The position numbers and the translations under genes were made by a program. This document shows positions 1-64,000 of a stretch of DNA of 64,000 nucleotides, piece after piece; position 1 is the first letter of the stretch; each line of letters opens with the position of its first letter. Source of the DNA: Luscinia megarhynchos. Its lineage: Eukaryota > Chordata > Aves > Passeriformes > Turdidae. The stretch is from contig JAPFBE010000002.1 in assembly GCA_034336665.1 (NCBI GenBank), positions 74,961,405 through 75,025,404 of the forward strand, given 5' to 3'. A model generated the notes under the pieces. That model did no database searches, had not been told where the DNA came from, and worked only from the letters and a program-made list of their open reading frames with translations.

Positions 1-3000
1 TTCAGTATTTGTATTTTGTGCTTTTCCCCTTTGAAGTGCCACCTTAAGATAAACTACTTAACTGCAGTGGGATTAAAAACCAAGATCTTTCTTGGGTGTA
101 AAAGATTTTCAGACAAGAAGTATCTTAACTAAAAAAACAGAAGATCCAACAAACATAATGTCAAAATACAACTTCAGGGCATAATTTAGTCATATTCATT
201 TGAATTTAGACAACCTGATTGTTTTGTGTCTGGAATACTTTTGAGATTTTCACACAGCTCCTCTTTTCTCTTTTGGACACACTAAGAATCAGAATCAGAA
301 TCTTCTCATTTGCAATATGTGATGGCAATACAGACAAGTAGCTCTACTGAAAATCTCCACATGCCCACAAAGAACACAGCGTCTTAAAAGTAAGTGAAAT
401 TAATTATTCAAAGAGAAATTTCTGGAAACATCAACTACCACAGGCAGAAAGCTCGGCAGAATTAGCTTCTGGAGGAACTTTTTTCTTGCAATGGAAGCTC
501 ATGTCAGCAGATGGCACTGGAGACAAAGCTGTGAGACTGAACCCCTCCTCTCAACACGGTCCAGAGACTGAAATATTTTTTATTTTTTTTTCCTTTGATA
601 AAAGTACCATAACTCAAGGGCACCCCGTCTGCCTTGTGTTATAAATCTTTGTGCTAAGTCTGTGCCATCACTCGTGTACAAGTCACTGATGCAGCCCCAT
701 GATCTCTTCTCCACACACGCAGTTCGGGCAGGTTGCAAAAGCAAAACTTTTGCCACATTTTCATCTGTTGAAGTGTGTTATTTGGGAAATAGAGACATTT
801 CCTTTACAAAAGGAGAGGTTCTTTGATGAGGAGAAACGAGAAAATCAAGTTTTACGCATTTGGCTACATGAAAAATTCTTACCAAAAAAAAAGGATCAAT
901 AGGGAACTAGTGATCAGTAACAGTAAAAGTACAGGATGGACTAGGAATTCATTATTGAAAACTATAATTATCAAAACATGACATTTAGACGAAAATATAT
1001 AGATTTGCAACATTACTGAGAGAGAGGGGAAAAAAAAAGGAAGAAAAGGTCAAATTTGCTGTGCAATTACCAGACAAATACTTAGAGTTATGGAAGACAA
1101 ATTTTCTATAATGAGCAAACTGACAAAATAACTTTTTGTATCAATTTTTACTTTGATAATAGAAATAAGTGGAAAGTAAAAAAGAGAATTTTGAGAATTA
1201 TATGGGGGGGAAGTGAAATCTAATCACTGAGAAATATATGAATGAGAGTTCCATATAAAAGCTAGGAAAAATAAACTCACTTACTGAACACAAATGGGCC
1301 CATCTGTCCTGCCCATTCTGGCAAATTGGTGCAATGGGTAGAAATGACACCTTAACGTAGAGAAGCAAGAAATGTCTTTGGTGTTAGAGTTGAAAAGCAG
1401 ACTCAATTTGCAGAAGAATGAGCACAATATATCATCTCTGGGAAGAGGGGCCAAATAGTGAGAAAAAGAATCTGCTGCAGAGCACTTATTATTGAAAATG
1501 CCTGGATGGTTGTGTACAGCAGGCCATGAGCCACAGCTTAAAAAAGACATTGTAAATCAAGTCTGAACAAAATAGGCAATGGCAAGCAGCCTATTATCTG
1601 AAGGAAGATCAACTTTCATCCTTAATTTCCTTTTTGTTGATTTGTCTCAGGTTGCTGTTAGCATGATCAGAGCACAGACTTCTCATATTCCAGACTTTGA
1701 GGCTCACTGGACTGCAATTAATTGCTAATTTGGGTAGGAAATTATGAATAAATCAGTGATAAGTCTCTATAATAGTCTGCAATCTGTCAATGTACAGAAC
1801 TTAAAATTTAAGGGAATTACATTATCGTCTTGGTCATGGCTGTGTTTTAATTTGCAACTCATGTCTCCATTTCAAATACAGTCTCAACTTTCATGCAGAT
1901 GTTGAATAACCTTTTGAATCTTACATCCAATTGTGTAAAGGAATTTGTTCATTCATTTACAGAGATCAGGTTATAATAAATGGGCCTATCCTGCTTATGT
2001 TCTTCTAGTTTCTTTGTCTAAATTATACAGATCAGTAACACACAGGATAGCCTTGCATAGGTTGCCTCTCTGTGTTTTCCAATTTTTTGCAGAATAGGTC
2101 CCACTGATATGTAAAATCAAGTTTGAAAGAGAAGCTTGGAGATTGGAAGAAACATTTTTTTTAATGTAGCATCTGATTCTGATACTTGTCTGGTTCTGAT
2201 ACTAGTCTGTTCCAAGCAACTTTGTTATAAAAAAGAAGATAATTAAAAAAAATAAACTAACCATTTGTTTAGATTACTTAACACTTACTAGAAAAGATGA
2301 ACTTTGTCTGTTCAGCTTGTTGGAATTTTTTTTGTTTATAATGGTGTCTTTTTAGACAAATTCATGTATATGCTTTAAATTGCTGTATTTTTAAATTGGA
2401 TTGTTGTCAAATGCTGCCAACACTTCTAGTGAGGTGAACCTTTAGAATGCAATGACAATTTTGTTCTGGTGGAATAGACCAATCTCAGTGTTTAATAAGC
2501 TGTGATAATGATGTTTCAATAAGTGTGATTTATTTTCAAATGCTAAAGCCATTACTTTCATTATCTATAACTTTAGATTGCAAGAAAATATGTCTGCATT
2601 GTTGTATGTCTGCATAATTGAACTTTTTAAAAATGTATTTATCATTAAGACAAGTTAATTCTGCTTTCCTTTGCAGTATTTTTTTTGCTTAACACACAAT
2701 GTCCTGCATTTGCTAATATGTCAGGACAGATCCTAGGTGGTGGTTTAAGGGTAGATCACTTTTTAAGTGCAATTGCTAAGTAAACTCCTAAAGGCTTCTT
2801 TGTTTAAATTTAGACACAAATTTTCAGCATTTTTCTGAAGGCTTGAACATTAGTATATTCTAGTTCAGTCATGCTTAGAAATACTGAGGCCACTGAAAAT
2901 TTCAAGACTACTTCCAGTATGATGATCTTACCAAAAGTAATAAAATTGGCCACTGAAAGGGCCTGATTAGTTCTATGTTATACAATTTACAGATCAAATT

Positions 3001-4072
3001 CCTACTTCTATTGGAAAGATTAAGTTATAAAGTTCACTGAATTGGAAAATTAAGAATTATGAGCAAAATGTTAAATTAATTTAAATTAAAATAATCTTGA
3101 TGATTTCCCTGGATTTATTTTTGCATAACATAGAACTGCCTATATAATGAAACTCAGTCATCCATGAATCCAGGCAACTAAGTTGTATAAATACTTCTAA
3201 CTTGCAACAGCTAAAAATGTTATTATTTTCTTCATATTGAATTCAGTGATAAAAAATACTGCATTCTTGAACCTTGCTGTATGTTTTCTGCATGATAAAT
3301 TATAAGAAGCATAATCCTATTTCTCCTTCCCTGAGGTCAGGTACTTTAAACATTATTAATTTGGTATTATTGAGAAGCAATGCTTCCATTAACATTTGAA
3401 AAAGTATTTCCCTAACATTTGTTATCCTGAATGAGGGTTACTGAATAGATCTGTGTCTTGCTAGACTCTTTAAAAATCTTAATCTCTTTAATGACAATCA
3501 TCACATGTTCTGCTGCTGTCAGAACACTGTGGGGTTAGTGGCACTGTTCAACAGTGGGGGGGGGGATATTTAACTTAGAAAATTTGGCAAAAATCCTCTT
3601 GACAGGACTATATTTCTCTACACTAGACCCTTCCACCCAGTGTATTGATTTCCAACACTTTCTCTCCCCATTTAGTCAAATCTGGTGTATTTTGATTGCT
3701 GTTCACAGTATTCAGCTGTAGTGTTGGCAGAAGCCATATGAAACTCAGAAGAGAAAATTCTCTTCATGATACAGCTCAGAGAAAGTGAAATGCTTTCTGC
3801 AATAACTTTATATCAGTTAAACCTGCCTCAGTTTTTCACATGGTTTTATTTTTGTATTTACTGGCAGTTGCTGAAAATGTCAATCATAATTTCCATTGTG
3901 TGTGTTTTACATTAAAGTTGGAACAAGTTGATTTCATCATATGCTCGCCAGGATTTTGAGTTTTTTTCTGTTCTGCCTTTTGCAAACATCTATGAATCTT
4001 TGACAGGTTCAATAAATCTGCTTGATTCCTGGGAAAATATGAAAGTATCACTATTTTTAATTTAGCCAAAAA
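1..4072. other. AT-rich intronic sequence, no gene seen
   Basis: There is no exon, RNA gene or recognisable transposon here. The open frames at 699..902, 1281..1550 and 3884..4069 are short and resemble no protein I know. A run of ten G lies at 3556..3565. The evenly AT-rich stretch around 2390..2700 is low in repeats and could hold conserved non-coding sequence, but this cannot be judged without an alignment. Confidence 0.6.
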
Positions 4073-4208
4073 AACACAGAATCAGAGAATAATTTAGGTT
4101 AAATGAGACCTTTAATATCATCAAGTTCAACTGTAAATGTAATACTGCCAAGTCCTTCACTCAGATGAAGCCAGTAAAACCATATTGAAAATGTCAAACC
4201 ACCAAATG
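4073..4208 (-). mobile_element. CR1 LINE 3'-end fragment (old subfamily)
   Basis: The stretch begins with ACACAGAATCAGAGAATAAT and continues through GACCTTTAATATCATCAAG and AACTGTAAATGTAATACTGCCAAGTCC. This is the reverse complement of the 3' end of an older CR1 type, whose consensus reads 'AGACCT..AAGATCATCAAGTCCAACCGTAAACCTAACACTGCCAAGTCC'-like in the same order. It is decayed; the similarity fades after about 4160 and the right boundary is approximate. It is 5'-truncated, as is usual for CR1, and has no coding capacity. Confidence 0.75.
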
Positions 4209-7200
4209 TGACTGAGTCAAAGTTCAATGTCATCAGCAAATCAAATAAAAATATTCTCCTTTTCTCTTTTTAGTCACATGTGATTCCAAGTACAGCTGGA
4301 TGTTTACTCTTCAAGCCTCATATTTTAAAATATTTGGGCCATAAATATAGTGTCCTTCCACAATAAATAATAATCTGGATTTATCACTTTAATTTTCTTA
4401 GTGCAATAGTCCAGATGTTGGATTTTAAATATTTCAAAATTGCAAGGTACTGGTAAAGTAAATTGAATCTGGACTGGTTTGGGTTGGTTCCAAACAATAA
4501 TGTGTAAATGGTGTCAAATGAGAGATGTTGTTTCAGTGCATAGCATTTTTTTTATGGTGTGCAAAAAACCCTAGTGCTTTAATGTTTTGTCTGATATTAA
4601 TTAGTCTCCCACAAAGTTTAATGTTCCTATCATACTTCAGAGCAAAGCCTCTCATTGTAAGGTGCTCTAATTGTAATTCTCCTTTCTATAAATTATTGTG
4701 CTGCAGGAGGGAGGAAACACTTTTTGAAAGGACTTGGAACATTTCTTACCTTTATTGTTTAGATGTCAGTATAGACAACACCCAGGACCAACCTTGTGCA
4801 AGCTCCTAAAGCCACTTTACTCTTTCAGTAATGGCAGGAGGGACCTGCATGCTCAGTGCAGGATCACTTAAACTGAATCTATGAATATTAGTTTCAAAAT
4901 AATCCACTTTCATATGCTAAAATGCAAGCAGGAATTTCAGTTTAGAGATTAAAGGTGAGTAGTAACACTGCCTTTCCTAAATCCCTCTCTTATTTTGCTG
5001 CAGCATCCCAGAGGGATTTTTCCTTATCTTTAGAAGTTCAAAAACATCTGGGATAGCTGAAGCAAGAACAAAAATTTCAAGAATGACTGATCTGGGGACA
5101 GATTTGTCAAAAATTACTCAGGATACTCCCTACAGTTTTGGTATCTTCTCAGAACAGACTATCTGCAGAAGCAGCTATTCTCATACTATCAGAAATGATT
5201 TTACCTTTCCAAGGTGCCATAGAACATAGAATAGAAAATTTGTCCCTACAATTTTTCATTGCCTATGATTTTAGAGTGCAGATTAATAAAACATGCATTC
5301 ACATAGCTTCTTAAGTCTTTACCTGAGAAAGCATTCTTCCTGCTAAATCAACAAGGGAATTAAGGCATTCTTTATCTCCTCTACTGTACAGACACCTCTT
5401 TTTAATTAGTTTTCAGGTCATTGAGAACACAATTCTGTTTTGTGAGTTTGAACATTGAACAGAGTTGTTATGGGCATTTGCAGTTATTTCAAAATATTGT
5501 GTGATATTTAGTGGTAAAAGTTCAAGGTGAGAAGCAGTAGTCTTTCTAATTTCGTCTACTAGTGATTTTGAAACATTCCTTACTAGACAATATGTTTCAT
5601 CTGGCAGTACCTTATCATGCAAAGGCATATTCTGATGCCCTCTACAACTAACCATGGTTTTTTTTTAATTTCTGTAAAATTTTGCAGGTATTGTAGGTAT
5701 TAGCCAGATCTTTTATTTTTTTTTAATGTAAAATGTGTTTCAAATGTTTGATATCCTTACCAAAAACAGGTGAACATATTTAAGCATATGAACATATATT
5801 CATTTCAGTGAAAAAATGTATAGCACTATTGTGTTATTATAATAGCCTTGATTTGAGCTTAAAACAAACCCCAATAATTTGGCTCGCTATAAGTGGGAAA
5901 ATCATGTTTCCATACATGTTTCCACCATGTTCTACAGGATTCAATTGTCTCAGAAATTTTTTGTCAGCTGTAATTTTGGAGAAGTTGACATGTAGTTGGC
6001 ATATTCTAAAATCTGAATCTATTAACTCAGCACACTCATGATGTACATAATCCCACCATAGAGATGCAGTCTTATCTAGACTATGGAAAAGTTGTCTCCT
6101 CCCTTGCCATCCACCAATCCAAAGAGGACATTAAATCAGATGCATTAATAATTTTAATTTAACAGTTTCTTTGTAGTCCTTTCCCCACATTGCCACCCCA
6201 CACAGACACATCCACATGAATCCTTAAAACAAAAACCACAACACAATGTTTGAGTAGGTGTGAAATTGGAGTCATTCTGCTATTTTGCAATTCCCTGTAA
6301 TACAAATGATGTTGTCATAGGTGTGCCAATAGTGCACCCTTTAGCATGGTCTGGTGGTGAATTGCTACAATACAGCTTTTTCCATCATTCCAAAAATCAA
6401 TCTTCTTCACTATTCATCTCTTTTTAAAGGCCTTATTCATCCTCTCAAGCCAGCAGTTGTACTGATTGATTACGACTAAAATTGTCCTGAGTCCCCCACA
6501 CTGAGAAAGATGTCATACAATGACAAAAGAAAGCAGAACATTTTCATCTTTCTCTTGATTGCTGTTAAAAAATCATTAGTCTGAAATGAAAGGTTGAAGC
6601 AGCAACTGTTCATTGGCTGTGCCATAAAGCATCATCAGTTTGCATTGCTGCCTAAATTGACATTTTAAGGGCCTCTTTTATTCACAGAGCCTCTTTCTCA
6701 AGCTCTCCCTGTTCTGTTTTGGACACAGAGGGAGACAACATTCACTGCACTGAAAAACTGAAAACACATTTTGAGTGTGAGTTAAATCTCTTTCAGTAAA
6801 CATATAAAAACTTTAAAATAGGAGATCATAGTGCAGTGATGATGCCAAATGGTTTCTTCAAATGGTTATGCCTGAAAAACCTGTTCAAAGTACTCAAGTA
6901 CTTAATGCTGGAACAGAATCAAGTTACATGAATTTGAGGTGTGTTTTTGAAATAGTCTTGGGTTACGTGAGAGTGGATTCTGTTCTGAAAGTTTGTCCCA
7001 TTGAATTTAGCATGGAGAAATGTTTAACCAGTGTCATAACTAAAACCAGAGTGAAAAAGAAAACAGGGCAGCATTTGATTGCATGGCACTTGAAACAAAT
7101 TGAAACAGATATCTGTTTGGAGAAGATGAGACTGTTGGTGTCATTCCCATTAAAAACAACTTTCTATATTGAGGTGGAATGATTTTGTAACTTAAGCAGA

Positions 7201-10200
7201 ATCAAGATGGATCAATAGTAAAACTTTCTTAAATTTCTCATAAAAACTAACGCATGCTCAGCACTTTATTTTCCAAGAAATTATCTGTATGAACATTTTG
7301 TATTAAATCCACAACTGAGCACTTGATACACAATTAAGCACTTAGTACTCTGTTAAAAGCTCAAAATTTTTTTTTTTAATTCAGTGCAGCTACTTTAGCC
7401 CCACCTCTGGTACTTGTCTACTGTTCTATATTTGCAGTATTCTGAAGATTTATCAGCTCTGAGATGATAGAAACTGGTGCCTGTTAGAGGCACCACGACT
7501 TATTTCAGATTTAACAAGGAAGAAAAAACTTCTAACACTTAGTGTCTTTCTGGCAGTTTTCAACAAGAATTAAAAAGTTACCAAGTGAATAAGAAGTATT
7601 ACATTTTGACATGTTAATTCTAGACACATTAGGATTATTTCAAAGACTTACTTAAATTCTTAGTGTGCTCGTAATTAAATTGTTAATTGTTAAAATTGTT
7701 AATTGTCAATTGATAATTAATAAAAATTGTTCTCTTATATCCAATATAAATTTTTCTAAAATTTGATATTTCATGAATTTTGATATTTCAAACTACAGGG
7801 CTATGTTTGTCCTCTACTTAGGAAATTCTGTGAACTCAAACTTTGGCACATTGTGCAATATATTAAAGATTATGATAATTTAAAGAATTACTGTGAGGGT
7901 AGAATATAAGGAACGTTTAATAGTATTTTGCTCATTTATCGAATTGCTAAGACATGGTTTATTGATCAAAAAAATTGACATAATTTCTTTATACATCATT
8001 TGCATTCTTTATTATAGTAATGTAAATTCTAAAGAAAATAGAGCTTTGTGTGGAATCAGTTTACATTTGGACAAAAATTTGGAACACCAACCCAACCCTT
8101 TTTAATGGAAAGAGTGTGTGCTTAGTCCATAATCTGTGAAATTTGAAGTAGATCTCCTCTTAACACTGTCTCAATTGTTAGACAGAGGTTTAGATACAGC
8201 ATGAAAGTAACTAAGTATTGTTACTGGATGGTAAAAACCTCATCAAAATTAAATACAAGATGATGAAAGTCCCAGCCAAACTAGCAAGCAAAGCACTTTG
8301 AAGAACAAATTAAAACTTGTCAGGGCAAGTTAAAATAGATAAAATAAAATAACCTGGAAAAAATAAAATTAATGCTAAGATGAAAATAAGCTTTAATTAG
8401 GAAAAACAAAAGAAAACTTTAAAATTTCTCAAAATGAAAAGGAAACTGCCAAGGACAAACTTGTCAAGAAGTGAGATGGATTAGGAAAGAAACTAATTTA
8501 GGATGGGAGGAACATATTTGGATCTAAGGAATGTATAAAGTGAAACAAGTCAGAATACCATTCATCTGAAATTGATTGATACCATCTTTTCCACTTGCCA
8601 AAGCAGAAGGGAAGGTGTTTTTCCACTGTGGAAATGAAGAATACCATGAAGAATATCTAACTCTGAGCCTGAAGTTTAATTGATTTTTTCAGGCATATCA
8701 GAGAGGAATGTCTTATTGTACCTGGTTTAAAATAACAGCTAAATATTCCTCAGATGAACAGAAAGCTTTATGCTATCACTACTAGTTTAATGGGACCTGT
8801 ACTTACTGTGTACAGTACTTTTTTGAGAAAAGGAAGAACTATCAGGCATTTATAATTGTATTACTTGCTTTTGGAATAGAGGAAATAATAGAATAGTCCA
8901 AGTTTCACTTAAGGGTCATATGAGACTTTGTGGACAATAAGGAGGGGGTTAGAGCTGCGAAAGTATCAAGCTCTAGAGCCCCTGTCAATATTTGGAACTG
9001 CTGAGAATGCTTTGGGACATGTGTGGTGCAAAACCATCATTCTGAATTGTAAAGTGAGGATTCAGACTTACAGCATAGAGTATTTTAGCTGCTCTGAATT
9101 TGTGGAAGTTATTTAAATACAATTGAGGATAAAGTGTAATTCTGAAAGATGTTCATAATGTGTATCTGTAGGTGTCTGAGTTATCAGACCAGAGACTGTA
9201 GCTCAAAAGATACAGAGCAGGGTTCAACCACTGGTGATCTCATTCATTCCCAGGTGAAAAAGCTGCTCCAGTGTTAAGAGCAGAAATTAATTTTTCAGGA
9301 TTCCTTAAAAGTAGGTACAGGAAAATACATGCTTCACACTTGCTGGTGTTAAGTACCCCAGCATGTACCATGACATACCAGTCTCCCCCTGACTGAAATA
9401 TTCTGTTAATATTAGGGACCATGAAGGATTAACATGGACCAAATCTTGGCCAGTGCTGAATCTTATGACAATTGATATTTAATCTGGGCATATGTGATCA
9501 CAATTAAGTCTTGGGAAAAACAATACGAGATGTCATCTTACCCCTCTCCTAGGAGGGCTCCTCTGAGATACCTAACCTGTTATAAATCCTTTAGCGAGCT
9601 TTCCTATGCTTACCAGCAACAAACATTGTTTCCAAAAAAACTGATTTAAATCTCTGTTGTTACAGTGTATGTCTCTGACTCTATTAACATCAAGACAGAG
9701 AAAATGGCTTATTCACGGCTTTTTTTCCCATCAGATTTTCATGTGTTCAAGGACAGTTATAAAGTAACTCTACCTGGTTGTTTCAGGGTTTTTTCCTCTA
9801 AATCTTTTTCATGTTTTGAAATTGCTCTCTTAGATAATTAGATAACAATTTTGCTTTTAGACAAGTACATGCTGATTCCAATCTTATATTTGTAGGAAGT
9901 GACACATAAAACCTTGGGAAATTATTAGTCACAGAAAAATATCCAAATGTGTTTCTAGTGTTTCTTGTTGGAGGAATAAGAACATGCTGGGAACTGGGCA
10001 AGGGCCATGAGGAACAGCCAGTTTGGGCTCCTACCTGAGAAAGGTGTCAGGCTTTGTTTAATACCTCTGTGATCATATTGTTAAATTCTTACAGTGACAT
10101 CTGATAAAAAGAGCACAATCTAATGAGGGAAGCTTGACGGTGAATTCCTTATAGACTAAAGATAAATGCTACTATAACAATGAGACAAAATGAAATTCTA

Positions 10201-13200
10201 GTGAAAAAGCTCCATTGAATAAGAAAAAATTACCCATGGTGAAAGTAGGACCAGTACCATAGGGGCTTTCTCTTGCTATCTAAAAAAGAATCTTTTGTGG
10301 TGGTGTCATTACTGTCTGATAGTGCTGAAGAAAAGTAAAACGGGTCAGCAAAAATGTAGAAGATAATAGAGAAAAGAAGGCAGACGAAGTTTCCTTAAAA
10401 TCAAACAGCTCCAGAAAAGAAAATTCTTCTGATTTTTTTTCTAAGTACTGGATGATGCAAATGCTGTGAATGTAGCAAATTTTATTCTAATGCATCATTT
10501 GATGAATGCACGAGCTCTTAATGAAATCTTGCAAACTGTGTATTCTTCTGGATACAAACACTTGTATCAGAGCAGAGTAAAAACCAACAGAAATTATGGA
10601 AGACTTATGAAACACCTTAACTGTATTTTGTCTTTAGTGAAGAGAAGGATTGCTGATTTGAAAGTATTATGATACGTTGCTTCTCTTTTTTCCAGACAAT
10701 TTCTGAATACACACAGCTGTGATTGCATACCAACAAACAATGGCCTCCTTGAGCATATTTACAAATTCAGTCACACATCATTTTCTCTGTCCATACAATT
10801 CCTCCTACAGTCAATCACAGTCTTGCAAGGTCACGACCTGAGAGTTAAAGTTGGGAGCACTTAGAAACAATGACCCTAAATACAAAAATGCTAGAGAATA
10901 ATGATAATCATCAGAGAGAGGTTTGAATATAAACTCTTTGGGTTCTCTTTTTGCCCAGATATTTGCCTAGGGCCACATAAGACAGTCTTGTCTTCAGCAG
11001 GGTGCTCCAGAAGGTTGTAGGTGCAGTGCCATATCCTCTGGCACTGTGTGAATGCCAAAAATCATCAAAGTAGTGCTAGACATGAGTGTTCAGGCAGTGG
11101 AAGTGAGCCCTTTAATCTACAGCTAAACCTTTTCCTTCTTTGGCACTGTCAATGGCCTTTATTTCTGATATGTTTCAGGAATACCAGACAGCTTTGTTGT
11201 GTCCTGAAAGACATTTTTGTAACTCTTTGATTTTAACTTACAGTTGTAGGCATGACATGTACAAATCTTACTCTTTCTCATCCAACCTGTCACAGTTTGT
11301 GCAGTATTTTACCAGTGTTAGGCAGGGTTGGTTTGGCCAATATTTTAAGCTCTGTGCTCATTACATCATGAAAAGAATATCTTATCATAAATCTGCTTTA
11401 TTAGCAAAGTGGCATTTCTTGCTAAAGTGAATTTTATTTACCTAATATTACAACATGTTAAAAAACAATATTGTCAGATATCTGTATAAATATTTACCAG
11501 TAAAAGGTGCATATACATTATTTTAACACATCAATAATTTTATCAAGGAGAGGTTATTACTCAGAGGAGGTTAAACATTGATGCTTACACGTATTCTTTA
11601 CTCAAAGAAAAAACTAATTCATATTCATGGCTGTAATATTTTCTTAGATGACACCATAAAAAAAGACTGTATTGGAAGCTATAAAAGATTAATCTCTGAG
11701 AAGACTCTTTGGGTGCATTAAATTAGACAATGAAAGAGAGAACAGACTTTAAGCTTCCTCCACCTTCCTTTTCTGCCTAAGATCTGCTCATTAAAAGTAA
11801 AATTGAGCATACCACCCAGGCAAAGTGTCTACGGATGAGTAATATGTGAAATTCATGCCAGCAGTTATATTTTTAAAATATGTGCATTTTTTTCTTTTCT
11901 TCTTCTTAATAAAAGAGAGTTTAAGAAATTTATTGCAGTATTCAAAGAAAATCTCCTTATTGGGACCTATAGGGTGGGGAGGAGAGAAAGATGTTATGGG
12001 ACGTGCAGATGTGGACATTATTAATTCTTTTGCCACCAGCTACGAGTGACAATTTTTTTTCCAACCTACTGTTTAAATAACATTTTAAACTGTTTCAATC
12101 ATGTAAGATTCATCCTTGTAGAAAAGCAATAAGCTCTATGTGACCAGGTGATTTTTTATTGCTCACATTTCATTCATTTCTTCCCACTTCACGAAGTTGG
12201 TTACATTTAACCAACCATATGCCAGATTCGGACTTTTAACACAGTGAAAGTGAATTTTAATCTCTCCTAACAAAAAATAGTAATACAAAAAAACAGGAGG
12301 ATGCTGTGCCCACTCAAAGCTAGCCAGCACATTCAAGGTGTGGGGTTTTAGCAATATTTTTTTCATGAAGAGACCTACAATGATTCGCCAGACAGATTAT
12401 ATTTGTTATTTTTAGCAAATGCTTTTCACTGCACTGAAGACTCAGAGTTCCAATTAACACAAAGAAAAACCAATAAAGGCTGTGCTTTCAGGGATCATTG
12501 ATTTAAAATAAATTAATCCCTATCCCATGAAATTTCCATTTAGTTTAATTTTTTATATTATACCGTTGCCAAGATATTTCCATACAAATACATGTTGTAA
12601 TAGGATAATGCATGAAAGATCAATGGAAAAAATATGCATGTTGCTGTAGGAGCTGTACACAATACAACATGGAGAGTCAGTAATATATGGCTGTGTTAAA
12701 TACAGGATAAAAATTGGGGAAAAAATAGAACTGAGATTTTTAGTTACAATCAAATGTGGGCTGAGGAAAAAAATGAAGACATCTTACCAAATCAATGAAA
12801 TAAGGAAAATTTGAACTGAATAATATGGTTGAGAGCCTTCAGGTAGAAGAAGGAAGAGAGCAGGAAAAGAAAAGATTGCTACATGAAGCAGCAAATTTAA
12901 AGGGAGACCACAGATCTCTGTGGTCTAAGTCAGATCACAGATCTGATTTGGCTGCCAATTTACTGAGCAGGGAAACTGTGGAATTTCCCTCAGTTCATAA
13001 AAATTGGTGCAAAAATATTGACTCCAATGGATACTAACTACACAATGCTATTTGAATATAAGGCCTCCAGGGTTTTTCTATATGGTACAGATATTTTGCC
13101 TGTTGCTATGCTTAGCAATTATCCTAAACTTTTCCTTCTTGTCACTTTTGATTTGTTTTGCAATCTCCCACCTTTCTGCTGACCTCAACAATACACCTGG

Positions 13201-16200
13201 TGTAATCTCAGATGTTACCACTTTTGAGACAACTTTAGATGAAACACTAAACAAATCTCAAAAAATTATCCATTCATTTTACTTTCTTCAGGTTACACTT
13301 TTTTCTCAGCAAAGCAAATTAGAAGGTATGTGGTCATATTTTGACAGGAGGAAATTAGATTAATAGAGCAATATAAAGAAAAGATTTCACTTCAGTAACT
13401 AGAGGTGTATCAATATGAGGATTTGAGACTACTGAACAACTGAAAGGAGAATTAAATGGTGCACAAAGCTAAACATGGTTACACTGAGTATATCAAAATA
13501 TATCTGGTATATCTGAGAGGTGAAAAATGATGGAAAAATATAAATTTAAGGTAGGCAGATTGAAAGAGACATTTAATTTCTTTTAATTGCTTTTCATTAA
13601 GAAAGTAGTTGTAGGTTAATGTTTTAGGTGAACGCTGCCAAATTGTTCCTCTTTGACTGAAACATGAATGATCCATGAACACCAGATATTATTGGTTTTT
13701 AGGTAGCCAAAGATATTAATTTTTATTTCTTTGAGTAGGTTAGAGAGCTGCTGTCTAAATATGCATTTTAAGTAGGAACAATGGAATTATTAACAGTTTT
13801 CATGACATTTCAGTCACTCTACTTATTTTCTTCCTTTGACACTTCTCTGTTTGTGGTATCTGGGATTAAGATGGCAGGCAGCTCAAAATATGAATTTCTT
13901 AAAAATTTAAAAGATATTTTCACACAATTTTATTTAAGGCAGATTTATTACTGAATGAACTGGAATTTCTACTTCTTTTCAACTCCATTACTGTCACAAT
14001 CATCTTCTTGACTGTAATCTACCTAGCATGGCAAATACTAATTCCCATCTCCCCAACATGGCAAAAATTTCCCCCTCCTTCCCCTGTTTCCTTCAGGGAG
14101 ATAGCTGGATTATTTGAAATTATTATATACATATATGTGGATGATCATAAAATGCTGTCACTTCATCCCCATGACCTTGTGATTCAAAATACTAGAGAGC
14201 AATGAAGTGGCTATAAAAATGAGCCATCAGCAAAATGTTATTTAAATAACTTTTCCCAAATTAAATCACTGAAAGGTGAGGCAGAAGTAAACATAGGCAT
14301 GAAAAAAAAATCATTCTATATATGAATAATATAAAAACTATATATTTATAGAATATATTAATGAACTCAAACCTGCAGTCATGATTTAATTGATCAACGT
14401 GTTGATTTTATTTTAATAACAATTTGAAAATTTAATTGAAATTTGAAAATGTAACCCAAAATATTTTCACATACTCATATGCATAATTCTAAGACCTCTC
14501 AATGGAAAGTTAGTTTTTGTTAGCTTATGAGGTCATTTATACAATTTTGGTTATGTCAGAGCTTTTTCAAGGAATCTTGATTCCAGACCATTGCAAAGCT
14601 TATTACCCCACTTTGTCTGATTACATGATTCTATCTTGTGCTCTGGATTTTATTAGCTAGTGTCAAGCACATTTGAAAAAAAAGTATGAAAATAATAAAT
14701 ATGTTTTGTCTTTGAGCCTTACAATAGAGAAAATAGTTAGAGCCAGTAGCATCTCCCCTAGATTTTAGGAGAATGGTATTACCCTGCCTTTCTCCGAGAG
14801 ATTGCTGGTTACCTTCTGTCAGTGAGCAACTGTCTCACTGCAAAGCAGGAGCACGATCTCTTTTGTCTGTGATCAAGGCAATTATTTCTTAGAAAGTGGA
14901 ATTTCTTCACAATGACTATGTACAAGAGCAAACGCAGAAACCAAAGATGTAAGTAAATTATAGTTTTTTTTAATATTCTTACATTGGAGGGAAAATAAAT
15001 CTCCAGTTTCATAGAAAACCATGTTTTACTTTACCCTGCTTTGCTTGAATTATACCAGGAAAGCAGAAACAGTATTCCATGCCAATTATCCCACTGTTTC
15101 TCTGTATTAGGTGCATGAAAGAGCTTCAAAATAAAAAAAAAAAAAAAAGCTCACTTGTTACTATGGAAACCCTCAGAAAGTGATTGCTTGATGGCATCAA
15201 CAAAGAAACAAAGATCAAATATAAGTTTAGTTCAGAAGAACATTCTTTATTCATCTTTAATGAGTGGCTAGCTGTAACCTTTGATTTGATGAGGCTGACA
15301 TGCTTTCCCCTGGTGGACTTTTTTGTGTAGCTTGCATTAAGAAGCCAGTGATAGCAGAACACTAAGGGCAGTCATTTTATTTTCCTACATCACAACTTTC
15401 AGAATTAGCTAGTTTGGTAGCAGGGGGGGAAAGAGAAGCTTGCATGTGTCTCTGCTGTGCATTTACAATGCTCCAGCCCTGAAAATTCACTGGCTTCTAA
15501 ATGCATGACTTCCCAGTCAAGCACCTCTTTGACTTTCTAAATTGCTATGGCATCAGATGTGGGAATTTCAGTGTCAATATTGCCTCCTCTGGAAGCTTAT
15601 GGAACAGGTGACTGAGGCAAGTGAAAATGTGCTGTGGGTCAGGTCATGAAGTATTTGTTGCTCTGAGAAAATCTAGTAAAAGGCCAAGTTGTGAATGGAG
15701 AGCATGCTAGAAGCTGTGAAAAAAAAAAGACATTCCTCTAAGAAAAATGCCATATACACTCTGTGTTTTCGGGGAGAGGGCAAGAGGGGAGGAATATCAA
15801 TTCAAAACCAGATAAGTTTGGACTTCAGAGGGATATATACAGCTATATCACTGACCTCAGTTTCTGGTCCTTGTAGATTAATCAGTATAGATATCCTTCA
15901 GTTTGTCTTGCTCAAAAGAAATTGATGTGCTGAATGTAGAAAGTTTGGCAGGACAGATCTCTGCTAAAATCTCTGCAACAGAAATCAATCATCTGCATCA
16001 CATTCAACAAAATTAATTTTCATAAATTTTGTTCCCATAGCAGCAATGAAAGAAAATTATTTATATACAGGCAAATTATAATTAATCTAGCTCTTTTTAG
16101 CATATTAATTACTGTCACCATTATTATGTAAACCAGGAGCTCTTTCTATAACCAGCTGCATTCTTGCAATCTTTCCTGTCCAAGCCTGGTTATAGTGTAC

Positions 16201-17519
16201 AATAAAAAAAATTGTGCTGGGGTAGATGAGTTTTGTGGGGTCTTTGTTGCAAGGATACAGTAATTCATTAAAATGGTACAAGATGCTTCTAAGAATGCTT
16301 TTTGGAAGAGAACCTGGCTTTCAACCCTGCTGACCCCAAGGGAAATCTGTGATTTGTCCAGAGGCAAAAAAAACCCCAATGAAACATGATCAGAATTCAC
16401 ACTGTAATTATGAGGGTGGAGGTTGCAATGTTTTCTGGTTTAAAGCTATCTTTAATTTTAAGATCCAAATCTAGAAAATATCTCAATATTGCATACATAT
16501 GATACAAATTACATATATAGGCATATATATTATACATATATAATATGCACAAATGTACTGTATACACAGATGCTTCATTAATACTTAGCTAATTAGTAAC
16601 TACAAAACCCCTAAGAAACAAAAAAGTTTGAGTAATTTTGATAATGCTCCTGTTTATATCATTCAAAGGCTCTTTGAAGGATAGATTTCATCTAAGCAAT
16701 TTTTATTCTGAAATATAAGGGATTATGGTAGCAGCTGCATTAAACAACAGGCAGGTACTATATTTTCTGTGCATTCCTGGTGCCTCTTAATAAGACATAA
16801 GAAAAGATGTTGAATATATAATTTCCAGCATATATGGGGTGAACCTTGGGATCTATATCTCCTCATTTCCTCTCGCTACCCCACTTGAACTTGTGGCATA
16901 AAATGAAAGTGAACTTTGTGCTTTTTCCTGTTCACTGAAATTTTGCTTCTGGATTTCTGCTCCTTAGAGCATTATAAACATTTCTTTCCAACATCATATT
17001 TAAAAATGTTAAAAAGGTATAAATGCATTCTGTACTTGATTCTAAAGCACATCAGATTAGAGAGAAGGACAGAAAATGTAGAGACATGATGGCATTTTTC
17101 TAATGCAAAATAGAAGTAATCTCCATATCCAATTTCTGTCTCAGGTACAAAACTGCTGCTAAAGCAATACATGCAAAAAAATGTGTTTACCTACCTGTCT
17201 GTAAGAATGAGATGAAGGTTTTCCATACATATTTTCAGCTACAATGTCATTCATAAATCTTCTAAGTTCTAAGCTAATCTTAATGGTTTTTTTTCATTGC
17301 AAATTTGATTCAGATTTTAGTAAAGTGACCCTTATATTAAATACTTAGAATATTTTATTTATTCCATAAACATTTTAATTTATGAGAAAAAAAAATTAAC
17401 TATCACAACTGATTGCAAAACTTGCCTCACTAAATAAACAAAATTCAGATTAAGGCTACTTCTGTATAACTGTGTGTCTATCTACATACACATTTTCCAT
17501 GCATACATTTGTCTGCACA
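4209..17519. other. AT-rich intronic sequence, no gene seen
   Basis: I see no exon, RNA gene or clear transposon over these 13 kb. Short AT-rich duplications occur, for example the GATATTTCA units near 7757..7792 and the AATTTGAAAA units near 14420..14450. A run of 16 A lies at 15133..15148, and TATA-rich sequence around 16497..16545. The open frames, such as 6862..7182 (106 codons) and 13052..13363 (103 codons), have no recognisable domain and are treated as chance. Confidence 0.55.
12905..12945. repeat. Two adjacent short inverted repeats
   Basis: At 12905..12926, AGACCACAGA pairs with TCTGTGGTCT around a two-base loop. Immediately downstream, at 12930..12945, TCAGAT pairs with ATCTGA around a short loop. 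The two stems share the CACAGATCT core. Together they could form a tandem hairpin or a cruciform. No function is implied; the stems are too short to look like a microRNA precursor. Confidence 0.6.
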
Positions 17520-18300
17520 ACCAGATGGCAGGATGCTTGATCCTTCAGGATGGTTGATTCAGGATGTTATCTAGAGTGATAGGCTGGTTTCTCTTTTCGT
17601 GGCATGGACATAATGACTGAGTGAGGGGAAACCATTGGAACCAATGCAGTCTTGTCACTGGGCCCTGGTAAATGTGTGGTGGTAGAGCTTTTCTGGAATA
17701 AAAGGTTGGAATCTTAGACTGTCCTGTTTTGGGGCAGCTGGGGAGGATGGTCAGGAAAAGTATTGCAGTAGGCTGCAGGGCACATGTGGGTTTTCTGCAT
17801 GGAGAGGCAGCCATCCAGACACACCTTCTGGAGATGCCATCCCTCCAGGATTCCTCTCACAAAATCAGCAGCAGACATTCCATTTCTCAATACAATCTTT
17901 CTTGTAGCCTTCACAGGAAGGCTATTACAGGAATCAAGGAAGGCCACTAGCCCTGAAGAAAATAATATTGACAAAAACCTGCTTACCTATAAAGCAACTT
18001 TAAGAAATTCTCATTACTCTTATTTATTGGTGGTTTGTCTAGCTTGACAAGATAAATCACCACAACCTCCTGAAGGGCTGTGCATGAAAAGATGATCCTT
18101 AATATTTCTTTGGTCTAAAAATTTGGTCTGTAAATTTGACTCAGAAGAAATGTAAGGGGAGAAAAAGAGAGTAGTGGCTAGTGTGGCAGGCAGATGTGTT
18201 TTGGGGAAAGTGTGCAGCAACCCAGGAGGAGATGACAGAGTTCTTCCAGAGAGATGCCAGTGTGCCAGAGTGCTGAACTGGGGATTGGGAAGGTAAAGCA
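17520..18300. other. Unclassified GC-richer block
   Basis: This block is visibly richer in G and C than its surroundings and carries several overlapping open frames on both strands (17545..17814 -, 17714..17974 -, 17784..18047 +, 18020..18301 -). None shows a domain I recognise, and no frame stays open throughout. It lacks CR1 or LTR termini that I can identify. It may be an old, unrecognised repeat or a decayed retrocopy. Confidence 0.3.
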
Positions 18301-21300
18301 AGTATGGAAAAATTAAGGTGAAAAAAATAAAACTTATCTCTTGCTTTCATCAGCTTCTTGTTTTCAGTGTATGATGGGACCTGTCACATATGTCAGCAAT
18401 GACAGTCAGAGCACAATGACAGCTGAGGCAAAGATCAGTTACTTTTGAATACTGGGAACCATTGATAAAGACAAGAGTTATTATAAGTGCAGCCACAGAT
18501 ACTGTCGCTTTCTGAGGTGTTAACTTTCCAAGCTAAATTCCCAAACTTGTCCGTGACAATATGAGGAATCCTATCAACATCAAATGTCCCTGAAATTGTG
18601 GTCCAAATGCATAAATGACTTCTGCCATGGCTTCAGGACCAAGTAATGTCACAGGTGCTACCTGATGTATGCTTTTGAAGAATCCTTGTCTTGCTGAAGA
18701 AAGAATTTTGTACATACTGATAAAGATGAGAAATTCTGTGAAATTCCAGTTTGAAAGAGTATTTTGTCCTATCTGAATTCTTTGGTCTATTGCATTGCCC
18801 AATATATTTTCTTTCATTGATAAGGTCCCTCTTGAAATCTTTTTATCATGGATTTACTGTTCTTATCTTCTTTGTCCCCCTTACACATAGAATAATCACT
18901 TTCAGGCTTAAAAATCTGAGTTGACATCTGTTGAGTCATGTTATATTACAGTTTGATCAGCCCATGATTACTTCCATCTTCTTTTTGCCTCTTAGGGCAA
19001 TAAAGAGTCCCCAGTACTGAGGCTGTTGCTGCTCAAAGAAAACAGCAGCCTTTAATATAGAGTGTACTAGTAGGTAAAGTGACTGGAAAACCAAACCTCA
19101 TTGGGGAAAACAAGTGCAGTTACTGACCCAGATACATATAAGAAAACTCTGCTTCTTTCCTTAAAACATCAGAGACCTAGACAACAAGGGAATATCTCTT
19201 CAGCATGGTATCAAGACAGCTTTCTTCATGTAAAGCTATCCTGGAATAGCCCCAGGATGTTCCTGCTGCTGCATACCTTTTGAGGAAGTAAATTTCAACG
19301 CAATTAAGTGTATCAGGAACAAAGCTGGACAAGAAGAAACACATGATCTGCAGGAATACAAATATCTTTGAATATTCACATCACATGGATAAAATCTTTG
19401 TACAAATAAATAGTACAATTGTGACTCAATAAGTCAGGGGCTTTGGAGTTAGAATAATACTTCTTGTAGCTTTGAAGGGAGCTCATGGTGAGCTGAGAGG
19501 TTGGCTTATTTGAAATTATTCATGCTCATTATTCATATGTTACTAAGCAGTGAAACAGAAGACATGTGGTCCTGACTGAAACATGTTGTGTAAATTAGCT
19601 AAATTTTTTTCTTTGACACTTTTTCAAGTAGCTGTGTAGACATCTAAAGCAGACTTTTTCTGCTTCTAGACAGTACAAATAAATCAAAAATATTGAAAGA
19701 GAACTGCTTCTAAATGCACCTTTTGAGAGATTAGTAGTTTGACCGAGCTCAACACACACAGCTTACATGATGCTTCCAACTGCTTGGCAGGAGTCTGCCT
19801 CAGGAAGGAGAGAGTAAATTTTTGCCCCTGTAGAGGACATGCTGAAAGTGTGGAGGAAACCTTTAAAAATCAAAAGCTTACTATCTATCTTGAAAAGGAG
19901 AGAGAAAGGAATAAACAGTGTAGGCACAGATTCAGAAGTGACTTTAAAAGGATTGTCTGGGAGCAAAAGTCAGAACACCTGAAATGCAAGTGGAGAACAT
20001 AACGAAGAAATTCAGCCAGCCACTTCAGTTTTATGGAGGAGGAATCTGGGGCAGTAAAAAAGCTTAATAATAGCTTTGACTTAATGGAAAGATTACTGTA
20101 TAAATGTTTGAAGGGATTTCTTTCTTTTGCATAGTTTAGTAGAATAGTGGACAATATAGAACAATTCAACAAAAAGGAAAAATTGGAAAGCTAGGGACAT
20201 CTCATAGAAATGCATCTGCTATTATTAAGGATCATAAAAAGATGATTATTAAAAAGAATGAACACATGCAAATAATGTAATTTGGCTTATGTGATTTGAA
20301 GTGCATTAGGGAAATTAACAATTAATGTGCCACACCATTGCATGTTTATGTTTAAAAGGTCATTGAAAACTAAGAAGGTATCAGAAATATAAGTGTATTA
20401 CTGGTTTTCATGCATACAGAATAGTCCAGCCTGCACAGGCTGGGAACCAATGCTGCTATGTTCATCAACAACACAATTTCTCACGAGAGAAGCAGTACTT
20501 ACTGTGTGTTTTTTGGTCTTCTATGAGTAATCAAATTTTAAAATTTCTATGACTGCACTCCAGTAAAGACCAGACATCTGGGAGAACCAATAAAAACTTT
20601 TAAATACTGAACTCTATTAAAATAAGGATCATTCGGTAGAAGATAATCACAGTCTGAAGTAATCTATATGGAAAGACAATTCTGATTGTTAACTTGAGCA
20701 AACAGAAGTCTGGTTGTTAGAATCTAAATTTATATTACTGCAGGATGATTTATGATATAAATTTTCTGAGTGTAATCAGTCATAAAATACTAAAGGAATT
20801 TGCAATTTCTCCTCTCCATCACTTAGATTTTGAATACAGATTGCTCATCTATTTTCTAAAGTCTCTTTTAAAGAAGTACTATCAACCTGATTGCAGAGTA
20901 CTTATTCAAATGCTAGTTTGTTTGCAAGTTAAAGAGTTTTATTGTCAGAAAATGTCTAAAACCTACAAAACTCTGGAAATTTCAAAGGAACTACAGCCCT
21001 TCCTCTATTAAGAGCTATATATACTACTGTGGCATTCCCACCTACCTGCCTACTCAGAAAAAGGGGAAAAATCCTTGAGAGGTTCAGAACATAGAGAATC
21101 TGTTCTTGTAAAGGAAAATCTGCTGTTTGCTTATTTTCATATAATGTTCTGATTTTTTATAAAAAACAAAGGACTTTCATGACTGTGTATGTTTGTTTTC
21201 ATAGCTGAGCCATTTTTTTCATATTGCATTTAATTTACTTTTCTCTGGGAGCAGCACAGGAAAGTAAGCCTCCATCTGACCTCCAGTACAGGTGCTAACA

Positions 21301-22602
21301 TCAGACAAAACCTGTGTCTCTGCCTCCTTTCATAATCAAAACTATTGACAGGACGAAAATCCCAATCCTTCTGAGAGACTCAACCATTTTTCTTTAAATA
21401 AATGACTGAAAGTTTTAATAGTAATTAAATACAAAAAATGGAAAAAAACAAAGAACTTCATATTTCAGGGACATACCTCCAGCTCTGACCAATCATAAGA
21501 CCAAGGACAGTACATGTCTAGTGACACCTGGAGAAAGAAAAGAACCATAAAGTTTTAATAAACATCTTTCTAGTACCTCAAAATATCACCCAAAATCTGA
21601 TAAATCATTAAAGGCATATTTACTGTTTGTGAAGAATCAGCCAAGACCTAAATGATGTATAAAGTCCATCCTTTTTTAGCAGTTATATATCTGTAATTCT
21701 TTGACAGTAAAATCCAGATACATTTCTGGAGGCTATTTTTGAAACATTCCTCCTCCTTCCTCCATGCACTTCCCCAAAGGGACAGAGATCTCAGATACAT
21801 TAAAATGACATTACAATGAAGACTGTGAGCACAAAAGACCAATATTTAGCCTCTAGCTCCCATCTAAGCATTTCAAGTTGCATTTTTACTTTTGGAAAGT
21901 TTATATTTTTGGCCATAAATTTCTATTTTTCTCTGTGCCAGATAATTGCTTCTTTTTAATGTTTTCAATTATTAGTTTGTTAAACATTCTGAAAAATAGG
22001 CCACATTGTCAGTTTCTGTCATAGATTATGGTCACAGATTTTTCTGTCCCTATCTGTAACTAAGATAACATCTCTTCCACATTGTCCTTTCCAGAAGATG
22101 GCAGCGATCTCTAGAACCTATTTTAATTTCCCACAAAATAAAGTTTGCCAAGGGCTAATTTTCAAAATAAATAGAGAAATAAGGAATACATGTTGTATTT
22201 TAGGCCTTTGTTTGACCCTAGTGAGCTAGAAACTGCCTCAGAAAATCATCCAAATGTAATTCTTCAAATACAACACCCATTGTTCTCCAAATTGCTGGTA
22301 TCTATCTTATTAATAGTGACTGAAGACAATTCTATTGCTGATTATGGTTTACCTCCAGGTCTGTCATAAAGCTTGATCTGAGAATGACATTCTAGCCTTC
22401 GTTTTATGCTTGCATTCAGATACTATTTACTTAGGACTCACTGAAGATATAGCACAGCTATTTACAACTCTTTGATTTTGCTATATTTTTATTGTGTAAC
22501 TGCAGGGCAACATGTGCTATCAGCACTAAACTGAAAACTAATGCCAGAGAGTTTCAAAAATCAGCAGTCTTTTTTATTATTTTTAAAATTATATTTCAAT
22601 TT
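18301..22602. other. Intronic sequence, no gene seen
   Basis: I find no exon or recognisable repeat here. The minus-strand frame 18533..18817 (94 codons) has no family resemblance that I can name. AT content is high throughout. Confidence 0.55.
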
Positions 22603-22736
22603 TCATGGAATCATAAAATGGTTTGGGTTGGGCAGAACCTTTATGATCGTCTGGTTCCGAACCTTCCTACCACAGGCAGGGACATCTTCCACTAGACAAA
22701 GTTGCTCAGAGCCCCATCCAACCTGGTCTTGAAGGG
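22603..22736 (-). mobile_element. CR1 LINE 3'-end fragment
   Basis: The sequence runs TCATGGAATCATAAAATGG, TTTGGGTTGG, then ACCTTCCTACCACAGGCAGG, CTTCCACTAGACAAAGTTGC and GCCCCATCCAACCTGG. This is the reverse complement of the last ~130 bp of a typical avian CR1, with the 3' repeat at the low-coordinate end. It is strongly 5'-truncated at about 22736, which is characteristic of CR1 retroposition. It is clearly better preserved than the copy at 4073. Confidence 0.93.
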
Positions 22737-25700
22737 AAAATGTTATTTTTAAAGATGCAGATTACAATTAAAAAAAATAATCTGATAAAGAGTGGTAGAG
22801 TGGCAGGCTAAGGTAGGTACTGTCCTGCTTGCCCTCAGTTGCTGAACTAAAAACCAAAGAAAATCTGAGTGGCTTCATACTGGCCACTTGTAGAATAGGA
22901 TGTCTGACCTGATATATAGAAATATAAGTTATGATTTCATTTCAGATACATGATTTGATGAGACTTTCCACTTGGTATAATTTTATATTTTCAATTTAAG
23001 GTATTTGTTAAGGATTAAGCCTTACAAAGATGAACTCATGCTGGTATGGATCTAGTTTTTACACACTTTTCCTAACACTAACACTTCTTAAATTAAATTT
23101 TTTTCAATCATTAAGACATGTTTGTCTACAAATCACTTTCATGAGAGCAGAAAATCTGTTGAGCTTTTCGCATTGTCCTTATGTGCTTGGTACTCCAAGA
23201 TCAGCTTCTTAGAAAGAAATTCTGCAGTACCACAGTCCCCAGTAATGTATATTTTAATATATATAAGTAGTCTGGGATGTACCACACAGGCTGCATTGCT
23301 CGACAGTGATCAGCCAATAGGTTTTCCACAAGTAGGAAGTAAAGCATTTTTCTGAACTAGGTTCATTAGCAAGTAGCCAGAGGCAGGCAATGAGTAGATA
23401 AAATGCAGCTACCCATGCCTTCTCTAACAGTTTGAGAGCAATCATGAAAAGATTTGAATTTTTTTAATACAGTCTCAGATAAAAACATTTCTGAGCATCT
23501 CTGCAGAAATTATTGTATATGTCAGAGATATTTTGAGTGAATTTTTAGCAAATCTTGACTGTCACACAGAAGCTGTTAACACTGCTGTTCAAAATGAGCC
23601 TCTTAGGGTTCCTTTTCATGTCTGCAAAAAGAAAATATTTTGATGCTCTTCGCACATATTTTGTTCATACCTATGAAAGAACCCCAAAAAAGTGGAAAAT
23701 TAATTATTTCTATTTTACATAGTATTAACATATGTGGTTTTATGAAGTATGTCCTATATGTAAGAATAATCCCTTCTGCTATTAATAGAAATCTCTTTTT
23801 GTCCAGACTGATATTGCTCTAGCAATGCTAGGAAAATTTTGAAGGTAAACAGAAATCCATTTATATTTCATTTTTATTCGATGTGTTTTAAGCAGGATAT
23901 ATTAAGAAATATTAGAAGGACAATATCTCATGAAATTGGATGGATCTGCCCATAAATGTGGCTTGAATTTCCCTACTGCAAATATTTGTACAGTCATTGT
24001 GAAATCTGATTTTATTCTTCCTCTTCCTAAAAATACATGTGCATGTACACATTTTTCTTTACCTTTTCCTGAATATGTATACACATTTTTACATTAATTA
24101 AGACTGCTTATTATACATAATTCAGTTTCAAAATATTTGAAAGCACCACATAAAATATGCTATTAATTATGTTGGAGAAAATGTTTACATTTAAACTTAA
24201 AACCTGCTTCCACAGTATTTACTGTATGTATTCAAACAAAAGAGATCTGCTACAGAATTATCTACATTTTTCTAACTGTTTAGATAGTGTCAACAGATCC
24301 CATTAGCTCAAAGAGGCATCCTGAAGCATGTAAAGTTCTAGTAAAAGAATTTGTTTGCTAAAGCAGTTGTAGGTATATAAACAGAAATGTAGACCTATGC
24401 TGGGGGGAAGAAAAAACCATACATATTATATGCCCTTATTTAATGAAAAAAAAAGTTATTATTTGAATAGTCAGGTTACATATAAGTTATGTGAATTAAA
24501 GCCATGGCTGTCTGCAGAACCTGGAACATGTTTCAGAGACCAGAATAGTGAAATGTTCAGTGAACATTTTCCAACTAACCCCTGCTTTAAAGTTCGTTCA
24601 ACAATTGGGCTTTTGCCAGCATTTTTTGCCTCCAAGCATCTCCTCCAAGCATTCTTTTTGTTTTATTGATTATGAAATCTTTGGTCATGCAATACTGAAA
24701 TCAATGGCAACCTTCACATTGACTGACATGGCATTGTATCAAGGCTTTATTGCTACGAAAAGTGTGACAATTATGTTGTCCTTCATTCTGCAGCCACAGA
24801 AAACAGCCACATAACGTGCCCTAGGAGCCTTTCCTCTGGGTTTTAACTCCAATTTGAGAGAATGTCTTACAAGTGAATTCTTTTCTTTCTCTGTCTTCAG
24901 CCCCGCTTTGTTGGAGCATCTGTTGAAACTGCCATTAAAGTGTCCAATCTACCACAATTGTCTGTAGCTTTTAGCTGAGAAAAATTAATACAAACACAAA
25001 GCCATTGAAGTTTGGAGATATCAGAAAAGTAAATGTTGCACCATCAAAATATACTTTAGTCTTGCAAAGAACCTCATTTTCCTACCTGTGACTTTTTAAA
25101 GTGCAGGTCTACTTTGTATGTAAAGAATCTTCCAGCTTATTATTGTTCATATATGTTTGTATAGAAACACATTGAACCAGAATTTAAACTCATTGCTGAA
25201 GTAATTTCTCCACAGACTCTTGGTTAGCTAAGCACATTGTCTCACCCAACCCCATACTCAAGTCCTCCTCAGTGGAGAGCAGAGTTTAGCAATGGATAAA
25301 AATGAGGATGTCACTGGAGTTCTTTCAATCAAATGTTTGGGATACTGGCAAAAAAGCAAATATGTCTTGCTCTCAAAAGCACACCTGGATCCTTTAATTT
25401 CGGCTTTGTAACTATCTTGTCATGCACAGCAGCACAAGAAAAGCTGCATTTATATAGTTTGCAGTCAACTGTAATTACAAAAGAGAAATATTGAATTAGT
25501 ATATTATGAGACAAAATATTTAGGCAATCCTTGGAAAATTATTTAGTCAGACCTTGAGAATGGACTCTATATGATATTGATGCTTTTTAACAGGCATAGG
25601 TTGTTGTTGGGCATTAATTGTATCTTCAGAGATCTGTCTGCCAGTTTGGTCTCTCTTCACCCAATAGAGGCAAAAGAAACTGCAAGACATTTTTGTATGT

Positions 25701-28040
25701 CTTGTATCAGACAGGCATTGAAAAATACCAGAAACACTTGCATATGTATTTTCAGTCTCTCATTTCTGAAAAACCACCAGCCAAATCAGTCTAAAATACA
25801 TTTAGTAAAGGAAAAAGAAATTTTGGGTTTTGTTTTTAATAATGACATATTTGGCTGTGCTTCAAGCAAATGCAAATTAAGCAGCCAATTTATAAACCCT
25901 GCCATAAGTGGGGTTTTTTAAGGGAAGCTATAATGCATTTGGAATACACTCACACTGCTCACTATTATATTATAAATTTTCTAAACATAAATTACACAGA
26001 AATATTAGGACATTAATGTAATTTAGCACTTCATATGACAGTGCATTAACATGATGCTCTGGGCTCTAGAAAATATGAGATAAGAAAAAAATGGTTTATG
26101 ACAGTTTGTGTCTGCTCTGAAGTTCAAAGGATTTTATATCATCCAATCAAGGTGAAAATTTTAAAAAAGAATATTTAATGGCCTTTTGATGGAGAGCTAA
26201 ATGGTACTAGTGATCCTTCCATTTAATGCTGTCATGACAGAATCAGTGTGATTGAAGGATTTGACCAATGATGAATGAAAGTTGTAGAAACTAGAGAAAT
26301 TCTTGTGATGTCCTTACTAACTAAAAATAAACACCAACAATGATAATAAAGCTCACTGAAAGGGTCTACAGAAAGGCACATGGTTGTAGGGTATGTAAGT
26401 AAAATATTGTCTGGTGCTGTGGTCTCTGAGTTTGGATATAAACTCTTAATAAAGCTCTTGATATAAACTCTTAATATAAACTCTTAATAAAAGTTCATGA
26501 TAGAACAAGATGATTAAAGACTAGGCTCAGAATCTCAGATGCCTCCCTTTCAATTACATCATTCACAACTTTTCTATAACTCCAGTAAGATATAGGGCAC
26601 ATATCTCAAATGTGCTTTTATTTTACTCTCTTAGTAACAACCTGTTTCTATTTATACTAGAAACCAACCATTTGTCACTTGAAAGCAACATTTTGTCCCT
26701 GACTACTTCAAAACAATCTTGCATAATTTAACGTCATTTGAACTTTTATGCATTAATTTGTTTCATAATCTGTCTTTTGCAATAAGGAAGTATTTATAAG
26801 GAAAAGGAGAGAATGGTGAAAAAGTGAGAAAATGGAGCTCAGTTCCATGCTGTACTGAAAGCATTGTGCTTTGTGGCCAGGAGCTTGCATTCTGGAGAAG
26901 TAACCGCTCCCTTCTTGACCCTAAAAATGAAGCTGAATTTAGTCTTGGAAAAAGAAACAGCATCCCATTTTTCCCTTGGAAGAAGATCACACACTTGAAG
27001 CTCTATCAATGTCCTTCCTGAGAGGATTTGAGATTAACCTACACAGAGTGTTGTTTTTTTGTAGGAAAAACAAAACAAAACAAAAACCAAATCACCCAAA
27101 ACTGGAACAGCACAAACTGACTTAATGAAAGAATGAAAGATTATAAATCTGTATTACTTCTGCTATGTTCCTTTTCATCATGCAGCTTTGTCTGCAAGGA
27201 TTCTCTATTGGAAATATAGCTCAAGCAGCTGGAAACTCAGCTGGTTGCAATGAACCCAGAAATACTAAAGATAGCTGTATCTCCCACATGTCTTTCATCA
27301 AATTTAATTAATTTCCCCAGTGGAACAGTTTGAAAGCTACGTCAGTAAGTCAGGTGATATTTGTGATATTTATAAGGCCTAAGAAAGCTGTACTCTGAAG
27401 GAATTTGTTAATTATGGACCATAACTTCATCAGGTTTTTTCTTGATGTGCAATCAACCTGCTATTTGTCATGCCCCTAATTTTATGGCGTGTTAGGCTGG
27501 TACATAGTTTTAAATAATGTGTGTCCAATTAATGTTCCTTGATTTCATCAACACACATACTCCTTCTGTCACCTTTCCTTTTTTAGGAGTGCAACAATAT
27601 TGTTCAGGTTTGGTACATAACAAGCTTTTTTATTTTTCTTTGGCACGCAAATTCTTGCCTTATCTTGCACTGACAAAGTCCTTAAATAAAAATTGGGTCT
27701 GCAGTTCCATAACAAAAGACCAACCAAGAATACAAGCCAGTCAGACCTGTTTCATTTCCACAACTGTAGAAATTTATTTGTCACAAAGATTGTTAGTTTG
27801 ATCATTGATTCATTCTAGTCAGGAAAGCAAAGAGTAGAAGACACTAATAAGCTTGAGATGTTCCTCTGTGGAAGAGCAATTAGGTGATGCATGTTTTACT
27901 CAAAACTACACACAATGTGGCTTCAGCCAGATCCCACCTATGCTCACGTGCACTGAAGAAATATGTTTGTTCAAAAATTTTAAATTCCTTTAAAAATTAG
28001 TAAGCATGAAATCTCTACAGCTTATTGTGGGCATACCCTG
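22737..28040. other. AT-rich intronic sequence, no gene seen
   Basis: I see no exon or transposon other than the simple tandem repeat at 26435..26492. The 25571..25921 plus frame (116 codons) has no recognisable domain and is treated as chance. Confidence 0.55.
26435..26492. repeat. Short tandem repeat of a TATAAACTCTTAA unit
   Basis: The unit GATATAAACTCTTAATAAAG is followed directly by two partial copies (TATAAACTCTTAA and TATAAACTCTTAATAAAAG). This gives about three imperfect tandem units, consistent with replication slippage. No gene overlaps it. Confidence 0.8.
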
Positions 28041-28432
28041 AAATCACAGAATCATGAAATGGTTTGGATTTAAAGGGACATTAAAGATTATTTAGTTCCA
28101 ACCTCCTGCCATGGGCAGGGACACCTTCCACTAGATCAGGTTGCTCAGAGCTCCATCCTACTGGCCTGGAACACTCACAGAGATGAGGCATCTACAACCT
28201 TTCTGGACAGCTTGTTCCAGAGCCACACCACCCTCACAGTAAAGAATTCCTTCCTAATATCTAATCTAAACCTACTCTTTCAATTTGAAGCCATTATACC
28301 TTGTCCCATCACTACCTTATAAAAAATCCCTCTCCAGCTTTCTTGTAGGCTCCCTTCAGACACTGGAATTAGATCACCTCTAAGCCATCTATTTTCCAGG
28401 CTGAACAATCCCAATTCTCTTAGCCTGCATGC
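28041..28432 (-). mobile_element. CR1 LINE 3'-end fragment, about 390 bp
   Basis: It begins with AATCACAGAATCATGAAATGG and continues in collinear order through CATGGGCAGGGACACCTTCC, CACCACCCTCACAGTAAAGA, TCCTTCCTAATATCTAATCT, CTCTCCAGCTTTCTTGTAGG and CCAGGCTGAACAATCCCAAT. Together these are the reverse complement of the CR1 3' region. The similarity stops near AGCCTGCATGC. This is a 5'-truncated dead copy. It covers only the 3' UTR and the extreme C-terminal coding region, so it has no coding capacity. Confidence 0.95.
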
Positions 28433-31400
28433 AGTGTTAATTGGTCAGCATCAAGGCTGCTCAACAAACTGGCACCTCAGAGGTTAGATGCAAATAAAGT
28501 TTGAGGAAAACCACAGCATATTACTAAAATTTTTTTCTGGACTTACAAAGATTTGTATGCATTTTTAGATGTTTTTAAAAGCAAAATGCATGGGGTTTGT
28601 TAATTCAAAATACGATCAGAAACGTTCTTTTTGTTTTCTACATCTTTAAATGAGTGCAGCTGCGTATAGGTATGTATGTCCATGGCTTTGGCTGACTTCT
28701 TTTCCAGTTTGTGCCATTTCTCATCACTCTGGCTGGTACAAAATCCTGTGAATGTATTAATCCCTCTGTATCAGAACTAAGCTGATTGCTAGCTGAGGCT
28801 TAAGAAGATAGTCCCATTGTAGCAGATATGTGCTGCAGTATTTATCATCAGAATCCCCACAGAAGGTGTTTATTGTGGGCCATGTGCTTCCAGGCTAATA
28901 CAACTTTTCCCATAGCCACCTGTGATAAACACATCCCATGCAGAAGAAAAAAAAATCCTCTATTGGATCTCCAAGCAGATACACTCAGTTGTTCCTTCTG
29001 AACAAATATTCTCCTTGTCTGGAGTTCTACAGTAACTCTGCAAACAGAAGTTTTTCTGGGGCAAGCTGACAGCTTCTATGGGGAGTTCATTTGAGGTAAA
29101 GGAGCCTCCATGTCAGGAGAAAAGTGTTTACCAGTTCTCCAGTGCTTACTGACAGGTGATCTGGGTCAGCTGTGAATTTAATCAGAGATGGAGTAGCAGC
29201 AGAGGCAAGGAATTTTCTATGCATCTGTCCTTGGGTTTGGAAGACTATAATGAAGTGAGAACCTCATTACACTATCAGGAAGTATTAGAAATGTATAAGA
29301 GGAAGGAGAAGGATGAGAAAGTAAGACCTAAGCATCACTCCATAACTCAGGTGGGAGAGGGGGAAGTGTTGCTCTCAGCTCCCAGGTGGGAGTTGGCAGA
29401 GGCTTACATGTATCCCACACATCCCAGCTTTCCTTTTCCAGTGAGCTCTGCCTTTAGTCCATGCTGTGGTGATGGCCTCAGAAGGCCCCTCTGGCTTACT
29501 TAATCCTACCAACAGATCCAAATTGCTTAGAAATAACACCATAATTACATCAGTCACACAATTTGACACCAGCATGGGAATTAAACTATGCAAAGCCTTC
29601 TTCCTGTCTGTGCCACACAATTATTATTTCTGTGATCAGAAGGCACATATCTTATTTATCATAACAACTCATGTTGACAGATAAAAGTAGAACATTTTTA
29701 AATTAATTACCATGCTAGAAATTTGAGATCAGATATAAACAGATTTTAATAAGAAATTGACTGTGATTGGCTTTCTTTAAGTTATTTTCTTTAAAAAAGA
29801 GTCCTGGTATACTGCCAATTTTTTGCCATCCTTTCCAGTTACAATAACTTTACAAAATCAAGTTTTCCTGAGGGCAGAATCTATCAATAGAATACTTTCA
29901 CATGCTGGGAGAAATTCCTCCCAGTCAACATTTCATCCAGTAGATTGATTCTGCTTTTCCTCAGGAACATTATTTTGCAACTATGATGAATTCTTACCAC
30001 ATTTTATTTCTTGTTTTAACATTGTATTAGGACAATAAAAAATTACAGAAATCTGCTTTTATTATATTCTTTGCAAATGAAATTACTGAAGACCAGGAAT
30101 ATGCTAAGAGACTCTTAAAGGTTTGCAGTATATTTTTAATATATAAGCATAACAAGCTTATATTATTAATAAAAAACTTCTTTCAATTTTTACCTTTTGT
30201 GAACTACTGCAACTGAATTACAGTAGCAACAAGAACTTTGTCCACTACCATGGCTAAAAGGCTGAATTCTGCCTACATTACAACTTCTGCTATCACTATA
30301 GTTAGTTTTGCATTAGCCTGAATATCTAGACATTATGGTTTTTAGAATTATAGCAACAAATGATAGATTGGATTCTTCAAGCATTATACTCTGTGATTAT
30401 TTGTTGCTGTTAATGGGGAGCACTTGAATATGCAAGCAATAATTACAAAAGAGAACTCACTGGTCAAAGCCTTTTATGCAGACAGTCACACCAGTCCAAG
30501 TCTGTTGGCTTTTTCTTTCCCAAGAGACACTTTTTTGGGAAAATATGGTCAAAATTATTAATAATAATTTCCTGCAAAAATCATCAGAGCACTTAGTTAT
30601 TCCAAATTTACATGCTTTTTTGATGATTTTGTTGGTGATATATGAAAGTAAGTGTTCAAAGTTTATAAACCTGCTTTTAGAGAGACAAGAGACATACTCT
30701 TCCTACATCAATTTCATTTTCTTTATATTGAATAGGAATAAGAGATGGATGTAATAGTGCTGCACTCATAGCTAGTGAAATATGCACAATAGCAGCTGCT
30801 ATCATGAGAAAATTAATTCAATGTAAACATTTTAGAGCAAAATTGGGAAAAAATTATAAAATTATAAACAAGGTCCAGATAATGATTTAAACACCATTGT
30901 CGTTATGCAAGAAGTAAAACATGCAATTTTTGAATGTATGTATGCAACTTTTTAGAAATCTCAGTATCTTCAGTAGAAACATGTTCAAGATTGTTATAAG
31001 TAACTATTCATTTTTTGTCAGAAAATTATGGGGACAATACATAATTAGCAATTGTCTTGCAAGAACATAAAGTAATGTTTGTTTTTTTCATATCAGTGGC
31101 TTTATTTTGCAGGATACTAAAAGAAGATCAGCTGGTAAATATGCTAAGTCATAGCACAAGGGGCACCCATGCAGTCAGGAGGAACCAGAGCTCAGCCTAA
31201 GCTTGATGTGAGTGGGACTGACAGGCCTGGGTGCAGAGTCAGAGTGTGAAAAGGAGGCATTTAGAAAAAGTAACACAAGTCAAATGTAGCATATTACTGA
31301 TCACCAAGCTGCAAAATCCATGTCTTAACACTTGACAAATTAAAATTTTTTGTGTATCTCTGTGTTGCTGAGACAATTTATCACAGCATGACATTGTGTT

Positions 31401-33773
31401 GGCTATTCATAGCTCCTTTACTAGAGCAGTTGGATACAGCTCAGTAATAAAAATATTTATATTTTATTCCTGTCTGTGTTCCTGAGGAACTTCTCATTAT
31501 CTGTGATTGCTAACAGCTCCTTCTTGTTTGCCTTTATGGAGTTTCTAGAGCATATATGATAACTCATTTTATTTTTCTTTCTTCTTGATGCACTGCTGAG
31601 ATGGCAGAAAGAGGTAATCATTGCAGTGTATGGGTGCAATTACTGTTAGTTTCTGATTTAGCACAGTACTCACAAATTTGTTTATTTGGTAAGAGCACAG
31701 ATATACAAAACACATAAAGGATATTTTAATGTCCATGAGACATGGTATTTTAGATCATGTAAGACAAGGCAACTGTTGTCATATTTATTAACTTGTGTGT
31801 ACAATAGGGTGGATTAGTTTGCATTTGAAATGGCTCTTTTGACTGTCTCTGTCTCTTCCTACCACCATCACAGCCTTTGCATCACTATCAAAATTCTGAA
31901 TGTTTTTCCTGTTTCTTGGTAGTTAAAGTAATAATATTCTAAATTCTGTGTCAGTTTTCCAACTTACACATAGCCATCCTTTAGTTGATTACTGTTTCTA
32001 TGAGCAGCAGTATTAACACAAGAATAAATCCCTAAAGTTGATAAAAGCAAGGAAGAGCAAAACTCTCTTAGCTAAATTTCAATTTCACAGGTACGAGCAT
32101 TTTAGATATTAGGAATAAATGAAGAACCAGTTCTCTTCTTTTGAACTAATTCTGTTTCTAGTATAACTAAATGACATGCTCCACTGCCCACGCTTCCTAT
32201 GCCAAATGGATTTTCTCTTCAGCTTTTACAGTTTTAATATCTGTGATTTCTCAAATGCACACCTATAATTTGGTATTTTTATTGCTTTCAGGGTGCCATT
32301 TGGGAAGACTCTGTCCTTTCCTTTGGTCACCATGCTAACAATTATTATCTAAGGTTATAGATGAAGTAAAAATATGTTCAGGAGGGAATTTAGTGGTGTT
32401 AAGATGAGGAAAATAAGTGCTGTCAGCAACAGGCCCATGATTAGAAAGGAAAGAGTAAGTTAGTGGCTCCTTTTCCTTTTAAAAACCTGTTCACAAGGCC
32501 TTCAGTTTATTATCTTGTTTCTAATCTTTTTCAAAATGTCAGGAAGACTTATATGTATGTCATAGGTTAAGAGTCCTGAACTGCAGTGAGATTTTTTTCA
32601 GTACTTTCACAGAATAAAGTTAACAAACCCTTACTTTATGTCCTAGTTAAAACAACAGAGTGAAAAAATGCAGTATCAAGAAATTATATCTATATGACAA
32701 ATTTAAAGAAGCTGTGTAAAAAAAGAAACTCCTCAAAGTTAATTATAAAATCCCTATCCCAATGACCATTTTCTTTCCAAAGTGTTTACAGATTTGACTT
32801 TTTTCCTAAAATATATTTTTGGTTCAATCATAATTTTAAAAAAAGAAAATCAAATTCAAATAGCAGAAATAATCCATTTCATCTTAATGCAGTTAGTTAA
32901 AGCTGAAAGAAAAAAGAAAAGTTGGTCTCTTTCAATTATTATGGGAGAATTTCAATCTAGAAAGCACAAAATATGTGAATACAGTCAAGTGCTTGGACAT
33001 TTTTGTGGGAATAAAGCCATGTGACACCTTTTGCATATCCCAGAAATCTGAAGGGTAGTGCCATGAGGCTCAGAAATAAACAGCAGGAGCAATTCCATGT
33101 TTGTCCTTCTTACTCCAGTTGTGAACTGCAAGTTGAACTACTACAGCACCTTTGGTTAGTCATCTGTGTTCCCCACCCAGAATTTGATTATCCAGCCCCC
33201 ACAGGATAGCACAAGCTCACTTCAGATACACTCCAGGAACAAAAGTAACCTTGAGTCTTTCACAAGCTGTTGCTGACTGTATCATACAGCAATGGGCACA
33301 GGAATCAATTTTATTTGCAATAATTAAAATTTTTGCCAATTTTTTTTATTCAGTTTCATGTGGAGCGTTATAGGAGAGAATAAAGGAAAAGATGGTGTGG
33401 TGTGGGGACCTTGTAGGAGGGCTGATTAGTTTTTTAGTGGCTTGGAAACATTTCTTTTGGAGTCATTAGTATAGAAACATGCATACCTGACAAATTAAAT
33501 CATGTCTTTGTTTTTCATTGCTCAGCAGGTGAAGTCATTGGGACAAATAGTAGGAACTATGCACTGCTAAAAGTATTTTTAGTTTTGACAAAGCTATAAC
33601 CTAGTTGTAGAGGGATAGCTCTGGAGTTATGTTTTAAAACAGCTTATTGTTTCATCTCTTGGTTTGGGATTGTAACTCAGGTATGGCCATAAAAGGAAGT
33701 TGGAGCTGTTGTTGATTTGCTGGGTTTTCTACTGAACTCTGCCATGTAGTGACAATGTCAATAAGTCAATATT
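28433..33773. other. AT-rich intronic sequence, no gene seen
   Basis: I see no exon, RNA gene or recognisable transposon. A slightly GC-richer patch near 31145..31260 and the 29156..29503 frame (which begins with GTG, not ATG) have no recognisable product. Confidence 0.55.
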
Positions 33774-34150
33774 TCAGTTAGCATTGGAGACACCTGTATG
33801 AGCTGTCCCTGGCTTTGTGGACACACAGGCACTTCCCCAGTGTGCCATTGCCACTGTGAGAACACGTGTTCCTGCTGGATGAAGCAGACCCCAGCCATGG
33901 CAGCATCTGTGAGCCCAGGGGATGGGTGACTCCTGGATGGGGCTGCCAGGGATCACTGGTCCCAGTGTCTGCATGCCAAAGGGGCTGTAGGGTATGAAAG
34001 GTGGAGTCCCAAGCATGACAAGGTCCCAAGTGCTTCAAGGAGGAGCAATAAATCCGTAATCTCATGGTCCAACATGACCTTGTTCCTGACAGTCATGGAT
34101 ACAGCTATTTCCAGGGCAGCCTGACAAACATGTTCAGTTTTCACAATATG
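33774..34150. other. Unclassified GC-rich block next to an LTR
   Basis: This block is markedly GC-richer than its flanks. All three minus-strand frames are open for 60 to 95 codons (33953..34144, 33778..34065, 33774..34016). That is expected of a GC-rich tract and does not by itself indicate coding. It abuts the minus-strand LTR at 34165..34480 on the side where internal retroviral sequence would lie if that LTR were a 5' LTR. I recognise no gag, pol or env motif in it. It could equally be U5 or leader sequence, or an unrelated repeat. Confidence 0.3.
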
Positions 34151-34189
34151 AAATAGAACAGAAGCTAGACAGTGTTAAAGGAATAAAGC

Positions 34190-34197
34190 TTTTATTT
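34190..34197 (-). promoter_or_regulatory. LTR polyadenylation signal AATAAA
   Basis: The plus sequence CTTTTATT reads AATAAAAG on the minus strand. It sits downstream of the LTR TATA box at a typical R-region distance. Activity is not implied. Confidence 0.55.
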
Positions 34198-34286
34198 AAA
34201 AGGCCTTCAAAGGACACACCTTGGGCAGTACAAGAGCCCGGCCATGGCTACACCCAAGATGGATGACAGGTCACACATTTTCACAC

Positions 34287-34294
34287 TTTTATAA
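34287..34294 (-). promoter_or_regulatory. LTR TATA box
   Basis: TATAAAAG on the minus strand, within the presumed U3 of the LTR. Transcription would run toward lower coordinates, antisense to RALYL. Confidence 0.55.
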
Positions 34295-34480
34295 GATTTG
34301 GTCCATTAAATATTGGGGTTAATTGTGCAATTACAGGTCCAGGTTATGAAGTCCATCCTCTGAGTTTGCCCTCCTCAATTCACTGCTGTTTACACTTTTT
34401 GGGCCTGATGCTGTAACAATGTCCTTGGTTCTCGGGATGGAAAAGGATTGCTTTATTTAACTAAACTGTGAGGAGCACTT

Positions 34481-37400
34481 GATCACACTTTGTATGAAGT
34501 TCAGAGTTATATACTAGTGCAGTACAGAATATGGAAAATATGAAAGCTAAAACTTAAGGCATCTTTTCCTCGATTAGAAAAACTTGGAACCTGGTAGTCT
34601 GCATAAGTGGGAGGCTTTCCATATGCAAATACTCTGGCAGTCAGCTCTCTTGATAATGCATGAAAAATACACTCAGATATTTGCAAATGCAAGATTGCAT
34701 GCACACACCATAAAACTTTGTTATACTGCTCTGTGAAATCAAGACCTCAGTTTTGTCCTCAGAGTCCTAGGGGATGCCTGTGCCAGCCTAGATAATTTCT
34801 GCATCCACGCTGCCGTGATACTCTGTCACACACGCCAGAAATTCTTTCACAGACTCGTATGTGAGCTGCCTGAGAAGCACCCAGAGATACAGAGGAAGGC
34901 AGAAGTAAAGCAGGATGTACCCAGTTTATGAACATTATCAGACCTGAGTGGAATATTTATATTCTTAATGGGATGCTCTCATTTCACCTGCCCTCCTGTT
35001 CCCCACCTACTCTGCAGCAGGCTGAATCCCTGTCTGACAGCTGAAGCCTGTGTCAGTGACAGTACTAATCCCTGCCACATCTGCCCTCACTCATTGTTCT
35101 GACATGGCAGCAGTTCCATTTCACTTTTGGCTGGCATCCTAGCAGACAAAAATGTGCAGTGCACCATCCATCATGACTACCTGGGGTAGCATATCCTGAA
35201 AAACCTGCTGAACCTAAAACTGAGCCACTGCTATCTGCAAATGGGATTTTTCTTCCTTTAGGGATAGACCTTCATAACCCAGCAGTATCACTAACCTCCC
35301 CAAACTGTGCAAGAATCAGAAAAACAAAACACAGAGATTTTAATTTAGAAAGTATAGGCAGATAGCTATTATTCTGTTGACATGTTTATTTTGCACATCC
35401 TGGAATGAGGGATTTACAAACTTCCAGTATCTGAACAGGATTTGAGGACCTGTGACATCTTAAATGAAGTAGATTTGGGCACTGTTTTAATTTAGAAGAG
35501 ATGTCAAATATTGAACTAATTATTTGAATGTAAGTAAAGCAAATTGGACCTTTCTCTGTTACTTACTGCAAACAGAACAAGAGTTAGACCACAGTCTATT
35601 TCCAGAACAAGTTAAATGAAAAACTGTAAGAAAACATAAGCAGACTCCAAACTGTACTGAATCCCTTACACATCAGAACTTGTGGGTACCTTGAAGTAAA
35701 CACTAGGTTTCTGGGGGGTAACTGATACTTGATCTTGGCCTAATCCTCTTGTATGAGCTGAAGCTAAGAAGCATTTCCATGTTCTGGTTCTTTTTTTTTT
35801 TTCCTAATAAGATCAGCCTTTTGAACTCTTTAAAGTTGGGGGGGGGGTGAAAAGGGCTTATGAGGGATAAAACCAAAATGAAGAGCATAATTTGCATCAA
35901 AAAATGGTTAATTCTCATTAAAGAGTTAATTCTCCATTGATATTTTAGTCTTTATGGTGGTGACTCAATACTCTAGTGAATGGCATAAAATGAAGTAATG
36001 AATGAAGAAATGTACTAATATGCGTTGTTCCTCAATTTTATTTTATGTCTTTGTGGATCACTGTATAAAAGGAGATTGAGCTGAGGATGGGAAGCAGCTG
36101 TTGCTAGGACAGCAATGCAGTCCTGCATGGCCCAGACTGTACATCTGGTGTATCTGTACAGATAACACAATGCTGTGTGCTCAAGCACAGCCATGCCCTG
36201 TATAACACATTTTCCATAGATACAGGTGTAGGCATCACACAATCCTATTTCCCACTGTGACTTTTGGAACACGTCCATTACAGGCCACAGTATCCTGAAT
36301 CCCTGAGAGGCTTTATTGCTGGATGCACATTTTCCTTTTCCCTAAAATAAAGCAGCTTGTGTTGACAGTGATCACATGAATGAGCAAGAGGCAAATATAA
36401 AAGGTGAAAACCTTTTTCCTTGTTCCTGGAGTTTGTCAGCTCCAAATCAGTAAGTTAAAAACTCAAACAAACAAAAAAAAAAAAGAAAAGACTTTATGTT
36501 CAGATTATTATAAAACATACAGTGAAAAGCAACAATACTGATTTTAACAATTCTGACAATACTAAACCTGATTCTATCACAGACTTGAGGGAAGGTTACA
36601 CTAAAACAAAGAGCTTAAGCTCTCATCCAAAGTTGTATCCCCTCTTATATCAACACTACTTTTCCATTCTGACCTAATTGCTTGAAAAATAGGTTAAAAA
36701 AAATTAGGTATGTAATTCTAAATTATTTTAAGATTCATAAGTAGTGTCTGGCAACATGAAAAATTTGTAAGGTTGAGATTACAGCAGAGCACAGGTTAGC
36801 ACAGCTGGTTGTAGGCTGTTGGGTCAATATATATCAGAGCAGCATAAATATTTTTAAAGGTTTATTGGTATCTTTGGTCCTGCTTTCAAGTAAAAAAAAA
36901 TCATGATGTTAACAGCAGTGTCTGATAAGGAGTTGAACATGAGGAAGCAAGGAATTAGTTGACAGTATGCTGAAGTGTTATGTTGAATCACATTCATTTT
37001 TATTCAGAGGGATAATACAGCCCATTGTTTTCCTCTGGCAATTCTGTTTGTTGCAATGTAAGATTTAGGGATCTTGTTTATTCTTAAAATGAATTAAAAT
37101 AGCAATGCTAAAGCTTTAAAAATCTGCCTGCATTTTTCATCTCTCCTTGTACTCCCTTCCTCATTTTAAACGACAAGCATGAGACTAGTGGTTTATGCAG
37201 TATGTCCAGAAGATTAATGTTTCCAGGTGATCTTAGCTGTTTTATTTGAACAACCGCCAGAATTTCTTATTGCATAGAGTAGGAAAAATAGAAAAGTAAA
37301 ATAAGAGAAACAAATAATCTAGCTATCTAAAGCTGCAGGTACTGAGATTTAAGATAGATCCTTGGCACCTTCCTTTAGCAATAATGCTAGATAAGAATTG

Positions 37401-39654
37401 CATATTTTGTATTTCTGAGACCAAGGAGTGTTTTGTTTTCTATATAAAAGCAATTGGGTCCAGCATCCACCTCAACACAATAATTTAACACTAGATTCAT
37501 GAATTCAATATTCCTTTGTGTTCCTTTGTGATCTTCCATTTTCAGAAGCTGTGTGATAAAGGTGTTATGCAAAACTTGACAAAAAATTTTCCAGGTTAAA
37601 AAATATATGTTTCTATTGCAAATGTTTTCACACACAGGTATACACATACAAATACATAAAGGAAAAGGAAAATGCAGGAACTTTGGGTAGGGGTTTGACA
37701 AGTGGCTGAAAATTTGATGGGGGTGAGGGTTGTGCCTGTTTTAACTTCATGATGAAGTTGCAGAAGGAATGCTATTGCTTCCAATGAGACCAAATGAAAA
37801 AACAAGGATTCTGAACTCCTTACAGGAATCTGATACTAGTCCAAAATGTCTTCAAGGAAGTGAATTTCCAGCTGGTGTTCACTATCTTGTCTGGTTTTAT
37901 GTATTTCTTATCCCAACTGCAGTAAAGATTAGTTTCCAAAGCCTTTGTAATGTGTGTTTATGTGCTGCTTGCTCAAAATAATCACATTCTGAAAAAAGAA
38001 AGGGGAAATCTCATGGTCCCACAGGTTTCTAGGGAGAAGAATTAACTCAGAGTGAAGGAGTTCTTGGTTCCTATGATTTCTGAGCCAAATTACACATTTG
38101 CTTTGAGGGTAATAAAAATAGACAGTTTTATGGTAAAGCTGGCTTAGGCAGAGAATGTAACTAGGAAGCATAGAAGAAAATGTACCAAATTAACATAGGA
38201 GGTAGTGAATGTTCAATGAGAACTTCACTAGCACTAATACTAATATGTACTAATATGTGTACTAATATGCATGGTAATTATACCTTTTCTTCTTTAAAAC
38301 TCAACTGAAATATGTCATGCAGTCTTTTTGGTAATACTTTTAATATTGGGACTTGATTTAATGAGGTTCAAAATAATGATTTTATTTCATAATAGGATTT
38401 TTAGTAAACTATTACATTTTCCCTGTTATTGATTCTTTATATATGCAAATTTATGTCACTGATAATATGTAGTACCTTAAATGACTTGTGAGAGAACCTC
38501 TGAAGCAGCATGTAAAGTACATTTGCATGCAAACCCAAATGTAGAAATACAAAAGTAAACATCAGAAGGCCAATAAATTGCATGGAGAAGGATGATGTTT
38601 TACGATTTCAAGAAAGGGTTTCTGACATTGCTTTTACGATTTTTGTTATTACTGATGAGCGAAACAAATAGTTTGGAAAAAGGGTTTGAGGCAGTGAAGA
38701 GTAGGGGGACTATAAGGCCAAAACAAAGCTCACTATTTTTGTTGAGAAACATTTTTTTCATTTAAAAATGCACCAATATGATATATCATCAAGAACACAG
38801 TAATAGGACATTTATGTAGTCGAGCAAGGCTATTTGAAATTGTAGTGATTTCTGGTTCCAGCTCCTAACAGTTAGGTACTGACAAAATCAGTAGAGAAGA
38901 AAGATAAAACATCATGCTTTAGGACTTAAAGTAATCCTAAACTGCTAAGCATTTTAGTAGGAGAATCATGCTTAGATAACAGAATAGAGGGAAAATAATC
39001 TTATTTCTATCTAGTTCATGGTTCTTGTGTCTCCTTCCAAAGCAGTTGGGGCTGCTGAAGGCAGAAAATTAATGTATATCAACCATCAATCTAACAAGAT
39101 ATAGCATTTTCTCTATTCCTATCAACTCTTCTATTTTTCCTTGCAGGAATGCCACAGAGATACAAATAAAACAACACTGCAAATCATTAATTTTGAAGAT
39201 CTTCGGTATTTCCAATTTTTAAATGCCTTGCTTTTGCAATAGACTTCTATGTTTTTGCAGTCTGGTTGCCAAACAGAATCCACTGGGAAACTTCAAAAGC
39301 TGCCAATGAAAAAGAGTTAAAACTGGTTAGAACCTAAGCAGTTAGAACCTATTGCTGTTAAGGAAATATTGGATTTGGCATAACTTTTCTGAATATCACC
39401 TCCACACTAAAATTTCATTCCATGTGCTAAATTTCAATGGAATGATCTCCACTTTATCTTCTTGATGTCACTGCTATATTATTTTATAATACTAAATCTA
39501 TAATAGCATTAAGGTAATATTTATAGTTTTTCCATGATAAGGTATGAGCTAAATCTGTAGCTGTCCATCTTATGATTTAAAATGTTTGTGTTACAGACAA
39601 AATTTTCAGGATTTTATTATGCTATACATTGGAAATAAGAAAATTTTTTTTCTC
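34481..39654. other. Intronic sequence, no gene seen
   Basis: I see no exon. A run of ten G lies at 35838..35847. A simple repeat lies at 38231..38272. The frames at 36015..36278 and 37387..37701 have no recognisable product. Confidence 0.55.
38231..38272. repeat. Imperfect ACTAATATG tandem repeat
   Basis: The motif ACTAATA(TGT) recurs about four times in 42 bp (CACTAATACTAATATGTACT and onward). It is a low-complexity tandem array of no evident function. Confidence 0.75.
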
Positions 39655-39670
39655 GGTGGTGGTGGTGGTG
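39655..39670. repeat. (GGT)n microsatellite
   Basis: Five GGT units lie immediately 5' of the CR1 fragment that starts at about 39671. Confidence 0.85.
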
Positions 39671-39861
39671 AAGCACTGCACAGGTTGCCTAGCAAGGCTC
39701 TGGATGTACTACTACTGAAAAGCTCAAGACTTCCTTGGACAAGATTTTGAGCAACCCAATCTAGGGAAAGATGTCCTTTCCCATGGCAGGAGAGTTGGAC
39801 TACCTGATGTTTAAAATTCCCTTCCAACACACATTATTCTATAATTCTATGAGTCTATAAT
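39671..39861 (+). mobile_element. CR1 LINE 3'-end fragment, plus strand
   Basis: In sense orientation it reads GCACTGCACAGGTTGCC, then TTTTGAGCAACCCAATCTAG, GGAAAGATGTCCTTTCCCAT, GGCAGGAGAGTTGGACTACC and CCCTTCCAACACACATTATT. It ends in TTCTATAATTCTATGAGTCTAT, the diagnostic CR1 3' repeat with one mutated unit. It is 5'-truncated and non-coding. It is somewhat diverged, so probably not recent. Confidence 0.92.
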
Positions 39862-41817
39862 ATGTGGCACAAGTTTTCATAAAGCTGACACTGAAAAAAA
39901 CTACTCTATCTCAAAGAAAATTCTAGAAGACCTGCTAGGCAATTCCAAAGTAAACATGGAGCTTGAAAGGATCCTCCTCTGTAGATCCCTAAATCCACAA
40001 AACCTGAAGAATCATGAGAAACATGAGCAGAAAGAGAGTATATGGACAGGAGAATTGAACAGCTGAAATCAGTGGGAGAGTTAACTGTTTTGGGACAATG
40101 GGTTTTTTAAGTGATGTGGGACCAACAGGAAACCCTGCATCTTAGATCATCTGAGAAGCCAAGAAAGGTGAAGATTAGAGAAAAGGTTTCAGGTCAGAGA
40201 ATGAGGGTAAAACCAGACATGTTTTGGAGAGGAATGTTACTGGAAAGTGGTAGAGGTGCATTTGGGGCTGCAGAGGTCCATTTCTGTCTCCCCCACCAGC
40301 TTTCCTGATCCGTGAAGATTGTTCCTGATTGTTCAAGACTCAGAGAAATCCACAGCATTATTCCTCTCTATTCTGTTATGAGCCTGGATGAAAGCTTCCA
40401 GCTTGTGGGAATACCCTCAAGGTCAGACCTCAACTCGAAGGTTTTGACAGCAAAGTTCAGGGTGTCAAACATATCTACCCCTCAGTGACAACTGTAATGC
40501 CAATCCATCCCAGCCAGCCTTTCAGAGACACACTGCCCTCACACCTAACAGCACTTTGAGGCTGTCCATCAACATTTTCTGCTCCAAACCATATCTCTGC
40601 TCCCTGGCCCTGGGGGTGCTGAAACCTCCTGCCCAAACCAGGAAAGGCCCCAGGCTGCAACATGCAGAATGACATGTGCATTGCAAAGTGTTTCTCTGGA
40701 AGCCAATCTTCTTGTGATGCCCAGAGAGCTTTGACTATATTCACTTTGCAGGATTATGAGAAAATGCACCTCACATGTAAGCAGATTTTGTATTAATGTT
40801 CAAGAAATATGATTAACAAGTGGAGATAATGTGGGTGACTTTTTGCAAAATGTGGTTGTGATGGCTGTTTTAGAAAAAAAATTGTCTTCATGTTTGAGTT
40901 AATAAAGTTGACCATCTGCTGTAGAAATAGTGAGTAAGACAAAAGGATTGGGGCAATGCGGATTTTGAACTTTTTTTGTATACTACAGATTTCAATTGTC
41001 ATGAAAAACTATTGCTAGGAGCATGAGGTTAACATCAGTAAGAGAGTCAGATGAAGGGCCGTGGGGCACAGAAAGTAGCCAAGTATTAGAAGAGAGAGAG
41101 AAAAAATGTAGTCTGAGGACAAGTTGAAAATTACCAAGGTTCAGGGCATGCTCCCTAGAATAAATCATATTGAAATCTGAAAGAAGTAGATGAGGGACTT
41201 TCGTACTCTATCCCCACTACACTGTTTAATGTTTCTGCTTGGGGCTAATTGCAGTGCTGAGAAACTCAGACATCTAGTCAACATGAAGCTTTGTCTGAGT
41301 CTCATGGTAATAACTATCTTTTGTTATCAGAGGAAAGCAGCAGAGTTTGTTGGCTGCTGCCCTGTAATAACTGTGCTTGATCTGAAGGAAGACAGATGCT
41401 CTATTTTTTATTTGTAAACAACATCTTTACTGTGATCAAGAGAAAGCAAAGGTAATCCTTGCACTCCTCACTGTCTGGAAAAAAGGAAGCTGTAAATCAA
41501 GGACCAGCTCTGTTTCCCATTAGCAACATCAGTGAGAAGGTAGAAGGGCAAGCAGGGATTGGCAATCATATGAGAGTCCCTGTTTGAACTCTTTTTGTTG
41601 GTTCATTTTCTTGCTGGCTAAGCTTACATTAAAACTTACTTTTTTCCTGAAGATAGCAGAAAGTTCCTGATGTACTTTTCCATTGCTTTCTTTTATCCTC
41701 ATGGCAACATTAATCTTCTGCATGTGCATAATTTACTAGCCCATGTGTTGAACAAGTACCTGTCACGTAGAAATCTTGTTCTCTGGGTGAGAAACAGAAG
41801 CTGCAAGCCTGATTAAA
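39862..41817. other. Intronic sequence with a GC-richer patch
   Basis: There is no exon. Between about 40230 and 40740 the sequence is GC-richer, with overlapping minus-strand frames (40475..40744, 40569..40769) that resemble nothing I know. A short direct repeat of GATTGTTC lies near 40317..40342. Confidence 0.5.
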
Positions 41818-42660
41818 CTAAAAAGATCTTCTTAGAGGAAGACTATACTTGCCTGCATCTTTAGCTTGCCTCTGGTGGGGTGAAACACCCGTGACAGCTT
41901 CATGTCTGCCATGGCACAAACCAGGCTGTGTTTCCACAGTTAACACCTGAACCCCCACAGCTCTTACAGATAAGACTGTAGATAAGTGGCTATAGCCACG
42001 GCCACATTGTCCCTTTGAAGCTGAATATGATTCTCTTACATCTGCAAGTGTGGAACTTCCTCTAGAGAAATGCATAAGCCCTGTGCTGAGGAGAGTGGGC
42101 AGGATTGCCAGCAACAGGGCTGCTCCCCATCCCATAGGAATCCCTTATCCATATCCTCTGAGGTGTTCCTGCCCCTGCAGCCCAGTACCCCAGGGTGACT
42201 GCTGCCACATCACAGTAATTCCTCTGCAGAGATTCAAGCTCCAGAAGAGGAACAATTGCAGGGTCTTGGCCACAGACTCCTCAATCACAATGGAGTCCAT
42301 GGACAGCCAGTCTGAGGGCACAAATAAGCATTCTCCCCTTCCCCTGGCAGAAGTGATGCCTCTCCCTAGGCATGGGCATGGATTACTGCTGATGGCACAA
42401 CCAGTAGGGCCAGGAAGTTTGACCAGATGTGGTGTCACTTGGGGTGGGAGGTGCAGGGATGGCAGCAAACAGACAAAAACCTCAGCTGTGAGGTACATTG
42501 GCATCCACTGGCATCCATTCTGGAGCTGAGAGACTGCTGTCTCCAGGGCTCTGAAGGAATGATGTGTGATGGGCATACAGACAGGACAGGATTTCCCCTT
42601 TTAGCTGATGCCTGTCCTCACACCAACCCAATTCCCTGGGGAACAGAAAAAAATTTCCTG
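41818..42660 (-). other. Unclassified GC-rich block with a long, nearly open minus-strand frame
   Basis: This is the most open non-CR1 stretch in the window. On the minus strand a single reading frame runs from 42576 to 41818, about 250 codons. It is broken by only one TAA (42147..42145), and an ATG follows three codons later at 42135. The second half starts with a hydrophobic, signal-peptide-like segment (Leu/Ala-rich, about residues 4-20 of that ORF). A 159-codon plus-strand frame (42050..42529) overlaps it, so low stop density from base composition is a strong alternative explanation. I recognise no domain, see no splice-site pattern, and find no TATA/poly(A) pair of the kind seen in the LTR at 34.2 kb. 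It may be a decayed retroviral or host gene copy, or an unclassified repeat. Confidence 0.3.
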
Positions 42661-44825
42661 CAAGACAACTCCTGACACTTTTGCTACTGAATGGTTTTAA
42701 GAATGATAGCTTATGTAATCCTATAGCCCCATTTCATTTTAGCAGTATTTAATGAAAGAAGAAATGGTTGAACAAAGCAATTTCATATACTATTCAATAA
42801 GCAGCTCTTTTCTGTATGAAGCATTAACAATACCTGTCATTTTTGTACAAAAAAAGGCTTCCAATTACTTCAATGCTGAGAGAAAATCCAAATACTAGGA
42901 GCCCCACAAGAATTTTTAATACAATTATGGAAAAGGAAAAGGTGTGACCCAGAACTCCATTTAATATTTTACTAGCCTTGAGAATTAATTTGAGCTTGTG
43001 TTCAATTTTCTGGAAAGTTTCATCCTTAAAGCTGTGCAATTTGGGCACATAATGGAAGAGAACAAAGAGCTGTCCTTTCCTCTCTGCTTTTTTCACATGC
43101 TAGAGATGGGGGAAAGGGAGGAGATGACATGTAATCAATGGAACATATAAAGAAAAAAGTAAGTTTATGATATAAAAAAAGTCATATGACTTCATTAAAA
43201 TTTCTTTAGCAGACAGCAGGGAAATTTAGTAGATGGAAGAGTATAAAAGAAAGACAGATTAGCCTTAGCTTTGGTTGTGTACACTTATGCTGTAAACCAT
43301 ATGGCTACAGGCTTTCTTTGAACTGCATCTGCCTCTTGGTCTTCCTCTTCTATCCCACATACTTTCTATCACCTGAAAAAGGAGAAAATGCATCCTGGTC
43401 TCTCTCTATCAATACGTCCCTCTGTATGTGGATTGTACACTTGCTGTGTGAATTCCTTCCTATATCCTAATTTAAATTACCTTCTCTTCCATTAATTGTT
43501 GGTCTAAAGCATACCTAGTCTGGAAATACATAGTGATTCACTATTTCATCCAAAATTTAAGTCATAGAAATGTAGAATTGTTCAAGGAATGTCTCCATTT
43601 GTGTATGGAAGAATGCCTGATTAAACATGTCTTAGAAAATCAGCTTCTGAGCTTTAAAGGTACTTGGAGTTTTCTTTAGCTCCAGGTTTTGGTTTCCAGT
43701 CCTTCTGACATGCAGAGGCCACACCCTTAATATTAAATTATAAATGCTAATTACAGGTAGTGGATCTGTTCTCTTTCACTGGGTGAAATGCCTGCAGTGG
43801 TTTCTAGGTCATGTCCATTCTCCATTCTCTAGAAATTACATGGGACAGTGCTTGTAAACTATGGCTAAAAGTCAGGCAAGGAAATAATTTAACAATTTAA
43901 TACAACAGATAAAAGAGTACTAGTGCCTTGAAAGGGCTCCATTTAACTTTATACATTAGATTGGCAGCAGAAAACCTCAAAATCCTGATTTTCATGAATT
44001 GAATTAGTGCCTGTTGGAGCTTCCTTTTTGTTTGTGGCATTTGTTTTGTGAACCAAAATTATTTTGGTTTTGTTTTTTTTTTTAAGTAACACTTTTTAAA
44101 GGATACTAAGAAATACTGAAATGCTTCTAAGGTATGAATGCTCTTTAGGTATCATTTCTTTCACTTATAAAGCCTTTTTAAAGTCAGCTGCTGTCTTCAG
44201 GACCAGATTCTTGGATTACTTTGCCAGGGAATCTGTGAGCAAAGCACAAGGACTAGCAGATACAGCCTGTCCAAAAATGGGATGTTCACATCTGGAGGAG
44301 GTAGGCAGTCAGTGGTAGGAATGGATGACAGGAGAAACGTAGATCCTGCTGTATTGAGTTGCCTTTTCAGGCATTTTATGCAGCCCCTGAATACAGTGAG
44401 TGCTCTTCTAAAATGCTAATCATGCTCTCTTAAAAACTATTTTTATGTTTTGTCATTAATCACTATGCATTTTCAGTATAATTACAAATAAAAACACCAT
44501 GTTCAAAATCAGATCTGTTCTGCTGATGACACACAACCTTGAATGAAATCTAAATCTCATTCTTTGACTGAGCTCTGCCATGATAACAGGAAAATACAGA
44601 ACTAAAAATGGGTTTATTTTGATGAACAAAGTAATTTCATTTGATTCTGAAAGTGGATAAGATCAGGATGCTGCATTACAATGTGTTGTTTTCTGCATAT
44701 TCACTTTTATGTTCATAGTGTTTCCATAGTATTTTGAACTTATCTTGGTATTGATATCTAAGTGAACATTTCTGGTATACAAGCAGAGAAAATAATGTGA
44801 GTCCCTGTGCTGCTCCACTTCCACA
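42661..44825. other. AT-rich intronic sequence, no gene seen
   Basis: No exon or recognisable repeat. Ends at the CR1 3' repeat. Confidence 0.55.
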
Positions 44826-45915
44826 TAGAATTATACAATCATAGAATTATAAAATGGTTTGGGTTGGAATAGACCTTAAAGGCCACCTAGTTCAAACCTT
44901 CCTGCCATGGGCAAGGACCATGCACCAGACCAGGTTGCTCAAAGCCCCCTCCTACCTGGCCTTGAACACTTGCAAAGATGAGGCATCAACATATTCCCTT
45001 GGCAACCTGTTGCAGTGTTCCACCACCCTCACAGCAAAGAATTTCTTCCTAATGTTTAATCTCAAACTTCTCTCAGTTTGAAGCCATTATAAAGGTATAT
45101 AAATGTCCCATCAATACAGGCCATTGCAAAAAGTCACTCTTCAGTTTTCCTGTAGGCTCCCTGCAGATATGAGAAGGCTTCTAAAAGATCTCTCTAAAGC
45201 CTTTTTTTATCCAGGGTGAACAACCCCAGCTCTCTCAGCCTGTCTTCATAGGGTAGGTGTTCCATCCCTCTGATCATTTTGGTGCCCCCCCTCCCCTACA
45301 CTTGCTTAAAAAGTCCCAGATTGTTATGCTGGGAGCCCCAGAGCTGCACACAGTTCTCTGAGAGCAGAGCAGAGAGGCTGAATCCCCTCCCTTGCCCTCT
45401 GGCCACACTGCTTTTGATGCAGCCTAGGTTACAGCTGGATTTCTGGGCTGCAAGCACACATTGCCAGGTCACATCTTCACCCCAAATCCTGTTCTCAACC
45501 TATTCTCCACCCTACCTCTATTAGTGCTTGGGATTGCCCAGACCCAGGTGAACTTGGCCTTGTTGAACTTCATAAGGTTCACGTGGGTCCACTTCTCTCT
45601 GGATGGCATCCCTTGCCTCCAGTGTCCACACAGCTTGGTGTCATTGGCAAACCTGCTGAGGTTCACTCAGTGCCACTGTCTGTGTGGCCAAGAGAGATGT
45701 TAAACTGCACCATCCCAATACTGATCCCCGAGGAATGCCACTCATCAGTGGTCTTCACTCGAAAATCCACCCATTAATACATTTTTGAGTGTGACCATGA
45801 CCTGTTTCTTTATCTACCAGGTAGATAATTCATCAAATCCGTGCCTCTCCAGAAGCAATGTGAATGTCTTGCAAAGTTGTCTGGTACATATTCATGTACA
45901 AGTGCAGTAGCTAAT
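44826..45915 (-). mobile_element. CR1 LINE, 1.1-kb 3' portion with reverse-transcriptase remnant
   Basis: From low to high coordinates it shows the reverse complement of the CR1 3' repeat (AATCATAGAATTATAAAATG), the 3' UTR (CCTGCCATGGGCAAGGACCA; CACCACCCTCACAGCAAAGA) and then the C-terminal part of ORF2. On the minus strand 45651..45631 encodes FANDTKL, matching the FADDTKL-type catalytic motif of CR1 reverse transcriptase with the first Asp replaced by Asn. A little downstream, still in frame, are LMKFNKAKFTWVW and WAIPSTNR, matching the 'NLMKFNKAKC..LHLG..NP' block. The open frame there is only 65 codons (45469..45666) and is otherwise broken by stops and shifts. It is a dead copy, 5'-truncated near 45915. 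Confidence 0.95.
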
Positions 45916-48867
45916 TTGACAGCATAAGGAGTGATATGTTTCTGCATTCCTTGGGGTGGAATCATTAGCACAGGTAAATCTCTGTGCTGCTGACAGCAAA
46001 TTTATATGACACAGAGTTTATGATCTAGTAGATGTAAATGTCTGCTGTGAAACCAATGATGGATGAAGGAAGAGAACAGCTTATCTCACAAGATTTCCAG
46101 TTGGGATAGAAATAATCTATCTTGTGAAATGCTGACAAGTTCGCTTCTAATCTTAGTTAGAAAATTGAGGCTGGAAGAGATAGTGCTGAAAAAATAATGG
46201 GGTGAAAATCTGCTCTAACTTTTCAAAGCATTTCCTACATCCATTCCTAACTTGCTACAAAGTGCTTTGGGAGTTGCAAAGCTATTCAATCACTTTCATA
46301 TTAACAGAAAAGCCCCATGTGCACAGCTTTTCTATGAACTATTTCCTATGCTAAAGAGAATTTTGGGCTATTACTATCTGTATAAAATAGTTCACTGTTT
46401 AGCGATTTATTTAAATGTGAGGGAATCTCAACTTGTTCTGAACAGCTTTGCTACTGTGCCTCCTACAGTGTCACCTTTCTGGCATTTTTGATTGAAATAA
46501 AAAGAACATATAGCAACCTTAGCCTTAGCTTTCTACACTACTCACCTTTTTTAGAAGTGGATGATGTAGAGCTGCAAATGTAGGTCTATAAGATCAGTCA
46601 TCAGGATAGTGTTTTTCTGTCCCAGAAGGATATGAAAAAGTTTTTAAAACTTGTAAATAAGGGATTAAGGAGAAAAAGGTCTAAGATATAGCTCTGAAAT
46701 AGTAGCAGATGAGAGATGAAAAATATGTGATGATTATGGTATGAGGATATGGAAGAGGATACCAAAGCCTCAGGTATTTCCCAAGAGCAGATTGAAATTC
46801 TACTTGATGTTTTTTTAAATCTGTCCAGCTTGTAGTAGGAGATGGTGAAAGCCAACACAGTCAATGACCTTAAACTGACATACATAAAAATAGTATGAAA
46901 AGGTCTAATTATTGCAAAGGTCACAGATTTGTTCCAATTCTGTTGTTTCCAGGAGTCAATGGAAATGCAACAGAGTATCAAAATTCCTCAGTGGCTTTCA
47001 GAAATGCTTCATATTTACTTTGTTGATTCAACATGGTAGAATTTATATATCTTGAAATAAGGGCGTCATAGCTGAACTTATAACAAAAATAAAAGATAAG
47101 AATTAATTTATATTTAATAAAGCACTTGCTAAAATCACAGGAAGGAAAGCATTTCAAGGAGGTATGAAAACTGTCTACAAATGTTCCTCCAATTTCAGAG
47201 AGATAGAGGAAACAAGAAAATTATTATTTTATGAAAAATTATGATTAAATAGTAATGCAGCTCCTATAGAAGAAACCGCTGTCAGATTTAATACCAAAAT
47301 ACTTTAGATAAGGAAACTGTTTCTCAAGTATAGTATATTATACAGTTCTACATAAAAGCTTTTTATATCAGGTCCTTGTATAATTTTAAATCAATGTTGA
47401 CTGAGCTCAAAATATCAAAAATAAATGCAAAATTATTTTAATTTTTTAACAATTCTTTTAAATATTTGTAATAAATGAAGTATGACATTTACATTGGCAA
47501 AATATTTTTGTTAATAAGGAGTCTAAGGGACATACATTTTCAATAATCGTGATTTTTAAAAAAGGTCATATTGGGAGTTTTTTATTAATTTTGTGTGAAA
47601 TAAAAGTATCCAGTACTTTTGCTCCATCTTTTAGGGTCAAGAATAATAAATAAAAATGTTTTAACTTTTAGCATCACTGCACTGGACAGCATTTATTCCT
47701 ACTCCTACACGTTAGCTTTCTCCCTCTCCCTCCACTATACTCAATTTCAAGTTAAAATAGACATTACTGAGAACATGTGTTTTCTTGAAAGTCTTGACCA
47801 CACTTGATTCCACATTTAATGGGATATGATGTTCTGTCACAGCAGTTTTACACTGAAATAATTCCAATGATTTGTTGACTGTTATTCTTTTTTTATATTA
47901 TTGAAGCTGAGAAGAGATTTGGCTGCAGCATACCTCAATTTGCATTAAATTTGTTTCCTAAACTGAAGTTTTACTTTATTCATGTGATTCATTGTAATGT
48001 CAACTTTGCAAGATTCGATCAGAATGGAGGAGCTCTTTAATATAGATTTGGTTTTGTACAGACAGCTTCCTAAGCTCCAGAAGTCAGGTCTGTGCTTCTT
48101 TCTCCATGTATAACTGTTCTAGCAACCATAATGAGAGACATCTATCTTCTGGTATGTCTTTGAGTATGATTCAAATGAAGAGACAAATTTTAGAAGAAGA
48201 ATAATGTCTATAGAAGCCATATATCTATGTATCTATATCAAGCTTCTAACTATATTAGTTTGACTTTCTTTTATATTTCAAGCATAAATTTGGAGGTAGA
48301 ATATAAGTGAACTTTCAGTGTTCACAAGATTTCTGATCTTGTTTAGAAGAATGAGTATCTGCTTAAGAGAAAACTTTTGCAAACCCAGATGTTCTCATTC
48401 TCCAAGGAGTGATGCATTTGGGGTGGGAAACAGATACTTTCTTGTTTCTGAAGAGCTACTTTCTGAGTGGATTATGAATTAGCAGTTAAAGATCAGTGTG
48501 CATTTCTTTAGATCATAAAGGGGATCTCCAGAAAAATTGGAGGTCTCCTCAACAGAATTCGACTTGAGATCATAGTTTATTTCATCATCTAAGTTACCAT
48601 TCAAATCTTCCATATTAAAAATACATTATTGGCATCACCAAGTAGAAAATTGCGTGCTTAAAAAATGCAATTTCTCTCTGTTTGCAATAAATGATATTTT
48701 GCCTAAAATCCTCATGCATTGCAGTAAAAAAAATTTGGAAAGTTTCACAGTATCAATTCAGAAGAGGTAAAAACTAGGCAGGTGTTTTAGGTATGCTATC
48801 CATTTTCACTGCCTGCTACTCATTTGCAGGGACTTGAAGGTGCCTTTGCAAACTTCCAGATGTTTGA
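45916..48867. other. AT-rich intronic sequence, no gene seen
   Basis: No exon or recognisable transposon lies between the CR1 and the RALYL acceptor region. The 126-codon minus frame at 46601..46981 is rich in Ile, Phe and Ser, as expected of random AT-rich DNA. Confidence 0.55.
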
Positions 48868-48895
48868 CTTACTGATATCAAATGTTTGCTTTCAG
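48868..48895 (+). promoter_or_regulatory. RALYL: 3' splice acceptor and branch-point candidates of the RALYL exon
   Basis: Two yUnAy matches, CTTAC (48868..48872) and CTGAT (48872..48876), put candidate branch-point adenines 24 and 20 nt from the junction. The AG is at 48894..48895 in TTTGCTTTCAG. The polypyrimidine tract is short and interrupted by purines, so the acceptor looks moderate in strength, in contrast to the optimal donor. Confidence 0.7.
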
Positions 48896-48971
48896 ATATC
48901 AACATGGCAGGAGAACCAAAACCATACAGACCAAAACCTGGCAACAAGCGGCCACTTTCAGCACTTTACAG
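48896..48971 (+). CDS. RALYL: RALYL internal coding exon (76 bp)
   Basis: The exon reads (D)[19 protein letters not shown] followed by LSALY(R). This is the stretch immediately C-terminal to the RNA recognition motif of RALYL, at about residues 86-111 of a ~291-residue protein as I remember the human sequence. The paralogues RALY and HNRNPC have related but different residues here, so RALYL is favoured. RALYL is a nuclear RNA-binding protein of the hnRNP C/RALY family with neuron-enriched expression. This basic, proline-rich linker joins the RRM to the downstream region that carries the coiled coil. The boundaries are set by CAG at 48893..48895 and by CAG|GTAAGT at 48971/48972. The upstream intron is phase 1 (the first two bases complete an Asp codon), and the downstream intron is phase 2. 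Because 76 is not a multiple of three, skipping this exon would shift the frame. The in-frame ATG at 48904 is internal, not the start of the protein. There are no disabling changes, so it appears functional. Confidence 0.93.
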
Positions 48972-48980
48972 GTAAGTGAG
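48972..48980 (+). promoter_or_regulatory. RALYL: 5' splice donor of the RALYL exon
   Basis: ACAG|GTAAGTGAG matches the U1 consensus at every position from -3 to +6, so it is predicted to be a strong donor. It supports both the exon call and its plus orientation. Confidence 0.9.
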
Positions 48981-50330
48981 ATCTCACTTTAATTTACCCC
49001 AATCCAATTTTTATCAGAAAAATTATGGTAGCCTAAAATGTATCTACCAATGGCACTGTGCAATGTTTACCAAAATTATAATGGAATCTAAGTACTTGTT
49101 AATGCTCCCAGTCCTAGTACTACTATCAATAATTTTATCTTTGTTAATTGAGTGCTATTTCAGCTTTTAGTACTTACAATTCAGTGCTCAGCTATGGCCT
49201 CATTTTTTGTGACTTTTTAATTTTGCAATGATCAGTGAAATAACTAAAAATTTCAGAGCAACAAAAATGTTTTCTCATGGATTTTTCTGTCAGAGGTGAG
49301 AATGAAGTTTTGAAAAAACTGGACTTCTTCCTTGGCTGTTCAGGAAGGCATTGATAGTGTTTTTCTCCTCTTCCTAGGTGCCTTTTGTCATAGAGCTTTT
49401 ACAAACTTGAGAAAACATCTACTTTTTTTTCCAAATCAATTATGTTTAGTGAAGCAGTACAGATTCTTAGGACTACCATGCCCACATGTATTTCTGCTCA
49501 ATAAACCTCACTTCTCATAAAAGTGCTACAGAATTTATGCTCCAGATTAATGGAAGGACTTAGGGCTGATTTCTACTGTAGCTGAAATACAAGTAGACTG
49601 GCTCTGAGAGCAACACCCAGGAGTGAAATCAGACACACTTGAGCAGTACTTTTTCATGCCTTGTCTGGTCTGAAAGTTTCAGATGAAAATTCAAGGGGGG
49701 AATCTCAGAATAAGACAACCAGAAGCATTTTAGGTCCGAGTCTCTGTGCTACATAGAAGAAATTTGACATTTTATCATATAGCTGCCCTTAGCTGAAGTG
49801 ATAGAAATATTATTTTTGGAGAAGAGAATCCCTGTTTCATGATTACTCTTAACTGCAAGCTACTAAACTCTGTAGGTGTTCCTGGTAACCTTGATCTACT
49901 CTGTCCCTGTGATAGTATTTCAAAAGATCTTGAAAGGTGTACTGTGATTTCTGGCATTTATATACTTTCCACCTCTGAGCTTTTGAAGGCTTTCTCATAA
50001 ATACTTGTTCTACAGAAAAGATAGGGATAAAGAGAGACCTGTGGAAAGCTCTAAAGGAATTTTAAATAGGAAAAATATCTTAGATTGTGTCTTTTCATGG
50101 ATGTACTGCAAACTATTTCTCCAGAAGATCATGAGGCTTTTATGAACATCCTAAAAGAACTAAGAGAATCCTCCCATTGCCCCCTTCATCTTAGTTCTCC
50201 CTCTCTGCTCTATGATTGTATAATAACAAGGAACTTTTATTGTCTCAGTATTGCTTAACCTAATATGTGAGAAGATAGATGGCTTATAAAGCTTTGGCAA
50301 CACTATGAACATCTACTTATTTCAGAACAC
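48981..50330. other. Intronic sequence, no repeat seen
   Basis: I recognise nothing here between the donor site and the LTR at 50331. Confidence 0.5.
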
Positions 50331-50848
50331 TGTTACTAGGTCTGACTGGGATGGAGTTAACTTTCTTCATAGGATTCAATATGTATTTTGGATTTGTTAC
50401 TAAAACACACCAATGTTTTGCTGTTTGCTGAACAGTGTTTGCACAGCCTCGTAGTTTTCTCATTTTCCTAACCTACCTTTGTAGTTAATAGCCTTGATGT
50501 GGGCAAGAAGTTATGGAGAAATAAGAAATATACCAGAGACAGCTGACCTAACCCAGCCAGAGAGATGTTCTCTCATATAGTCAGATATAAAAATTGGGAA
50601 GGTTTTTCTTCCAAAGCAGCTGTTTCTTGGAGATTGCCTGGACTGCTTATGGGAGGTGGAAAGTAATTGCCATTGCATTACTTAGATTTTTTTCCCTTCT
50701 CCCTTCCCCTATGACACTGCAAATATCTCAATCCATAAGGCTTTTTAACTTTTGATCTCTCCTTCATTCAGATAGGGAACAGTGGCAGGGGAGTAAGACA
50801 GTGACTATGTGGGTGCTTAGCTGCTGGCCAGGATCCACCAGCAAGACA
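50331..50848 (+). mobile_element. Endogenous retrovirus solo LTR, plus strand
   Basis: It begins TGTTACTAGG, then CTGACTGGGATGGAGTTAAC and TTTCTTC. This corresponds to a widespread avian ERV LTR that starts TGTCCTGG and continues with CAGCTGGGATAGAGTTAA and TTTTCTTC. Further along it has the expected CAGCTGACCTAACCCAGCCA block, a TATAAAAA box at 50586..50593 followed by TTGGG, a pyrimidine-rich region, and the terminal GTGCTTAGCTGCTGGCC followed by ACCAGCAAGACA. I could not find a matching target duplication, and the copy is clearly diverged, so it is probably old. No internal retroviral sequence follows at 50849, so I read it as a solo LTR. Confidence 0.78.
50586..50593 (+). promoter_or_regulatory. 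LTR TATA box remnant
   Basis: TATAAAAATTGGG lies at the position of the TATATAAA(C)TGGG box of this LTR family. It is in the same direction as RALYL transcription. Activity is unknown. Confidence 0.5.
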
Positions 50849-51475
50849 AGACAGTTAAGAGGGAAGAGGTTACATTAGATTTGATTTGCACTAAGGGAGT
50901 CATTGGTTAAAATTTAGTTGTTAGATATGAGAGACCCCCTATAAAAGGTAGTGAAAAGATTGTCATTAGAGTAACATCCTCTGATTTTTAGTTAGTAGGA
51001 AAAGAGAGCAGATAGTAGACGATACAAAAAAGGTTTCTTCATCAAAAGTGGTTAGCTGATCAGCTATTAAAAAAATCTATTTTTACCAGTATAATAAAAA
51101 AATTGGCTAACCAGTGACTAAGTGAATTTGATGGAAATTATCTGATAACATTCACTGTAGTGTGTTCAAAAGACTAGCTGAATCTATGTGTCGTCTATTA
51201 GTGATTCTTTCCAAAAAATTTACTTGTAAAGTAAAGAAACAATGGGTATGGGAAAGTGTTATACCTATTTTGTTAAGAAAAAAGATCCATCAAATTACTA
51301 GCTCAGATTAGCTTTGATTCTAAGAAATGTACTAGAACACATTATTAGAAATCAATTTATGAAGACCAAGAAGTTAAAAAATTGGGTAAAAATCAGGACC
51401 GTATTATGCTGAAGCAATATAATTTCTTCTTTGACAAAGACAGCAAATTTATGGTACAAAGAGATGTTCTATATG

Positions 51476-51480
51476 GTCAT
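51476..51480. repeat. Target-site duplication (GTCAT), left copy
   Basis: GTCAT immediately precedes the TGTC terminus of the LTR and is repeated exactly at 52048..52052. A 5-bp duplication is typical of several avian ERV integrases. Confidence 0.8.
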
Positions 51481-52047
51481 TGTCTTGGTTTAGCAGTGAC
51501 ACTCCCAATTTAGTGCCCTCTGAGGCTCTCCCAAATGAGATTCCACTAGCTCGGTCCCACCCCTTTCCTGCCCCCTTCCCACTCCGGGGATAGAGAGGAG
51601 AATTGGAGGCACAAAGGGGTGAAAATTGCAGTTTGAGAAAAGAACAATTTGCTGGAAACAGAAATGAGATTTTTTTTAAAAAGGGAACAGTAACAGCAAA
51701 AATATTAATAACAAAAGGTGTAAGACAAAAACCTATTTACACGGAAAGCCCATGCCCGATACCAACCAGCTTTTCCACACCACACCACACTTTCTCCCTA
51801 CTGGAAAAGGAATGCCTTTTTTTCCAGGAAACCAGAGAACAAGTCCTTCTCCTCCACCTCTGGTAATGATGTAAAATGGTATTAACAACATTTGGGTGGT
51901 GGCCCACTCAGCAGGGCACACAGCAGCCCACTGCTCCTGGGCTCAAGCAACCCGACCCAGTGGCTCAGTCTCCCAGCAGCTGGGCCACAGGCACACACCA
52001 CCACACCTGGCTACTGCAAAAAAATAACTCTGGAAGAAGCTAGGACA
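51481..52047 (-). mobile_element. Solo ERV LTR (567 bp) nested in CR1 and carrying 7SL-like sequence
   Basis: The element starts TGTCTTGGTTTAGCAG and ends CTAGGACA. The two ends form a short inverted repeat (TGTCTTGG against TGTCCTAG) with the LTR hallmark TG..CA, and they are bounded by the perfect 5-bp duplication GTCAT. I assign the minus strand because in that orientation it ends GCTAAACCAAGACA, like the 3' termini of related passerine LTRs. The U5-like part before that end (51545..51700, with GGTGGGACCGAGC and TTTTCACCCCTTTGTGCC) also resembles them. I could not find a canonical TATA box or AATAAA on that strand. Its first ~36 bp (52047..52012) are followed by about 115 bp of 7SL-related sequence. 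Internal retroviral sequence is absent, so it is solo. Confidence 0.75.
51897..52011 (-). pseudogene. 7SL (SRP) RNA-derived segment inside the LTR
   Basis: On the minus strand the segment starts GCCAGGTGTGGTGGTGTGTG, then CCTGTGGCCCAGCTGCTGGG, AGACTGAGCC, GGGTTGCTTGAGCCCAGGAG and GTGGGCTGCTGTGTGCCCTG, then CTGAGTGGG. This aligns collinearly with the first ~105 nt of vertebrate 7SL RNA (GCCGGGCGCGGTGGCGCGTG, CCTGTAGTCCCAGCTACTCG, GGAGGCTGAG, GGATCGCTTGAGTCCAGGAG, CTGGGCTGTAGTGCGC). By eye the identity is roughly 75-80% with two small gaps and one insertion. Many differences are CpG to TpG/CpA decay. The part after the CCAGGAG block follows 7SL, not primate Alu, which diverges there. It keeps the 5' Alu-domain end of SRP RNA but lacks the S domain, so it is not a functional SRP RNA. 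The A-box region of the internal Pol III promoter is mutated at its CpG sites. Confidence 0.8.
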
Positions 52048-52052
52048 GTCAT
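52048..52052. repeat. Target-site duplication (GTCAT), right copy
   Basis: Exact repeat of 51476..51480. CR1 sequence resumes directly after it. Confidence 0.8.
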
Positions 52053-52205
52053 TTAAACAAGCTTTGACACTCACTTCTCAGTTTTCATGAGCATGTTCAG
52101 GAAAATTGTTTGAGAAGAAACTGTCTTAAGGTAGACACCCAATGGAAAACAGTGACTGTGTACAACACAGTATTAAGGATAACAACTGTAAATCGTTCAG
52201 TTTCC

Positions 52206-55200
52206 TTCGTTACAGATTTTTAAATGGTATTTTTCACATGTGAGACAGCATAAAGAACAATTTCAACATAAGCAAGCAGGAGTGCTTGCACACACTTGGA
52301 GGATTTTATTTACTTTGAAATACTTGAGGCTTCAAAAGTGTTCAAAGAACTTTGCATCTCTAAAATTTGTATCACATTTATAGGTGGATACACACATAAG
52401 TCGTTAATACAGAGCAACTGATGTCTATGATGTGTTATATCCTCATAATTTGCTTGTGTACAAGTCATTAGATTCATCTTTTCCTGTAATGATATAATAA
52501 TCTCTAACATCTCAGTTCAGTATCTACATTCCTTTATTTTAACTTTTCTAGTTTTATGATCTGTGTGAAAATAATCTCATTTGATCTCACCTATGTGAAA
52601 TTTAGCATGAGCCTAAATTTGAGACACACAACTTTTTTTAAGTGCAAGACAGACAAGTAAATTATAAAAGGACTTCCATTTTTTTAGACCTTAAAAATAT
52701 TTTGAGAACATTTAGTCTTTGCTTTAGAAAGCTGTTAAACACATTATTAATTTTAAGCATGCTCACTGAATCTTAAAATGTACTTAGAGTAGTGCTCAGG
52801 AATCACCTAAATTTTAACATAGCTGTAAACTTCATCAGCATCCATCATTTGCATTGCTGTTCAGCATGTGAGAGAGGATCCAAGTCCCAGAAGATTCGAA
52901 ATTGTTCTGAATTTTCTTTTTAGTACACTACTTCTGCAGAAAATCACACTATTAAAAAAACTTCATCTTAAAATTGTTTTGCATCTCGTATTGGTCTAGC
53001 CTCCAGCAAAAATTAATTATACTGGCACATCTTAGTATCTTTGGAAACACAAGGTGAAGATTAAAGGTGCTGACACAAACGTGTTAAAGCACTCTTTGGG
53101 AGCACTGTTTTGGTAAAATAAAGCATCACTCTTTGTCTTTTTAATATAGTAGTGTTTTGATCAGTATTTCACTAAAGCAATGTCTGTGTCACTGTATGAA
53201 AGCCCATTTACTGCTCTTTTCCTGTGTTTATTCTCCATCAAACCAAATTAGAATCAACCATAAGCACTCTGATGGACTGTTATTCTGCTTCTCTATATCA
53301 TAAAATGTTTAATTATTTGTTGTTCATTTCAGTCCACTACCATGTTATATGTCATATTAAATGCATGCTTGAAAGGTTTTTCTCCACTTCAGAAGCCTCT
53401 GTTTGTGGTATTAAAACTGCACGAGGCTCTCAGATTGCTGACTCTGGAGGCTGTTGATGGTGTGAACCATTCCCAGCTGCTCAAGGGGAGGACCCAAGCC
53501 CCAGGACAGGTGGAGCAGAACCACCATGCACATGCTGCCTGTGGCTGGCCTTCCCCCAGGACATGCAGCATGTCCTTTCCAGCTTGGGAACTGGGAAAAT
53601 GTCTTGTCTGGCACCCTCTGGCAGTAACAACGTTGAGAAGGTTTGAGAAAGATGACAAGGCCACCTACTTTTGAGTCTTTTGAAAAAAAACTAGACTGGC
53701 ATAATGGAACCATTTTTATTGCCATGAAGATGAGCACAATTACTGCAGGCTCTGCTGGAGACCACATGGAGCATGGGGTGAGTCAAAACCAGAGTGGTGG
53801 TACTGAGATCACAGTGTCCCAGATCACATCCAAGTCTGCTTCCTGAGAAACTGCTTACTTGACCAAAGACAAATCCCCAGGGGTAAATTGATATTTGCAC
53901 AGTGTAGGAAAGCAGGGGGTGAGGATTTGGAAGAAATATGAAAAGGCAAGTTACTGGGTGCTGCCAGGGTATCTATTCAATCTCTTTGCTCTGCACAGTT
54001 TAATGTTGCATTTGACCTATAAACTTTTTCAAGACTGTTTTATCTAAGAATAACTCTCCCCACATGGATTATTTTCACCCTTGCCAAACTCCAAGCTTCT
54101 TTGGAGGGCCACAAGCTAAGTTGTCTGGCCCCAGTGCCACATCTTGAAGATTCAGTGTGGAGTTACTCACTCCCCAGTCCCCCAGTATTCCTACTGCTGT
54201 CTGGGCATGAAGCTGCCTAGCCAAAGATCCATCCTGATGAGGCACCTTCTGTGGAGTGAGACAGTTAACAGAATGCATTCAGTGAATAGATTAAGAAAGC
54301 CAGGCAAAACTGAGTGAAATAGCCTCTCTCTGTGCTGGCTTGGCTGTAACCAGAACCACCCACCGGTGCTGACCCACCACAGCCCTGACGAGATGCAGCA
54401 TTAGGTGACCCTGCAAAGTTTTTTCCTGGCTGTTCTCTGAAATTTCATGTGTACAGTTCAGCATTCTCTGAGTGATATTAGCACAGTGATTTCCCATTAC
54501 CAATCACTGCTCCATGTAATGCAGTTGAAAGATATATTCAACATGCTTGATTTAATATGCTACTAATTACCTACATTAAACAGCCTTTATTTTACAATTT
54601 CATAACTCCCATGGCCTCTGGAACAGATTATTTTATTTAGATGTCTAATATTAGTATACTGGAAAGGGATGTTCTTTTGTTTATGATTATTTTTATGTCG
54701 ATGTTTTACTCTTTTTGACACAAATATTTTATCAATTTCCTTGGTATATTTTACTTTTATAATCTCTGTCACAAAACTGATTGAATTATTTGCACATTTT
54801 GGATTTCCTTTGGTTTTTCAGTCGTATAACAGAGGCTGAAGGAATTGCTTGCAGTCATTCTCTACTTGCTCTCTGCTTCTCACGTTCATTGTAAATATCA
54901 TTTACAGAGTTTGGTGTGGTGTAGTTTGCCTCAGAGCCATCCATTATTTTGAGTTGCTTTTCTGAGCATTCCTGAGCACCCTTCATTTCAGGAAAAAGTA
55001 TGAAAAGGACACTGATGGGCAGCTTGATTGTGTCTTCTAGTATAGGAATCTTCTTCAGATCATTCCTCCCACTTGAAATTATAAACATAAACAACAAGTT
55101 CTGTGCCAAACAAGCATTACTATTCCATTCAGAATACTGCAGTATTTTGCATAATTACTGTAACAGTGTGCCACTATTAGTGTATCATCAATCTTTAAAC

Positions 55201-58200
55201 CTGGTATATAAAAAAAATAACTGCAGGTATAAGTATCTTACTAATTGAATACTGTCCTAGATTTCCAACAACTTTTTTCTTTATACTTTCTTTTTCTTAA
55301 TGAACTTTTGTGTCCATCATAACTACTGGCCTACAGGAGACTAAAGACACAGTCCAGAAAACAGGAAACAAACCTGATCAAGTATTTTCTGAAATTTACG
55401 TTTGCATCAAATTTTGGTTAAAACTCCTACTTCATTCAATACACTGAATGAAAAAAAAGTTTATGGAACATAACTTTTCTATGATTATGTAAAATTAAGA
55501 TTATATAGTGAGACATTTCTTTTGAATCAAAGTAACTCTTTTTTTACAGAAATGTATCCTCCTCATGCTTTTGATTACTCTTCTTCATGAAAAAAGCAAT
55601 TTTATTTTAGTGCAGTGGAATGGATCTAAGATAAATGTTGCTCTGCAGCTCTTCTGAAAAAAGATTTAACTTCCATAAAAAATCCTCACATTTCTAGGCA
55701 AGTTTAAATAGAAGATAAGTCCAGTAGGATACTATTTACATTCATTTAAGCAAGAAATGTTGCCAGTGGTCACATTTGAAACAGTCATTACTGTACAGAA
55801 ATAATATAATTTAGTTTCAAAACCTTACTCGAACAGTATAATTTTTTCTTGTGTTGAGAAATTTAGTAGTATTCTCAATTACAACAAAAATCTTTAAAAG
55901 TACAAATAAAATCTACAGCAGATCCAGTGATTCAATGTGATTTGAATCACCTTTTGTTTGTTTGTTTACTTATTTTCTTTCAAGAAAAGACCCCCATGTC
56001 AAATAAATAATATCATAGGAATAATAAAAAAAATTTGCTGAGGGAAGGCAGCTAGTGCAGTCCTTCATTTCTGAATTATGGTGGTGTAATTGCAATCAGT
56101 TTAATTCCATAGATGTTTAAAGCAATACATGTGCTCAGAGGGGCTGGGAGAGGAAGACAAAGAATTAAGTTTGGTCTTTCACATGATAAAGAGTATGAAT
56201 GTGCAGCACTTCATAGCATTAGGGAGGGGGGAAATGGTGGAGAGATCTCAGGTCCTTAGCAATATCCAGGAAAATCTTTTGTTTCTCTTCATTTTTAATA
56301 AATCACAGATAAAGAAATAGACCAAAACACATAAAATCCAACTGGCACATTGATTTCTTTATTCAGTCATATTATTCCTAATCTATGTGGTAACTCCAAC
56401 AACAACTAAGAGAACAAAACTTTTTTTTTTTTTTTTAATCTTCTTCTTCACTATTTTAAAAATACTTCTAACTTCCCTTAAGAAGGGGACAAGGGTAGAT
56501 TTTGTCTCTTAGATCACCACTGTATGACAAATCTTACATTTTTCTCATGTCTGCTTTTATTCACATCAGGTTTTAAGCAATGACCTTGACATGGATCCAT
56601 TTAGAAGTAGGTCCTGTGTAAAGACTAGCACTTGTCTTTGCAACAATCTCCCCCCAATACTTATTCAGTATTTCCTCAGGTGGTTTTCTTTTTCCATTGT
56701 TAAAAGGGAGTGACTCCAGTTTATTCACATCTGCACAGGAGCTGCATCCCTCTTCCTATCTCAGTACTCCTCCTCTTGCCTGAGGTGATATATGGCACCA
56801 TATGAATGATGTTGTCATCTTCCACAACAGCCCAGACATCATAACCACATCCATGCTCAGAGATTAGCAAATTTGGAGAACAGTCTGTTTGCTAATTATT
56901 GTTGGGGTTTTTTTCCTGGTGCTTAATTTTCTTTCTTACTTTTTCCTTCTGCTATGAAACCTGAAGCAATATACTATAGATAAAGTATCTAACTGCAAAC
57001 TTTTTTTAATGGTTTTTAATTACTGTTTATACCACAGTAGAACAGAAAACATATCCAAAATTTCTGATTACATTGAAATTACTGACTCCTTTCTTATCCA
57101 ATTGAAATTATTATGACTCCTTTCTTATCCAAAAGTTTTTGCTGCTAATACAAACGAAGAAACTTTGGCTTATAAATCAAAAAGTAAATTCCTAAAAGAT
57201 CCAGAGTATTGATGGGTTTGCCTGCAGGCAGACCGACATAGTAGGTTTAGTCATGCTTTAAATCTTGACAGCCTGAGCCCTATTCCTATCCCTTATTACA
57301 TGAAAGATTTCTACCCTTTATTACTCCCTAAATTTTTGCATTTGATTTAAGGAATAAACAATTTGGACTTGACATGTCATCTTCCATACGAGGATGATGT
57401 CTTCTGTAGGTATTCTGCTATGTTTCAGTTAGGCTAAAAAGACTAGTGCCTTCAACATATTAAAAAAAATCAGAAACTGACAACATGGGATTTTTTCCTA
57501 CATTTGAGTTTTAGTGGAGAAGGCATCATGGAAACAGTATCAAGATTTGCAGACACTGCTGTTCAGGAACTGTCGTATTAAGTCTTAAAAGTAAGGATAT
57601 AGGGTTCATGACAGAGAACAGAGAACGGCCTGTCCTGGCATTGCAAATGAACAGAGGAATTCTTCATTTTCAGGAATTTAGTAAGCCCTTAATTGCTGCA
57701 GTAATCAGAGATGCAGAATGCTGTGCTTCAGAGAACCACTTAGTGGACTTGCAATTAGGCATTGGTTCTCACATAATGTAACACCTCTAATTATATAGAA
57801 GGCTGTAATTTGGTCTGGGAGCTGCTGGTGTGCTGCAAGGGCACCATTTAAGTGGCTTACAGAGCAGCAGAAATATGATGCTGGGTTATAAATTTAGTAC
57901 TCTGTGAATAAATAAGCAAGGTTGGATAAATGAGGGTCTGTAACACATTTTAAAGTCTTACAAATTATATTAGAAGAAGAAATTTAAAGTATACTTATTT
58001 TGAAAGAAAATGGATTGTTAAGTATGATTACAAATAGCATGGAAGGCTGTATGCAACACAGTGGGACAATAGCAGCATATTGCAGTGAATTATACAAATA
58101 AAATTACCAGGCAGACTTATTTCTTGGTGAATTCTGTTAGTCATGGAGCATACTGTCTGAAAATATGTTAACCACCCTGCCAGAATTGATACTTAGTGCT

Positions 58201-60249
58201 GTTGATGCACAATGTCAGATGTAATTTTATTTTTTTAGGAATAGGTTACAAATTGCATGCCTTTTTGGTATTGCATGCCAGTATTCCCAAAGCTTCTGGC
58301 AAAAGCATTGGCTATTTCTCTGAAAAGTAAAAAATGTATTCATATTCATATGTGATTTGAGCACTAAGAAATGGGCATTTTCTAATACCTATTGGCATAA
58401 AAATGCATGTTGCATTTTTCAGCTTTGCCTAAGTAAGATTATTCTAGGAAACAGCATGACAAACACGAATCTTACATTGTTAGAGAAGTGACCCTGCTGT
58501 AACTGCTTTAAAGTGTTAGTAGTGTCATTGAGGAAAAAAGGATATTAAGTCTCTGCCCTTGGGATGCTCAAAGGCAATGCCTGCATTAACCTTCATCTCT
58601 TTGTGACTGCAAATAGCCACACAGCAAAGCAGTATTGATTGTGTGCATTAGATCAGTCAACACTGTTTTGTTCAACCCACCCTGAAGAACCCATTCTAGA
58701 TGTTTTTAGATTAGTACTTATTGACCTGAGTGTTCCTACTCTGCTTTAGAGCAGAAGAGGGTCAGGTGAAATCAGCTTCATGCAAAGAATGATTAAACCT
58801 GTGAGGAAGAGATCTCTAAGGCACACTACTTAGATCACTGTATTTTTCTTAAAATTCTATCTTTTTTTTTTTAGCATATTTTTTTGCAAAATTCATCAAC
58901 TAGCAAAAATCACGGGAAAAAACAGATAAAAATTGACAGTGGAATGGAGTTATTTTTCATTCTTAAGGTTTTGTTTTCTTTGCTTTCTTGGACAAAGGTA
59001 CCAAATTGAGCACATTTTGAGTTTGGAAGAATCTCATTATGAATCTGAGTGTGAATTGCTTCATGACTGGAAATATCACATAGATGTGATGCATGTGTTA
59101 AGCACAGTTTAGCTTTTCACTCTGTTTGGCAGCAGAAGACTTCTCTTGGCTGGTATAGGAGGAAACTGGAATCCATTATTATCTAAGGTTTCCAAATGTA
59201 GAGTCCAATCAATTTCCCTCCAAGTCACAATTTAGTTTTTTCTCAGACATACTACCAGGATTTAGTCAACTATGCGAATCCATGCCACTGTTTATGTTAT
59301 CTTTGCAAGTTTTGGATCCATAAAGGAAAATGCAGCAAATCTAACCTGTAAAATCAGATAGGATACAACTTTTAAATGAGTTGGAGGTTTTAAGTTTCCC
59401 TCTCTTGCTGCCTAAAATTTAGGTCCCTCATTTATGAGTATTATTGGAAATTATTTCCTTCCCTCCTTTAGTTCCCCTGAGTTCTCTATGCCACCATTTC
59501 CTACTACATCCCCAAAACCCTTCCAGCCCATGCTATAAAAAAATGCATTCAGTGTCCAATATGACAGTGTACCAATTTGTATTGGTATATCAAACTCAAC
59601 TTTTGCACATGCTGTTCTGTCTCATCCTAGCCTCTTGCTGCTCTGAAAGTTAGTACAGGGAAGAGGCAGTGTCTTTAAAGCACTTCCTCCCTGTAGGTAA
59701 AGATACCTTTTACTCAGTTTTTCAACTGTCAAACTTCAAAGATAACTCCAAACAGATTATTAATTACATTCTACTAATGGAGAAAAGGTTATCTATCCTA
59801 ACTACCCATGGGGTAAAAAATCCTAGAGGCTCCTGAAACCTGTACTTATGACAAGAATTTCATGTTTATTAATGATGTAAAATACAGATTTTGGAAGGAA
59901 ACTAGCTAAATTTGGTTATATGTACATCTGATATATCTGGTATATATGCTACACATTCTACACATCAGTACAGGCTGACATCAGGTATTTTTGACAGCAT
60001 CCTGAGCTAACTGCTCCCTGAAAATCTTTTCCTGCAGATAGTGCTATGGCACTACCCTGTCCTGGGTTTAGGTGCTAAACAAAACTGGCTACATAAAATG
60101 CACTGTATCAATACTCAGTGGTTTTTGCAGGATTTTTAAAAAATAGAATAAAAATTAATTTAATTTATGCTAATTTAATTTGGTTATTGAAAAAAAACTT
60201 CCACATATTTTTTGTTGTCCAGGCATGTAAAATGCTTTAAAATAATACT
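52206..60249. other. Intronic sequence with two GC-richer patches
   Basis: There is no exon. The patch at about 53420..53860 has overlapping open frames on both strands (110 codons +, 118 codons -). The patch at about 54060..54430 is similar in base composition. I recognise neither; decayed repeats are the likeliest explanation. A run of 16 T lies at 56421..56436. The stretch 57690..58450 is even in composition, repeat-free and contains several homeodomain-type TAATTA/TTAATTG-like words; whether it is conserved cannot be told here. Confidence 0.5.
57072..57131. repeat. Two-copy tandem duplication of about 30 bp
   Basis: ATTGAAATTACTGACTCC plus TTTCTTATCCA (29 bp) is followed directly by the same unit with TAT in place of C (31 bp). 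The near-identity suggests a fairly recent local duplication. Confidence 0.9.
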
Positions 60250-60279
60250 TATATAAATATGTATATATGTATATGTGTG

Positions 60280-60334
<55 letters not shown>

Positions 60335-60354
60335 ATGTATATGTACATATATAT
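60250..60354. repeat. (TATATG)n hexanucleotide microsatellite
   Basis: A core of about eleven GTATAT units runs from 60281 to 60345, flanked by variant TATATA and GTGTGT units. The period of six leaves several frames open on both strands, producing spurious alternating-residue proteins that should not be annotated. It is likely to be length-polymorphic. Confidence 0.97.
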
Positions 60355-63300
60355 GCTGGGCCAAAATTCCATTTCTTTCACTTCAAAACAGTGAAAAGAC
60401 TAAAGGCATCTCCATCTTGCAGCATACTAATTGCAGAGTAAGTGCATGAATACATTAAACCAAACCCAAAGGTGAGAAGAAGCATTCCTAGACAGAAAAT
60501 CAAGCTGTCTCATGAGGACCAACTAAAATTTCAGTTTTCTCTAGCACAAGAAATTAAGTTGTGTAAGATCAATATCACCAACAGATGTCTTGGGAAGTTT
60601 TCTTCTTCTGGGTACAACTTTTTCCTCATGGACTTGGGGTAAAGCTGAATCTTCAATAAGTGATTTAAGTTATTCTCAATCTTAAATAATTAACCTAGTC
60701 AAAAAAGTCGCAGAATATTAGAAAAAATGTATCTTTTTTAATCAGTCAGAATGTGTAATGTGTTGTGATACTTTCATAAGGGACTCAATATGTATTATAC
60801 ATCTATTAAGGATTATGTATAGATCTGCATAGAGAGAGTCTGGTAGCCAAAGGCATAATCTTGTTTGATAATCTGTTTATCCCTAGAGTCCTTACTAGTG
60901 TAGTAGCTTTCTTACTGAATAAATTCTTTAGTAATTAGTCAAATTTAGTTTTAGTATGCTTGAATATTTCAGTCATGAACTTTGATTAACTATGATCTGA
61001 GACTAGAAGAGAGGAAGCATGTGCTGATTAAAGGACACTTCTCAATCAGCTCTGAGGAAAGATGTTTTAATATGTCCCCATAACTAGCAGTCTCCTGTTA
61101 CTTACTTCTTCCTTTCTTGAAAATTTTTTTGGCAATACCCAGCCAGTCCTACTTCATTTCATATATGTATAAAATAGTTCTTGTTTTCAAATTCTCACTC
61201 TGCTTTTCTTTTTTAAATTTCATTACACTGAACTCAATTCTTCAATTTATTTTAAAAAAAGATCCAATTTTACCTTTGTTCACTGGATGATTAAGAAACT
61301 GCTTTTTGTTACCTATCTTACATGCAGTAACATTTTTGTTAAAATATTTTAAGTTAAATCAAGCATAAAACTGAGTATTCCTATTATTTAATGTGTCTCT
61401 CTTTCCCATTGGCATAATTCTTTGTTCATGGTCATGCTGGGTTTAGATTTTATTTTATCAGATTGATTATGAGACTGTCACATCAGGCAATACCAAGAGC
61501 TTTAAAAATGAGACTAAGTCTTACCTATCATCTGTCTTATCATTTATCCACCAAGTCAGTTATTGCACCAAAGGACTAAGTGAGAAATGACACTTTGAGC
61601 TCACAGTATGTTAGTTTCCACCCATGGCTTGAGTGATGTATTTTGTTTTGTGCTAGAATCTTTATGTTTCAATAAATAACAGAAGCACTTAGGTCCATGG
61701 AACACAACTTCCCGAGGCACTGCGAAAACTAATGCACAGTATTTGACATTATTATGACAATATTCATGAAAACAACAGTTGGTTGTTTTTGCTTTTCTAA
61801 TCAGTTATCAATTGCAATGTCAAACACCAGATGGGAGCGGAAGTTATTAAATTTTTTAGAGACAATGGTAAAAGTTGACATAAGCCTGTAAATTATTTTT
61901 CCATTCCCTCTGTTTCTGAAACACTTCTGATAGATTAGATCTTCTATACAGTCATTCTATCATTTATTTTTTCCAGAATATGACAGAGCTTCTTGATAAA
62001 ACTTGTCAAAATTTATAAAGATGTTTATGGAAGATTTAGAAAACAAAATTAACTTCTTAACCTATTCTATTTGACAGTGATTATTGATAATGTCCAAGAA
62101 AATGATCTTGGATTGAAATTAAGTCACAGAAATCAGAAAAGAAGGATTGCCTAGTGTACACCAGCAATTGCTCTCTCAGACTCAATAGATAGTGGAAATT
62201 ATAGGAAATTGCATTTCTCCTGTAAATTAAGACATGCTTGTATTAGGCTTGCTTGTATTGAATAGAAATATTGAGAGGTAGCAAAAGTTATAATGCACGT
62301 GTTTTAAAAAGAAATTAGATGACAACATATAACACAGATTAAAAAGTTCTGAAGAAAGACAGGTTTTGATCACTTCAAACCACAAACTCAACATTCAGAG
62401 AAAAATGAATCCATGTTTGATTACTGTGAATGGAAACGTAAATTTCTTTTGTAAGGTCCCTTGAGTTGTTTTTGTCATTTTAAAATTTAATGCATTGATA
62501 AACATAAATCTGAATATTCTTTCACTACTCATATTTCTGCTAAAACTTTGGTTTTGCTAATTCTTTGGTTCCTAAAGCTGCACAGTGCAAAAAAAGGGCA
62601 TACTTGACAGGTAAATAAGTCAACCACACCAGTCAGTCTAAATATACATTAGCACTATACTGAATTCCAAAATGCTTCTCAGTTGTCCTCACTTTCCCAT
62701 CTGGCTTGAATAAAAATTTTTCCAATCTCCTTGAAAACTGCAGTCACTATTCATGAATTTTGTAGTCAAACAGAAATTGTGTGATGTCAGCAATACAGTC
62801 AGCTAATCCTTCTCAGGAATTCTGATGTGAAGGTTGTAACCTAAGATGATGACTCATCTGAAAAATTGTTTGTTCCTGCCCCTTTCTCTGACTCAGGGCA
62901 GATAGTTTTGTTATTTCAAAAAGTCAGAATTTGAATCCTAACAAATTCATTAAATTCCATGTGTTTTTCCTACTAAGTGCTTAAAGATTAAATTATGTGA
63001 CCACCAAGAGGAAGAATATATTGATTAATAATTAATCACCTTGGAGAATCCTTGATTAAAATCCATTTGCTTATGTACTGCATTAATATTGTTACAAATG
63101 TTATTCACTTTGTCCTGTACTCAGTTTTGGGAAGGAGAGGAGAGGATTCTTTAACAAGTAATTATATGAATTTATGTATCTCGGGTCAGGCCTCAAATGC
63201 AAAAAAAGTCTTGCCTGTAATCTCAATAGGACAATTATGGAAGAAAAATAGAATTTATTATGGGATCTTACTGTCATTCCATGATTGTTTACAAGTCAAA

Positions 63301-64000
63301 GAAGAATTCACATACCCTTAGTCTAGTCACATTTCCTTGTATGTTTGTCTGCAAACTTTGAAAATTTGTCCATCTGGATGTTCAGTCCATTCAAAGATAG
63401 AATTTAGATAATTGCCATTTATAAAAGAAAACTTAACATAAAAGAAAATAATAAAATGCACAATTGGGTTGCTCAGACCTTGTAAAATATCTCTCCAAGA
63501 CAGATTGCAAGGGGAATAACACTAAATGGGAAATTTGTAGTCCTTATTTTAAATACAGTGTGACAGTCCTGTAGCATATCAATGGGTAGCAATCAATTAC
63601 CTATGCCTGTTCAGTTTACAGTGACTGATTTTAATTGAGCAACTTACATAGTGCATTTTTTTTTTCGCCTGCAAAACTTATCTATTATATGTAGATAAGG
63701 AAAATCTTAGCTCAGAAAATTTTAGCTGAGAATCAAAGCTGAACACCACCTCAGTCTTCCATGTCCTAGTCATGCTACTGATTAGCCTCCCTCCCTCCTA
63801 TTCAAACTGACATATTGCCTTGGCATATTGACAAACTGATCTTTTCTGGTGGGAAAACCATTTCAGGAAAGAAAGAAAAAAATCTCAATCTCTCCTGCTT
63901 CACAACCATTCCTACATAATTAAAACATTATTCCCTTTGTTCACTGTCTAGCTTAGTTTTTCTTGAGCATGGAAATATATTTTTGCAAAGAAGACAGTTT
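60355..64000. other. AT-rich intronic sequence, no gene seen
   Basis: I see no exon, RNA gene or recognisable transposon. The next RALYL exon lies beyond the window. Confidence 0.55.

Follow-up and report, generated by a model that had tools for sequence, protein, structure and literature searches.

A 7SL RNA-derived segment shared by LTR copies of an endogenous retrovirus in Luscinia megarhynchos, probably captured by template switching

How does a piece of 7SL RNA come to lie inside a retroviral LTR of a bird, and does it do anything there? The question is raised by a 64 kb stretch of DNA from Luscinia megarhynchos, hereafter the window, which carries on its minus strand a solo ERV LTR of 567 bp (51481..52047). 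The element has the terminal TG...CA of an ERV LTR (TGTCCTAG...AAGACA), and two copies elsewhere in the genome, L009 and L091, align with it from end to end. It is flanked by a perfect target duplication, as the preliminary description of this DNA had reported. The duplication is 5 bp long, read directly as GTCAT on the two sides (51476..51480 and 52048..52052) and within the ERV range of 4–6 bp; for the copies L009 and L020 the flanking duplication is unclear. The 64 kb hold no second match to the 567-bp LTR. The family is multicopy and dispersed, at least 39 other genomic loci matching the whole LTR (41 matches, the LTR itself and 39 other loci with one locus found twice, among the best 40 of 345 candidates). 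Elsewhere in the window there is a TATATG tandem repeat of 15 copies (60264-60355), and the longest open frame (41996-42529) has no Pfam match.

The 7SL-derived segment lies on the minus strand at 51902..52011 and is homologous to nt 1–108 of the genome's own 7SL gene, as judged from alignment, genome search and shuffled sequences. An earlier placement at 51897..52011, starting about 36 bp into the LTR and in LTR sense, proved very nearly right: the match is real, runs from 52011 to 51902 and occupies LTR positions 37 to 146 in LTR sense. Our reference was the 7SL gene L043 (G000:C9:59352745), which scores 236 bits to Rfam RF00017; a second, near-identical gene, L042 (C9:59467917), lies about 115 kb away in the opposite orientation. 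Aligned to L043 cut at nt 108, the window segment agrees at 85 of 106 aligned bases. Its ends stay where they are when the gene is left uncut and scoring is strict; lenient scoring extends the alignment, with gaps, to nt 150. When the genome was searched with all 298 nt of the gene, the window copy matched over nt 1–108 at 75% identity (E value 5.9e-10). Against a human 7SL reference the score was 96, and none of 1000 dinucleotide shuffles came as high (mean 33, maximum 50), which rules out a chance likeness. Alu contamination was also ruled out. The segment runs on through 7SL nt 60–108 and is common to six dispersed copies, and of four copies compared, three are closer to the genome's own 7SL than to the human one, the fourth fitting both equally (L020, 54.0 with human and 53.5 with its own, about equal).

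At gathering score Rfam finds nothing across the whole window. The segment itself reaches 20 bits with RF00017 and L009 31.9 bits, where the cut-off is 70, and mir-1268 matches the segment at 39.6 bits (gathering 83). A scan of eight loci with E up to 1 gave an RF00017 match in L009 alone, L020 and L024 having none. Such low scores are expected, because the fragment is a decayed third of the RNA.

The segment is found at one and the same internal place of the LTR in six copies: the window, L009, L020, L024, L058 and L091. Among the 39 loci that match the whole LTR, three bear it (L009, which is the same as L008, L020 and L024), with local scores of 62–108 against human 7SL; the remaining 36, some of which have no readable LTR 5' end, score at most 40. 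Two further copies came from a search with the 5' part of the LTR (L054, within L058) and from a search with the 7SL gene (L091), and a search with the 5' end of L020 gave six matches and no new bearing copy. Against the 7SL gene cut at nt 108 the identities are 85/107 in L009, 81/104 in L020, 67/87 in L024, 57/69 in L058 and 77/101 in L091. With the full-length gene the matches cover nt 1–108 in the window, 1–75 in L009, 1–92 in L020, 20–106 in L024, 40–108 in L058 and 5–106 in L091. Strict pairwise scoring places the 3' ends at nt 108, 75, 92, 106, 115 and 115, in the same order, and lenient alignments of the bearing copies go further 3' than strict ones. In L009 the 7SL part is interrupted at about LTR positions 117–140 by an extra 23-bp insertion behind CCCAGGA (after nt 75), and a pairwise alignment across this insertion covers 7SL nt 1–108. 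Each of the six copies has a single LTR within the DNA examined, which was 64 kb for the window, 4–5 kb for L009, L058, L059 (the L020 copy) and L060 (the L024 copy), and 0.7 kb for L091.

Relatives without the segment are common. A query with the 7SL-free 5' end of L034 gave 39 non-self matches among the best 40 of 112 candidates, and in all of the 32 that were fetched the site is without 7SL, small gaps aside; a typical empty site reads GCAGTAGCC(A/T)GGAGGGGGCATGGCC. Of the seven unfetched matches six fall within loci already examined and one begins past the site, and L101 and L106, alike at the empty site, may be one duplicated locus. The query is itself 7SL-free and favours free copies, and the count therefore says that the free form is common without giving a ratio. 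Clean empty sites had been named beforehand as the sign of a late insertion. They do exist, but a late insertion into one copy is not implied: because six copies share the insertion, the empty sites are to be seen as the prior state of the LTR family. With 32 of 32 fetched relatives empty and five other copies sharing the insertion of the window, the most likely order is that one LTR lineage first acquired the 7SL piece and spread afterwards.

The borders of the segment were read from a comparison of bearing and free LTRs, and their limits are approximate. At the 5' junction zone (52006..52014, minus strand) LTR GTAGCCAGG meets 7SL nt 1, and the two overlap in GCCAGG (LTR) and GCCGGG (7SL nt 1–6); the LTR is left at GTAGC(C/T)(A/G)GG, followed by 7SL nt 1, in the window, L009 and L020. 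At the 3' junction zone (51895..51910, minus strand) 7SL GAGCGGGC (nt 101–108, in the window GAGTGGGC) passes into LTR, which resumes at ATGGCCAAGAC, at a place where the 7SL-free LTRs read GAGGGGGCATGGCC. This join is clearer in L091 and in L058, where GAGTGGGC is followed by ATGGCCAAGACCC. The copies give no sharp 3' end of 7SL: LTR GGCCAAG resembles 7SL GTCCAAG, which leaves the exit anywhere from about nt 101 to 115.

In the 7SL-free L030 both crossover matches, GCTGGG and GAGGGGGC, adjoin each other exactly at the insertion place. The former agrees with 7SL nt 1–6 at 5 of 6 bases, as do equally well 3 of 395 positions, and the latter with nt 101–108 at 7 of 8, the best position of the stretch and a level reached by 61 of 114363 LTR/7SL 8-mer pairs; in the 7SL-free L034 the 3' match drops to 6 of 8. 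Since the two matches in L030 stand side by side, little or no LTR sequence would be missing, and by this reading of the sequences the U3 would have gained about 95 net bases.

In the 25 bases past the segment none of the six copies has more than three A in a row, and none has a repeat adjoining both segment ends; the absence of tail and duplication first noticed in the window holds throughout. Short words shared by the flanks within 25 bases occur in L020 (GTTATTT) and L058 (GTTATT), off the segment edges. A SINE1 stands free, ends in an A or LINE-like tail and is bounded by a duplication of its own; here both sides pass into LTR in six of six copies.

We propose, with a probability of roughly three in four, that an ERV reverse transcriptase left the viral RNA within U3 for 7SL RNA and then returned to it, and that the insertion afterwards spread with the LTR. 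The ERV RNA would have been reverse-transcribed in a particle that also contained 7SL RNA. Minus-strand synthesis in U3, heading to the 5' end of the RNA, would quit the viral RNA at the G-rich GAGGGGGC, restart on 7SL RNA at GAGCGGGC and continue to 7SL nt 1. It would then return to viral RNA at GC(C/T)(A/G)GG, where the copy of the first bases of 7SL, GCCGGG, could pair. The U3 would gain its extra bases with no clear loss of LTR and, because the insertion lay in U3, the provirus would carry 7SL in both LTRs and pass it to later copies; at least six of these remain, decaying as neutral DNA would. An intact 7SL 5' end, a missing 3' end, matched joins and the lack of tail and duplication are what is expected of a template-switch product, and LINEs give the reverse. 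The preliminary description had suggested that 7SL was captured during reverse transcription and then spread as part of the LTR, and this is the part of its interpretation that gains from the junctions and from the six copies sharing segment and place.

To place the window copy among all 7SL sequences of this genome, the search with the whole 7SL gene was used, and all 13 of its candidates were scored. They are two genes, six LTR copies (lineage A), one provirus (B) and four satellite-borne sequences (C). Ten are joined to ERV sequence, two are the genes, and the last, on C353, is ERV-linked by its likeness to the C431 locus alone. No free-standing 7SL retrocopy was found by this search, which can miss diverged ones.

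Provirus B (L051/L055, at C17:18311349; L051:862-3098 and L055:1-2584, G000:C17:18310716-18315483) has LTRs that are 94.6% alike over 614 bp and a primer-binding site that we take to be of the tRNA-Lys type. Directly behind this site, before the leader, lies 7SL nt 4–109 with 96–97% identity. An open frame starts inside the 7SL and reaches the protease and reverse transcriptase part behind the leader, with a reverse transcriptase match and a sub-threshold protease match, and RNase H and integrase domains follow; a scan of three frames showed no gag or env domain. At the 3' join GCGGGCG is common to 7SL and leader, and the related leader L067 has the same bases. A query with the leader of B gave no second copy with 7SL behind the leader among the best 40 of 374 candidates. 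By eye, the provirus sits in a tandem satellite with a unit of about 36 bp.

The sequences of chimera C are found in L044 (C337), L045 (C431) and L046 (C524), where 7SL nt 4–212 adjoins the antisense U3 of a B-like LTR (76 bp, 80–82%). In L044, the sole copy with its edges read, ATGACT stands on both sides, inside a satellite repeat. The fourth sequence, L092 (C353), has 7SL nt 16–79 in the same kind of array and resembles the C431 locus at the 92% level, with no LTR part observed. The arrays are GC-rich satellite on small contigs. It seems that chimera C is one insertion multiplied with its satellite array.

From these three cases we tentatively suggest, at a little under even odds, that in this lineage 7SL has been copied into the genome mainly or solely by ERV reverse transcription rather than by LINEs, and on no fewer than three independent occasions (LTR lineage A, provirus B and chimera C). 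The exits from 7SL almost coincide in lineage A and provirus B (about nt 108 and 109) and lie presumably near the Alu/S domain boundary. This near coincidence would point to a preferred exchange point or to a discrete 5' fragment of 7SL as template.

A preferred exchange point could also mean that one site of the LTR received 7SL repeatedly, and the exit of provirus B at nearly the same base, 109, can be read in that way. So can the tree of the LTR part after the segment, where the bearing copies do not group: the five bearing rows need 4 changes, and the AU test narrowly rejects their monophyly (p 0.048). No clade of bearing copies appeared in an earlier FastTree run either. This tree has 29 rows, 5 bearing and 24 labelled free, some of the latter without a readable 5' end (rows under 240 bases were dropped and L091 was left out), and it is star-like, with 2 of 26 branches starred; moreover, recombination can swap LTR tails. 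Recombination between LTRs or re-insertion at a hotspot could explain the lack of a clade, but the matching ends favour one event. The 5' end is nt 1 in the window, L009 and L020, and for five of the six copies one alignment or another puts the 3' end near nt 104–115; L009 joins them when aligned across its insertion. We consider repeated insertion unlikely, though it survives better than the other alternatives.

LINEs produce most mammalian 7SL copies, and a LINE (CR1-type) could in the same manner have put a 7SL transcript into one LTR copy that spread afterwards, which would yield the same shared place. The segment, however, has a complete 5' end and lacks the 3' end, the reverse of LINE truncation, and neither A tail nor adjoining duplication is present in the six copies, whose junctions show sequence overlap. 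Together with the census, in which none of the 13 matches was seen as a free-standing retrocopy, this makes a LINE quite improbable as the agent.

Marginally less probable still is that the ancestral LTR had 7SL and that most copies deleted it between the short end repeats. Junction matches could equally promote a deletion and are also expected around one, and the polarity therefore rests on how frequent the empty form is and on the letters of its 3' join. All 32 fetched relatives are without 7SL, by a 7SL-free query biased to free copies, and a remnant left by deletion should retain GAGC or its decay product GAGT. Read by eye, where 7SL has C the 32 free copies have C in none and T in one, and most have G.

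The remaining question is whether the segment does anything in its host LTR. Outside CpG, 83–91% of the 7SL letters are kept in the six copies, and about half of the CpG letters in the 7SL segments are lost. The window segment folds no better than its shuffles (z +0.34), and for nt 1–50 in four copies 38–61% of 500 simulations of neutral decay were as stable. The 5' domain is interrupted by a gap in L024 and largely missing from L058, and in the Pol III box region the letters of the aligned copies differ from those of the 7SL gene. The segment thus decays like neutral DNA with no sign of structural constraint, the fold of the Alu domain does not stand out, and the Pol III promoter or SRP-fold role once suggested for it is unsupported. 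That the segment was retained as a Pol III promoter or SRP9/14-binding fold in the U3 is very improbable, for although six copies survive and nt 1–50 contains the 5' Alu-domain hairpins, the 3' strand of that domain lies outside the segment and decay and folding are as just described. At a neutral rate near 2e-9 per site and year, the decay suggests, very roughly, an age of about 50–100 million years for LTR lineage A, and a loose estimate for the LTRs of provirus B is about 13 million years.

Encounters between retroviral enzymes and 7SL have a history. Chen, Cywinski and Taylor reportedly showed in 1985 that 7S L RNA is reverse-transcribed by an avian retrovirus. We recognised no germline 7SL-bearing LTR lineage among the titles and abstract openings listed by searches of open-licence PMC text, the main text of a paper on songbird LTRs does not contain the term 7SL (PMC6523648), and viral contigs had no exact match to a 29-base 7SL pattern. 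If the proposed capture is true, germline 7SL in viral DNA, which in one case travelled with an LTR lineage, shows that a packed RNA can leave a heritable mark, and the exchange points become readable across bird genomes. The dispersed 7SL-derived sequence described here would also be a case that is no SINE.

According to sections of a review on host RNAs in retroviruses (PMC4997597), these viruses pack 7SL, its reverse transcripts have been seen in endogenous reactions, and an experimental recombinant has had 7SL patched into it; the review also says that, the primer tRNA apart, no packed host RNA has been shown to play an essential part in replication. The reverse transcription of 7S L by an avian retrovirus is alike in enzyme and template, but its transcripts are reaction products, whereas here the element is integrated and propagated (see PMC4997597). 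The laboratory recombinant likewise has 7SL patched into a retroviral genome, but it is experimental, and the present segment is in a germline LTR and common to at least six copies. Retroviral transduction and patch repair, as outlined in the same review, rely on template switches that are non-homologous, occur at microhomology and take a host RNA as tertiary template, and the case described here would differ in that the host RNA is 7SL and the product a multi-copy LTR lineage. Well-defined SINE1 elements are known only from Euarchontoglires and hagfish (Alu, B1 and SINE1-1_EBu), by the account in PMC7245038. They are also mobile sequences that start at the 7SL 5' end, but they are mobilised by LINEs and have their own promoter, whereas the carrier here is an LTR and the 7SL part is contiguous from nt 1 to about 108. 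The process therefore has laboratory precedents, and what appears new is a germline record of it in the form of an LTR lineage.
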